A DNA stretch of 64,000 nt. It comes from Tachypleus tridentatus (taxonomy: Eukaryota > Arthropoda > Merostomata > Xiphosura > Limulidae). The stretch covers positions 163,141,290-163,205,289 of the forward strand of contig NC_134834.1 of assembly GCF_004210375.1 (NCBI RefSeq), in the 5' to 3' direction. Made by a program: the position numbers and the translations under genes. Positions 1 through 64,000 of this stretch are shown one piece after another (position 1 is the stretch's first letter; every line of letters starts with the position of its first letter). Under the pieces are notes generated by a model, which saw only the letters and a program-made list of their open reading frames with translations, was not told the DNA's origin and ran no database searches.

Positions 1-440
1 TAGACCTAAACAACAAATTAACAAATTCAGGTGAAGTCTTCAAAAGCCATTCGTATGTAATAATTTCTACAAAGAGGTTAGTTAAACATTCTATACAAAC
101 CATTACAATAAATAATAGGTAACTTTAATTATGAACAACAGACAAACTTCAAAACATTTCTATGATCACTCTGTTCCAAGTCATACGCATATATATATAT
201 ATGGTGGATAATCCCTCTTATAGCGGTTGTATAGGCAGAATTTTCAGTGTGAATCAGTTGTTTTGTTTCATTCGATATTATTAAAGTTCCATTAAATGAA
301 ACAAATGACAGTAGTGTATTTCGTGACTTAGCCAATGTGTGTTTAGTTGAGGGATTTAGACAAACTCGGTTATCCCACCCACAATGGATAAAATACCACG
401 ACTTGAAATGCTTAAAAGAAACTTTTATAGCATCATGACG
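1..440. other. Unique AT-rich DNA, no gene seen
   Basis: No recognisable coding or RNA feature. There is a short (AT)n run near 189-202. A 106-codon open frame on the minus strand has no recognisable domain and is not called. Confidence 0.6.
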
Positions 441-719
441 GCCCGGCATGGCCAGACGGGTTAAGGCGTTCGACTTGTAATCTGAGGGTCGCGGGTTCGA
501 ATCCCCGTTTCACCAAACATGCTCGCTCTTTCAGCCGTGGAGGCGTTATAATGTGACGGTCAGTTCCACTATTCCTTGGTAAAAGAGTAGCCCAAGAGTT
601 GGCGGTGGGTGGTGATGACTATCTGCCTTTCCTCTAGGTCTTACACTGCTAAATTAGGAACGGCTAGTGCAGATAGCCCTCGTGTAGCTTTGCGCAAAAT
701 TAAAAAAACAAACACACAA
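441..719 (+). mobile_element. SINE-A, full length (reference description)
   Basis: tRNA-related SINE. The head starts gcccggcatggcc and has a perfect pol III B-box match (ggttcgaatcc, near 496) and a weaker A-box-like stretch. The anticodon-loop position reads ctcgtaa in most copies (cttgtaa here), which resembles tRNA-Thr. The head lacks a closing acceptor stem. The tRNA-unrelated body contains 'tttcagccgtgg', 'gcgttataatgtgacgg' and 'gtagcccaagagttggcgg'. The tail contains 'cagatagccctcgtgtagct' and ends in (caaa)n. The same unit recurs about twenty times in the window on both strands. It does not encode protein and would depend on LINE enzymes for movement. Confidence 0.9.
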
Positions 720-2897
720 ATTTATAGCGTTATGTTGCAAGTTTCATATTTTATTTATTTCTCAGTCGTTGATTTAGAATATTAATCTTTCAAGCTTCTT
801 GTATCAACTTTAATTACAGTGTTTACTGATGTGTAATACGATACGTTTTTAGTCTTAAAATAGTATTTGGTTTTATCCATCGTTTTATAAACAGGTTCAA
901 AGATAGAGTAACAGTAACAACTCTAAGGTTATTAGCATTTTAAACTTAAACCACGTTGTTTCTCTTTCCTTTGTTTGGTTTTCCAGTAAGTGTTATAAAA
1001 TGCTGATTGTCTTCCCATTGCATTATATTAATTTTTAGTTTGTTTGAAGTTTTTGGCTAATTAATATCATTATTATATTCTAAATACCCACAAACTGCCT
1101 TTAAGTTGTTTGTTTTAGTCAAATTCTGACGTCATAATCATAATGTCTATAATTTATCACCTCACGAATAAACACTATAAGCAATACTTTCCCCAATTCA
1201 ATCATAGCATCCATACTATAAGTTCGAATACTCCACTCACTGGTTGTTAATATTATCTTGGATATGAAACACTGAAGTGATAAACTTATTATCAAAATTT
1301 AACAATATTTTGGATGCTGTGTTTGCTGGACTTTCCTTTGAAAAAGATGGTGCAGTGAATAAGAAAACCGACGCTAGGGTGTATGTGAGTCAATGTAGCA
1401 ATTTTCGTGCTTCATAAAGAAACGAATGCTGTTCGTAACTCAAAAAAGAAAAAACGAAAATGGAACACGTGGATGAACTTTCCCGTTTTCGTAAAATATC
1501 ATGTGATAAATTTCTACTCCAGTAGAAAAACTATATTAATTATTATTTTCCTAGTCACTCTTATTACAGTGGCTAGTAATTGTTTAATTATTGAATTAGA
1601 CAGTACCTGCCACGAATTCCGTATGGATTTTCGTGCAGTTTACCCTTAATTACAAATTCGTACATTTCTTCGAGTAAGTGGTTTTACTATAAAGCTGTTA
1701 AGTCGGTTTATTTGTTTTAAAGTTTTCGTGTATAGCTACATAAATGGCTGTTTGCGTCTAGTTGTCCTCCTAATTTTCATAACGTTGGACTGATAATAAG
1801 TCTAGGGGAAAAACAACTAATTCGTAGCACCCATTGAGGAGTTACTCTAGTCTGGCCAAATAGTAAGGTTTTATTGTCACTTTACAGCACACCCATAGGC
1901 CCCACGACAATGGGATGCGAGCCACGAATTCTCGTATTCACAATACAGTTCGTTAGTCATTAGACACACCCAGCTTCGATAAGAGCTTGTGTTTAGTGAA
2001 AATGACCTGAAGGTTGCGCAGTTCTCGTTTGGCGTGTTCAGTGTGTTCTTTTTAACGCAACATTACGTCTCTGAAAATTAAGTGAACACTCTAAATGTTG
2101 TAGGACTTGTGCAATAACAATTGCTCTGATCTTTTTATTCTAAACCTTTATATTTCGTTCTGAAAAGTGCTCACTGTCAAGTAAAGTTCATGCATAGCTT
2201 GTATAGTGATAATAGTATAAATTTGGAACTTCACTATTTTCTGTGTCGGTTTGAACACTCTGCATTTAAAGTGCGGCATCTATGTTATAGTTCTGTACCC
2301 TCAAAAAGTGTCATAACCTTCAATATTGAACACTAACCGTTAGATAACCATCTAAATACAGGCGAGAATCGCATTTGGTGGAAGACGGAAGTATATCAGG
2401 TGTGGAAAGGGGACATAAGTGTTTCTCACCATATTTACAAGTGCAATCAATGACTGTCTAAATAATGTAAAAAAGATTTATATACCTCCCCCACATTCTG
2501 TCATGTTAGTAAGGTGTCATACTCGTATTTCAATGCTACACTAATTAGATTAACACAATCGTATAAAGTTAGTTTTCTTACCCTTGGAGCGAATTACAAT
2601 GCTGTCATTTTCAAGGGCTGGTTTTACTATGCCCGTAAAAGAAAGAAGTAAACAAGTTACACAACAATGCTATAGCAAATGACAATGTACACATGTAAAC
2701 ACTGGGAGTATTCTTCAAAATGCGGGAGTGGATATATCAACTGTTTACCAATAATGAGTTGTTTCGGTTCGTATTGCGAATTACAACTTATACAATTTTA
2801 AAGACGTGTTCTGTTTGTGTGTGTGCTTTTATTGTATTGCTACATATTAACAAATAATACTCATGGTAGTTTTAACAAAACAACACTAATATATAGA
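720..2897. other. Unique DNA, one weak small ORF, no gene called
   Basis: No recognised gene or repeat. The only item of note is a 58-codon ATG frame at 1473-1649 (+). It has basic residues near its start, a roughly 20-residue hydrophobic stretch (TILIIIFLVTLITVASN) and a short polar end. It could be a signal-anchor exon, but frames this short are common by chance, and no clear splice site or homology supports it. Confidence 0.5.
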
Positions 2898-3890
2898 CAC
2901 ATTGTTATAACACAAACAACTGTGATGTAGTAAGTTTAGCCAAGCATTGTTATAACACAAACAACTGTGATGTAGTAAGTTTAGCCAAGCTTTGTTATAA
3001 CACAAACTACTGTGATGTAGTAAGTTTAGCCAAACACTGTCATAACACATACTACTGTGAAGTAGTAAGTTTAGCCAAGCATTGTTATAACACAAACTAC
3101 TGTGAAGTAGTAAGTTTAGCCAAGCATTGTTATAACACAAACTACTGTGATGTAGTAAGTTTAGCCAAGCATTGTTATAACACAAACTACTGTGATGTAG
3201 TAAGTTTAGCCAAGCATTGTTATAACACAAACTACTGTGATGTAGTAAGTTTAGCCAAGCATTGCTATAACACAAACTACTGTGATGTAGTAAGTTTAGC
3301 CAAACATTGTTATAACACAAACTACTGTGATGTAGTAAGTTTAGCCAAGCATTGTTATAACACAAACTACTGTGATGTAGTAAGTTTAGCCAAGCATTGT
3401 TATAACACAAACTACTGTGATGTAGTAAGTTTAGCCAAACACTGTCATAACACATACTACTGTGAAGTAGTAAGTTTAGTCAAGCATTGTTATAACACAA
3501 ACTACTGTGATGTAGTAAGTTTAGCCAGGCATTGTTATAACACAAACTACTGTGATGTAGTAAGTTTAGCCAAACATTGTTATAACACAAACTACTGTGA
3601 TGTAGTAAGTTTAGCCAAGCATTGTTATAACACAAACTACTGTGATGTAGTAAGTTTATAACACAAACTACTGTGATGTAGTAACATTGTTATAACACAA
3701 ACTACTGTGATGTAGTAAGTTTAGCCAAGCATTGTTATAACACAAACTACTGTGATGTAGTAAGTTTAGCCAAACACTGTCATAACACATACTACTGTGA
3801 AGTAGTAAGTTTAGCCAAGCATTGTTATAACACAAACTACTGTGATGTAGTAAGTTTAGCCAAGCACTGTTATAACACAAACGTTACTGT
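2898..3890. repeat. 45-bp minisatellite, about 22 units
   Basis: Tandem array with a 45-bp period, for example starts at 2941, 2986, 3031 and 3076. The core is 'cattgttataacacaaac' followed by 'tactgtgatgtagtaag' and 'tttagccaag'. Most units differ by 0-3 bases. A distinct variant (caaacactgtcataacac...) occurs at 3031, 3436 and 3771. Two shortened units lie near 3656-3690, a sign of unequal exchange. Because 45 is divisible by 3 and one minus frame lacks stops, the array gives a 189-codon open frame (2886-3455) of 15-residue repeats. I regard that frame as a by-product of the repeat. Confidence 0.95.
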
Positions 3891-4291
3891 ATCGTAGTAC
3901 GTATAGCTAAATTTGAAACTCCACAGATTCTGGGGGACATTGTAGGTGGTAAAGACGAGAAACACATGAACGAAGTGCCATAATGTAAGTATTAGAAATT
4001 GGGACAGTTTCGTGCTGTGTATAACTAAACCGTGACCACGCTGGATCTGTAACGAGAACCGACAAAGTTAATACACGACCAAGCTATTGTCTGTGTATGA
4101 GATTAAAACACGACATTAGTCCTGTAGTATGGTGCACGATAGAGTTAATATCTGCGTAATTTTGGTGTGAAATAAGTATCATTGGCACAATTATAACATA
4201 TTCAAAAGTATTAAATCAGTCAGCAGGCCCATTTCTCAGTATAATGCGAATTGGCAAGTATTTTACCAATATGGAGAACTCTTGCAAACTC
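3891..4291. other. Unique DNA, nothing seen
   Basis: No recognisable gene, RNA or repeat between the minisatellite and the hammerhead-like repeat. Confidence 0.6.
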
Positions 4292-4426
4292 TCTTTGTTA
4301 ACCTGAAGATGACTTAAGAAAGTCGAAACGTTGTTCTGTACTTTATTTTAAATTAAAGATTTAATACCCATACCAGCCGTCTTGAGAATACATTTTTACT
4401 TCAAATGAGTTTTTCGTCATCATGAA
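4292..4426 (+). repeat. Dispersed repeat with hammerhead-like core, copy 1
   Basis: About 135 bp, homologous to 11262-11396. It contains ctgaaga (4303-4309), t, gactt (4311-4315), loop aaga, aagtc (4320-4324), then gaaa (4325-4328). That is the CUGANGA / stem II / GAAA order of a hammerhead ribozyme, with a 5-bp stem II. Further shared sequence follows: 'cgttgttctgta', 'aataccagccgt'-like and 'tcgtcatc'. Hammerhead motifs are known from Penelope-like retroelements, so this may be the end of such an element. Stems I and III and a cleavage site are not evident, so activity is unproven. Confidence 0.55.
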
Positions 4427-4717
4427 GTACTGTACCATTTCGTCTTTTACAATACGAACCAGATAAAAGCCACACTTTAAAATTACATTCTGGCCTCGAT
4501 AAAGCCTTCATTAACACTTGTGTTTATATTGGGGCGTCTAAATATGCTGCAGAAGGCTGTGGCTGTTTTTTCACAACTAAATACACCTAATCTGTTCCAT
4601 TTAGTATGATACACACTTAATCTGAATGATACAAATTCCACCTTATGTAATAAAAAGCGAAATAGTTGCTAACAATGAAATTATATAAGTATGATTGTGA
4701 AGTGCTCATAAAGTCAG
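4427..4717. other. Unique DNA, nothing seen
   Basis: AT-rich, no recognised feature. Confidence 0.6.
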
Positions 4718-4903
4718 TTAACTGACGACTAGATAGAATACAATTTAATTAACTAATGAATACATAGAATAAAGTTTAGTTATCTAATGACCAGATAGAA
4801 TACAGTTTAGTTAATTAATTACTGGATAGAATACAGTTTAAATAACTAATGACTGGATAGAATACAGTTTAAATAACTAATGATTGGATAGAATACAGTT
4901 TAA
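4718..4903. repeat. 31-bp tandem array, about 6 units
   Basis: Units such as 'gactggatagaatacagttt' plus 'aaataactaat' repeat with a 31-bp period (tacagttt at 4801, 4832, 4863 and 4894). The left units are more diverged and the rightmost three are nearly identical. Confidence 0.85.
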
Positions 4904-5821
4904 TTTTAAAAATTGCATTCAAAAAACTTGTTTGCCGTCGAGTTCTTGTCCTCACATGTGCAATTTTACATCTATGTATCTATTCACACACATGTGCGCA
5001 TATATAAGAAATGTGCACCAGGAATAGAAAGTTTCAACCCCTAAGAAATACGACCTTCTAAGAAAATCGTGATGACATCCATGTTAATTACTACCCGAAC
5101 TAAACAGTTACTGTAGAATGATAAATATGACTTGTTCTGCTTCAAGCACAAATGATGAATGGCATTTTACTCAACAAATAGCACGAAGATTCATCATTTA
5201 AATCGGTAATTAACACGTTATAACCTAGTAGAATTCTAGGTCGTGAAAAGAATGAACAGAATTTTTAAACTGAGCATGACCAAGTCTATCTATTTCGTGT
5301 GCGGCCCAGATCACACTCATAATGAACGGAGACTTGCGACTGATGATCGTTTCACAATTCAAGCGTGAAAACAAATCTATTTACTGGCCGTACAGTTCAA
5401 AAGTGGCACGCAAACAGCATTTTTGCGCTTCATTTCGGATAGCTTGCTGAATCAGCTATCTAGCTTTGGAGACAATATAAAATCATTCACTCGCTTAAGC
5501 GTTTTATTATAATAAGTTTTAAAAGACTTTATATGACCGCACTGCAAGAACAACTGCACATTAAATTATTTTTCGCTTGTTCTATTTGTGCTTTTGAGGA
5601 GGAGTTATAGAAACACATAATGAAGAACCTAATTTTGATAATAGAAACAAAGAAAATAGAAAAAAAAAGTGATTTTGTAAGATCAAGTCAGTTTCTAATG
5701 TATTGTTAATATAAGTAAGCTTCACAGTTAAAGAATGTGTCACAAGATGGAGATTTGAGTAGTTAAGGTTTACATTGGAGGATTTATTCTCCAGAAGGTT
5801 GTTTTAATAATACGTTTTCTC
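4904..5821. other. Unique DNA, nothing seen
   Basis: No gene or clear repeat recognised in this AT-rich stretch. Confidence 0.6.
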
Positions 5822-5957
5822 TGTCACCGAACGTGCTCAGCTTTTCAGCATGAGGTTGATATAATGTATTGGTTAATTCCACTATTCCTTGGTCAAAGAT
5901 AGGTCAAGAGTTGATAGTGGGCTGTGTTGACTAGTTAGCTGCCTTCCCTGTACTCTT
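5822..5957 (+). mobile_element. SINE-A, 5' part of a split copy (head truncated)
   Basis: Body sequence runs from 'gtgctcagcttttcagc' through 'ctagttagctgccttccctg'. It is interrupted by a SINE-C and resumes at 6079. The copy is old and diverged. Confidence 0.7.
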
Positions 5958-6078
5958 GTCCACGCTGGTAGAGCAGTAAGTCTACGCATTTACAACGCTA
6001 AAATCAGCGGCTCGATTCCCCTTGGTGGACTCAGCAGATAGTCCAGTGTGGCTTTGCTATAAGAAAACACACACTCTC
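5958..6078 (+). mobile_element. SINE-C nested in SINE-A
   Basis: tRNA-like head with 'tagagcagtaagtctacg' and 'acaacgctaaaatcag', a B-box-like ctcgattcccc, and the tail 'agcagatagtccagtgtggc' ending in (ac)n. The flanks 'tactctt' at 5951-5957 and 6079-6085 form the TSD, which shows insertion into the pre-existing SINE-A. Confidence 0.8.
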
Positions 6079-6155
6079 TACTCTTTCACAGCCAACTTAA
6101 GTACGGCTAGCGTAGATAACCTTAGTGTGGTTTTGTTCGAAACTCAAACCAAATC
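6079..6155 (+). mobile_element. SINE-A, 3' part of the split copy
   Basis: Continues the SINE-A interrupted at 5957: 'acggctagcgtagataacc', then 'gtgtggttttgttcgaaact' and an A-rich end. Confidence 0.7.
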
Positions 6156-6344
6156 AAGTAACACATATTTAGTAATAATTTTACAGACTGGCAAAACATC
6201 GTTTTTGTCAGTAATTTTAATTTTTCGTTGTATATGTAAAAATAAATTTCTTTCATTTACTAAAGATTCTCGAAATAGTTGAGATTTGAGTTGTTATCGT
6301 AATGTCCGTTACTAAACTACGGCAGTATTGTTGTTGTAATTGTA

Positions 6345-6890
6345 CATTTATGAAAAATGTTATACGCATATCTGGAGTCAGTAAAATCAAATATATATGT
6401 ATGTTTAGTGGCAATAAAATCAATAATACGCATTTGTGAAATCAGCAAATCCAGTTTATGTATTTATAGGAACAACAAAATCAATCCACACATTTTTGCT
6501 CTCAGTGACACAACAGAATGTCTGACGACTAACAACGCTAGAATCCGGGTTTTGTTTCCTGTGGTGGGCGAGCATATATAGCCAATTGTGTTGCTTTGTG
6601 CTTAACTTCTAGCAGACCTTACATCTTAAGTAAATCCATCTATATGTGTAGGAGGAAAGACTAGAATTACTTGTTTGATTTATACTGAGAGTGAAGCAAT
6701 CCATATGTAGCTATTGAAACAGTAAAATAAACCTTTACATATTTAGTGTTAGTAAATCCGCTTATATGTATCTGATAGCTAACTAAAACTACTCGCTTGA
6801 TTTGCATCATAAGTAATGCAATCCACATGTATTTATGGAAACAGCATAATTTAACCCAATATCTTTTTATTGTCAGTAAAGCAAATTATA
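6345..6890. repeat. Degenerate tandem array, ~40-bp motif with a ~121-bp higher unit
   Basis: The loose motif 'cagtaaaatcaa...atatgtatttat' recurs. Two ~121-bp blocks starting near 6629 and 6750 share 'tagtaaatcc', 'acttgtttgattt/actcgcttgattt' and 'gcaatccacatgtatttatg'-like segments. A SINE-B lies inside (6502-6608). The array is old and eroded. Confidence 0.6.
6502..6608 (+). mobile_element. SINE-B, diverged, inside degenerate array
   Basis: Matches the family: 'cagtgacacaacagaatgtc', 'aacaacgctagaatccgggt', 'gtggtgggcgagca' and the tail 'agccaattgtgttgctttgt'. No clear TSD. Confidence 0.7.
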
Positions 6891-8111
6891 GCTGAGTGGA
6901 GACTTTTACTGTCAAGTTAGAAGAAAAAAGAAACGTATGTTCAGAATTACTAACACTATAGTTATTTGAACACTGAGTGGCACTTTTAGCTATGGATGTG
7001 TTGTAAGGGTAACAGGCAACCTTTCAGTGTGGATTATAGGTGATAGGGTGCTGTTGAATGGCTGTATTCCCTCTGGTAAATTGTCAAAAGTTAGAACAGT
7101 GACATTATAGTCTTGGTAGCTCTGCCATAAATACAAGAACCCTAGTAAATTATTCCTGAAAAAATTAAAAATGCCTCAAATTCAGTTAATTTAATCTAGC
7201 TATATAAATGAATTCTTTAGAGCAATGTTGACAGATACCAGAAAGAGGAAAATTTCGTACCATCACTTTGCATGCCCTACCATCTAGTGAATAAAAGTCA
7301 GACTACTAATTATTTTCATTTCCATAAATCTTTGAACAACAACAACAAAATTATTCAACGAGCTAATAAGCAGACACTAATTATAAGAGAACGGAAAAAA
7401 ATATGGTGAATCTAGCAACACAAATTCTAGTATTAGAATTAATTTTTGATTCGTACAGGAATAATCCTTGCTGTACTTTATTTTTAATATATAAGAAACA
7501 GGTAGATTTGTAGTAAAAAAAAATATATACTTGACTTGACCTTTAGTGGCGAAACTATTGCAGTAGTAAATGAAATATCTGTGAAAGGTACAATTATTTT
7601 TGTTTTCCCCAATTCTGTAATTATGGAGTTTTACCATGTTTCAACGGTTTCACATATAAATTATAAAAACAAACGTGCTCTGATAGTTGTTCATTACAAT
7701 CAGAAAAGACTCAAAAGTGATAAATAGAAAAATTATACAGTCATTATATTTTCTAATCCAACAAAATTCTCTAAACTTGGCTATTAAAAAATAAATAAAC
7801 TGAAATTTCTCGTCATATTAAAACAGTCATGAATGATGTTTAATAACATTCTAGTTAAAACTTTCTGCTCAATGAGAAAGTATGATATTATAAACCGACT
7901 TAATAAAGCATTGAAACTTCTTTTAACGATCTTCGTACGCGTTTACGGCCAATTTTGTTTACGAAAAACAGACGATAATTAATTTTGCCAAAATTTTCTT
8001 CAAATTGAAAAACTCATTAAGACGAAACAGCCTTTTACGGATAATTTAGAGATAGGTAAATAAAAAGACAATCTTTTTAATGAACCTAAAGTTTAGTGCT
8101 CAGTCAGATAA
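6891..8111. other. Unique DNA, nothing seen
   Basis: AT-rich. Open frames of 60-86 codons at 7377-7727 lie on both strands, have no recognisable domains and are taken as chance. Confidence 0.6.
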
Positions 8112-8240
8112 ACCCCCCAGTGTCACATCGGCAAGTCTGTGGACTCATACCGCTAGAAACTAGGTTTCGATATTTGTGGTGGGTAAAGCTTCTATAGGCC
8201 GTTGTGTAGCTTCGTGCTCAATAACAAACAAACAAACAAT
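8112..8240 (+). mobile_element. SINE-B, full length (reference description)
   Basis: About 120-bp tRNA-like SINE. The head is 'ccccccagtgtcacatcggc', then 'aagtctgtggactcat', 'accgctagaaactaggtttc', a B-box-like gtttcgata and 'gtggtgggtaaag'. The tail is 'ggccgttgtgtagcttcgtg' plus 'ctcaataacaaacaaac'. In most copies the tail reads 'acagatagcccattgtgtag', close to the SINE-A tail. Confidence 0.85.
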
Positions 8241-10695
8241 CAGATGAGTGCATCATGTTATTCCCAGTCTTTAGGTTTCTAAATCTTTAAAATTCAAATC
8301 GAGTATGTACTACGGACATGGTGTCAAAATATTTCATTTACTTGAAACCATAAAGCGTATTTCGATACAGAATGCTTTCGGCTACGCTGTTCACGTTGTG
8401 TGTTTGCGAATTTATTTCTCCGCGAAACAAACTAGTTAGACGCATTTGGGTGGCTCGAGTGTGTGCTCAAATGTAAATGAGGTAATTTTCTACTTATTTG
8501 TTTGGGACAGCACAGAAGACAAAGCATGCCTGGAATGTCACTGAGGATGATGGTCTAAAAGTAAGGTTCTTGACTACAATACGAAATCGAATTTTGTGTT
8601 CTTTTATTCCGTCCTGGGATTCCGAGGGTGCCATGTTTGACACTGCGTTGACATTTTCTCTTATAAATTAGAGGAACGAAACGTGATACATGTGCTTAGA
8701 TACTACTGATAATACGAAAATTCAGTTTCTTATATTGTCCACACTTTTAGATAACGGAAATAGTTTTATTAATTTGTTTTAGCCTGACCAACGTTTCTAT
8801 CATCACCCAATCATTGGTTATTCAGTATGTCTTTTACATTAAATTAATAAACTTTCTAGAGATTCAGTAAGCAGTGAAAGAGATATGTACAGTTTATTAA
8901 CTGTTGACATTATATCAGAACTAAAAGTTCACTTTTAAATTCAGAAAATATTAAAATGTTTTCTCGTTTTCGTACAATACGAACTTGGGAACGTTTCTGT
9001 TTGTGTGTGAAGAAGTGCCTTAGTATATTGTTTTGGAACAATGACTTTCTTAGGTTTGTTTAAAAAGGATTTATAATCACACCATGTAATAAAATATTAA
9101 AATTTACGAATGTAAGTTTATTAAACTTATGTTCATACTTCGTAGTATATTCTAGAAATAAAATATGAACACGATGAGTTCTCGAAACTTTTAAGCTATT
9201 TTTTGTCAGACCAAACACCGCACCTCATTACCAAAATTCAGAGACAGCGTTTTGCAGCAATGGGTCGCATACAGTTCTCGTATATGAATCACTAGTCCAA
9301 ACGCGATAAATTAAACATAAGTTAACGAATCTGGAAAAGTAATCGCTGTGCGAGTATCTACTTTCAGTGCAAATGTTTAATATTAGAAGTTCCCATCATG
9401 CTCTGTTCGGAGATTCAACATTCACTTTTCTTAATGATTCTGTATACGTTTGTAATTTAATTTAAATATGTACGTAGTTTTCCAGAACACTGTTAGGGAT
9501 CTTTAAAAACATAATTTAGACAAAACATGTGAACTCTTTCTAAACTAACACTGATGGCTTTATTCAAATAAAGAGACGTGTTTCTTGTAAAGTGTAAATT
9601 TTGTATTAGATGAAATTAAAGGAAACATTCGAAAGTCAATATTTAATAAAGAAACTAAATTAACAAAGATTTTTATGCATAAATTATGTTTTAACGCGTA
9701 AATATAAAGAAAAAGCTTCTGTTGTAAAAAAATATATAAGATACCAGACAAATTTTGCAATAAAAGTTACCTAATCAGCAGACGTAAATTTTCAGCTTAT
9801 GTGATTTTTATCATAAATATTACTTTAATAATCGACCTTTTTCTTTTCAGTAGGAAATCTGAACTCAAAGTCTGCGTTTATTACTTTTACAAAGCGACCT
9901 TCACCTGTGGCCACACGCTGCATTGAATCTAATCTATGTTTGTAATTACATTTAATTTTAACTTCAACTTTGCGTGTGGTAGTTAACTTTTTTTTTATTA
10001 AGTTTCGTAAACTTAGCAACCACTTAGGAAATGGAATTTTCATCAAAATATCTTAATAACATATATTTAAAAAAAAAAACTGCTAAATATATTGCATCCA
10101 AAAATCTATGGCATGAGCTAACTCATACATTGTAAGAAAAAAAAACAACAATTTTAAAACAACGGCAATTTTTACAGCTCAGAAAGCCAGATAATACAAA
10201 CTCACGTGCCAGTCTATGAACTGTACGAAAAGGAGATTATTTAGTGTACAAGTCCAGTGAAAGATCATAAAGAATTTATTGAAAATTGAAATTAAATCTT
10301 AGTTGCTTGTTTAATCAGATCTACCTGGAACACGCCGTACTAATAAAGGGAACATTAAAGTTGTATAAATGTAATTATGTTCCACTCAAAGCACAGTCGG
10401 TAACATATTGATTTCGTATATATACAGTTTCTATCCAGTCTGTCTCTTTCAAGTTGGAATATATATTGTTCTCATAGTTTTGTTAGTAAATGTGTATTAA
10501 TGGATGGAAGGCTGGGCATACCACATAATAACTGGTGCAACGATTGTATATTTCAAATTCTAGAGTACGGTATAGATACTAATGTTTATTAAATTAATGA
10601 ACTACCGTAACTTTAAATATAAATGATGTATTGTATCCTGAAAAGCGTTTGTTCAATAATATTCACATTTGTTGATTCACAATTTTTTGTGAGGT
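8241..10695. other. Unique AT-rich DNA, no gene seen
   Basis: 2.4 kb without a recognised gene, RNA or SINE. Short open frames (9560-9760 and 9825-10046, minus) have no recognisable domain. Confidence 0.6.
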
Positions 10696-11042
10696 TACAA
10701 CTTAACCTAGTATGTTACTCACGAACCGCTGAGTTTAAAATCTAACCTTCATATAGCTTAAAGCCGTTAAGTTTTAAAAACCAAATCTTGTACGTAGTTC
10801 ATTAACCTCTAAACTTAAAATCTGGTTAACTTGTAAATTTAAAATTTAAACTTGTATATAGTTTATTAGCTGCTGAAGTTAAAATCTTGTAGGTCATCAA
10901 CCGTGAGATTTAAAAATCTAGCCTAGTATGTTTCTTATACACTGCTTAATTTAAAATCTAATATGTTTTAAATTCTAATCTGCTATATAGCCCATCAACC
11001 GTTAATTTTACAATTTAACCTAGTATGTCGCCCAAACAACTG
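10696..11042. repeat. Degenerate tandem array, ~45-50 bp units
   Basis: A loose motif of the form 'aacctagtatgt...', 'catcaaccgttaa' and 'gtttaaaatctaacct' recurs about seven times (near 10697, 10742, 10790, 10850, 10890, 10925 and 11000). Units are strongly diverged in length and sequence. Confidence 0.6.
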
Positions 11043-11261
11043 ATAACTAGACAAACTTACTTGCAAAATTCAAGATTTCTTTGAGATGTTGCTATACAGA
11101 ACACAATAAAATAAGAATTATGTTACAACCAAAACGACTTGTTACCAGACCTATCAAGTTACTGTGTTATTATTATTATGAGGCAACAATTCTACCTCTA
11201 GTAAAATACCAACAATTCTGTTATGGTATGTACTATCAAGACGACTGGTACGACATTAGGT
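11043..11261. other. Unique DNA, nothing seen
   Basis: Contains a 68-codon open frame without recognisable features that runs into the hammerhead-like repeat. Confidence 0.5.
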
Positions 11262-11396
11262 TCTTTGTTATCCTGAAGATGATCTAAGAAGGTCGAAACT
11301 TTGTTCTGTATTTTATTTCAATTAAAGTTTTAATACCAATACCAGCCGTATGGGAAACACATTTTTGCTTCAAGTGGGTTTCTCGTCATCGCGAAT
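11262..11396 (+). repeat. Dispersed repeat with hammerhead-like core, copy 2
   Basis: Homologous to 4292-4426. ctgaaga (11273-11279), t, gatct (11281-11285), loop aaga, aggtc (11290-11294), gaaa (11295-11298). Stem II differs from copy 1 (gatct/aggtc against gactt/aagtc), but all five pairs still form with one G-U. The downstream block 'aataccaataccagccgt' and 'tttctcgtcatc' is also shared. Penelope-like origin is inferred, not shown. Confidence 0.55.
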
Positions 11397-12832
11397 TCTG
11401 TCATAGGTTTCACAGTACGTAAATTATCTGAAATACATTTATGAATATGCATACCAAACCATTAGTGACATCATCTAAATTATGGGCAAGGTTTAATGCC
11501 AAAGGACGTTTGATATTTCACGAGAATAAAAAAACTCTAAGAAAACTCGTAAATTCAGAAAGTAAGCTTAATTTGATCCATGTGGAGGGAAGACATTATC
11601 TCAATAGGTTAGGCTAAATGAAATTAATGTGCACACTTTTAATCACTCTAACAATGAAAGCTGATGAAAACCACGATTCATGAAATAATTAAACAAGTAT
11701 ATTGTTATATATGATTAACAAATGCCAACTTAAAGCATATAAGCATCTGAACCAAAATGTTCGTCGTAAACCCAAGTTCGAAGTGAATCACGTTTTTTTA
11801 GAAAAAGTAGGGAGGTCCGGGCATTTGCCACTGGAAAAGTTCTTACAATTGGTACAGCAGTTTATATCTATTTTGACGCAGTGAGTCAAATTATAAATTA
11901 TAATGGAAAGAGAGAAAAGAAACAAAAACAAAACATAACCACAAGCGATATGAATTTGAAAATAAGTAGAATAATGACTAGTTCATAAGACTTTCCTTTT
12001 TTATTTATTATCTTAGTAGAATTATTAAATTTGCTAGAATTATTACTTCCACCTACTAATGTTTTTTTGTTTTTTTTCAGGTTCTATATCTGCATACACG
12101 GAGTCATTATTCTGAACTGTTGGTGGACTGTTGGTGTACTGGAGATCTCTCCATTCACCCTCTTCCCAATTTCCAGCTTAAGGAAAGACTTTTCCATTAC
12201 CGATTGTAGGCACACAGGCAGCAAGAAATAATTCCTGTTCTAACGATTTTTAGGACATCTGAATTCAGTGATGGAAAAAAACTAACTGAAAAGGGAAAGC
12301 TTTCAAGGAAATGAGACATTTGGTGCAGCATACGTTAATAAAAGTGATATCAGTATATTGGACTTTTAAGTGACTGTTCTTTGATTAGACTTTAGCTCTA
12401 TACGCTCTAGTCTTAATGTGATCAATGTTTTTCTATACGCTCTAGCCTTCATGTGACCAATGCCACTTTGGAGCCATCTGGTGTTCTGCTTTCGTCACTA
12501 TCGCTAATTAAAGCAATGAGTTACAGAGACTTTAGCTTCTGAAATATTTTTGTTGTTGTCATTTCTGAGTAAGAGTTCTCTATGTATTCTTTTCCGCATA
12601 ATAAAAAATACTTATTTCAAAGTAATACTGATATAATCGTAACTTTTTACACAAAAAAAGTTCAAACTATTTTGATGCTGCCAGGAAACTTATTCTCATT
12701 CGGTAAAAGGAACTGCATTAGTTTCTTTCGGGTCGACAAAATATCTAGTTATAAAAAATATATATTTTAATTGTATTTCAGATTGAAATGTTATTCGGAA
12801 TCGTTGAAGTAACATATATTAATATGTAATTG
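11397..12832. other. Unique DNA, nothing seen
   Basis: No recognised gene. Open frames at 11702-11884, 12031-12231 and 12582-12770 are short and featureless. A local direct repeat 'tatacgctctag' occurs near 12399 and 12434. Confidence 0.6.
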
Positions 12833-13097
12833 AGGCTCGAGTGTGGCCTTAGGTTAGTGTGTCCGAACAGTGAATTGAAGGATTCATGGTCCGCCACCCG
12901 TTGAATTTGGGGTCGTGGGGGATCTACAAAAATTATTATGGAATTACCATATCTTATTATCAGATCAGACAAATACAACCCAAGATAGACGGTATGTACT
13001 GTTGGCCTTTCCACTAATCTGTTGCATCTACATTACGAAGGTTATGCGTAGATAACTCATGTTTAGATTTGTGTAAAATCTAAAAAAAAAAAAAAAA
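12833..13097 (+). mobile_element. SINE-D (different head, A-like tail)
   Basis: The head 'aggctcgagtgtggcc', 'ggttagtgtgtccgaa' and 'cagtgaattgaagg' looks tRNA-derived but is unlike A, B or C. The 3' part 'cgtagataactcatgtttag' followed by 'atttgtgtaaaatct' and a poly(A) run resembles the SINE-A tail. A related copy is at 45848. Body diverged, no TSD found. Confidence 0.5.
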
Positions 13098-13419
13098 CTG
13101 TATATCTATAGACACAAAGAGGGGGTCTATGAGGTTTTATCTTTGTAAATTTTTATTACTAACTTTTGGAAAAGTATTTTGTCATAATAAAAACTGACAA
13201 TTGTGTTAGTTTAAGAAATATTCTGTTCCCTGAACTCAGATTTCCGACTTTCAATGGATGATTAGGTCTTTTCGGTAGATGTACTGTTCATTCATAAAAC
13301 AGATAACGTGCCATTTTTTTTCTGCAGTTGTAGCTGCTGGCACGCTCACAAAAGAATGTTTAAGTTCGAATGAGCGAAACATGCCGAATAAAAATTTTCA
13401 TTAAAACTGTTCTAATACA

Positions 13420-14165
13420 CAAAGCAACTGACGTACGATAGCATACTCCACTGTATATAACTAGTGAAAACTTGGTGATATTCCACATTTCGTGCAACAA
13501 CACAATACCATATACAGGAAATTAAGTGAACGAACCTACATAAATAAATAGTATCAATGAAAAGTCTGTGATATCTTATGACTGGCTGATCTAACACGTA
13601 ATGCTACAAACATGTCCAGTTAAAAAAACGAAAGTACGTAGTATATTATAGTACTAATGAGAACTTTGCAATATCCTATAAATCAATACGACACACAACA
13701 CTGTAAACTAAACAAACAAATGTATATATTTTAATACTTTTAAGACATCGGTGATTACCTACAGTGCATGAAGCAGTAAATACCACATGTGGCATTGTAA
13801 ACTAAATAAAGGAACCTACGTTATAGTTTTACGGAGAGCTTTGTAATATTTCATAATTCGCACAAAAAACAAACCATATCACAATACATTAAAAACACAA
13901 ACTTAGTTCTTTTAGCACTATTCAGAATTTTGTGATATCATACAGTCTATGCAACAAACAGTATTTCATGCGTTTGTGTTATCTTATAACAAAGCCACAT
14001 TAGGCTATCTGCTGAGCCCACCGAGGGGAATCGAACCCCTGATTTTAGCGTTGTAAATCCGTAGACATACCGCTGTACTTGCGGGGGGCATATTTCATGC
14101 AGTACTGTAAATCACGGAAGAAGATCTACAGTTATTTATATCATAACAAAACGAAGGTTTTGTAA
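13420..14165. repeat. Degenerate ~93-bp tandem array, split by a SINE-C
   Basis: The motif 'aactttgtgatatcctat' recurs near 13469, 13560, 13661, 13741, 13835 and 13924, with linked motifs 'cactgtaaactaaa' and 'gaacctacgt'. Spacings are 80-101 bp. A SINE-C at 13972-14090 interrupts the last unit. Old and AT-rich. Confidence 0.6.
13972..14090 (-). mobile_element. SINE-C, full length
   Basis: On + it reads from the tail 'gccacattaggctatctgct' to 'gaggggaatcgaacccctg' (B-box complement) and 'cataccgctgtacttgcg'. The TSD 'tatttcatgc' is perfect at 13962-13971 and 14091-14100. Confidence 0.9.
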
Positions 14166-14398
14166 AAAGTATAGCAGATTCCAAATAATTCTTATAATAA
14201 ACATGTAATCTCTATGTACTGCACTTTCTTCTATTAACATCATTTTTTTCATAATGGTATAAGCAACCTTTATCTGTTTGAAAAAAAAAAAAGTTCGGTA
14301 GAGCATTCTTATGAATTTAAGGTTAGGGAGAAAAGAGACTTTTCTCACAAAACAATGGTATTTGTATATCTTTTTTTTTTTTTTTTCACGATTCAGAG

Positions 14399-14585
14399 GC
14401 CCGGCATGGACCAGGTGGTTAAAGCGCTTGTATCGCAATCAGTGAGTTGTAAGTTTGAATGCCCGTCTCAACAACCATGCTTGCCCTTTCAGCCATAGGG
14501 ACGTTATAAGGTGACGATCAATCCCACAATTTTTTGGTTAAAAACTAAGTGTAGTTCTGTGCTTAATTCAAAACAAACAAACAAT
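14399..14585 (+). mobile_element. SINE-A head fused to a B-like tail
   Basis: Starts ggcccggcatgg and keeps the SINE-A head and body to 'gatcaatcccacaat' (to about 14530). It then jumps to 'gtgtagttctgtgcttaatt' and 'caaaacaaacaaac', which match the SINE-B end. Either internal deletion with divergence or a chimeric template would explain this. A T16 run precedes the element. Confidence 0.7.
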
Positions 14586-14669
14586 CTAGCCTAAAACTAA
14601 GTAGCTCCAAGTACATTTACATATCAAGGTCTAAATCTACCACCCAACTACACTAAGTTTTAGGTTAGA

Positions 14670-14790
14670 TTGGTTTAAAGTAAGCACAAAGCTGCACAAT
14701 GGGCTATCTGTGCTCTGCTCACCATGGGTATCGAACCCCGGTGTTTAGCGGTGTGAGTCCGTACAAATACCGGTGTGCCACTAGGGTGCG
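14670..14790 (-). mobile_element. SINE-B, full length
   Basis: 'aagcacaaagctgcacaatg', 'ggtatcgaaccccggtg', 'gtgtgccactagggtgcg'. Perfect TSD 'ttaggttaga' at 14660-14669 and 14791-14800. Confidence 0.9.
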
Positions 14791-14950
14791 TTAGGTTAGA
14801 CAATACTTTATATGGCACTCGACAGAGGAAAATGTCAAAAATGTACAAATCCTTAATGTAAATAATCTTACATATAACGTGTGAACTATTTTATATTTTC
14901 ATCACAGTTTTAAAGCTGGCAGTATTTTTATTAGCTGAATAAATAATTTA

Positions 14951-15207
14951 GTTTGGTTTGGTTTGATTTTTGCCCAAAGCTACACGAGGGCTGTCTGCGC
15001 TAGCCGTCCCTAATTTAGCAGTGTGAGACTAGAGGGAAGGCAGCTAGTCATCATCACCCACTGCCAATTCTTGGGCTACTCTTTCACCAACTAATAATGG
15101 GATTAAGAGTCATATCATAATGCTGCTATGGCTGAAAGGATGAGCACGTTCGGTGCGACAGGGATGTGAAATTGCGACTCACAGATTGAAAGTCGAGAGC
15201 TCTAACT
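14951..15207 (-). mobile_element. SINE-A, near full length
   Basis: Tail 'gcccaaagctacacgagggc', body 'gggaaggcagctagtcatca' and 'gaaaggatgagcacgttcgg', head decayed after 15180. Confidence 0.9.
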
Positions 15208-15982
15208 AGAACAAAACTTAAACGTATGTAAGCTAAACAACCACGTCAAAGACTCCAAGAACAGTTCATAGATACCAGTCTCTAACTTCAAATTAACGAC
15301 CAGAAGGAAAGCAGCCAGCCAGTACTAACGCTAACCTTTAAGGTTTTGTATACTTTTTGAGTGGAATAAAGGGATTTATTATCACTATTATTCCGCAACC
15401 AATGTGAGGAATATGTCCAAGGACATTGTCTGGGAAATTTTAACCTTTTCTTTCTCAGCTAAAATGTTCAGCAGTTACAGGTTGTGACTGAAAAAAAAAA
15501 GCATATTAAGATATATCATTTCTAATCTATTATAGATAGTTCTCGAATAATTTTGTACGAAATTCAATAAATAAACAAACAAATACTAGCAAAGGTATCT
15601 GCGTCACACTGGGCGTTTAATTCATTGGCTGCCAGAGCTTTATGAGAACGAGTTTTACCACTATAGTGAAGAAAATTTTCCACAAAATGTATCACACATT
15701 TTATATTTCTTTATATATATATATATTCTGAAATATTTTCCTTTTCTTGAGCATCGTAACTGACGAACGCCGTAAACAGTTACTGAAACATTAGCAAGGA
15801 AAATAAAAATGGCTTCTGGATTTGCAAAGCATTACTAACGCACGAAGAACGTTTTATGCGACATTGTAACGGGAACCACTAACCCTCTGATCCAGAGACC
15901 AGTACATACATCATTGGATCATACTCGACCCTTATGGTGATTAACATTTGGGAAGTATATATTAATGTATAGTAGGAAGAGA
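15208..15982. other. Unique DNA, nothing seen
   Basis: Only a (TA)n microsatellite near 15712-15726. Confidence 0.6.
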
Positions 15983-16262
15983 GTTTGTTTATTTGTTCTT
16001 TGAATTTTGCACAAAGTTACACCAAGGCTATCTGCGCTAGCTGTCCCTAATTTAGCAGTGTAAAACTAGAGTGAAGGCAACTAGTCATCACCACCCACCG
16101 CCAACTTTTGGGCTACTCTTTTACCAACGAATAATAAGATTGACCGTGACATTATAACTCCCCCACTGCTGGTAGGGCGAGCATGTTTGGTGTGACGGAG
16201 ATTCGAACTCGCGACCCTTAGATTTCGAATCGAGCGCCTAACCACCTGGTCATGCCAGGCCC
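15983..16262 (-). mobile_element. SINE-A, full length
   Basis: Complete from (gttt)n and 'tttgcacaaagttacaccaa' through 'gtgacattataactccccca' to 'cctggtcatgccaggcc'. The B-box complement is gattcgaactc. Confidence 0.9.
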
Positions 16263-16792
16263 AGAAAGAAAGAAAATTGAAATGGTTGTCACACTATTAA
16301 AAGTGTTTAAACTAACGAATTAAGGGGTTTTCGAATCCTCCCTGGATTAAATTCAAAATCCTCTGAAAGTTTCCTGGTGATAAGAAGTTGTGAAGTTGTG
16401 TCGTACGGGCAAGGCAGAACGACAAACAAAAGCCGTTTTATAGCATAGATTATTAAATAAGTCGTATATTGATTTTCTCTAACGCTTGGTAGCAGGAGAC
16501 AAAGTTTCTTTTTATCCTTACGAAGAACATTAGGTTCTGTAGCTTGCAAGTGTTTACCTTCACGTCGCCTTGGTGGGCGTGAAAAAATTAACCTAATAAG
16601 AACGGTACAAAGAAAGAACCACGATAAACAACCTCGTTAGTTTATTTGTTTTTGACACAATGATAAGATATATTAACAGGTTCTTTTTGTATTTACTTAT
16701 TTTATTACGAGTTACAGCTTTAATAGCATGGGTGATTATTTATTAGGGCAGAAACGATGTTTCCATCTTCAATGCTTAAGATCATTCTCTTT
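16263..16792. other. Unique DNA, nothing seen
   Basis: An 80-codon minus frame at 16307-16549 shows no recognisable domain. Confidence 0.6.
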
Positions 16793-17062
16793 GGCCCGGC
16801 ATGCCAGATGGATTAAGGCGTTCGACTCGTAATCTAAGGGTCGCGGGTTCGAATCCCCATCGCACCAAACATGCTCGTCCTTACAGCCGTGGGAGCGTTA
16901 TAATGTACTGGCCAATCCTACTATTCGTTGGTAAAAGAGTAGCCCAAGAGTTGTTGGTGGGTGTTGATGACTAGCTGCCTTCCCTCTAGTCTCACACTGC
17001 TAAATTAGGGACGGCTAGCGCAGATAGCCCTCGAGTAGCTTTGCACGAAATTCAAAAACACA
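16793..17062 (+). mobile_element. SINE-A, full length
   Basis: 'gcccggcatgccagatgg', 'ttcgactcgtaatctaaggg', B-box ggttcgaatcc, full body, tail 'gcagatagccctcgagtagc'. Lies 530 bp from the opposite-strand copy at 15983. Confidence 0.92.
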
Positions 17063-17778
17063 GTACACATAACATGGTACTTGAGAGAGAAGACTGTGGT
17101 AGGAGGTTTGTAATACAATGGAATTGAACTGCTTTCCACGTACGCTAACTTATCACCGGCTATTCGACAGTTATAAAGAGCAATCGTTGAACAGTATACT
17201 TGAATATGTTTTCCCAAGTTTGTTCCCGATGAAAAAAGGTCCATTTTTCAAAATCGTTCGAATTATAGGATCTTGTATGGTTAGTGTTAAATTTATTTAT
17301 TGAATTTACGTGTTTTCCCCAAATCATGTCTGCATTAAGTGTTGATCATTACAGATGATTGGTGGTGGGAATTCGACAGAGTTTTCTGTCTGTGTTAAGT
17401 ATTTGTGTTTATTGTCGAAGTACTGAGTTCATCCTGTATCTATCAATCAAGACATTAACTTCCATTTCAAAATATTTTTCTTGAAGATAAACTCTATTTT
17501 TTTTAATCTAGCTATTCAGATTTTCACCCATGTTTTAAATCAGTTCATGAAACAGTATTATATCTGTTTTCTGTCTTTTTAATTGTTTTCCGTATATCAA
17601 TATGTCGATATATCTATCAACACAGTATTAACCTATTCCAAGTTATTTGTTTTCATTTGGTGTGTCTTTAACTGATATTAGTAGAACATCTGCTGTTATC
17701 AACTCTTTCTTTCATTTGTAATACTTTGATAGTACTATTTATAAAAAAAAAATTGCCTTAGACAGTTTATCAAAAGCT
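17063..17778. other. Unique DNA, nothing seen
   Basis: AT-rich, no recognised feature. Confidence 0.6.
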
Positions 17779-17900
17779 CTTGTTGTTTTCAATTAAGCAC
17801 AAAGCTATACAAGGAGCTATCTGTGCTCTGCTCACCACGGGTACCAAAACCCGTTTTTATCGTTCTAAGTTCACAGACATACCGCTGAGCCAATGGGGAC
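17779..17900 (-). mobile_element. SINE-B, full length
   Basis: 'aattaagcacaaagctatac', 'tgctcaccacgggtacc', 'ataccgctgagccaatgggg'. TSD 'ttatcaaaagct' (17767-17778) and 'ttatcaaaaact' (17901-17912), one mismatch. Confidence 0.9.
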
Positions 17901-18007
17901 TTATCAAAAACTGTCATGAATGTGTTTTGAACATTATTAATTAAGTAATAGAGAAATTGGACTCATTCTTCTCTGTTATCTATGGAGAATTCAAATACTG
18001 TAGAGTG

Positions 18008-18280
18008 TTTGTCTGTTTTAATTTCGAGCAAAGCTACAAGAAGGCTATCTGCACTAGCCGTCCCTAATTTAGCAGTGGAACACTAGAGAGAAAGCAGCTA
18101 GTCATCACCACTCACTGCCAACTCTTGAGCTACTATTATACCAACAAATAGTGGGATTGAACGTCACATTATAGCGTCTCTACTGATGAAAGAGCGAACA
18201 TATTTAGTGCGATGGGGATTCGAACCCGCGACTCTCAGATTAGGAGTTGCGCGCATAAACCACCTGGCCATTCCAGGTCT
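18008..18280 (-). mobile_element. SINE-A, full length
   Basis: 'aatttcgagcaaagctacaa', 'ggattcgaacccgcgactct' and 'cacctggccattccaggtc'. Moderately diverged. Confidence 0.9.
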
Positions 18281-18862
18281 ACGGCAGAGTTAGTAGATAA
18301 TAAAAAGTAGGCTTACATAACGTAAAACTATGTAACATGAAAACATTTTCCTACTTACAATGTTCTTCACGACAGTAGCGATACCATTTCATTTGTTTTC
18401 CTGAAAAACGTGCAAAATGTCGAGTTTCTCCATGAAGAAACGATCCACGTACGTTGTATTTGTGGTAATTTCAAGTCGTCTTATAAAAGTAAGCTCCAGT
18501 TAATACCAATTACCTTATATATTATTATTTTAGTATGAAATATCTTTTTTTTTTTTTAGTTCAACAATGTAAATTCAGATATTCAATGTAGAAATAACTA
18601 TACTCACATAATCTAAACCTAGCACGTTGGAAGAGATACCATTCTTAATGTTAATCCTGGGTGGGAATATACAAGGTATATTACCAGTATACTCCATTTA
18701 CCAGAAGTAATATAGTTACTTTAGACAACAAAGATTTAAACTTTGTCATTTTCAGAGTGTGTACCTTCTGTGTTATTTCTTTATTGGTTGAGTGTGCCCA
18801 GTCGAATAATTCATTGTGATAAAATAGTATATTTTTAGTTTGCACAGGGAAGACTGGATGCG
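18281..18862. other. Unique DNA, nothing seen
   Basis: No recognised feature apart from a T-run near 18545. Confidence 0.6.
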
Positions 18863-19275
18863 TTGTTTCACGTTTGATGAATCATTGTATTTAACTTGTG
18901 GAGTAGCTTAAACATCAGTTGTTTTACTTTTGATGAATCACTGTAGTTAAATTGTATTTGTGTAGTTTAAACTAAGTACATCAGTATTTTTACTTTTGAT
19001 GAATCATTATAGTTAAATTGTATCTGTGTAGTTTAAACTAAGTACATCAGTATTTTTACTTTTGATGAATCATTATAGTTAAATTGTATCTGTGTAGTTT
19101 AAACTAAGTACATCAGTATTTTTACTTTTGATGAATCCTTATAGTTAAATTGTATCTGTGTAGTTTAAACTAAGTACATCAGTATTTTTACTTTTGATGA
19201 ATCATTATAGTTAAATTGTATATATGTAGTTTAAACTAAGTAGATAGGTTGTTTTACTTTGATGAGCAACTGTGA
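18863..19275. repeat. 66-bp tandem array, about 6 units
   Basis: The unit contains 'tttacttttgatgaatcatt', 'atagttaaattgtatctgtg' and 'tagtttaaactaagtacatc' with an exact 66-bp period (tgtagttt at 18961, 19027 and 19093). The central units are nearly identical and the edge units are diverged and shortened, as expected for expansion from within. Confidence 0.92.
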
Positions 19276-19974
19276 TTTTGTCAACCGATTGTTAGAAGTT
19301 AACATTTAAATTCCCTGTTTTGTTTCTTTTAATTGGTAGTATTTATTTAAAATTACATCCTAGAAACACAACTTGAGTAGTGAATAAATCTCTTTATAAA
19401 AGAAAAATGAATTAAGTTCTCTAAAAACTAAACTTGGATAAATGACTCGCGTTAGTATCAACTAAAAGTCACGAGCTTTTACAAAGAACGATATGAACAG
19501 GTATTATGGCGAATTAACTTGTTTTACCTGAAGTTTCGAGTCTCATTTTATTACTGAAAACATGCACCAAGTGTTATTCGAAAAAAATCCAGCGATGTAT
19601 AGGTTTTACAAAGCTACGAATTAGAAGGACATGCAAGTAACTTTAACTAAGTTTAGTTATTATAAGATAAACAAAAATCAATGTGAACTTAAAAATCTGC
19701 AAATAAAGATCGTAAACAAAGGAAAGAAATAAGGTTGGAGATAGTATAGACATTACTTACTAAAACTACAAGTTTTTATTGTGGTTCCACGCTGTTACCC
19801 AGAATTACATGCGATGGAGTTTAAATAGGGATTTGTAGTTTGAATAAATAATGTTCGCGGTATTCCGGGCTTTGTTTTCTTTTTTGGTCACTAGTTGCAG
19901 GTTTTAAATTTCCAGTTTTCTACTTAACTTGTTTCCTGGGTTTATTTTTATGTTCAACTATAAATAAAGGATTA
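19276..19974. other. Unique DNA, nothing seen
   Basis: No recognised feature. Confidence 0.6.
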
Positions 19975-20100
19975 CTTTTGTTTCGAATTAAGCACAAAGC
20001 TACCCAATGGGCTATTTCTGCTCTGTCCACCACGGGTATTGAAAACCGGTTTCTAACGATGTGAGTCCGCAAACATACCAGTGTGCCACTGGGGGGGGGC
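19975..20100 (-). mobile_element. SINE-B, full length
   Basis: 'cgaattaagcacaaagctac', 'gtccaccacgggtattg', 'ataccagtgtgccactgggg'. TSD 'aaaggatta' at 19966-19974 and 20101-20109. Confidence 0.92.
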
Positions 20101-21072
20101 AAAGGATTATTTGATAATGTAGTTAACTTTATACATTGTAATGATAATAAAAATAGTCATATAATGTTCATCTATTTTTGGCTGGTAATTCTTACTATCA
20201 CCCTGTACTTAAGCTTTTTAAAGAAACACTAGATATTTAAGAGAAAGCTAGCTTCCAGGGGTAATGATAACATCGTTTACCTCAGAACTACGAAGTTTTA
20301 TAGCTTACGTAAAATATAGAAGAAACAAATCGACTTTTCAATACTTCTACAACCTTTGCAGTACTATATTTGGTATTCTAAAAGAGGTTTGGGTGTAATA
20401 TATCAAGCCGTTTTTATTGTAGGCTGGTCAGAGATAATAATAATTATTATTACAAACTGTTCGTTTTGATCAGATTTTCTTTTCATTGTAAGTCTAACGT
20501 GCATGATTTTTGTGCATTTTCATATATGTACAGCCTTAGCAGCTGGTAGTAAGGGTTTTAAAGTGTTGTTTGAAGTGAATATTTAGTGAATATTCGATTA
20601 GACTTTTGTGTAATTCCGTGCGATCTCTATTATGAACCACTATCGTGGGTAAAAGCAAATATTAGGCTGAATATTTTTAAACACAACAAAGAAAGAATAG
20701 ATAAGTATGTTGTTTATATTAGCTAGCTTAGAAAAGGCGTTCACGCCTTAACAACTAGTTTTGTAACAAATGACTTATATAAATATTGTTCCCACTGTTA
20801 CTATATTTGTTGTATCCCAGCCGGCTCTTATTGAACGGAACATCGGCGACGGATATGGCGGGAATAGCGTGGTTGAAATACTATTATACACTTCTTGAAA
20901 AACCCTAATGTACTGTATAAAGAACGTATTGATAAAAGATTATTTGGGTTGAAGTTATCAGTTTCATGTTTTTATTTCTCAGGATAAAAAATAAAAGCTT
21001 TACAAAGAAAGAAAGTTAAAACGTGATTAAAATCACATAAAAAGATCATAGTCGTTCTAATTTTCAACTGAC
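20101..21072. other. Unique DNA, nothing seen
   Basis: No recognised gene or repeat. The stretch near 20820-20870 is less AT-rich but has no identifiable feature. Confidence 0.6.
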
Positions 21073-21275
21073 AGACTAGAGAAAAGGCACGCAACAAACA
21101 TCACTAACCGCTAACTTTTGGGTTACTCTTGTCTGATTGATAGGGGATTGCGATGGTCACTTTTATAAGCACATGCATAGTTCAAAATATGGGTAGTGTT
21201 TTGCGGGAAACGGATACGATTAAAACTTCCTTAGATTCACGATCCGAGCATATTAACTGCTAAGCAGTACTAGAA
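21073..21275 (-). mobile_element. SINE-A, strongly diverged
   Basis: Retains 'gactagagaaaaggcacgca', 'aaccgctaacttttgggtta' and 'actcttgtctgattgatagg' in SINE-A order, with head remnants to about 21270. Confidence 0.5.
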
Positions 21276-23159
21276 AGGAAAATTACTGTCTGTTACTACT
21301 GAAGTTGAGTCTGGTTCTAATTGTATGTAGATATACACAAAAGCATCATACAGTAAAACATATCGTAAGTAATGATATACATAGTTATTAAAGACCAAGA
21401 AAGTAATGTTTTGAAGTATTTTAAACAGTAAAGAGAAATAGCAGAAAGAAGGCGAGGAAAGAGATTTAGGCTTAGAGAGAATTCAAGATGCAAATCACAA
21501 CTAACAACAACAACAACAAAGAAGAGATGGAAAATGAAATAATAATGTTAAAAGATTTATAAACAGAACTAGAAGATTCTACTCTAAATCGACATTTGTT
21601 TCATCTATTCAGCCTGTAATCAAGGTATTCAAGTATCTAAGATAGTTGTTAGCATACGAAGCAATGCTGATTTGACGTCATTCTCCTTATTTGTTTTTAA
21701 TTTGTTTAAGTCGAAATTCTAGATTACTTAAATCCTAAATAACTATTATGGGATTCATATATACCAGAATTTACCTCTTCATAAAGAATTTCACACCAGT
21801 TAATAATCCGCTTTTGATCTATAAAACCATAGAATAAAAACGTGTGGAATAGTTATTAGAAGCACAACATGTCAGACTCTAGAAATAATAATTATCGTGA
21901 GAGATAAAAACGTAATTAAAATGACAAATTTATGAAAAGTAGTTTCACTAAAGATCACTCAGAGAGAGAGAGAGAACGAAAAAATAGTGATTGAAAAGCA
22001 TAGTCAGATGACACCAAGACCTCACAGTACTGGGCTGGGTAAGTAGAGGTTCTGTTTTACCGTTTTTTGTTCTTTTTATGCGCCTGATTTTGTACTAATG
22101 CACAATAGGACAACATCTAAAGTGTAAAAGCTACTCTAATTGACTCAGGTGTTTCGGACATCAAGAAGAAAGAGCAAATGTTGGATAGTCAAGAATCTAA
22201 AACTACAGAGTGTAACCATGACAACCATGTTCTTCATGTGAGGGAGAGCTAAAGCTGATGTCTTTACTAATGGAGAAAAGTGATCAAATCATATGAAAAG
22301 TAGAGCTTCAGTCAGGTTGTGTTCACAGTTGAGATCGGGTCAGAGAGTATACAATAATCTCGGTGTTAGACTGGTTGTTTTTTTTCGTGTGTTTATCAAT
22401 AAACAATTATGTAGTAAATTTCTAACTGACCGAAAACCATTGTAGGAAAACAAAGTGGCATGTTATATACTTTCAAATAAAGAACTTATTTTTTTCCAAA
22501 TTTGTGAAATATAACTTACGACCATAAGTGGTAACAGTGAGAAATTTCACGAACGCTTCTTATACAAGCTAAGTAAGGGATCGGTATTTAGGCAAAAAAT
22601 ATTACTTTCATTTATTTCAGTTTACAAAAAAAAAACTCGAAATTTTGTACATTAGTGCGATTTCTGTCACACACATCATGTTCACAAAAACACAACAAAC
22701 GAATTTAATTTCAGGAACTGGGTGTAAAAAATATCTAAATGTAACTGTTTTGTACTTAAAACACGAAGTCAAATATCACTGTGATGATAAATACAATTTA
22801 GTATAGTTAAGAGTATTTCAACAGATGCATTTTTATATTAGATTTTTAAGAACAGTACGTTTCAGCTTCACAGAGTCAATGATATTTTATTGCTTATATA
22901 ATAGTATTAAACAAAAGGTATAAACTATTAATAATAGAGCGTAATGTAGATGGTGTCACTAAAACTACTCTGCTAAGCCACTGTAAAAAATACACAATTA
23001 ACTGTACGCTTAAAACGTGGGTTGTTCTTTATCGTCATGGTTCATAAAACGTAAGAATGTTTGACATTATTGTGAATCTACGTTTATCTCCTGAGGTTGG
23101 CTGTTTTTTTTTAGTATCTCTTTCATTTTAATCGGTCAGACAATTGTGATCGCACAGGC
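21276..23159. other. Unique DNA, nothing seen
   Basis: No recognised gene. An (AG)7 run lies at 21961-21974. Confidence 0.6.
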
Positions 23160-23690
23160 ACAAGCTCTCATTATAAAAGGATAAAGCTAAACCTTCAAAA
23201 ATTGTGTAGATCATTAAGTTTTATGTTCTAGAAACCAGACGACTTAATTCTTCTGGAGGAAATCTTTGTCGGTAGATGAATGTCTAAGTTAAGTTTTACT
23301 TGTTTGCCAACATAAAACTTAACTCCTCTAAAAAAAATCTTTGGCAGCAAAAGGATAAACGTAGGCCTCCGACACTTGGCTAGATCCTTAGATTAAGTTC
23401 TATTTGTTAATTATTTTTGGTAGTAAAAAGATAAGGCTAAGCTTTTCAAAAACAGCTAAATCTTTAGGTTTCACTTGATAGGAATCAAACAATTTAACCC
23501 TTCTAAGAGAAATCTTTGCTAGTAAAAGGATAAAGCTAAGCCTTTGACATTTTTTGGGTTAGGTTCCGCTTGTTAGCCAACAAACAACTTAACTCTTCCA
23601 AGAAGAATCTATGACACTGAAATAATAAAATTGTCTCTCTGATAAGCTGTGTATCCTTTAATTTATACTTGTTATACGTCAGAATATTTT
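23160..23690. repeat. Degenerate ~100-bp tandem array, about 5 units
   Basis: The unit has 'agtaaaaggataaagctaag', 'tagatccttaggttaagtt' and 'aacttaactcttctaagaga' followed by 'aatctttg'. The anchor 'aaaaggataaa' or a variant starts near 23176, 23349, 23425 and 23526. The second unit is partly deleted. Confidence 0.7.
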
Positions 23691-24254
23691 GCAGCTTCGG
23701 GGCATCAGGAGGTTTTACTTACAGAAGAGGATTAGGGTGATTAAATGATATTAATAATGTTAACAAAACGCTCTTTTAACATAAAATTTTAAAATAATTG
23801 TTTAGATTTCCAATTATTAGTTTTATATTTTATTGTATATGAGTTGAAATTTTACTTAATGCATGTAAATACAACAACCATTGAATTCCACGTCAAATTT
23901 TATCCTTTAAAGTATAAATACGAAACTTATTATGTTTGATCGCAGAACTAACATCGATTGTGGTATTTTTGGTCTTGCTTTTGTAACTAAACGACTTTCA
24001 CCATTTATTTCTGGCCAGTAATCTTTATCGAGTTAAGCGTATTTTATTATTGATGCAAGTAACTGTCTATGTCCCCTTTTTATTATCACCACGTTTTGTT
24101 GTCATTTAAACGAACATTAAAATCCACTTAAACTCTATATCAAATATAAATCTTTTAAGTATTGCAGACTTCTGGAATATTTAACTGCCATTTTTTTTTA
24201 ACTTCTGTCGTCCATTATAGGTCGAAGTCATATCCGTGTATAATATTTGCTATG
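23691..24254. other. Unique DNA, nothing seen
   Basis: AT-rich, no recognised feature. Confidence 0.6.
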
Positions 24255-24383
24255 CTGTTGTTGTTGTTTTAAATTAAGCACAAAGCAAAAAAATGGACTA
24301 TCTGTGCTCTGCCCACCACGGGTATTGAAACCCGGCTTTTAGCGTTGTAAGTCCGCAGACATACCGCTGAGCCACTGGGGAGC
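24255..24383 (-). mobile_element. SINE-B, full length
   Basis: 'aaattaagcacaaagc', 'ctgcccaccacgggtattga', 'cataccgctgagccactggg'. TSD 'atttgctatgc' (24244-24254) and 'atttgctgtgc' (24384-24394), one mismatch. Confidence 0.92.
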
Positions 24384-24404
24384 ATTTGCTGTGCACTACA
24401 AGAT

Positions 24405-24515
24405 TTCTCCTCGGCGGCTCTGTTTAAGTACTTATAACACTAAAATTCGAGGTTCGATTTCTACAATGGAGGTTAACATTATACAGTTTTCTGACTATAA
24501 ACAAGCAACCAAACT
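24405..24515 (+). mobile_element. SINE-B/C-like relic
   Basis: 'tacttataacactaaaattc', 'gaggttcgatttc' (B-box like) and an A/C-rich end. Too diverged to assign to B or C. Confidence 0.4.
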
Positions 24516-25334
24516 TTTTATCTTATCATATTTGCCGTTGTTATTTCTAAACGAAACCACATTAACCACTCTTACATGTTTTATTTGTAAACATTGCTGA
24601 GGGGAGGGAGTTCAGCAGAGACTCCTATTTTTGTAATGTAAAAAGTTATGCTTGTATAGTTATAACGCAGCCGCTTATGGTATTTGACGTTTTATACAGA
24701 GTCTACATTCTTGTGATGAAGCATTAGCATTTTTTTTTTGGCTCAAAATAGTCGCATACCACTAGACCCTCTGGCATTTGCATAATGTGCATGTTGACTG
24801 TGCTTCGTACAATATGTATTGGCTTTTAATCTCGGAAATTATAATTCTCTTTTTCAAACATTAAGCGCACGGGTCTGACACAGAGATACCAAACTGTGAT
24901 TCAATGGAATCTTTAGGTTTTAGTTTTCTTTTGAATTTATTCCAGCATGACTAAAATATATTTCTAGTGAGTTTGTTTAAGAGAATTATTTTCAATAACT
25001 TATAAGCTACCTCTAAGGTCTAACCTGTCTATTTATTTAAGATGCTTTTACTCAGAATTTTTAATGTTAAGGTTTTATTTCTATGTTAGTACTCATTTGG
25101 TATAAACTATATATATATATATAACTAGAAATTGACACGTAAACTGTTTTGAAGATAGGGAAAAAAAAATTGAAGGCCAGATAGTGATAGATGAACATGA
25201 TCAGTTTGCCACGTGAAAGACGAAATAGAAGAGAGAAAGAGGGTGGTAATGAAAGGGGAACTGTATGACAATACAATTACGTCAGGCTCAGGTTTCCCTA
25301 TGCATAATTCTGAACTGTAGATTATAGAGAAATT
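24516..25334. other. Unique DNA, nothing seen
   Basis: Contains a (TA)n run near 25108-25122. No recognised gene. Confidence 0.6.
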
Positions 25335-25486
25335 AGCCTTTCGGTAACACCTACCGCCTTAAGAAGAGACTCCTAACCGAGTAGCAGGATCAATTGGCAA
25401 TCTTAAAGCGCACCCATAGTTGAAGTGTGTTTGGCGATATCACATCTCGAACCTGAGACTCGCAGTTCGATACCTTAGTCAGTAGG
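25335..25486 (-). mobile_element. SINE-A, diverged fragment
   Basis: Keeps 'gtgtgtttggcgatatcaca' and 'tcgaacctgagactcgcagt' in the positions of the SINE-A head complement. The body is barely recognisable. Confidence 0.45.
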
Positions 25487-25525
25487 TTTTACTTTGTCCC
25501 TATTGTTAAAAAAAAACTCATAAAT

Positions 25526-25795
25526 CGTTTGTTTTTGTATTTTGCGCAAAGCTAAAGGAGAACTGTCTGTGCTAGCTGTTCCTAATTTAGCAGTGCGAGA
25601 CTAGAGGGAAGGCAGCTAGTCATCACCACCCACCGCCAACTCTTGAGCTACTCTTTTATCAACGACCGTCACGTTATAACGCCACCACGGCTGAAAGGGC
25701 GAACATGTTTGGTGTGACGGGGATTCAAACCCGCGACCTTTGGATTACGAGTCGAACGCCTTAACCCACCTGACCATGCCGGGCCTTTTTCTTGG
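25526..25795 (-). mobile_element. SINE-A, full length
   Basis: 'ttttgcgcaaagctaaagga', 'gaaggcagctagtcatcacc', 'ggattcaaacccgcgacctt' and 'cctgaccatgccgggcc'. Confidence 0.92.
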
Positions 25796-25932
25796 GAAAC
25801 GTTTGGCTTGGTAGATATGGTCTAGTCACTCTAGTGATTTGTATATCGGATTGCTTATAGTATGGGTCAAGGCTTGAATCGCAATATGTCGTTGAACGTG
25901 AACTGCGCAGGGAGGGCTGTTACTTCATGAGT

Positions 25933-26042
25933 CTCTTGGTAGCTCAGCGGTAAGCTCGAGGATTTATGATTCTACAATTCAGGTCTAGATCCCTTCTATT
26001 AGAACAGCACAGATATTTTATTGTACAGTTTAGAACTTAACA
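25933..26042 (+). mobile_element. SINE-B-like relic
   Basis: 'tggtagctcagcggtaagct', 'attctacaattcaggtctag' and 'gcacagatattttattgtac' align with SINE-B head and tail. Diverged, no TSD seen. Confidence 0.45.
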
Positions 26043-27142
26043 ATAGACGGACAAAGAGCTTTGCTATTATGACACTCCCTCTGTTTAGTTAAAAAATAGC
26101 TTCATATTAAGTTGTACATGTTTTTAAGTTGCCCTTCTGATCAGTAATTCTAATCCTTGTCCTACAACGTAATCACTTAGTCCATATATTTCGTTCAGTT
26201 TGAAACGTAATACCATATTTTAAAAACATTAATTGGAGAAAAGGGTAAGTAAACTTTCAAGTCACTCGCGCAGCAGAACATGAGCTTAGTTTTAAGGTTA
26301 AAACTTGCACGTTTTACAAAGCCATTCCTTTTATTTTTATTTAATGAAAAAATGCTTCCCTGCTTTGAACGACTGTTCAACATTGATTTTACGAGACTTT
26401 ATTCTCGAGTAAGAAACATTGCGAGGAAATCGAAATATGATTGTGTAAATGGGCTAAATTTCTCTTGAGTGTTGAAAATGTGTTGCGATCTTAAGGTCGC
26501 GGTAAATATAAGAGGATGGGTATGTTACTGCTTGCAGTAAAATAAGTATTAATATCCAGTGTTCAGTGATTTTCTTTATCATAACACGGACACTGCTTTC
26601 GATTTGTTTTAGTTTTCTAACTTTCAAGAGAAGGAAGAGAGGGCTAGATGTAAGCGAGGGCGTGTCTTCCTTTGATATTTAACTGGAGTAACCAAGGGCG
26701 GAGGCTCTTCGGAATGTAATAAGCCTAATCATTTTGAGGTTCACCAGGGCAATTAGCCAGTAATGAAAGATCAGCGTTCTTGGGTCGTACTTTCGAATTA
26801 GGTAAACTCGACGATGGCAGCCATTGTTGCTATTGGTTGATAATTACAGTATAAAATATTGATAAACCTTCTAAAATTTAGAACTAATCATTTTGAATTA
26901 ACTAGTTAGTGAAATCTTTGTTAAGTACAGCAAGAGTTCTTTTAAAATGTTTTTTTTATACCAAAGAGTTTGCTAGTTATATAATTTCGTCTCCATCTGA
27001 CTGTGGTTTCTTGTCGTTAACCTTGTATAAAATTAAAAAGATATATGCTTATGACGTAGAGTGCAAACGGACCATTACAGAGCTTAATTCTTTTAGAAGT
27101 TTAAAACGATTATTGAAATGGTGTGCTTTTGCTTGTATATTG
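26043..27142. other. Unique DNA, no gene called
   Basis: The stretch 26640-26850 is less AT-rich and holds 'attggttg' followed by 'tataaaat', which could be promoter-like. No open frame downstream supports a gene. Confidence 0.5.
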
Positions 27143-27240
27143 TAAATAACAAAGCTACACAATGGACTGTCTGTGTGCCCATCACGGCTATTAAGACATG
27201 ATTTTTAGCGTATAAGCCCTTACCGTTGAGCTACTGGGGG
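27143..27240 (-). mobile_element. SINE-B, partial
   Basis: 'aacaaagctacacaatggac', 'gcccatcacggctatta', 'cttaccgttgagctactggg'. Confidence 0.75.
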
Positions 27241-27269
27241 TGGATTATAGTATGTTAATTAGTGTTAAA

Positions 27270-27387
27270 GTCCTCCAGTGGTAAGTTGACGGACTTACAA
27301 CGCTAAAATCTGGAGTTCGATTCTCCATGTTGAGCAGAGTGCAATTTAATAATTGTGTAGCTTTGCGCTAAAACAAAAACAGACATA
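27270..27387 (+). mobile_element. SINE-B
   Basis: 'tcctccagtggtaagttgac', 'ggagttcgattctcc' and 'tgtgtagctttgcgctaaaa'. TSD 'agtgttaaa' at 27261-27269 and 27391-27399. Divergent to the neighbouring minus-strand copy. Confidence 0.8.
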
Positions 27388-29562
27388 ATAAGTGTTAAAC
27401 GAGAAGAATGATCTGGCAGCAGTTTAATCGATAATTAAACTGTGGTTTAACTGCTTCCTAAACAACAATCCACTTTTATTTTAATTATTTCATTTGCGAT
27501 AATCCAATTTTAATTTAATACTTTTCTAAACGATAATTCACTTTGAACAGTCAAAAACACTTTAAAAACCGCTCGTTATTGGAAAATAGTAAAACTTGTG
27601 GTTCTGAGTCACATTATCTAAGAGTTAGCATGTAAATAATTCTATTTGTAGCTATAATAGAACATTTTGTATATCTATTATTACCAAAATCCTACGTGTA
27701 ATATATATATGTATATATTTGTGTGCACGAAAAGCCTTTACCCATTCACTCAACATTGTGAATGGTAGGTTGTGTTGAGCATCTTTCTAATTAATTTACC
27801 GGGAATATTCTACTGAAAGTATTTATATGCGAAGAATTAATCCACTAATAACATTATTTACACTCGACTCGGTAGTTCTCATTCTTACCTATAAATCTCT
27901 ACTTATGTATTAAACTCATAAACTTAAACAGATTATGATACTCATTCAAGAGTTATACTATATTTCTATTCTGTTACAAGAAGTTTGCAAGACATATGTT
28001 TGTTTGCAAAACTCTACTTTCAAACTAGAAGGAAGAATCCATTAGTTTGATGGAAGATCTTGTAGGTGGAGTGAATGGTTTTCTGAAGAACCCATCGTGG
28101 CGTCGCAGATTTATAACGCGCTTGTTTCACGCTATGCACTTTTCATTTTCAAATGTGTTGACAAAGTGCTCGAGCGGATGGGTGAAAAGAGCCAAAGATA
28201 CAAAGCCGGTTTGATTACACTAAAACACCGACACGATTTGGATAAATATATTAGCTTGATTTAATATCGACTTCAGTGCTTTCGTTCTCGAAACTTACTC
28301 AACTACATTGTAAGCACGAGCTGTTTTCGTGGTGTATTCACTTCAAAATAGCTTTTATTGATATTTCATTGATTAAAATGGATTCTTCGAACAAAATAAA
28401 AAATGTAAAATGCAGTTTGTCAAAGTGGATTATCCTTTACTTCTAATTAAAACAAAAGCATATAACTTCTATCATCGTAATAGTATTTTAATGCGACTCA
28501 ATTATTTTTCTTTGTGGCTTCTTGAGAAGTTCTTTCCTCAAGTATCGTAAAGAAGGCGTCAAGAGAAATATCGAGTTACATCAAAAACATTATTTTTAAG
28601 GACAGAGATATTCCTGTTATTTTCGTTTTTTAAAATAAATCACGTGATTTGTAGCGTCGCATGCTGTAAAATAGCTAGTTCCATAGAGTGGCACTAGAGG
28701 GCAAATACCTCTACAGAGTGCCGTCAGAGATTAATGCTATCATTTGAGCTGATAGTAAATATTAAATTTACCAGAGGGTGTGAAAAACATGACGGATTGA
28801 TTATGTCATATTGATTATAATGGATAATTTATCTCATTATGATTGGCTATCATATTATATAATATCCGGCAATAAATGAGCAAATATTTTAGTTACTTAT
28901 TGTAAAAGAAATATTAAGAGTTAAATTTTATCATAAACAGTAAAATGTGCCATCAAATTAATCTCTTTATTAAGATCTGATGGTCACATGAAACAGGCAT
29001 TTGATTATAACAAAGTTATTAAATATACTTTTTTTTCTTCAAATGATGGTAACTCATCGCCTGCCTTATCGTCGAAACGAATCTTCATCTGGAAAAGACG
29101 ATACTATTTTTGCAGAACCCCAACAATTCAGTGCAAACATATCTTTAAGTTAGGAAGATCTTCAGGTATGTTACAGTACGAATAAAATACATTTTCATAA
29201 AAACAACAACAAAACATGAGATGCTATCAAAAATAGTTGGACTGAAGATGCCAAGTAAACAACTTTCTAATTTGGAAACTAAATAACATAGATCATACAC
29301 AATGTCTATGGCTTCCGACATTGGCGAACCAAATGTATACTAGATTTATGTAAGTCGCCATAAAGGACAAAGGAAATCTTAAGCTTTCAGTATTATTGGA
29401 CAAACAAACAAAACGTGAATGACATTTACTCTTTTTATCCTTTTATCATTTATGATGAATAGTGTTTAGTTAGCTATTGATACCACTAAATCATTGATTA
29501 TCCTAGTTAGCAAATTATTTCATGTAAATGGTCATATTTATAGTACGAAATCGTCTGAACCT
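27388..29562. other. Unique DNA, no gene seen
   Basis: Over 2 kb without recognised genes. A 9-bp inverted repeat cagtttaat/attaaactg with a 5-nt loop lies at 27420-27442. A 65-codon frame at 28988-29185 is featureless. Confidence 0.6.
28691..28703 (+). promoter_or_regulatory. CTCF-like motif
   Basis: gcactagagggca matches the bilaterian CTCF core CCASYAGRKGGCR at every position except the first. A single chance match is possible in 64 kb. Confidence 0.2.
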
Positions 29563-29660
29563 CAGTGACTTACCAGATAGCTCAAGGGTTATACACTAAA
29601 ACTAGGGACTCAATTACCATGGTGGGCAAGTGCATTGTGTAACTTTACGCTTAAAATCTC
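29563..29660 (+). mobile_element. SINE-B-like relic
   Basis: 'tacactaaaactagggactc', 'ccatggtgggcaagtg' and 'cattgtgtaactttacgctt' follow the SINE-B order. Strongly diverged. Confidence 0.5.
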
Positions 29661-29849
29661 ACAGAGAAAAACAACATAAAATGATCTAATTACATATCTT
29701 CACGTTGTGAGATAACAAATTCTATTTTTTATGATTATGATTGTGTTTATCGTTCATTTACTATTCCTTTTTATATTTTACATTATCTATGAATTTTTAA
29801 TTGTATTAAAAGACTAACTCACTTTCTGCCACTGGGGGTGCTAAATTTA

Positions 29850-29869
29850 CTCGTCATACGTATGACGAG
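29850..29869. promoter_or_regulatory. Perfect 20-bp palindrome with TGACG half-sites
   Basis: ctcgtcatacgtatgacgag is a perfect palindrome containing two tgacg half-sites of the CREB/ATF type. A third lies at 29892-29900 (atgacgtac). Function is inference only. Confidence 0.35.
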
Positions 29870-29900
29870 ACTGACACCAGCTTCAATGGTGATGACGTAC

Positions 29901-30388
29901 ACATACTATTAATGAAACAGAGATCTATGTTAATTTATGTTGTTGGACTCTGATTGTAGCGATGTGTTTATTTGAGATCATTACAATGTAACAACATATA
30001 TATGAAAAAGTGATAAAAGTCTTAACCTATACAACTGATATGATAATAATTGCGAAGGATAATACTGTTGTTGTTCTTTGTGGTTTTAGGAAGAAAAATT
30101 GATTGTTTTATGATTTATTAGGATTATCTTTGTTGATATATGCACTATTCAAAGTTTAAAATATGCCTGTTTAATTTTTAAACTATTTTTCTCTGTGCCA
30201 ATGTTTAACTTATGATCTTCCATTCTCAATAATTTAGTATTTTGTGTTTATACTTTTAATTAAGTTAATCGTAATATTTCACAGAAAAATAGAGTTTTGA
30301 AAATATAAATGTGTTACCGGTTGAGATGCTATCTTTCGAAGAAACACAAAACGAATTAGTTGCATGCTTAGTTTATCTAAAAAGATAG
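29901..30388. other. Unique DNA, nothing seen
   Basis: AT-rich, no recognised feature. Confidence 0.6.
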
Positions 30389-30642
30389 CTCTTAGACTCG
30401 TAATACGAGGGTCGCGGGTTCAAATACCCCTCACACCAAAGATGCTCGTTCTTTCAGCCGTGGTGACGTTATAATGTTACAGTCAATCCCACTATTCATT
30501 GGTAAAGGAGTAGCCCAAGAGTTGGCGGTGGGTGGTGATGACTAGCTGTTTTCCCTCTAGTCTTACACTGCTAAATTAGGGACGGCTAGCGCAGATAGAT
30601 CTTGAGTAGCTTTGCGAGAAATAAGAAAAAAAAAACAAACAA
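30389..30642 (+). mobile_element. SINE-A, head truncated
   Basis: Begins within the head at about 'cttagactcgtaatac', followed by the complete body and tail with poly(A). B-box ggttcaaatac is mutated. Confidence 0.9.
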
Positions 30643-30918
30643 TAAGAAAGTTTGTTTTGAAAGCGATGTATTTGTGACTTGGATTATTCTACGGAAAACC
30701 ATATGGTTTTGTGAATATAAAATACACTTTATTAAATTAAATTCTGCCATTTCATAAAAGTTAAACGGTATTATATTCTCTCTTTTTTAAGTTAATATGT
30801 CGGATATGCTATGAAAATTTGTTTTGAAGAATAAATAATTAGATATTTCGTTTTGACAGTCTTGAAGTTACTGCCCTCAGTTAGCTTAAAAAATGTTTTG
30901 TATGGAAGATAAAGTTTG
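30643..30918. other. Spacer, nothing seen
   Basis: AT-rich DNA between two SINE-A copies. Confidence 0.6.
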
Positions 30919-31207
30919 GGCCCCGGCATGTCCAGGTGGTTAAGGCACTTGATTCGTAATATAAGGATCTCGGATTCAATCCCTGTCACAGCAAACATTC
31001 TCACTTTTTCAATACTGGGGGCGTTATAATGTAATGGTCAATCCCATTATCCATTGGTAAAAGAGTAGCCCAAGAATTGGTGGTTGGTGGTGGGTGGTGA
31101 TGACTAGCTGCCTTCCTTCTAGTCTTACACTGCTAAACTAGGGACGGCTCGCGCAGATAGCCCTAGTGTAGCTTTGCGCGAAATTCAAAAACAAAGCAAA
31201 CAAACAG
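30919..31207 (+). mobile_element. SINE-A, full length
   Basis: 'ggccccggcatgtccaggtg' to 'agctttgcgcgaaattcaaa' and (caaa)n. The body has a short duplication of 'ggtgg' near 31082. Confidence 0.92.
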
Positions 31208-32633
31208 ATACTGTTTACTAACTTATGGGTAAAATTAGGTGTAATAGGATTTAAGAATGAAAACAGCCCATTACAGGGATGTATATGAAAATATAACGAG
31301 AAAACTGGGTATAAACATGTCGTACTGAGTGTTTTATTTGGACGTATTATACTGCCTTTAATTATTGTGATATGCTACGCGTAGGATATATTGAGTTTGA
31401 ATAGTTTATGTAGCCTGTTTAATATAAGCTAAAAAAAGTATCTCTTTTGAGGATTAAATTGTAAAATGAACTAGTGTATGGATAACCATATAAAGTTAGT
31501 ATAAATAACACGATGCAAAACAATTTAATGAAAGAAACTTAATGAAATAAAAATATTTTTCACGTATTCAAACTATTTGTTTAGTAATGGATACACTGGT
31601 ATTAAAATATAGTGCTTTAATTATTTAAATCATTATTTTTCATAGAAAATTTACCATTTTCAAATACAGTAGAAACTATATCCACTTAGACAAACAAAAC
31701 ATGAAATACACGTGGTGCACTTATTTTATTTATTTTATTCAGTGGTACATTATATTAAAACGATTTCGGACTCTCACTACGCATGTCGCTATAGTTTCAT
31801 TATGTCTGATCATACCTTGTGTTTTGGAGAGCTTTGTAGCGTATTTTCATTGCTTCGACGTAATCCTATCATATAAAAACCACAATACTTCCCCCTATTT
31901 TTTTATACAATCCATATAGGGTACAAAGATGAGAGTTTCTTAGCGCCCCTTTTAACAGCTCGATCGCTCGATCGGTCCATAGTTGGCTTAACCGTAATGC
32001 CTTTGTTTGAGATAGCATAAATTATAATTTTCTCCGGTTGCTTGAGATATGCTATAGTTGGATGGATATGTTATGGAAGAACTTAAATTATATAAATTTG
32101 TGTCGATCTTCCAGACAGGGATCTTTATCATATTTCATACTGTTGTCAGGGCATATGGACAGCTTTTTGTGAATTTTCACGTTATACCATGAATGAGACA
32201 CGACTTGTTGCAGCTATTTTTTTGATGGTCCTGGTGTTCCAAGTTAATTCATATTCATTTGTTTTACAGTTCCATTATGTATAACAGATATGAGCATCTT
32301 AGAAACTCTAAACTATTGATCTAAACGAATCTTTACGATAGAGTATTTTGCGTCGGGTAAGGTATTTACATATAGCTTCCAAAAACGATAAATATTTGGT
32401 AGCATTAAATTATCTACGAACACGAAACGATGTCAAATGTAGTTCTAATATATTCCGATACATCCACCTTATACCACTCTCATTGACTTAGTAGCATGTT
32501 TGAGAGTTCATATCGGTTAAATAGCAAGTTTTGATACCCTCAATGAGTAGAACTCAACCCTCTGGGGGTTTCTAAGGAACTATAGCGTAGACGTCACAAG
32601 TTACTGATATCTTGGTGTCCTAACTGGGTGGCA
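31208..32633. other. Unique DNA, nothing seen
   Basis: No gene recognised. A 72-codon frame at 31701-31919 is hydrophobic but has no recognisable family. A short 'gctcgatcgctcgatcgg' repeat lies near 31958-31975. Confidence 0.6.
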
Positions 32634-33605
32634 ACATTTGATCCCTGCCTCACTGTGGCAGCTACTTTGGACACTATAGAAGGATAATCCTTGCCTCACT
32701 GGGGTCAGCTACTTTGGACACTATAGAAGGATGATCCTTGCCTCACTGCGGCAGCTACTTTGGACGCTATAGAAGGATGATCCTTGCCTCACTGTGGCAG
32801 CTACTTTGGACACTATAGAAGGATGATCCCTGCCTCACTGTGGCAGCAACTTTGGACACTATAGAAGGATGATCCTTGCCTCACTGCGGCAGCTACTTTG
32901 GACACTATAGAAGGATGATCCCTGCCTCACTGTGGCAGCAACTTTGGACACTATAGAAGGATGATCCCTGCCTCACTGCGGCAGCTACTTTGGACACTAT
33001 AGAAGGATGATCCCTGCCTCACTGTGGCAGCTACTTTGAACACTATAGAAGGATAATCCTTGCCTCACTGCGGCAGCTACTTTGGACACTATAGAAGGAT
33101 GATCCTTGCCTCACTGTGGCAGCTACTTTGGACACTATAGAAGGATGATCCCTGCCTCACTGTGGCAGCAACTTTGGATACTATAGAAGGATAATCCTTG
33201 CCTCACTGCGGCAGCTACTTTGGACACTATAGAAGGATGATCCCTGCCTCACTGCGGCAGCTACTTTGGACACTATAGAAGGATGATTCTTGCCTCACTG
33301 CGGCAGCTACTTTGGACACTATAGAAGGATGATCCTTGCCTCACTGCGGCAGCTACTTTGGACACTATAGAAGGATGATCCTTGCCTCACTGCGGCAGCT
33401 ACTTTGGACACTATAGAAGGATGATCCTTGCCTCACTGTGGCAGCTACTTTGGACACTATAGAAGGATGATTCTTGCCTCACTGCGGCAGTACTTTGGAC
33501 ACTATAGAAGGATAATCCTTGCCTCACTGCGGCAGCTACTTTGGACGCTATAGAAGGATGATCCTTGCCACACTGTGGCAGCTAATTTGGACACTATAGA
33601 AGGAT
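32634..33605. repeat. 46-bp minisatellite, about 21 units
   Basis: The unit is 'atccttgcctcactgcggca' plus 'gctactttggacactatag' plus 'aaggatg'. Starts such as 32641, 32687, 32734 and 32780 show a 46-bp period with occasional 1-bp indels. Many units contain the near-palindrome aaggatgatcctt. Variation is concentrated at ctgCGgcag/ctgTGgcag and gaCGct/gaCAct, the pattern expected from decay of methylated CpG. GC content is well above the surroundings. Confidence 0.95.
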
Positions 33606-34861
33606 TTCTTCTAGTGCCTGTTTGTTTTATTATACAAAAGACAGTAATTGAAAAATCTTTTATTTTAGTCTGACAAATTTGCCAAGTGCTTTATCCCAAT
33701 ACATTCAGCGGCAGTCAAGTACATTGTAGATTATTGTATTTCTTTTCTACGAGATAAAGTACAATCAAGTTAAGTAAGAACAACAAAAATAGAACCAATC
33801 TTTCACGAACATGATTAAACATTTGTTAATGCAAAATGTATTCATTGAAGGATGGTTGATTAATTGTAGATGTTCATTCTGCAAGCAGCACGTTTATCAA
33901 ACGATTCTTTCGATGACATATATAAAATGCTCTGTAAATGTAACATATAGTTGACTTGAAATTACCATGGTTTGATTTCAAAAACGTTTTGTTGATACAA
34001 ACACTTTCAGTACAGTGATGGAGAATGAGGTGTCGTATAAAATAAAATGATTACAATCAAGGAAGTCATCATCAGAGAAGTTTGCTTTGATGTGAAGATT
34101 CTCAATGGATTATCTGTGCTGCGTCTGCCATGAGGATTTGATGCGAGAAAAATAATATTTTAAAGATTTATTAGCAAGATCCTTTGCAGTAGGTATAGTG
34201 TTTGTATCAGTGACAAATACTGACAATGAACAGACAGTGCAATTATTTTGAAATTCGATCAGGACCCGCAATAGAGAATTCGGATAAGGCCTCCTAGATT
34301 TAATAAAATGTTGTCGCACAACAATTATCTTATTTTGGTAATGAGTGTTGTCAATAAAAATGTGTGGTTAAAGGCTAGGAATCCATTGCACACACTCTTT
34401 ATGTTTCGTTTTGGTGTGTAATGTCAAAACAGAAAGAGATAAGGTATATTTCTTCATGGTTACGATGACATCAAGATTTATGTGGGTATCTTAACAGTCT
34501 TTTAACTTCACAACTGCGTCATAAACGTTTTTTTTATGTGTAGAAAAAAAACGTAATAAAGTTTCCTTTTACATGGTGGAAGATGGTCTGTAGTCATTTC
34601 TAAATGCTACTCAATTCCTTTGATGGTGAGTCCGCCTCCAACCAGCTGTGACCCTTCGCGTGTAAGAGGTTCAACGAATAAAATGCGGGTCTAACTGCAA
34701 TCCATTAATGTGTAGCTCAAGTTAACCAGGAAAAACTTGACTGTACATTTTAAACAATACTTCAAGCTTGGTGAATCCATAAATTAACCATGTTTGACGT
34801 GAAATATCTTGTATTTAAATGTGAAAAACAAGTTAATATAATAAAAATCTATATCTGTTTG
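33606..34861. other. Unique DNA, nothing seen
   Basis: No recognised gene. A 69-codon minus frame at 34110-34319 is featureless. Confidence 0.6.
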
Positions 34862-35226
34862 TTTTAAAGCTCAAATCCATACAACGAGCTATTTGCGCTG
34901 TACCCACCACGAGTATCGAATCCACATTTTTTAGCGTCATAAGACCTCAAGCAGGCCCGACATGGCCAGGTGATTAGAGCACTCGGCCCATAATCTGAGG
35001 GTCGCGAGTTCGAATCCCAGTCACACCAAACATATTCGCCCTTTCAGCCGTGGGGGCGTTATAATGTGACGGTCAACCCTACTATTCGTTGGTAAAAGAG
35101 CAGCCCGATGGGCGATGAGTAACTGCCTTCTCTCTAGTCTTATACCGCTAAATTAAGGACGGTTGGGGTAGCTAACCCGTGTGAAAAAAAAAAAGACCTC
35201 AAGCTTATCTCTGAGCCACCGTGGGG
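34862..35226 (-). mobile_element. SINE-B split by a SINE-A
   Basis: The left part to 34952 has 'acccaccacgagtatcgaat' and 'ttttagcgtcataag'. The right part from 35193 has 'ttatctctgagccaccgtgg'. Together they make one SINE-B interrupted at a 12-bp TSD. Confidence 0.85.
34953..35192 (+). mobile_element. SINE-A nested in SINE-B
   Basis: 'aggcccgacatggccagg', 'gggtcgcgagttcgaatccc', shortened body and a poly(A) end. TSD 'aagacctcaagc' is perfect at 34941-34952 and 35193-35204. Confidence 0.92.
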
Positions 35227-35337
35227 TTGTTTATCACGTTTGCTTATTCATTTGCTGACACACGTTTCACAGTTTAAATATAAGTATCACCACGGTCTAT
35301 ACAGTTTCTTTTCCGTTAAGATGGAAATAATAAATAT

Positions 35338-35459
35338 GTGTGTGTTTTTCTTATAGCAAAGCCACATCGGACTATCTGCTCAGCCCACCGAGGGGGAATC
35401 GAACTCCTGATTTTAGCGGTGTAAATCCGGAGACATACCGCTGTACTAGCGTAGGGCTG
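35338..35459 (-). mobile_element. SINE-C, full length
   Basis: 'cttatagcaaagccacatcg', 'gggggaatcgaactcctga', 'cataccgctgtactagcg'. TSD 'ataaatat' at 35330-35337 and 35460-35467. Confidence 0.9.
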
Positions 35460-35611
35460 ATAAATATAACTGACAAGGTTAGCTAGCATGCGTTGAATAA
35501 ATTCTAAATGTAAACTAATGATTAGCCTAAAAATACATTTAGATAAACAACAAATATAAGAGACTCGAAATTACAAATATATACAATTATTTATCCTATC
35601 TCAGACGATTC

Positions 35612-35870
35612 AAGCTTGTTTGTCGAATTTCACACAAGTTATTCTAGAATTATCTGTGCTAACCGTTCGTAATTTTGAAGTGATAGTTTCATGTGACGGT
35701 AGATAGTCAACACCACTCAACAATAACTATTAGGTTTCTCTTTACCATCGAATAGTGAAAACGACAATCATAAGACACCCAAGTGTAAAAGGGTAAGCAT
35801 GTTCAGTAAGGGGGTTTCGATCCTGCAACTCGCAGATAGGGAATTATACTTATTATGCCATGCGAGGCCG
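35612..35870 (-). mobile_element. SINE-A, diverged
   Basis: The SINE-A order is kept over the full length ('cgaatttcacacaagttatt', 'ccatcgaatagtgaaaac', 'gtttcgatcctgcaactcgc', 'atgccatgcgaggcc') with many substitutions. An older insertion. Confidence 0.75.
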
Positions 35871-37960
35871 AGTTGGTCTAACAAAAAATATGTCCTCCGT
35901 CTTTCGAGTTTGTTTGTTTTTTGCTACTTTAAACATTAATTAGTTTTTACCCTTGTCTATTGAGCAGCGAAGTCATGTGTTGAAGACATGTTTTTAAAAT
36001 GTGATTATCAGATATATTCATTTGTATATTTTCTTTAATTATAAATGTAAAGTCAGATATTCTCATTGACAAAATACCTAGGATCTCTTTAATATGGATA
36101 TAGTGCTATACGTTTAGGCTACCCATAACGGCTGATGTTTGGTTTAAGTAGAAGTATATTAGTTTGCCTCTAAAATAATTCCTTGTAGACCCTGAGAAAT
36201 TACCGATTATGATATAAGAAAAAAACTCAAGCTGAAAGAATTTACACAAGTTAGTATCTATATTTCAAAAGTTTGGTGGTTTTGAAAGGTGTTTCATTAG
36301 TTTGAATATAAAAAGACGAAAAATTACAGGGAGTTATTTCTTTGAGACCAAGTTATAAAGTGTACACCGTACCAACGCTCAGGCCTAGGAAGAAGGCAGC
36401 TTGAGATAATTACGAGTTTTGTGATGCAAATTGATATAAAGTTTAGATAGTAAAAAAACTGTTAAAAACTGTATATCTCAAACCTTTCGTTAAAATAGAG
36501 AACTACGCTATGTTTTTCCTGAAACAAAAGTAATTTGTTGTACGTCGTAATTTTTAACAGAATCTCTGCGAGACACACATAAATACCAAAAGCTAAGCCC
36601 CTATATGTAAGCAACAAAGTGCTATCCAATTTCACTTGAAGGCAGATTAATATACATTAACTACGTCTATTATGTTGACAAAACTCATTTAAGTTTTAGT
36701 GTAATGAAAAGTAGCAGAGAAAGACAAAACTGTTGCTCCATTGATAACTTTATAGTGTGAATTAATACAGCTAACTTTCATTTCAACTTGAACAGGACAC
36801 CGTACTAATATTTTTATTTTCCATAGGTAAAGCATTCTCTATTATTTCTTTTATTTTACTTTCTATGACGCCATTTCTTGGGATGTTTAATGTGTCTAAT
36901 TTTATTTTAATTTATCTTACTTTTACTAGCTTAATTATTAACTTAATATATACATATAGGACTAACCTACACCTTCTAAGGTACCAAACTTCTTGAGATA
37001 GTACTGAGTTTAGGCCGAAAACGCTCTTATCAGCGGGTGTAGTGAAATAACGAAAGTGCATTTTCGTCTTTGAAATAAGAACGTTAGAAAATGATTTCCA
37101 ATTATCGATACTCAATAATAAACCGAATTTTAGTCTGGCTTTAAGTTAATGACTTAATTTGACAGGAAGTTAATAATACTTTTATACACAGTTTGGTATA
37201 CACACGAAAAATTCGTTTTGAAAAGGACACTCTTCACACTCATAGACGACATCACGAAAGTTCGTACAACAAAACTTCAGCCACGATGTAAGATGATGCA
37301 TCGTTAGCTCCTTTTATTTTATTATGATGTGGAGAACCAAGTAATCAGTACTTTAGCAGCTATTATCACGTTGTTAGATTGGAATTTAATCGCAGTCCCT
37401 AAAGACATGATAAAAGACGCTTGATCACATGTCGGTGGTGACCTAGAACTAATTTCTTATGTTACTCCGTGAGTAGTCAGTCGAATTCATATAAAAAAGG
37501 ATTTCGGTAATGACCTGAACGTTTTAAAAGTGGAAGATATATCTGGGTGAAAAGCGTAAGGAAATATCATGTAAACGTCAATTAATGGAGTATTCTGAGT
37601 TGAATTATCTGTTATGAGAGTATTCACACATGATTGAGGTTTCATAACCTTCATCATGTGTGTATATATATATACGTCGAACAACTATTACAGAATCATT
37701 TCTTTCTCCCTAAGCAACCACTAATTTATTTTTCATCGTATTCTATAAGGAATAAAAAGAAACTTAAGACATGAAAAACAAGTAATTTATGTAGATCTTA
37801 AGAGGTTGGTAGGGGTTGGTTTTCGATCGTTGTAAGAATAAGTGCTAAACGTCAGTTTACAGTAATCCCCGACGTTGTTTATCGTGTGCTTATAGGATAA
37901 GTGCTTTTATAGTGAAAATATATGTAAAACTTAAAAGTCACTCTTCATAAAGCGATAAGG
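35871..37960. other. Unique AT-rich DNA, no gene seen
   Basis: 2 kb without recognised features. Short minus frames at 36912-37115 and 37487-37684 have no recognisable domain. Confidence 0.6.
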
Positions 37961-38105
37961 TGAGTGTGGTCTCGTGTTTAGCGTACCGGACTGTGAATTG
38001 GTTTGTTTGGTTTGGTTTGAATTTCGCACAAAGCTACACGAGAGTTATCTGCGCCTGTGAATTGGAAGTTTGGGTAGTCAAAGTCTGATAAGTTTGTTTT
38101 TGTTA
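37961..38105 (+). mobile_element. SINE-D-like head fragment, interrupted
   Basis: 'gtgagtgtggtctcgtgttt', 'agcgtaccggactgtgaatt' and, after the interruption, 'gaagtttgggtagtc' resemble the SINE-D head. No tail is seen. Confidence 0.4.
38002..38054 (-). mobile_element. SINE-A, only the last ~50 bp
   Basis: Only the 3' end is present ('aatttcgcacaaagctacac', 'gagagttatctgcg' and (gttt)n). Perfect TSD 'ctgtgaattgg' at 37991-38001 and 38055-38065. This is a genuine, extremely 5'-truncated insertion. Confidence 0.88.
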
Positions 38106-39780
38106 TTGTTTCAGTTCTGTGTGTAATGGCTCTTTGTTTGTGTTTTAGTATGTTACACTAGGACTTGGTCATTTACTTCGTTTGCTGTAAAAGTTGTCAA
38201 GAGTTGCATAAAATATTACAGATGTAATTACAACGTTTCTCATATAATGTATTTAGTTAATTAACCACCTAAATATGCTATATTCACTTTTGTATTTTTT
38301 ATTCAAGTTATTCTGAAACTATTGTAAAAAGCAAAACAAATTATATTGTTGTTAACGATAATATAAACCATCATATAATGCTCATACATTAATGTCACTT
38401 TTAAATGTTAGAGCAATATAGGACAACAAGGTTACCACAAAAAAGCTATGTATCGTTTTGATGCTGATTTCTTTATAACTAAAAAATGCCACAATCTACA
38501 AGGATTTACCACTAACAGCTGTCTGAAATAGACCTGATATTTGTTTGTGGGTAAAAATCCCTAAAAAAAGAACTAAACCTCACAATCAATGGCCTATTAT
38601 TTTTCCATACTAAAATTACGAGATGATCAGCCACAGTGAAAAATGCTTAAAATTTACATATGTATCACGATTCATGTGATGAACGTAAGTAAATAATAAC
38701 TATACACTAAACTTCCTGCATTTTTTACGTATAATGTACTTAAAGTAATAAATAATGAATAATGCTAGAACTGTAGTTACGTATAATAAACGAAAACTGA
38801 AACTATACGATTCGTATATATATTATAAAAAAATTGAAAGTATGAAAATGACTGACTTTGATAAATGTCTGAAACAATTTTCTGTGAATATTAGGGGAAA
38901 TAAATACCAGATTAAGAGCATAAATCAAGAAAGCAAGACAACATATTGATGAGGTTAGGGTTGATGTATTAGAGTGTATAGAAGGAAAACACTGAGCGCT
39001 ATAAAAAAAGATTCAATTAGCAGTCACGTAACTATTGTTTCATATATTTTAACCTTAGAATACTTGCAATAAGGAAAAAAGAAAATAAAGAAGTTTACAG
39101 AAAGAGATTTTCTCATTAAGTATGCTTAAAAATACCTGCTTGTGAAACGTAGAAAGACTAGGACTAGGACTTTCTTACTAGATGCTTAAATAAAGGAATA
39201 CTAAAATGTATTGAAAGTTTTAGTAGCTGATGTCAAGGAATATTCTTTTTTATAATACATATGAGAGCGAACGATATTCTAAGTTGTAAATAAAAAAAGA
39301 GTTGCTTAATGATATAAAGAATTCCTTCAGAGGTATAGGAACAAAAGAAAGATATGTGTCTCTTTCAGGAGTGCTCTCTTGGACAAGATGCTTACTCAGT
39401 AGGATACAAATTGTAAGTGATATACTTTCAGGGATACATTTAAACAAGCAGGTAGACTGGTTAGACCTGTAAGATAGCTTAAATTTGAATTACACCAGAT
39501 ATGGACTCCACGTAACCAACCTAATTAGTAGGATGCTAGTAGAGTCTCTACAAATATTAATCTAAGAAAGCTTAAATTAGATTTGCATAGTGGTGAAAAA
39601 GCTTTAGAAACAAGCAACTCGATAGAATAATTAAGGCAAGGAGAAGATCGGAAATAAAGATTTAGAACATATTATTTTGAAATTAGGAAATTGTTGTGAA
39701 TAACAAGGATAAATAACAAGTTAATTGACTTAATTACGACATAAAGGAGAAAATCAGTTATGAGTGTTGCTAGACATGTT
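38106..39780. other. AT-rich DNA, possibly the 5' part of the LINE
   Basis: No recognised gene. Frames at 38755-38949 (+) and 39250-39447 (-) are featureless. This could hold the decayed endonuclease region of the LINE that follows, but I could not recognise it. Confidence 0.45.
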
Positions 39781-40071
39781 GATAGATTTCTATACCTGTG
39801 AGAAAGCTGGAGATCTGGTTAAAAATAAATTATTAAACCGAAAAGGATTTATGAGAAACAATTATTTGGTAGATAATGTTCAAACAAACAATAAGGATAC
39901 TTGGAATATACTAAAGGTGAGCAAGATATTAAAATGGAGTTTGGATTCTTAAAGGATGCTGATGGTAAGGTTTTTTTTATTGAAGACTAGAAGATGGCTA
40001 GGCTTTTAAAAGCTTTATTATCTTTGTTTTTTATAAGAGAATATTCAAGCACTATTCTTCACTAATTTTGA

Positions 40072-40324
40072 GGCCCGGCATGGTCAGGAGGGTTAAGGCG
40101 TGCGACTCGTAATCTGAGGGTCGCGGGTTTGCATCCCCGTCGCACCAAACATGCTCGCTTTTTCAGCCGTGGGGGTGTTATAATGTGACGGTCCATCCCA
40201 CTATTCGTTAGTAAAAGAGTAGCCCAAGAGTTGACGGTGGGTAGAGATGGCTAGCTGCTAAATTAGGGACGGCTAGCGCAGATAGCCCTCGTGTAGCTTT
40301 TCGCGAAATTCAAAAACCAAACAA
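40072..40324 (+). mobile_element. SINE-A nested in the LINE
   Basis: 'ggcccggcatggtcagg', 'gtgcgactcgtaatctgagg', 'gggtttgcatccccgtcg', shortened body (part of the tail-proximal region deleted) and (caaa)n. Perfect TSD 'actaattttga' at 40061-40071 and 40325-40335. The head places it in a subfamily with 'gtgcgactcg' and 'ttgcatcccc'. Confidence 0.93.
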
Positions 40325-40390
40325 ACTAATTTTGAACATTTTATGCGAAACACCGGAATTGACCTGAATAATGTTAATTTCCTGGTGTTA

Positions 40391-40594
40391 CCATTATTCC
40401 CTTCAAACTTTGTTTTGTGACATGGGTAATAAAATTTAGAAATTAACCTATTTTCTATGTAAAAACAGGCAAACTTTCACATTTTCATTTACATAAGATC
40501 TGAATAAAACAACATATGAATCAAGATTTACATGTATTTATACTAAAGTTATACAAAAATGTCTAGAAGTGAGTAGTTTCTCAAGATTTGCAAC
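40391..40594 (+). repeat. 204-bp copy of foldback-element interior
   Basis: Same length as 41600-41803 and differing at one base (c at 40554, t at 41763). It lies in the LINE just before the RT block. It lacks both terminal arms of the complete element, so it is a fragment or a recent local copy. Confidence 0.9.
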
Positions 40595-40612
40595 AGTAAA
40601 AGGATTAAGACA

Positions 40613-40822
40613 TTAAGCAAAGCTTGTGGATCAGAGAAGGTTTTCTTCATGATTTTAATTAAGGTCAAAGATCAGATACGTGAAACTCTCTACTTAGTTT
40701 TTGTTAGATATTTAGATAGCAGACACGTGTTCGAGGATTGAAGAGTTGATCATGCTACTGCTATTTTTAAAGGCGATGATAAATGTTTCTCTGGAGATTA
40801 TAGGCCAGTTAGGCTTACATTT
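40613..40822 (+). pseudogene. Reverse transcriptase N-terminal segment, LINE relic
   Basis: One frame reads through about 70 codons containing 'LYLVFVRYLDS', 'HVFED', then TGA at 40739-40741 where these families have Trp, then 'ATAIFKGDDKCFSGDYRPVR' and a stop at 40823. The arrangement '..F(E)DW....ATPIFK.GD...NYRPVSLT' is the hallmark entry of CR1/Jockey-type reverse transcriptases. In life it would copy RNA at a nicked chromosomal target. Here it is dead through the stops, the frameshift and the loss of the palm domain. Confidence 0.8.
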
Positions 40823-41517
40823 TAGAGAATGAATTGTATCAATTGTAAGTAGGACAGATTTATGACGGATGGTCTTAACCTACAGTAAGTGCAAAGTAAT
40901 GGGTTTGGGCTATTAGAAATTGTTTCACAAGTTTAATACAGACGTGTAAACGTTCAAAAGCACGGCTGAAGAAAAATATTTTGATTTTTTGACGGTTAAG
41001 TCGTTCAAGCCATCAAAACAGTGCTTCTATTGCTAATACAAAAGGTAATAGAGTTTTCGGCTGTATTTATGAGTATAATGATTACCCTTAAATGAGTAAA
41101 TATCTCTTTATAAAAATCACCAAGGATAATTTTATATAGTTTTGGTTTTCTTTTCTAAGAAAGGATATTGAATTATCAAAAACTATTCAGAGGAAGGATG
41201 ATGTGATTTTTCTTTTACCATTGTTTTTATGATAGCAGAATTGTAAAGTCATATTAAATAATAGTACAGAAACTAAAAGTTTATGAAAATACATCAGACT
41301 AAACTGAGGAACATCTTCACAGTCAAACCTTTGCTCTGATACTGCAGAAAAATATACATTTTTGAGAATATTTGGATCTTACATGAGCTAAAATTTTGAA
41401 CTTCATTTCAGACGTGGATAATGTTATATGAAATCTCTGAGTAAAAGATATATTATGGAATGCATAAATTAAATGTGTCTTATTTACATTTCTAAGTTGT
41501 ATTTTATTATTTTTCTA

Positions 41518-42000
41518 TTACACTATGTAAAACAAGTTTTGTTCCTGGATAGTATGTGTTATTTCTTAATTGCTTATGTTGTAAAAGTACAAAAAATGGC
41601 CATTATTCCCTTCAAACTTTGTTTTGTGACATGGGTAATAAAATTTAGAAATTAACCTATTTTCTATGTAAAAACAGGCAAACTTTCACATTTTCATTTA
41701 CATAAGATCTGAATAAAACAACATATGAATCAAGATTTACATGTATTTATACTAAAGTTATATAAAAATGTCTAGAAGTGAGTAGTTTCTCAAGATTTGC
41801 AACTGTAATGTAAATCACTTTCACGTATCAGCCCCCATATATAGTCTCCCATCATGTTTTTATTATACACTCCTAGGTCACAAAAGCAAAGTTTGAAGAG
41901 AAAAATATGTCTTTTTCCATTTACTTCAGGCATAAGCAATTGGGAAATAACACTTTTGTCCAGGAACAAGAAAAAGTAAAAAATTTATTACATAGTGTAA
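41518..42000. mobile_element. 483-bp foldback (long inverted repeat) element
   Basis: The ends are inverted: 'ttacactatgtaa' at 41518-41530 and 'ttacatagtgtaa' at 41988-42000. The arms stay alignable for about 120 bp inwards, with 'ttgttcctgga' against 'tccaggaacaa', 'aattgcttatg' against 'cataagcaatt' and 'cttcaaactttg' against 'caaagtttgaag'. The unpaired centre is 41640-41868. No coding capacity. It resembles a foldback MITE. No clear TSD was found. It sits inside the LINE. Confidence 0.75.
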
Positions 42001-42002
42001 GT

Positions 42003-42260
42003 GTTGAACTTACACTATGCAGCAAAAATGAAAAGTGTTTAAATGTTTATTTTTCAGAATTTGGATAGAAAATGACAAGATTATCTGAAAGATCGAAAAG
42101 ATAAAGGTCTATGATTTATTTGAACTCTATTATGAAGACAATAGGATGAAAGAACGCAAGTGTAAGATTTAGAAAAGACTGGAGACTCCAGTTAGGAGAG
42201 TTTTAATTATCTAATAGGGCGACTGACTTAGTGAATATGTTTTCATTGGCAGTACAGATT
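42003..42260 (+). pseudogene. LINE C-terminal ORF2 segment
   Basis: Segments 'RLETPVRRVLII' and, after a frame change, 'LSNRATDLVNMFSLAV' match the position and pattern of the C-terminal region of CR1-like ORF2, where a basic stretch is followed by '(F)SNR..D.WN.L...V'. Stops are present. Confidence 0.55.
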
Positions 42261-42557
42261 ATCAGGGTGAATCGATGATTTCCTAAAAAAACGAGAAGTA
42301 TGTTTAAATATTTATTTTTCAGAAGTTGATGCACAAAAGTAGGTTTGTAGACCAATGGTCTTTCGTCCTTTTTATCGTTATGTTATATTACATTCTTTCC
42401 TTCTTTCATTTCTACCTGTGTAATTAGAACAATAATCTTTAATGCCTGAAAAATTTCTCTAAAAGGTACTGTTTCTTAATTTAAAACAAATCACTGCACT
42501 CATGAAAACGAAAAGTTTGTAAAGCTGACTTTAAAGGGACATATCTTTATAAATGAT

Positions 42558-42655
42558 AGGTGGGCCAACGGTAAGTTTAATGGTTTTACAACTTCAAAAT
42601 CCGAGGTTTAATTTAGCACGGTAGACATTATATTGTGTAGGTCTTCTCTAAAATA
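42558..42655 (+). mobile_element. SINE-B-like relic
   Basis: 'ggttttacaacttcaaaatc', 'cgaggtttaatttagcacgg' and 'tattgtgtaggtctt' follow SINE-B order. Low similarity. Confidence 0.4.
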
Positions 42656-42971
42656 GACGAATATTTAATCGAAGAAAATTAAAATCAACAAATTTTTAAG
42701 TAACATGTTGAAGGTTGCGCGTGATCAGAGTAAAAAAAAACTTCATTGGTGGTTAAGACTGCGGGAAAAATTTTTAGCAAAAAATCAAACTCGGTTAATC
42801 TACTCATAACCATTTAACACTTGAAAACAAAGAGGACAACAAATATATTTAAAATTAGTTTGTATGAGATTAATATAGGAGTTTATACAAATATTGAATT
42901 ACTTAGTTAGTGTCTTCATAGTTCTAATATTAGAAAATAAATAACAAAAAGATTGTTAAAATTACCTTTTG

Positions 42972-43092
42972 TTTGTGTGAAGCAAAGCACGAAGCTTCAC
43001 AATGGGCTATCTGTGTTTTACCCATTACAGATATCGAAACCCAATTTCTAGAGTTGTAAATCTGCAGACCTTCCGCTGTGCCACTAGAGACG
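42972..43092 (-). mobile_element. SINE-B
   Basis: 'cgaagcttcacaatgggcta', 'acccattacagatatcgaaa', 'ccttccgctgtgccactaga'. TSD 'ttaccttttg' (42962-42971) and 'ttaacttttg' (43093-43102). A 122-codon minus frame overlapping this copy is partly SINE sequence. Confidence 0.88.
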
Positions 43093-43102
43093 TTAACTTT
43101 TG

Positions 43103-44380
43103 TAAAGCTATTATGGCAGTTTGGGAAAACAAACTGACAATAATCTGAGAAAAATGAATGTCGCAAACGGCTGTGAGGTGGTTTGTGAAGGCTATTTAAT
43201 ACAATGGCAGTAGGTACAAAATATATGTTATTATGCAAAAAAGAAGCAAGAAACCTTTGAAGATGGCGCAGTGAGCGCAAACGCTTACATAACAGCAAAC
43301 TGTTCTAAATTTAAGATATTTAGAATAATCTATAGTGAAAGTTCGACTTACGTTTTTCCGTCTTAAAAGGTATGGTTAAGCTACTATGAACTGAAACATA
43401 GCAATTAATCAGTCGACTATATTTTGTCATGGTATTAAAAGCATTGCAATTCCATAATAAAACTTTTTAACACATTGATAAACCATACCTACTTTACTTT
43501 AAAAAGGTTCAATGACTCCAGTATTCTACTTTCTGCACTTACATCTTAAAAATAATTACTTTTAGAGAATCGAACCGTCACCTAAGTCTATACATTAGCA
43601 TTTAAATGATAACAGTAACAATGTCTAGGAATTTCATGGATTATTAACGTTTAGAAAAAAATACGATTGTTCGTCCCTCTGTTTTGGTCGAAAACAGGAG
43701 ACGTAAAAGATACAGGTGTGCTTACTTGGAAAACCTCTTATTTCCAAATATAAGCTTTCTTGGAAGTTCGACTTTAACCTGCGAATTAAGTCAGTAATGG
43801 GGTGACGAACCGATTGAAGGTAGTGTGACTCTTGGGAACCGAAAGTTTCTAGAACTTGAACACATTCTGCGGGTTTTACCACCACTATTGGTAAAGTTCG
43901 CAGGACGTGTATTTAGTATCTGCAATCAGATTTAAAGGAAAATGTTAGATTATTCTCTCGAGAGCACACCATGTTCAATCGAAGAGCGTGGTTTAAATAT
44001 ACCAGAACAATCTTCCTTGTTGTAATCGCGAGCTTGAAGTTTCAACCCCACCTTTTTTTTTATCATACCTCAAACACGCTAACATATATATATATATATA
44101 TAGAAAAATGATGAATAAGCTACAATAGTAACTCTTACATAATTCTGAAACAAAGAAGCATTACTTCAACGCTTTTGAGTTGCAACGTACCGTTACGTTG
44201 TTATTGGAAATCGATGTATTACTTAACTGGTTTAACTAAAATCATCCTTACGCTATTCACTATAGATTCTGTTTGTAAGTTTTGACCAAATGTTCTAATA
44301 GTTTCGTCTACTCAAGTAACCTTTATGAGCAAATGTGAACAATTATTTATGTACGGGGTCATTCAGTATGGAAAGAAAAG
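43103..44380. other. Unique DNA, no gene called
   Basis: An 83-codon minus frame (43634-43885) shows no recognisable family. A (TA)n run lies at 44084-44102. Confidence 0.55.
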
Positions 44381-44790
44381 GTTTATTCGCTTGTTCTGAA
44401 GTTCGCGCAAAGCTACACGAGGAAGCTACTGTAGCCATCCCTAATTTAGCAGTGTAAAATTGGAGGGAAGGCAGTTAGTCATCACTACTCGCCGCCAACC
44501 CTTGGGCTTCTCGTTTATCAACGCCCCCTGCTAGTACAGCGGTATGTCTTCAGATTTACAACGCTAAAATCAGGGGTTCGATTTCCCTCGGTGGGCTAAG
44601 CAGATAGACTAATGTGACTTTGCAATAAGATAACACACAAACACACGTTTACCAATGAATTGTGTGATTGAACCTCATGTAATAACGCCCTCACGGCTGA
44701 AAAGGCGAGCATGTTTGGTGTGATGGGAATTGAAACTCGAGATCCTCAGATTGCGAGTCAAATGCCTTAACTACCTGACTATGGAACGCT
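44381..44790 (-). mobile_element. SINE-A split by a SINE-C
   Basis: The tail and body run to 44521 ('gaagttcgcgcaaagctaca', 'gaaggcagttagtcatcact'). The copy resumes at 44647 with 'gtttaccaatgaattgtgtg', 'ggctgaaaaggcgagcatgt' and a decayed head. A moderately old copy. Confidence 0.88.
44522..44646 (+). mobile_element. SINE-C nested in SINE-A, well preserved
   Basis: 'cgccccctgctagtacagcg', 'gtatgtcttcagatttac', 'aggggttcgatttccctcgg' and a (ac)n tail. TSD 'gtttatcaa' (44513-44521) and 'gtttaccaa' (44647-44655). Confidence 0.92.
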
Positions 44791-44810
44791 TAAGGATAAG
44801 TTTTTAAGAA

Positions 44811-44850
44811 TGTGTGTGTGTTTTGTTACAGAAAAGCCACATCGAGCCAT
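44811..44850 (-). mobile_element. SINE-C 3'-end fragment
   Basis: Only the tail is present: (tg)n and 'agaaaagccacatcgagcc'. A short 5'-truncated insertion. Confidence 0.65.
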
Positions 44851-44996
44851 AAAATGAAATGACGTGAGTAAAATGTTGTTTTCAAACTGATCGTGTTCAT
44901 TTTTTTTACAAGTAAAAAGTAGTTCTAAAAAATAAAATGCTAATTTAATTAATCAGCATATCAGACATTGCACTAAACTGTTCTTCACTCAATGAA

Positions 44997-45118
44997 GTCC
45001 CCCTGCTAGTGCAGCGGTAAGTCTACGAATTTATAACGCTAAAATCAGGCGGTTTTATTCCCTTCGGTGGACTTAGCAGATAGCCTGATGTGGCTTTGTT
45101 ATAAGAAAACACACACAG
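44997..45118 (+). mobile_element. SINE-C, full length
   Basis: 'gtccccctgctagtgcagcg', 'acgctaaaatcaggcgg', tail 'gcagatagcctgatgtggct' and (ac)n. TSD 'tcaatgaa' (44989-44996) and 'tcgatgaa' (45119-45126). Confidence 0.92.
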
Positions 45119-45126
45119 TCGATGAA

Positions 45127-45622
45127 TCTGCTAATTAGGCCTCATGTTGAATAATCATACACAGTTTGTTGTAGATATATTTTTTTTTTATATCAAACTA
45201 AAAGTTCGACGGAGAGAAAAATTTGATATATAATGGTATTTCCGAACGATAGTAAAAAAAAAGCCCATTTCCTGTAATTAACTTAGGCAAGAAAAAATAA
45301 TTAATTTATGGATTTATGAAAACATAAATGATGTTCAAATAGATAAAGCAGATGCTGTCAGCATCTCAGTTAAACAGTTTTAATAAAAAACAAAAGATAT
45401 GAAAGTCGTCAGTCATTACAGAAATGGTCATTTGGCTCCTCACTTATCACATGTTTTACTTCGTCCAACTATTTTTACTTTTAATCTAACCACGCCGCAG
45501 TTGCATTTCTCTTTATGCTATTCTAGATTCGAAGGACTGAAAACCATTAAAGATGCCCGAATGAAAGAAGAATGAAGATTTCCTGAAGCCAAATAACGGA
45601 AATTACCCTGCCTTGTTTTTAA
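45127..45622. other. Unique DNA, nothing seen
   Basis: No recognised feature. Confidence 0.6.
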
Positions 45623-45630
45623 TACTTCAG

Positions 45631-45752
45631 TGCCTCCAGTGGCACAGGTATGTCTGCGGACTCGCACCGCTATAAACCGGGTTTCGATACCCGTGGTAAA
45701 CAGAACACAGCTGGCCCCATGTGTAACTTTGTGGTGAATTCTAAACAAACAA
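45631..45752 (+). mobile_element. SINE-B, full length
   Basis: 'tgcctccagtggcacagg', 'tctgcggactcgcaccgct', 'ccgggtttcgatacccgtgg', 'tgtgtaactttgtggtgaat' and (caaa)n. TSD 'acttcag' at 45624-45630 and again near 45755. Confidence 0.9.
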
Positions 45753-45847
45753 ACACTTCAGCACTGGGAGTTCTACAAGAATTTGTATTTGTGTTCATGA
45801 TTATGATAGAACATAAGTATCCATCCACAACTTGATTATACGAACAT

Positions 45848-46110
45848 AGGGCTAGGTGTGATCCAGTCGATAGTGTGTTTGATCTGTGAGTTCCAGGGTT
45901 CGCGTTTCGTTGCTGCAAAAAGGCGCTCCAAACCTTGGGGCCATGAGTACACCAGAAGAATGACAATGAAATCCAGTCAGTTAGTGAAACAAGCGTATCC
46001 CAAGGGTGTTGAGGCTGTTGACCATCTGTCTTCCATCTAGTCAATCTATTTCAAAATTAGAAACGGTTATACGCAGATAGCTTTACGGTAAAATATTAAA
46101 GTAAACAAAT
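45848..46110 (+). mobile_element. SINE-D-like copy
   Basis: The head 'gggctaggtgtgatccagtc' and 'gagttccagggttcgcgttt' (B-box like) has the SINE-D pattern. The end 'gaaacggttatacgcagata' and 'gctttacggtaaaatat' is close to the SINE-A tail. Confidence 0.5.
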
Positions 46111-46696
46111 ACCACTCATTTACTACCACAGTAGGAGAGCAGTTCGATATTATTTGAATATCATAGATGTATATACTGTTCAATTTGGCGATAAAGTTAA
46201 AAACATTTATCCTCAAGTAATCATCAAATCAAATTATTTCAGCCAAAGTTACATCATTTTGACCTCATCAGGACTAGCAGCAAAAAATTATTTGGAGTGA
46301 AAATATACGCTAACTTCTCATACTGATTTATTTTATTTAGTTCGTATACTTGCGCTTGCTTATAATAAGGTTTCCTTGATTACAAAGAATGTTATGTTTG
46401 ATCAGTCTGAGCTAATTGTAGCAGGTAATTTGTTAGGATTTTGTCCGCTAATTTGTTCATTAACAGATAACACCTTTGTTCTAGTTTACGACCACTACGA
46501 ATGTTGTAGTTTACGTATCGTCTCCAGTAATTTATCGTTAAAAATTATTTATTTTATTTGTATTTTCTTGTTTCATTAAAGTAAGGTAATTTGTGTGTGC
46601 AAAGTTTTAAATTGATTCTAAATGGGGCTGGCCTCGTGTGGTTATGGGTTGAGTGTGTGATAGTTTTTCCTAACGTGAACTTTGTTAAAAGTCATA
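46111..46696. other. Unique DNA, nothing seen
   Basis: No recognised feature. Confidence 0.6.
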
Positions 46697-46711
46697 GTTT
46701 GTTCCTAACAT

Positions 46712-46818
46712 CTGCGGACTTACAACTTTAAAAATCGGGTTTCGATAGCCGTGGTGGGCAGAGTACAGATTTTTCATTGTGTAGCTTTGTGATTACATTT
46801 AAACAAACAAACATTATT
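46712..46818 (+). mobile_element. SINE-B, 5'-truncated
   Basis: Starts at 'ctgcggacttacaac' and has 'cgggtttcgatagccgtgg' and (caaa)n. Perfect 15-bp TSD 'gtttgttcctaacat' at 46697-46711 and 46819-46833. Confidence 0.93.
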
Positions 46819-46919
46819 GTTTGTTCCTAACATAAACTTTGCTCTCGCAAGTATTATTCTTACCAGGACATAGTTTTTGTTCCCACTCTGTAATATGTAA
46901 TTAAGATTTATCAAACAAT

Positions 46920-47520
46920 CAAATACTAAAATATACTAACAAACAAACAACGCAAAGGCTATAAACTACCAACCAACACAACGGTATCAAACAACCACGC
47001 AAAACTATTAAATTACACACAAAACTGTAAAGCGAGTGAAACATACTTCGTGCCAAATACAAACACTGTATAAAACCATCATTGCAAAGCTACCAAACTA
47101 TTAGCATAAACTTAACAAACAAACAACAAAAACTATCAAATTATTATCCAACACAAAAATATCGAACAGAGCGTGTGTAAACACCACTTTTGTGTTCAAT
47201 TTAAAAATTACACAAAACTAATTAACTACCAACACAAAGCGAATAAAACGTGTCCAATTTGAACATTACATAGAGCAAGTGAAACACTACTTGCCTTTTG
47301 ATTTACAACGCTAAAATCAGGGATTCGATTCTTTTTGGTGGACACAGCAGATAGCCCAGTGTGACATTGCTGTAAAAACACACACATTACTTTCGTGTCC
47401 AATTTAAACATTAAGCAAAATTATCGAACAACCACACAAAACTACCAAATTAACAACACAGAACGAATGAAACTATTCCTGTGACCAAGTCGCACACTAC
47501 ATGTAGTTATCAAACAATCG
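46920..47520. repeat. CA-rich degenerate tandem array
   Basis: Recurring motifs 'aacaaccacacaaaactac', 'caaattaacaacacag', 'gcgagtgaaac', 'cgtgtccaatttaaacatta'. The unit length is unclear, roughly 110 bp. A SINE-C fragment interrupts it at 47299-47385. Confidence 0.55.
47299..47385 (+). mobile_element. SINE-C, 5'-truncated, inside array
   Basis: 'gatttacaacgctaaaatca', 'gggattcgattctttttgg', 'gcagatagcccagtgtgaca' and (ac)n. Confidence 0.8.
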
Positions 47521-47706
47521 ACTTAACAAATTAGCGAATAAAGTTTGGAATAGGAAAAACTGAAGATAATAAATGTGTCATGCTAATATTAAAGAGCCTC
47601 AAGAAAAAAATGGCTTCAGTAGATTCATCTAAGCTGGAAATGTTAACCAACTGACACTGTATTAAAGAGACTTATTTCTGCAGGAGATCTTAACCTAACG
47701 AGACTG

Positions 47707-47884
47707 CGTTAGTCATCACCACCCACCGCCAACTCTTGGGATACTCTTTTCCAAAGAATAGTGGGATTGACCGTAACATTATAAAGCCCGCACGGGTGAA
47801 AGTGCAAACATGTTTGGTGCGATCTGGATTCGAACCCGCGGATTCCGAGTTGAACGCCTTAACACGCTTGGCCATGCCGGATTG
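47707..47884 (-). mobile_element. SINE-A lacking its 3' tail
   Basis: Starts in the body at 'cgttagtcatcacc' and runs to 'cttggccatgccgga'. TSD 'taacgagactg' (47696-47706) and 'taacgagattg' (47885-47895). The usual tail and (caaa)n are absent although the TSD brackets the copy. Confidence 0.85.
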
Positions 47885-47895
47885 TTAACGAGATT

Positions 47896-49147
47896 GTCTC
47901 AGAAGTCTGATGTCAATTTGAAGATCGTAATTCAACGATACTGTTTCAGAAGATTCATTTCAGTGTGAAAAGCTTAAACTAGGTGATACTTTAGTAATCT
48001 ACAACAACTGAGAAAGTTAATTTCGTTATAATGAATAGTAAATAGTCACAAAGTGTCTGTTAAATCCTAATTTAGTATTTGAAAATTGATATGTATATAT
48101 ATTTTATTGAATATACAATAAAAGTACATGTTTCATGAAAGAGCAGATCACTTTGGAAGAATCAGAAAAAATGCTTTGTGTTAAGAAAGGCTTACTAATA
48201 CTAGTCTGAGTCTCACAGGTATTATCCGATCTAGTTGCTCGAGTTAATAAAGTCTAAACTGACGTCGAAGGATAAAAAACTATCAACAAAATTTGTATAA
48301 CAAAAAAAAAGTCAGTAACCTTGATCAAAGCGTTGTTACCGCTCTTCAAAAGGAAAGCTAAATCTCTTAGAATGAAGCTAGTTTAATTTGATTTTGCAAT
48401 TTAGTTATACTTAGAGTAATTATCTGTTGAGCGAAAGAATTTTTTCCCTGAAATTGTTTCTTGGACTAAGAAAAAGAAACTTGAACATGTATTTGTAATA
48501 TAAGAATTTATGGTTTTACGCAAAAATAAATGAAACAAAATCATTTTCCTCGTTAGTTAAGAAGAATTTGCTGAAACGCAGGTTTTTTGATAGTCGTGAA
48601 GTATAATTTGCCAGGAGCTCATTGGTTTTAATGGTTGTAGAATATATAGCTCATTTGGTACGAGACACTCGTAATAATTTTGCTGGGAAAATATTCTTAG
48701 AAATTTATATGTGAAAGGCAGTTGTATGCCTAGTGTCTTATAAAAGGATTATTTGCAAATAGCTGTTCATAATTTCAAACTGATAAACTGGAAAGACGAG
48801 AGTTACTCAACAGTATTCATCACCAATTCTTTGGTCACTCATGTATAACAGAATAGCTAAATTTAGTCATCACTCCTATAGCGCATCTGTAGCATCAGAG
48901 TGTGATTCTGTGGCAATGGACAGCGAGATTTTTGACAGTCAAAAATGTACTGAAAAATAAATAACTAAAATAACATTTAGTGTGGTATGTTTTACATTAG
49001 AATGTTAATTTTATTTTAAAAATTTAAAAATGACGGAGCTATCTCTTGTTTAAACTTTTAGACTGAACTTTTCAAGATGGCGTTTACAGTTAAATGGATT
49101 AGCAAAAATACATTTATTTTATGTTCATTACCTTTTAAAGAAAGTAG
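47896..49147. other. Unique DNA with a possible SINE relic
   Basis: A weak SINE-A-like stretch on minus at about 48755-48935 ('ttatttgcaaatagctgttc', 'ctgtagcatcagagtgtg') is too diverged for a firm call. Otherwise nothing recognised. Confidence 0.45.
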
Positions 49148-49284
49148 CGCCCCAGTGGCTGATGGTAGTTCTACAGGCTTACGAGACTAAAAATCTGGTT
49201 TCGATACTCATGGTGGGCAGAGTTCAGCTAACCTATTGTGTATACATTTGCGCTTAATAATCACACACACACACACACACACAG
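49148..49284 (+). mobile_element. SINE-B with (AC)n end
   Basis: 'gcgccccagtggctgatgg', 'aaatctggtttcgatactca', 'ctattgtgtatacatttgcg', then a (CA)11 run at 49262-49283 in place of the usual (caaa)n. Confidence 0.85.
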
Positions 49285-49734
49285 ACAAAAGAAATGTTAT
49301 GTGTGATTGGCCTTCTTTCTAAAGAAAACTGTATTTTACAAGGACCGTTAATGACAAAGTTTTAACCAATTTACTCTATGGTATAAACTGTTACATGAAA
49401 TGTATTTTAGAAGGCGTATTTATCCATGTTTTACTGGCAAGTAGTTCAGCATTATAAAATTACACTTTGACAAAATTAGTAGAAACAAAATATCCGAAGT
49501 TATTTATGATTATGGCATGTTTATCATTTGATAAACATGGGAAACTTAAAAACATTATTTCGGTGTAACTTTATTATATTCCCGCCGTTCACACCCCCTA
49601 AATACTGACAGTTTGCAAAATATACAAATAAAATAATAATGAATATTTTAGTAAATAAAGACATAAATAAAGAAAATAAGACAAATAGAGCATAGAAACG
49701 ATAGAATTATTTTTTCTTTTTCATAATGGTTCCC
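49285..49734. other. Unique DNA, nothing seen
   Basis: A local inverted repeat 'catgtttatcatttgataaacatg' (stem of 10 bp, 49517-49540) is the only feature of note. Confidence 0.55.
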
Positions 49735-49826
49735 AGGTGGTACGACGCTAAAATCAGAGGTCCGATTCCTTCCGGTGGACATAGCAGAGAACTCGGTGTG
49801 AGTTTGTTATAACAAACTCACACTTA
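49735..49826 (+). mobile_element. SINE-C, 5'-truncated
   Basis: 'tacgacgctaaaatcagagg', 'tccgattccttccggtggac', 'gtttgttataacaaactcac'. Confidence 0.7.
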
Positions 49827-50748
49827 TAAGATTCATTATAATTAGCTTTTTATGTTAATTTAAGTGTGCACACGTTGAATACATATATACTTTTAAATGG
49901 TATTAAAATTTTATGATCAAAATTTCATTCTATGCACCTTGTGTTTCGTATTTTGGAAGACAGCAACTTGTTCAAAGAATACACGGCAGAATAAACATTA
50001 AAAAGTTTTCGCCAGCAAACTAAGTTTTAACTTAGTTTCTTCTTTTCGTATTAAAATCATTCCTTAGACGAAATAAATTATTGTTCAATTAGATATTACA
50101 ATTTATTACAAATTTAACCGGTCACGAAGAGCTGAGAATTGAATGGTCTGGGATTAAAGATTCTTGCCCTTCGCATCCGCCCACGTCACTTCAATCTGTG
50201 GATGCGTTATAAATATAACAGACATTCTCGTTATTTGGCACAAACTTCCTACCAAAGTCGTTATAGCGTCAAATTTTGTTGGCTGTTTGCCTTCCCTTTG
50301 ATCAGATGATTAAAAAAAACAACTATACTTGAATTTTAGGGATCACTGATCTGTCCGTTTAGCTCGTGCGCAAAAAATAAAAGAATAAAAAATGACTGTT
50401 CACTTACAAAATTCTAATTTCAATTCCATTTCTACAAACAAATAATGATGTGTTTATAGAAAACTACCATAATATCCAACATATATGTATACATGGTAGT
50501 AATGGTTGTAATGGTATTGTACAGCTACGAAGTGCGAATGCAGCTACTTTCTTCCAGCATCTCAGTTATAGCACACGAACAGTTTGTCCGAAGAAAAGCT
50601 GTCTTTGCCATACTATTAAGCCTCATTTTCATTTGGCGACGGCTTCATTGATTTTGTTACTGACTTCCTCTCTCAGTTGAGTTATCGTTTACAGAATTAT
50701 GACGGTAACAGTGAAATGGCTGAAAAACTCGAATCGTTCGTCCAAGTA
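49827..50748. other. Unique DNA with an old SINE-like relic
   Basis: The region 50125-50330 has 'cttcaatctgtggatgcgtt' and 'gtttgccttccctttgatca' in SINE-A order but is too diverged to call. The 76-codon frame at 50450-50680 is not recognised. Confidence 0.4.
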
Positions 50749-51031
50749 TGGCCCGGCATGGCCAAGCGTGTTAAAGCGTGCGACTCGTAATCTGGGGGTC
50801 GCGGGTTTGCATCCCCGTCGGGCCAAACATGCTCGCCCTTTCAGCCGTGGGGGCGTTATAATGTGACGGTCAATCCCACTATTCGTTGGTAAAAGAGTAG
50901 CCCAAGAGTTGGCGGTGGGTGGTGATGACTAGCTGCCTTCACTCTAGTCTCACACTGCTAAATTAGGGACGGCTAGCACAGATAGCCCTCGAGTTGTTTT
51001 GTGCGAAATTCAAAAACAAACAAACAAACAA
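50749..51031 (+). mobile_element. SINE-A, full length, well preserved
   Basis: 'tggcccggcatggccaagcg', 'gcgtgcgactcgtaatctgg', 'cgggtttgcatccccgtcgg', complete body, tail and (caaa)n. TSD 'tcgtccaagta' (50738-50748) and 'tcgtccaaata' (51032-51042). Belongs to the 'aagcg.gttaa' subfamily. Confidence 0.95.
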
Positions 51032-51042
51032 TCGTCCAAATA

Positions 51043-52920
51043 CTTATCCATTTAAATTTAATATTTCAAGGATCTACCTGAGATTGTTTAATAAATATAT
51101 TCAATATTACTTCAAACACTTCATCACAACTATACTTTGTACACAAGAAAGATAGAGAGAATAAGAAAATGTGTTTGAATGTCATGAATACTTCGTTAGC
51201 TGAGTCTTACTTTCGTACTTTTGAAAATACAAACTAGTTTTATGTGTTCTGTCATAATACTGTTTAGTAAAGATATACAATTACTCATGCATTCGTTACA
51301 CGCTGGACGTCTTAAGTTTGGGTAATGCTGTAATTAATAAGATTTATAATTTTTGTGAAGTTATTTTCGTGGTTCTTAAATTTTCAGGAACCTCATAAGA
51401 AAAATGAATCCTAACAGCTTTTTATCACGACTCGATTCCTTTTATGTAATAACAATTTAGTAATAAATATATAAATATATATTAGTATTTATTATCTGTC
51501 GCAAAATTATGTATTAATAGTTTCTTTAGTTAAAATGTGCTCTTTTTTTCTAAGTCTTCACTAACTTGCTAAGTTTCGATGTTGTAAAATTTTTTCAGGT
51601 ACACGACGTTGAAGTCCTAGTTTAAAAACTGAACAATGGAAAAGTTTCGTGATTAACACTTTGGCAAATACTACTATTGTTAGTGTATTCGAGTTTCGTC
51701 TTATGTTGGGCTGCCAGTGTTTGAAACATTATAAAAAACTTTCAAAACAAATTATCTTTTCTTTGTTTTTCATTTTTGTTTTGTTTATTATTTCTGTCTA
51801 CCATTACGGTACGAAAACAATAATCTTTTACCATATAACTTGACAATTTCCGAGTCCAGTTACAACATAACCAGGGTGTTGGAAACCTGATGTTATTTCA
51901 TCATTTATCCAGCAGTCTGAATAACATAGCTAAAACAGTTCCATATGTATTATTGTCCTTGGTGGCGAATGAAGTTTTACGTGAAGATTCACTTCTCTTA
52001 GAGCTAACAAATTAGTATTATATATCTACTATGTTTCCATATTTCTATAGACCTAGGCTGGGTTAAAACCTTTTAATACTGTTATTATTATTTCAATGAG
52101 TCTTGTCTAATATCCTTTACTGCTCTCTAAATATTTGTTCTCCGAACCGTCATGCATGACTTATCTTCAAAACGTAGCGGCGTAAAATTTACTAGAGTTT
52201 ATTTTCTCGTAGAAAAAGAGTTTTAAAGCTCACGATGTCGTTCCAGATGAAGGCTCTTCCTATTCACATAATCGTATAATGTCAGATCGTTTCTAAGGTT
52301 CTTTTTTGTTAGTTCTGAATTCAAACTCAAATGATTTTTTTTATTCTGTCTTTTCAAACGTTGTACATTAACTGTTTTTTTAACGTCTGGAACTAATACG
52401 ATATTGCAGAATCAAAGAAACTCCAAGAAAATGAGATTCTAAGTAACGGATGAAAGAATCGAAAATATTTGAATAACGTTTAATCGACAGTACTAGTAAG
52501 TTTGACAATAGAAAAGTATGAAACGAAGTCTCAAAATATACAGAAGTTTGGTGTAAAGAAATCTAAGTTACTTTTCTTAGTGGACATTATAAGAAAGAAT
52601 CCACTTTGACTTTAATTTGATGGAGCTATTGTGATGACAAAATTTATAATTTCTTTTAAACTTCAAACTTGAAAAGGTAGTCATGTTTCAATTGAAGTTG
52701 GTGAAGGGAAACATTTAATAGAAGGGACCATTTCGTTATTTAACTTTTATTGTAAATATTTAATTTCAATTTCGTTATGCATTTCTTTTTTCTTCAGAAT
52801 GGTGTTTTGTCTTTGAACTTTGAAATTATGATACAAGATGTATAATTTTGATAATTAAACGCTTATAAAAATTATTTTCTGATAATTAATTGATATTTTA
52901 AATCCTAATCACTTAAATAG
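51043..52920. other. Unique AT-rich DNA, no gene seen
   Basis: 1.9 kb without a recognised feature. A 64-codon hydrophobic frame at 51649-51843 is taken as chance. Confidence 0.6.
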
Positions 52921-53192
52921 AGGCCCAGTATGGCCAGGCGGTTAATGAGTTCGACTAGTAATTCGAGGGTTGTAGGTTCGAATTCCTATCACACTAAACA
53001 TGTTAGCCCTTTCAGCCGCAGTAGCGTTATAATGTTACAAAGAATCTCACTATTCGTTGGTAATAAAGTAGCCGAAGAGTTGTCGGTGGGCGGTGATGAC
53101 TAGCTGCCTTCCCTCAAGTCTTACACTGCTAAATTAAGGACGACTAGCGTAGACAGCTCTCGTGTAGCTTTGCGCGAAATAAAAAACAACAA
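52921..53192 (+). mobile_element. SINE-A, full length
   Basis: 'aggcccagtatggccaggcg', 'ggttgtaggttcgaattcct' and a tail with 'cgtgtagctttgcgcgaaat'. Faces the next copy tail to tail across about 32 bp. Confidence 0.92.
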
Positions 53193-53224
53193 TTTAAACA
53201 GTTGTCAAAAGTTAAAAATGTTAT

Positions 53225-53497
53225 TTGTTTGTTTTTGAATTTCGCACAAAGCTACTCGAGAGCTATCTGTGCTAGTCGCCCCTAATTTAGCAGTGTAAGA
53301 CTAAAGAGAAGGCAGCTTGTCATCACCACCCACCGCCAACTCTTGGGCTACTCTTTTACCAACGAATAGTGGGATTGACCGTCACATTATAACGCCCCCA
53401 CGGCTGAAAGGGCGAGTATGTTTGGCGCGACGGGGATGCGAACCCGTGACCCTCAGATTACGAGTCACGCGTTAACACGCTTGGCCATGCCGTGCCT
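53225..53497 (-). mobile_element. SINE-A, full length
   Basis: 'gaatttcgcacaaagctact', 'gaccgtcacattataacgcc', 'acggggatgcgaacccgtga', 'cacgcttggccatgccg'. TSD 'aaaaatgttat' at 53214-53224 and 53499-53509. Confidence 0.95.
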
Positions 53498-53509
53498 AAA
53501 AAATGTTAT

Positions 53510-53809
53510 ATAAAAGAGAGCAAAACTGATATTACAGTATCTTTGTCAACCATGATCAAAAGGTTCTATGTAAAGCTGTTATGATATCATGTTACATATT
53601 TCTATTTAAAATAATTCCACAGACGAAGCCTTGAGAATTGCCTTTTATGATACTCGTGGCTTCAGATTTTAGATTTTAAGATCGTTAGTCAGATCACCCA
53701 AGTAGAGAGGAATGTTTTTCTGAATAACAGGTTGTTGAAACGTATGGTTGTATAAACATAGATCATGATACAAAAACAATAAATAAACTTAGTCGTACTG
53801 TACAGCTAA
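53510..53809. other. Spacer, nothing seen
   Basis: AT-rich DNA inside the SINE-A cluster. Confidence 0.6.
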
Positions 53810-54088
53810 GGACCGGCATGTCCAGGTGGGTTAAGGTGTTAAACTCGTAATCTGAGGGTCGCGGGTTCCAATCCCTTTCATATTAAACATGTCCGCCCCT
53901 TTAGCCGTTGGGGTGTTAAAATATGATGATCAATCCCACTCTTCGTTGGACAAAATATTAGCTCAAGAGCCGGTGGTGGGTGGTGATGACTAGCTATCTT
54001 CCCTGCAGTCTTACACTGCTAAATTAGGGGCGGCTAGCGCAAATAGCCCTCGAGTAGCTTTGTGTGAAATTTAAAAAACAAACAAACT
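53810..54088 (+). mobile_element. SINE-A, full length
   Basis: 'ggaccggcatgtccaggtgg', 'gggtcgcgggttccaatccc', body and tail complete, (caaa)n. Confidence 0.92.
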
Positions 54089-54106
54089 GTATAACTAATA
54101 TAAAAC

Positions 54107-54422
54107 GGCCCGGCATGGCCTAGCGCGTTAAGGCGTGCGCTTCGTAATCTGAGGGTCGCGGGTTCGCGCCCGAGTCGCGCCAAACGTGCTCGCCCTCCCA
54201 GCCGTGGGGGCGTTATAATGTGACGGTCAATCCCACTATTCGTTGGTAAAAGAGTAGCCAAAGAGTTGGCGGTGGGTGGTGATGACTAGCTGCCTTCCCT
54301 CTAGTCTTACACTGCTAAATTAGGGACGGCTAGCACAGATAGCCCTCGAGTAACTTTGTGCGAAATTCCAAAAAAACAAAAACAAACAAGCTTTGTATGA
54401 AATTCAGAAAAACAAACAAAAA
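54107..54422 (+). mobile_element. SINE-A, full length, CpG-rich, duplicated tail end
   Basis: 'ggcccggcatggcctagcgc', 'cgcgggttcgcgcccgagtc', 'gtgctcgccctcccagccgt'. The copy is rich in intact CpG, which suggests recent insertion. After the first (caaa)n, the end 'ctttgtatgaaattcagaaa' plus 'aacaaacaaa' repeats the tail terminus. Confidence 0.93.
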
Positions 54423-54654
54423 ATAATATAAAATAATATATATTTTATCTTACAATAATGTAATTTGATTTAATCAAAGTAGTGGTATTCAAATGTATTT
54501 GTATTTATTTTAGTTATGCATTTTGTTGGGCCTATTATATTTTATTTGGATTTAAGTATCTGTTTTTGTATTAAGAATTAATTTTGTTGTTCATTAAAGT
54601 AGAATAGTTTAAAAACTAATTTTCATTAAGTTAAGAATTGTTTATTTAAGGTTG
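54423..54654. other. AT-rich spacer, nothing seen
   Basis: No recognised feature. Confidence 0.6.
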
Positions 54655-54723
54655 TTTGTGTTGTACCCACTAGGGGAACGGAACCTATAATTCTAGTGTT
54701 GTAAGTTCGCTGCCGAGTCACTT
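54655..54723 (-). mobile_element. SINE-B fragment
   Basis: 'gttgtacccactaggggaac', 'ataattctagtgttgtaagt', 'gctgccgagtcacttg'. Confidence 0.55.
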
Positions 54724-55047
54724 GTTAATATTGAAGTATTGTGGAAAGCATTGCCTAATAAAGCTTCGCGGTTTAGTTTAAAATCTGAAATAAAAAGAGG
54801 CTATTTTAAATGTTTTTCTTATCCACAAGGGCTGTTTAGATTGATGTTTGAGTCTCAAATTATTACTAGTGATTTTACATCAGAATAAAGAATATACAGT
54901 ATCTGCTGATTAACGCTGTTGTCGTATACACGTGTGTTTTATGTTCAGCGAATTTGCGACTAATTTAGAAAATCATTCTCTGGCCATGAAACCAAGAAAA
55001 ACCGAAAACAATACGAACATTGTCACTATATGCAATATGTTTGCATA
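54724..55047. other. Unique DNA, nothing seen
   Basis: No recognised feature. Confidence 0.6.
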
Positions 55048-55275
55048 GTTTGAAGTGGCTAACAGTTGTAACTGTGTAATTTTAAAACGAACATTTCGTC
55101 TGTTCATGCCCCCTACTAGTACAACGGTATGTCTATGGATTTACAACGCTCAAATCAGGGGTCCGATTCCCCTCAGTGGGTTCAGCAGATAGTCCCTTGT
55201 GGCTTTGTAATAAGAAAACACAAAAATACACAATCGTCTGTTCATCACAATTTACACCATGATCCTTGAACATTA
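55048..55275 (+). repeat. Old dispersed repeat, copy 1, carrying a SINE-C
   Basis: 'ggctaacagttgtaactgtg', 'taattttaaaacgaacattt' and, after the SINE-C, 'gttcatcacaatttacacca' match 56240-56330 without the SINE. Identity of this older repeat is unknown. Confidence 0.7.
55108..55233 (+). mobile_element. SINE-C, full length, with paralogous empty site
   Basis: 'gccccctactagtacaacgg', 'caggggtccgattcccctca' and an A/C-rich tail. Perfect TSD 'tcgtctgttcat' at 55096-55107 and 55234-55245. Confidence 0.95.
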
Positions 55276-55979
55276 AGTATCCTAATCGTTTTCAGTAAGG
55301 CTATAATATTACTTTGTTTACTGCGTGACGTATTTGATAGGTAAGAAGGTTTTAGAATAAAAGAATAAATATTTATGTACTGACTGGAAAAGTAGATTTG
55401 TTGTACGTTAAGGTATGATATATCACAACAATATTTGAAAAACAGATTGGTTAATATTCGACCAGTCAAAGTGATTGGTTAGTTTAACCTAAAATAACCA
55501 ATCATCTTTGTTATTTTACACGTAAATAAATACTAAATAACAAAAGCTATTTGATCACATGTTTCCAGTTACGAGAAAACGAAACAAGAATATTACTTCT
55601 GTGCAATATTTCGGGCAGATGCTCTTCACTAGGCTTAGCAGCAACACGACTTTGTATGACAGTTAAATATCGAAGTGCATTTAAAAGAGAAAGAAGTGTG
55701 CAACATTACATGAATAACATAACCCATAATAAGAATAATTATTTATGTTTCAGCTGGGCTAGGTATTGTTTCAGCTATTTTTTAAAACAACCTTATTTGA
55801 TAACACTAATAAAATTACACTTATGCAGAATCAAATACAATTATTATACTAAGGAAAACAAAACAACGCATAAGAAAAAAGGAATTCAAATAGAAATTAG
55901 TAAGTAAATATAGAGGGAAACAAATCCAATGAACTTATAAAGCAGCTACATCAAATGAAAAAGGCATGTTTTCAGAATG
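55276..55979. other. Unique DNA, one unrecognised 118-codon frame
   Basis: The frame at 55551-55907 (+) has no recognisable domain and a lysine-rich end. It is not called as a gene. Confidence 0.5.
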
Positions 55980-56092
55980 GTTTGTTTGTTGTTAAGCATA
56001 TAGCTACAAAATGGGCTGTATGTGCTGTGCCCATCACGGTTATCAGAGACCTATTATTAGCGTTGTAGGCCTTCAGATGTATCATCAGCCAG
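55980..56092 (-). mobile_element. SINE-B
   Basis: 'ttgttaagcatatagctaca', 'gtgcccatcacggttatcag', 'ttattagcgttgtaggcctt'. Head diverged. Confidence 0.8.
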
Positions 56093-56239
56093 TTTGAGAA
56101 GGAACCTTCGAAATGACTTGAAGGATTACAATGTAATTTCACATTGTAACTCAAGAAAACATTATGGAATTTATTGTTAAGGGTTTGTGCGATAAGTGAT
56201 GCTGCATTTGAAAATACGTAAATCTGATCGCAGGGTATA

Positions 56240-56330
56240 AACTTTCATGAAGTTGCCAACAGCTGTAACTGTGCAATTTTAAAATAAACATTTCATGTGC
56301 TCATCACAATTCATGCCACATTTCTTGGCA
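56240..56330 (+). repeat. Old dispersed repeat, copy 2 (empty site)
   Basis: 'gccaacagctgtaactgtgc', 'aattttaaaataaacatttc', 'gctcatcacaattcatgcca' align with copy 1 at 55048-55275 minus its SINE-C. Confidence 0.7.
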
Positions 56331-56439
56331 ATATGTATATTTAAGTGTACTTACAGGTGCAGCCCACATAATGCAAAGCGAGTGCCCAGATATCGTACAG
56401 TGTCTTCAGTTATATAGTGGTTAGGTACGTTGCATTAAA

Positions 56440-56720
56440 ACCATTTTGGAAGCGCACTACATCATTGCAGTCCGTGGAGCCACGCCCATTTGTGCTGTAT
56501 CTATCAATAGTTCAGCAATGAAGATTTCATTGCAAAAAAAGCTTCATCATAAGACTATCATGTGTGAATTCCTCTTTCAGCTAGGTTTTTCATAATCCAC
56601 ATTATGTACGAATATGACAATTTGTCAAATGCTCGCTTTAACAGTCCCATTGTACAAAAATCTCTAGACACTGAGCCTGGAGCCTTGAACGATATGTCTT
56701 AGTATGGAACAGCATGGATG
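56440..56720 (-). pseudogene. Possible piggyBac-like transposase relic
   Basis: One minus frame reads 'LLKRAFDKL' then 'YIMWIMKNLAERGIHT' before stops. Another frame, after a break, gives 'GVAPRTAMM', 'ASKMVLMQRT' and 'PLYN'. The order resembles piggyBac DDE proteins, in which a 'FDN.FTS..L...L...GI' block is followed by 'GV.P......SK......P..YN'. It contains several stops and at least one frameshift, so it is dead. The match is from motif memory and weak. It may be unrelated old coding DNA. Confidence 0.3.
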
Positions 56721-58460
56721 ACTGTTTCATTCTTCTACTGCTTAATGTATGCAAAATTTGAACAGAAGGTATGACTGCGAACCTTAACTTGGTAAACTTA
56801 TATTTAGTTTGTGCATTTCAAGATGAAGACCGTTCTTGATTATGTTTCGCACTTTCACCAGCTTTTGCCACTGACATTCAAGGAAATTTATGTTCTTATC
56901 ACGGTTTGAGTACGAGTTGTTTCAAGTCTCTGTAAGAGTAATTTTGGCACCCCAAAATGATCTATATTTCTTTGTTTTTTAATGATATTAATTAAAAGAT
57001 ACATTCCCGTCTTGGAAATTCTAAGTCTATGATCGGAATATATCTTTATGACCTCATTGTATGAATATTTTGTGTTGGAAAAGACTGTTGCATACCTTTC
57101 CTAAAAGTGATAATCTTCGGTGATGGAACAATATCAAATGTAATGCCAAACAATATAAAAGTGGAGTTATGATGCATTTCATTACATCATAACTTTATAT
57201 TGGCTGTGATTGTTACGTGATTTGTTGATTTTTATAATTAAAATCACTTTAACGTATTGTAATCTGTGTTCTTTAAACCCACATCTCATGACAGTCTGAC
57301 AAACAGTTGCCACCAAGTGTGTTATTGGTAAGTAAAGGTAAGGAGTCAAGGATAACCACAATTTTATCGAGGAAAATTTCACACACAATATTAAGCTCAC
57401 AGTGCAATTTTAAAGCAGATTATCAAGCACAAACATGAGAAAATTACTACTTATTTGTCTCTTTCCAAACTTAATGAGTAGAATTTTTTTTCATTCATGC
57501 TTATCAGAAACGTATACAAACTGAAGATAAGACATTATTTTGATCTTTCACTTTCAGTTTTATCGTTAGTAAACACCAGAACAGTAATTTATTGCCAGGT
57601 GCAAGTGAATTGATTTCAAGATGTTTATGGTTGTAAATGATTTTATAGTGTCGTTAATGTGTTTTATAGGAAACAAATGCTGTGAACATTTTATGTCGTT
57701 AGTAAGCTTAACATTTTAATCCACAAATTTAGTTTCTGCCACATTTGAAAGCAGCAATGGAGAGAATGTTGAACTTTTAAGAAACACGTTCTTTCAGTTC
57801 AAGTGTGCTCTCGGTTTACAGTTTTGACTTAATAATGCTGTTCAGTATATCATGGTAACAGTGAGTGCGAGGCTGCTCTCATGATGAGTATTAATAATTA
57901 TAGGCTCAAATTAGGGATAGCAAAACGACAGTGTCGTCATGTATACAAAAAATTGAGTTCGTGTAGTTTAGCCAAAGTAGTTAAGCTTTAATGTTATCCC
58001 ATCAACTTAATTGACTCTAACTATCCAACAATCGTGAAAGGTCCCTATGCATTAATAAAACAATGTGTAAAACTTATAAAATAATTTTAAGACTCCAGTT
58101 CAACGGTTTCAAAAACGAAGCATTGTTATCACAAATATTAGCTTAATCAAAAGGTACACTTAGGCTGAAAATAAAAGAACAAAACTACGACGTAACGAAA
58201 CCTTTACGATCGTAGTGGGTATTATTTTGGAAGAGGTTGGAATACTCTAAATGAGTGAAGCATAGTTTAGTGAAAATACCTTTGACACTAGATTTAAATT
58301 AACACTTGCTTGTATACAGTTTATATATATATATATAATATAACTATGTAAATAATCAGAACATTTTCTAGTGTTTATATTAATTTACCCTTATAAATAT
58401 GTGTTTAACCTCCAGTATTAAATTTTTATGTAAACTACTCATTTTTTTCCAATTTCGTTG
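56721..58460. other. Unique DNA, nothing firm
   Basis: The part up to 57430 could be the N-terminal side of the transposase-like relic but I cannot align it. 57431-58460 shows only a (TA)n run at 58322-58336. Confidence 0.5.
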
Positions 58461-58560
58461 TTCAGTGTTAAGCTTAAAAGCTTATAACGCTGAAACTTTA
58501 GGGTTTGGTTTCTGTGGTAGGTACAGTGCAGATAGGACGCAGCTTTGAACTTAAACAAAA
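58461..58560 (+). mobile_element. SINE-B, diverged
   Basis: 'cttataacgctgaaacttta', 'gggtttggtttctgtggtag' and 'gtgcagataggacgcagctt'. Confidence 0.6.
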
Positions 58561-59030
58561 GAAAGAAAGTTATTTATTTTCTAAATTACACTATTATGTA
58601 AATATTTTAATTGTCAGTATTTATGTAAGTTTTAAATAACAGTATCGATATATTAATTCTTAATGAAAATTTTGATAAATAGTGTCTTTGACAATACTAA
58701 AAGTGCTTATATGGTAAATTTCATAACAAACTCTTAATACAATTAAAGAATAAGTCTCTCTCTTGTATTTAAAATACAAAGAAAGATATATCTCATTGAA
58801 GAAATCGTATGTTTTATGTTTGATTAATAAAGCTTAAGGATTGTGGTGCGATAATTATTATCTACTTAAGGCCAAAATAAAATATAGCTGGTCATCAGTA
58901 TAGTCATCTAAATATTATTTTCTTCCATATCTACTTATAAAGATCAAAATGCATTATTTCAGTAGTTGAGTATTCTCACTTTTAACAATATTTTCAACCA
59001 TAAACCCAATAATATTTCACGACAGGAAAA
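58561..59030. other. Unique AT-rich DNA, nothing seen
   Basis: No recognised feature. Confidence 0.6.
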
Positions 59031-59112
59031 TACAGGGTGTTCGGAAAGTCACTGTACACTTATATATTTATTAACAGACAAAACTGCACAGTGACTTTCC
59101 GAACACCTTGTA
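59031..59112. mobile_element. 80-bp mariner-type MITE
   Basis: Inverted ends of 26 bp with two mismatches, 59033-59058 (cagggtgttcggaaagtcac...) and 59085-59110 (...gtgactttccgaacaccttg), enclose about 26 bp of AT-rich centre. Flanked by TA on both sides (59031-59032 and 59111-59112), the Tc1/mariner target duplication. Non-autonomous and non-coding. Confidence 0.9.
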
Positions 59113-59156
59113 TAATAAAAGTAATTACATTCATATAAACTTAAGGATTGATTAAC

Positions 59157-59265
59157 GGTAGGTATGTTTGTGGGCTAACAATGTTACAAACTGGGTTTCG
59201 ATACCCATGGGGTGGGTAGAGCACAGATAGCCAATTGTGTAGCTTTATACTTAACTTGAAACATG
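59157..59265 (+). mobile_element. SINE-B
   Basis: 'ggtaggtatgtttgtgggct', 'aaactgggtttcgatacc', 'cacagatagccaattgtgta', 'gctttatacttaacttgaa'. Confidence 0.85.
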
Positions 59266-59943
59266 ACTGTAGTTTTCTTTTTCTTGTACTGAAAGTTTTA
59301 AAGATTACAATATAATGTGGATTAGATAATAACAGGGTTAAAAAACCTAAAACGTTTCTAGAAACTATAAGTTTCGACAGTGGATTTATTCCAATATTTT
59401 TCACGCTTAAATTCACTCAGTATCACAGAGTACCTTTTAATCATACGACATCACTGAATTATACCCTGTCAATGTGGTGTCACATTTTACATTCAGAAGA
59501 GCTGACTTTATATGCAATATATATGTTACATAATATTGTTATGCATTATTTTTCGTAAATTAAGTAAAATAATGGATACCAATATTACATATTTTACTTA
59601 CATTGAATCTAAGATGAAACATATTCTTGTAAAGAAATTATTCTCCAAAATATTTTCAAGAGATGAAGTGTGAGCATTAGTTCGTTTTTTTCACACAAAT
59701 GTTTTACATTTTATACAGATTTACTATAGAAGTAGTTACTTAAGATTTAACAGGTTAACCGTGCATTTTCAGCGAGTAAAAAACAATAAGAGGTCAGTTT
59801 AATGTTATGAAACTTGTAGTTTCTGCTCAAAATCGAATGAAATATATATTGGTTTTACTTTAAAATAAAATACAAATAACACCAATGATCTTAATGCTAA
59901 TCAAACTACGTCCTAGCCTGTACTCTGCTATTCACCAGATTAA
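59266..59943. other. Unique AT-rich DNA, nothing seen
   Basis: No recognised feature. Confidence 0.6.
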
Positions 59944-60207
59944 GACCAGGCACGGCCAGGTGAGTTAAGGCGTTCTACTCGTAATCCGAGGGTCGCGGGT
60001 TTGAATCCTCGTCACATCAAACATGCTCGCCCTTTCAGCCATGGGTGCATTATAGTGGTTAATTCCACTATTTGTTGGTAAAATGAGTAACCAAAGAGTT
60101 AGCGGTGAATGGTGATAACCTTCCCTCTAGTCTTACACTGCAAAATTACGGATGGCTAGCGCAGATAGCCCTCGTGTAGCTTTGCGCGAAATTCAAATAC
60201 AAACAAA
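59944..60207 (+). mobile_element. SINE-A, near full length
   Basis: 'gaccaggcacggccaggtga', 'tcgcgggtttgaatcctcgt', short internal deletions in the body, tail 'gcagatagccctcgtgtagc' and (caaa)n. Confidence 0.92.
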
Positions 60208-60381
60208 ATCACCGGATTATGATCTGTCAAAACACAATATTATCGTTATAAATAGATACAAACCATTTTAAATGATTTATGACACATGAAAGTCATGACA
60301 GCTATGATTTACTGGTTTTGTTTTTCTCTTTTTAGATCAGCTGTAGTGAAGTTTTGTGAGTTTTGTCTAAGCACATGCTAT

Positions 60382-60643
60382 TGTTTGTTTTTGAATTTCG
60401 CACAAAGCTACACGAGGGCTATCTGAGCTAGCCATTCCTAATTTAGCGGTGTAAGACTATAGGGAAGGCAGCTAGTCATCACCACCCACCGCCAACTCTT
60501 GGGCTACTCTTTTACCAACGAATAGTGGGATTGACCGTAACATTATACACCCCCACGGCTGGGAGGGCGAGCATGTTTAGCGCGACGCGGGCGCGAACCC
60601 GCGACCCTCGGATTACGAGTCGCACGCCTTACGCGCTTGGCCA
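60382..60643 (-). mobile_element. SINE-A, near full length, CpG-rich
   Basis: 'gaatttcgcacaaagctaca', 'gaccgtaacattatacaccc', 'cgggcgcgaacccgcgaccc', ending 'gcgcttggcc' without the terminal gccggg complement. Tail to tail with the copy at 59944, spacer about 175 bp. Confidence 0.92.
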
Positions 60644-61683
60644 AACAATGACAATGTATGCGCTACGATTCTGTGACGGAACTCTCATTCGTTCCTTATT
60701 AACTCAACGCTTGCTAATGGAATCCACTGGGTTTTTAAAAACACTGTTTTAAATTCCTCATGTTCCTGTTTACTATGAATGTGATGCTAAACAGTTCTTA
60801 ACAGCGTGTGAGTCACACACACAATAAATAGAAAGATTAAAAACACAAATAATAATGCAATGAGTTACTGTTGAGTTCCTTTATGTGCTTCAACAGGGAA
60901 TGAAGTCATCCACTTTTTTTCGATTAGCTCGATACACTGAGAGATGTAACATACAATTAACATAAAACAATTCGGTGTTTTCACTCTAGCAGTGATGAGG
61001 ATTTTAAAAACAAGTCTTTGATTTGAAAGTAATTATTTTCTTACAAACAGAGCGTATTTCTCTAAAGGTTTGAACATTTAAACGAATATTTTTAGAGAAC
61101 AACAAGAAATTTTCACGTTTGTAATTTAGTGGTGTTGTTCAACGAGGACATACATGCTCTGAGTGCCTTATTCTTATTACTTCAATACATTCTGTAAAAA
61201 AAAAAATCAGTTTTATCAAACACAATACTTTGGAAGTTCATTATAGAAAATATTCGTTTCTAAAGCAACGCTAACACTATTTCTGAAATTCACATATTGA
61301 AAGTAAACTCAACAGCTGAAATATGACATTAAGACTATAATTGTCCATGACAACGTAATACATGAGTCTGGTCATTATTGTTATTTATTTAGTTTAATTG
61401 TTTGGCTAATAATTTCATATTTTTCTTTTAAAACAGTCAATTTTTTTCAGCCTGGAAAAAGTTAATAATATTTTATGTTTTTTGTTTTCATTATATTGAC
61501 TATTTCACAATTTAAAACCAATAATGACAATTTTATCGCTAATTACGCTAGCGAGCATAGCTCGAAATTTGGGAACACCAATGCTCGTAATGCTAATACA
61601 GAAGTTTCGTTTTTCTAGATTTTAGAAAATTAAATTTGCCTTGTGAATATCCTTTTAACTATGGGCACTGTTTAATTTATTAT
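60644..61683. other. Unique AT-rich DNA, nothing seen
   Basis: No recognised gene or repeat. Confidence 0.6.
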
Positions 61684-61865
61684 CTACTAATTTTGTTGAG
61701 GTGTTCATGATATATCACAGGAATTTATTAGCTGATAATTTTGTTGAAGGCTCATGATATATTACATGATTTTATTAGCTGATAGTTTTGTAGAGGGTTC
61801 ATGATATATTACATGATTTTATTAGAAGATAGTTTTGTTAATAAGTCACGACGTATCAGATGAAT
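61684..61865. repeat. ~47-bp tandem array, about 4 units
   Basis: The unit contains 'ttttgttgagggttcatgat'-like sequence, 'atattacatgattttattag' and 'ctgatag'. Starts near 61691, 61739, 61786 and 61833. Confidence 0.85.
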
Positions 61866-64000
61866 TTAGTTCTAAGTAGTTTTTTTTTAGGTTTTTAAAG
61901 AATGGATAATCAAGAATGAAGTGTTCTTGTAATAAAGAGTATGTATTCTTTGAGCCACTCTATACGACAATACCAATAATTTGTTTTTCAACGTATTTTT
62001 TTCTCCCACAATAGCACACAACAAATAATTCTAATTAAAGTGTCCAATACCGAACTGAGCCTTATAAAAATCTTAATTAAGTACTGAACCAAACCTATGT
62101 CTGAAATAGCTAAATAAGGGCCAAGATTAGAATAGGAACAAAATTCAATCCAGTTAATAATAAAATGAAATGCATCAAATACTGACGATAATTCAAGTAC
62201 AAAAAACAACAACTCAAACAACCTCACGTTTATAAAATGTAAATCATTTTCAAAAATATTGCTGAATATTTATAAAGTTCATAAGAAAAAATTCAAGTAA
62301 CGTCAATGTTAAATTTTATAAATATTCAGAAATATTTTTAACTGAAATTCTGTTCTTCATGTACAGGCGTTTTAATATTTTGAAAAATTAATTTAGAAAC
62401 CTAAACATCCATTTATATGGAATAACTTATGAATTTACACACAAAATATTTGGTTTTACAATAGACTATGTGATGAACAAATTGTTTAATTAGTTTTCTT
62501 CATAACAAGAAATGGCATTACTTTCGTCAAAAAGCTTTGCTTATGCATTAACTTTTGCTTTTAGACATAACATATTTGGTCATCTTTTTAATGGATTTAG
62601 TTGAGAGAAATGTGTCAAATAATTCAAAGGAAGACAGTAAGTTATTGCTATTGATTCCCCCTTAATAACATCTGATTGTGCAATATTTCCTCTTTTGTTG
62701 ACGTGCTACGTTATGTTAAAGAGAGTTTCTATGCCTACTACTTGTCTATAACCATTTGGCTTTCACAAAAAAACAAACAAATGTATCACGTATTCAGTTG
62801 TACAGGTACACTATGTACAGTTTACTGAATTTATTTTCTCTTCTGAAATAAAGTGTCACATGACATATTTAGTATTTGTGCAAGTATCTAACATTAATTT
62901 TAGACTTACGATATTGCTTTGTTACGATTCTACACTTTTATTTCTTGAAAAATCCAGAGAACTATATTAAGCTTTTGGTTTCGTGATATTACAAGTTGAT
63001 TCGCTTACGTTTCTGTTGGTTGTTTTTTTTTAAACCAGAAAGATAATCCACTTAAATTTGTCCGTGAAGAGCTTCACCAAACATTTAAAAACACATTGAT
63101 AAAACACAGATGTTCATCCTTCGAGCACAGTAACGAAGGACCGCACTAGTTAAAAGTCAACTAGCTCCACGACTGCCTTGAACACCCAGGGGTTCTCCCA
63201 GTGATGGCTTTAAGATCAAACCGTTATTTACTCGTCTGACAGCTCTAAAGGTGAAGACGGCGAACAACGAATTTCTTGATCCTCACTTATTCTACATCCA
63301 ATTGATTCAGGTAGAACACAGAGGCTCTGTTTTAACAGATGCCTGGAGTAGTTTATCTTTCAAAGGAAGTACAGTTAATACTATAAAAGCACAAAATATT
63401 GTAGGGGAAATGTGAGACACTAACCGATTAGCTCGAGAGTTCGTGGAGCGCTGTGTAGGCAGATGACATTTCAAATTTTTGAAAGCATCACATGTACGTC
63501 GAAGGATTAAATGCATATAACACCAAAGCTTAACTGAATACACTGTTTAGTGGGTTCTCTTTGAATAACATGAACTTTGACATCAATATATCGTGATTGC
63601 AAGGTATGAACCACGCAGGAGTATTGATCTACGAATCCTTTCCATATATATTTGTAGAATTAATTAACGAGTTCTATATGGTGTAACTAAAAATTTATTG
63701 TCGTTTTTCACTGATATTTATATCGAATTTGGCCGTCCTTATAGAATATTTTTAATAAATGAAAATAGGTTCTCTTACAGGAAACTTTCGGGTAAAACGT
63801 ATTTCTCTCATAAAGTGAAGCACTTCGTGAGGTACTTAATTGTCTTCCTTAATACACAGTTAATAGCGATTTTACTGAAACCATAAACAGCACTTGAGGT
63901 AGTAAAAAACTCTTACGCTCGCAAGGATCTTGACTTACTTTTTGCGACTAAAAGGAAAACATGTGACAGAAATGTAAAAAACAAAAATATTTCTGTTAAC
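61866..64000. other. Unique AT-rich DNA, no gene called
   Basis: 2.1 kb without recognised genes. 63050-63320 is less AT-rich and could be conserved or exonic, but no frame there is recognisable. Minus frames at 61988-62227 and 63307-63543 are featureless. Confidence 0.55.

Follow-up and report, generated by a model that had tools for sequence, protein, structure and literature searches.

The window analyzed here, 64,000 nucleotides of Tachypleus tridentatus contig NC_134834.1, holds two copies of one dispersed repeat that are 85.4% identical over 130 bp (blastn, E ~3e-37; matched spans, 4292 to 4421 and 11262 to 11390). Each carries a box that an earlier note on this DNA had described as a hammerhead-like core, and both letters and coordinates proved to be as that note gave them: CTGAAGA-T-GACTT-AAGA-AAGTC-GAAA at 4303 to 4328 in copy 1 and CTGAAGA-T-GATCT-AAGA-AGGTC-GAAA at 11273 to 11298 in copy 2. 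Based on the blastn match to copy 2 and on letters shared with copies elsewhere in the genome, we place copy 1 at 4282 to 4426 (plus strand) and read it as the 5'-truncated 3' end of a Penelope-like element (PLE), that is, the last part of its pseudo-LTR (pLTR) and the tail; TTGCAAACT (4282 to 4290) is common to the pLTR of longer genome copies, and the letters GAA up to 4426 are common to other copies. Copy 2 (11261 to 11395, plus strand) is the same element end, given its identity to copy 1 and the conserved letters running to GAA. Ten base pairs 5' of copy 2, at 11228 to 11250 on the minus strand, the repeat probably recurs as a head-to-head inverted piece: 20 of its 23 bases agree with copy 1 offsets 81 to 103 in inverted orientation. 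About 1 in 300 shuffles did equally well, this being one of 16 comparisons, and the piece falls below the threshold of our survey of inverted pieces at genome copies, though such pieces do occur at other copies. Neither 4282 to 4426 nor 11261 to 11395 holds a tandem array of the repeat unit, and no convincing target-site duplication was found at the copy ends, where short direct repeats of 5 to 6 bp are present. Among the 21 stop-free open reading frames (ORFs) of the window, Pfam reported nothing above its cut-off. Downstream of copy 1, an AT-rich inverted match (4744 to 4777), equaled in 0 of 300 shuffles, lies inside a 31-bp tandem array and was taken as low complexity.

Can the box be laid out as a ribozyme? 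A descriptor match and the plan of the Anolis Poseidon RNA (PMC11167929) place a minimal type I hammerhead at 4300 to 4335 of copy 1 (plus strand), with a 3-bp stem I (4300 to 4302 with 4333 to 4335, AAC/GUU), the core CUGAAGA at 4303 to 4309 followed by an extra U at 4310, a 5-bp stem II (4311 to 4315 with 4320 to 4324), GAAA at 4325 to 4328, CGU at 4329 to 4331, and U17 at 4332; ACGU stands where stem III would be. Copy 1 thus has all the parts of a minimal PLE hammerhead (CUGANGA, stem II, GAAA, a 3-bp stem I, and NUH, without helix III), and the predicted cut would fall after GUU, between U4332 and 4333. The earlier note could define neither stems I and III nor a cleavage site; stem I can now be named, stem III is absent, and a likely cut is proposed from the layout. 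In copy 2, the letters and the descriptor outline a degenerate hammerhead (11270 to 11305, plus strand) that keeps the core and the 5-bp stem II; its stem I is down to 1 bp with a U-U mismatch, short of the minimal form by the descriptor, ACUU replaces ACGU, and the motif is probably inactive. The AUG frame stops at codon 3 in both window copies.

The two-box pattern matched twice in the window and in 0 of 100 shuffles. A descriptor consisting of the core, a stem II of at least 4 bp, and GAAA matched three times, versus 0.145 times per shuffle in 200 shuffled windows; with the 3-bp stem I and ACGU-H added, copy 1 is the sole match, with 0.01 expected per shuffle. The third match, on the minus strand near 46271, has neither stem I nor the ACGU box and was put down to chance. 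The earlier note had proposed a search with the Rfam covariance models, and no hammerhead came out of it, either across the whole window at gathering score or, at relaxed E values (up to 5 to 10), at both loci and 20 of the 39 genome copy loci fetched. An absent covariance-model match was one of the outcomes that the earlier note had named as counting against its reading. Sub-gathering matches were to other families: copy 1 had two and the 20 loci had 25, many of them across inverted pieces. We take the miss as probably due to the missing stem III, the models being built on three stems. A model made from the single Anolis motif as printed ranked copy 1 first in the window, at an E value of 0.94 and beside chance matches, and did not list copy 2; over 11 sources it gave five matches, each on the box in a PLE locus (E, 0.39 to 1.4), and passed over the boxes of the window and of loci L044, L082, L085, L103, and L114. 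Pattern matches in genome contigs (24 stretches) and viral contigs (3) do not continue like the repeat when inspected by eye and were taken as chance, mostly in bacterial DNA; three further patterns gave no match on the viral contigs.

A first look at the host genome (2.17 Gb) gave 2,261 candidate copies, the best 40 of which formed the scored set, a choice biased towards copy 1. Loci L028 to L035, which repeat the window copy and L036 to L042, were removed before alignment; L044 and L045 are one duplicated stretch and L040 and L043 look alike by eye, and all four were retained, so that the 41 aligned rows amount to about 39 independent ones. Across these rows (41, or 40 at some sites), core bases are kept in 36 to 41 copies, stem I pairs in 37 to 39, and stem II pairs 1, 2, 3, and 5 in 38 to 41. 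Head-to-head inverted pieces lie within 40 bp of the head in 23 of the 41 copies. The direct copies end at AUG +111 to +118 in 32 of 41 cases (query positions 129 to 136), and 16 of the 23 inverted pieces end at query positions 100 to 108, a difference of about 31 bp. In longer copies the sequence continues as a pLTR and a PLE-type ORF that has decayed.

The ORFs themselves tie the box to PLEs. Our query was an ORF end found upstream of one repeat copy, which we call GIY-YIG-like on a reading by eye of the motif NIIYKIQCDNCHDFYIGETSRKMETRFKEH; Pfam reported no GIY-YIG domain there at an E value of 0.1. We examined 40 ORF loci matching this query, 20 from the search listing and 20 chosen from the remaining 130 with a view to long frames and diversity. 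A strict box with the features of a minimal PLE hammerhead follows on the same strand, no more than 600 nt downstream, in 33 of them (the query's own locus included), and is absent in 7; 30 of the 33 are nearly one sequence, so that they do not amount to 33 independent cases; it stands 116 to 135 nt behind the ORF end in 31 of the 40. Two related open ORFs match RVT_1, one of 583 amino acids (2.2e-10) with no box downstream and one of 523 amino acids (1e-11) followed by the box after 126 nt. Decayed copies of the window family are preceded by pieces that look RT-like by eye, with one sub-threshold RVT_1 match (E, 0.084). The related family at the ORF loci shares this stem I and pairs stem II throughout, and its AUG opens a 13-amino-acid frame. 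Thus, the earlier note's proposal that the repeats are ends of Penelope-like elements is borne out by the RVT_1 ORFs, by the box downstream of ORFs, and by the inverted pieces; a reverse transcriptase ORF beside the repeat and pLTRs with head-to-head inverted pieces and an optional tail are the PLE features found.

This linkage bears on two other explanations. If the box were a chance likeness in an unrelated repeat with a short hairpin, the missing Rfam match, covariation, and folding signal would all be expected; yet the full descriptor is expected so rarely per shuffled window, and the fixed distance behind PLE-type ORFs speaks so strongly against it, that we regard chance as highly improbable. 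Could the repeat instead be a retrozyme or a SINE-like nonautonomous unit with its own hammerhead, mobilized by PLEs? Like a retrozyme, it has a type I hammerhead in a short dispersed repeat, and it is noncoding; according to PMC7229834, metazoan retrozymes and PLEs have type I hammerheads in common. The retrozyme hammerhead, however, is of the canonical form, has a helix III, and sits in tandem repeats, whereas at the window loci there is neither a stem III beyond ACGU nor a tandem array, and longer copies reach a pLTR and the remains of a PLE-type ORF. ORF linkage disfavors such a unit, and we consider it very unlikely.

Between the two window copies, stem II differs by three substitutions with five of five pairs kept, through a T-A to C-G double change and a C-G to T-G change, and the earlier note saw in this an argument for selection on RNA structure. 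Three random substitutions keep pairing likewise in 2.8% (uniform) or 8.3% (transition-rich) of cases. The argument does not survive the 40 genome copies with letters at both sites of pair 4: T-G occurs in 16, the unpaired C-A in 9, T-A in 8, and C-G in 7, so that C-A is commoner than either Watson-Crick pair, and the two sites vary independently (Fisher p, 0.20), with an odds ratio of 0.39 leaning away from Watson-Crick pairing. Pair 4 is the one variable pair of stem II, and the apparent covariation in the window turned out to be coincidence. In 50-nt context, neither copy beats its own shuffles in folding (z, 0.79 for copy 1 and 0.41 for copy 2), nor does a consensus fold of the box from both copies outperform column shuffles (z, -0.47; 157/500). 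For copy 1, the dimer hammerhead folds at -5.7 versus -13.7 for the best fold and the monomer with stems I and II at -2.6 versus -4.0; the hammerhead folds of the published Anolis sequence are likewise not the best ones, and cofolding does not pick out the dimer. A 3' hairpin with one double change between the window copies (z, -3.0; 6/500; stretch picked afterwards) is not kept in the genome copies, where pairing holds at 95/123 in 13 of 41 and at 93/125 in 1 of 40.

Is the box, then, a ribozyme at all? It may be a PLE element kept as an RNA or DNA site for an element protein or for priming, its cleavage lost or unimportant. The C-A combinations and unassociated sites at pair 4, the absent folding signal, and the Anolis hammerhead, which in the experiments of PMC11167929 cleaved only with protein and is dispensable for insertion in vitro, all lean this way. 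On the other side, almost every copy retains the core bases, stem I, and the remaining stem II pairs, and in the related family stem I is unchanged and stem II pairs along its whole length; such near-invariant pairs cannot separate constraint on pairing from constraint on sequence. On balance we judge a noncatalytic site rather unlikely. We would give similarly modest weight to a variant in which, in an older PLE family, the box outlived strict ribozyme pairing to become mainly a protein recognition or priming site, with cleavage optional or protein dependent; if source elements with the C-A mismatch still spread, the box may be mainly such a site.

The arrangement itself is already known, and the horseshoe crab repeat is a new member of that kind. 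Minimal PLE hammerheads in general are reportedly treated by Cervera and de la Pena (2014) and Lunse et al. (2017). According to PMC6155905 and PMC7761336, they are of type I, lack helix III, and lie in pLTRs, often dispersed in noncoding DNA; by description only, the present motif agrees in type, missing helix, and location, and no difference stands out. The closest comparison is the PAc hammerhead of Poseidon from Anolis carolinensis, whose pairing we laid out from the sequence printed in PMC11167929: both have CUGANGA, one U before stem II, GAAA-CGU-H, a 3-bp stem I, and no stem III, whereas H17 is U here and C in Anolis, stem II is shorter here, and the AUG here is not an ORF start. In the data of that paper, reverse transcription starts a little over 110 nt past the AUG, and the horseshoe crab 3' ends lie at a like distance. 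The head-to-head inverted pLTR layout has been described for Penelope families of Adineta vaga (PMC3846280), with a tail of about 31 bp on one pLTR and not on the other, as here; PMC3846280 makes no mention of a ribozyme.

In total, the repeat family, its hammerhead layout, its place behind PLE-type ORFs, the inverted pieces, and the 3' ends lead us to conclude, with a probability of about 0.85, that both loci are decayed, 5'-truncated 3' ends of an abundant host PLE family whose pLTR carries a minimal type I hammerhead. In an active source, we posit that RNA from copies in full or partial tandem would undergo cleavage after GUU (4332/4333), perhaps as a dimer sharing the ACGU palindrome or with the aid of an element protein, and that reverse transcription beginning slightly more than 110 nt beyond the AUG would yield the 3' ends seen. 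Any role in transposition would be similarly conjectural. PMC7761336 describes what PLE hammerheads do as unknown, and in PMC11167929 cleavage was not required for Anolis insertion in vitro.

When only two copies of a repeat are compared, a double change is a poor guide to RNA structure, and it took 40 copies to reveal the independence of the two sites. The element is an ordinary but clean example of a PLE pseudo-LTR hammerhead, present in very many copies within a single genome, and several families in this genome carry the same box and would suit a direct test of what the hammerhead does.

Both of the hammerhead-ribozyme-like boxes described in an earlier note are present within the window, each on the + strand, in a repeat whose two copies (4282..4426 and 11261..11395) are 85% identical over 130 bp; no third copy of the repeat was found in the 64-kb window. 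The copies differ at 19 of 130 columns (12 transitions, 6 transversions and 1 gap). With differences at 5 of its 36 columns, the hammerhead box is no better kept than the remainder of the repeat. The hammerhead of the Anolis Poseidon template RNA, in the passage of PMC11167929 that prints it, reads CCU-CUGAGGA-U-stem II-GAAA-CGUC-AGG, with an AUG that overlaps A9. With pairing assigned to those printed letters in this analysis, the copy 1 box (4300..4335) has the same plan, AAC-CUGAAGA-U-GACUU..AAGUC-GAAA-CGUU-GUU. This plan fills in the parts that the earlier note could not define: 4300-4302 pairs with 4333-4335 as stem I, there is no stem III, and the putative cut would come after U4332. In the copy 2 box (11270..11305), stem I carries a U-U mismatch and ACUU replaces ACGU. 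A descriptor including stem I and ACGU-H matches only copy 1 in the window (expectation, 0.01 per shuffled window). A model made from the Anolis sequence alone and run over the window ranked copy 1 first (E 0.94), with a chance match next at 1.2, and did not list copy 2. Folding on its own does not support the box: in a 50-nt context it does no better than shuffles, and stem I is missing from the best fold of copy 1 and likewise from that of the Anolis sequence.

Does stem II covary? Between the window copies it has 3 substitutions, and all five pairs still form, which random substitution would give in 2.8-8.3% of cases; the earlier note took the kept pairing as an argument for selection on RNA structure. 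The Tachypleus tridentatus genome (2.17 Gb, 205 contigs) yielded 2261 first-look candidates for the repeat, of which 40 were scored (identity, 89-100%); because these are the copies most like copy 1, which is itself one of them, the set is scarcely informative on remote subfamilies. The other 39 were fetched and aligned with both window copies (41 rows). Core bases are conserved in 36-41 of the 41 copies and stem I pairs are retained in 37-39, as are stem II pairs 1, 2, 3 and 5 in 39/41, 41/41, 38/40 and 40/40, respectively. Pair 4 is T-G in 16 copies, C-A in 9, T-A in 8 and C-G in 7, and its two sites are independent (n=40; Fisher p 0.20; odds 0.39, directed away from base pairing). The covariation argument is therefore not borne out; the pattern in the window copies is a draw from two independent polymorphisms.

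Longer genome copies, read by eye, have a common pseudo-LTR (pLTR) upstream of the box. This pLTR is preceded by a decayed ORF whose end carries a GIY-YIG-like motif, with RT-like pieces farther upstream; Pfam gave no match above its cut-off on single decayed pieces. A genome search with the 113-aa ORF end of one locus, L044, gave 29872 first-look candidates, of which 150 were scored and 40 of those examined. In 33 of the 40, the same strand carries a strict minimal hammerhead no more than 600 nt downstream; 31 of these boxes lie 116-135 nt past the point where the ORF match ends, and stem I is AAC/GUU in all 33. The 33 include the query's own locus, and a single identical box is shared by 28 of them, so these loci are copies of few families, not independent cases. 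RVT_1 is matched by two open ORFs, of 583 aa (2.2e-10) and 523 aa (1e-11), and GIY-YIG was reported in neither; the box is present with the 523-aa ORF and absent with the 583-aa ORF.

There are three main box versions: CUGAAGA with GACUU/AAGUC, CUGACGA with GACC/GGUC, and CUGAAGA with GACCU/AGGUC. Core position 7 varies among versions, and the hammerhead rule permits variation there. A related Penelope-like element (PLE) family (L082-L120; CUGACGA..GACC/GGUC) has many near-alike copies, several of which have ORF frames 440-583 aa long, and looks younger than the window's family. Separately, loci L079 and L080, ~4 Mb apart on contig C13, have >5.2 kb in common at 98.5% identity, a duplication that takes in a PLE copy.

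The window holds other repeats as well. A tRNA-derived-looking SINE of ~280 bp (GGCCCGGCATGGCC..GGGTTCGAATCCC) lies at 440-720 and other places; of the 264 self-match rows, the first 60 contain 21 partner matches to it. ARAGORN reported no tRNA. A second dispersed family (~115 bp, 5960-6074) has 7 partner matches in the window, and tandem arrays occupy 2900-3907 (unit, 45 bp), 4718-4905 (31 bp), 18912-19265 (66 bp), 32639-33605 (46 bp) and 61676-61839 (47 bp).

With respect to element ends, 32 of the 41 direct copies stop at query 129-136, that is, AUG +111 to +118 (the query's own end is 140), and a piece of the repeat in inverted orientation lies within 40 bp of the head in 23 of 41, 16 of these pieces stopping at query 100-108. 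The 23 include neither of the window copies; direct alignment gave a short, probable inverted piece near copy 2 (11228-11250). Inverted pLTRs with an optional 31-bp tail are described in a section of PMC3846280, and in Anolis, according to part of PMC11167929, reverse transcription starts at 111-118 nt within the ORF. Because alignment ends are fuzzy and the elements are not the same, some of this numerical agreement may be due to luck. Three loci (L053, L058 and L105) have additional box copies, direct or inverted, 100-250 bp off, compatible with tandem or nested pLTRs.

The repeat is the end of a PLE pLTR that carries a minimal hammerhead in a fixed position, and it shows inverted pieces and ends of the PLE type; the earlier guess of Penelope-like elements was right. 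In the proposed mechanism, tandem transcripts would be cleaved after GUU, as a dimer or with protein help; a portion of PMC7761336 suggests dimer action for PLE hammerheads, and protein-assisted cleavage is reported for Anolis in part of PMC11167929. A start-codon role is reported for the Anolis AUG, whereas in the present families the AUG frame is short: it meets a stop at codon 3 in both window copies and opens a 13-codon frame in the related family, so an Anolis-type start-codon role cannot be carried over unchanged to these families. The box is a fresh instance of an already known kind of feature.
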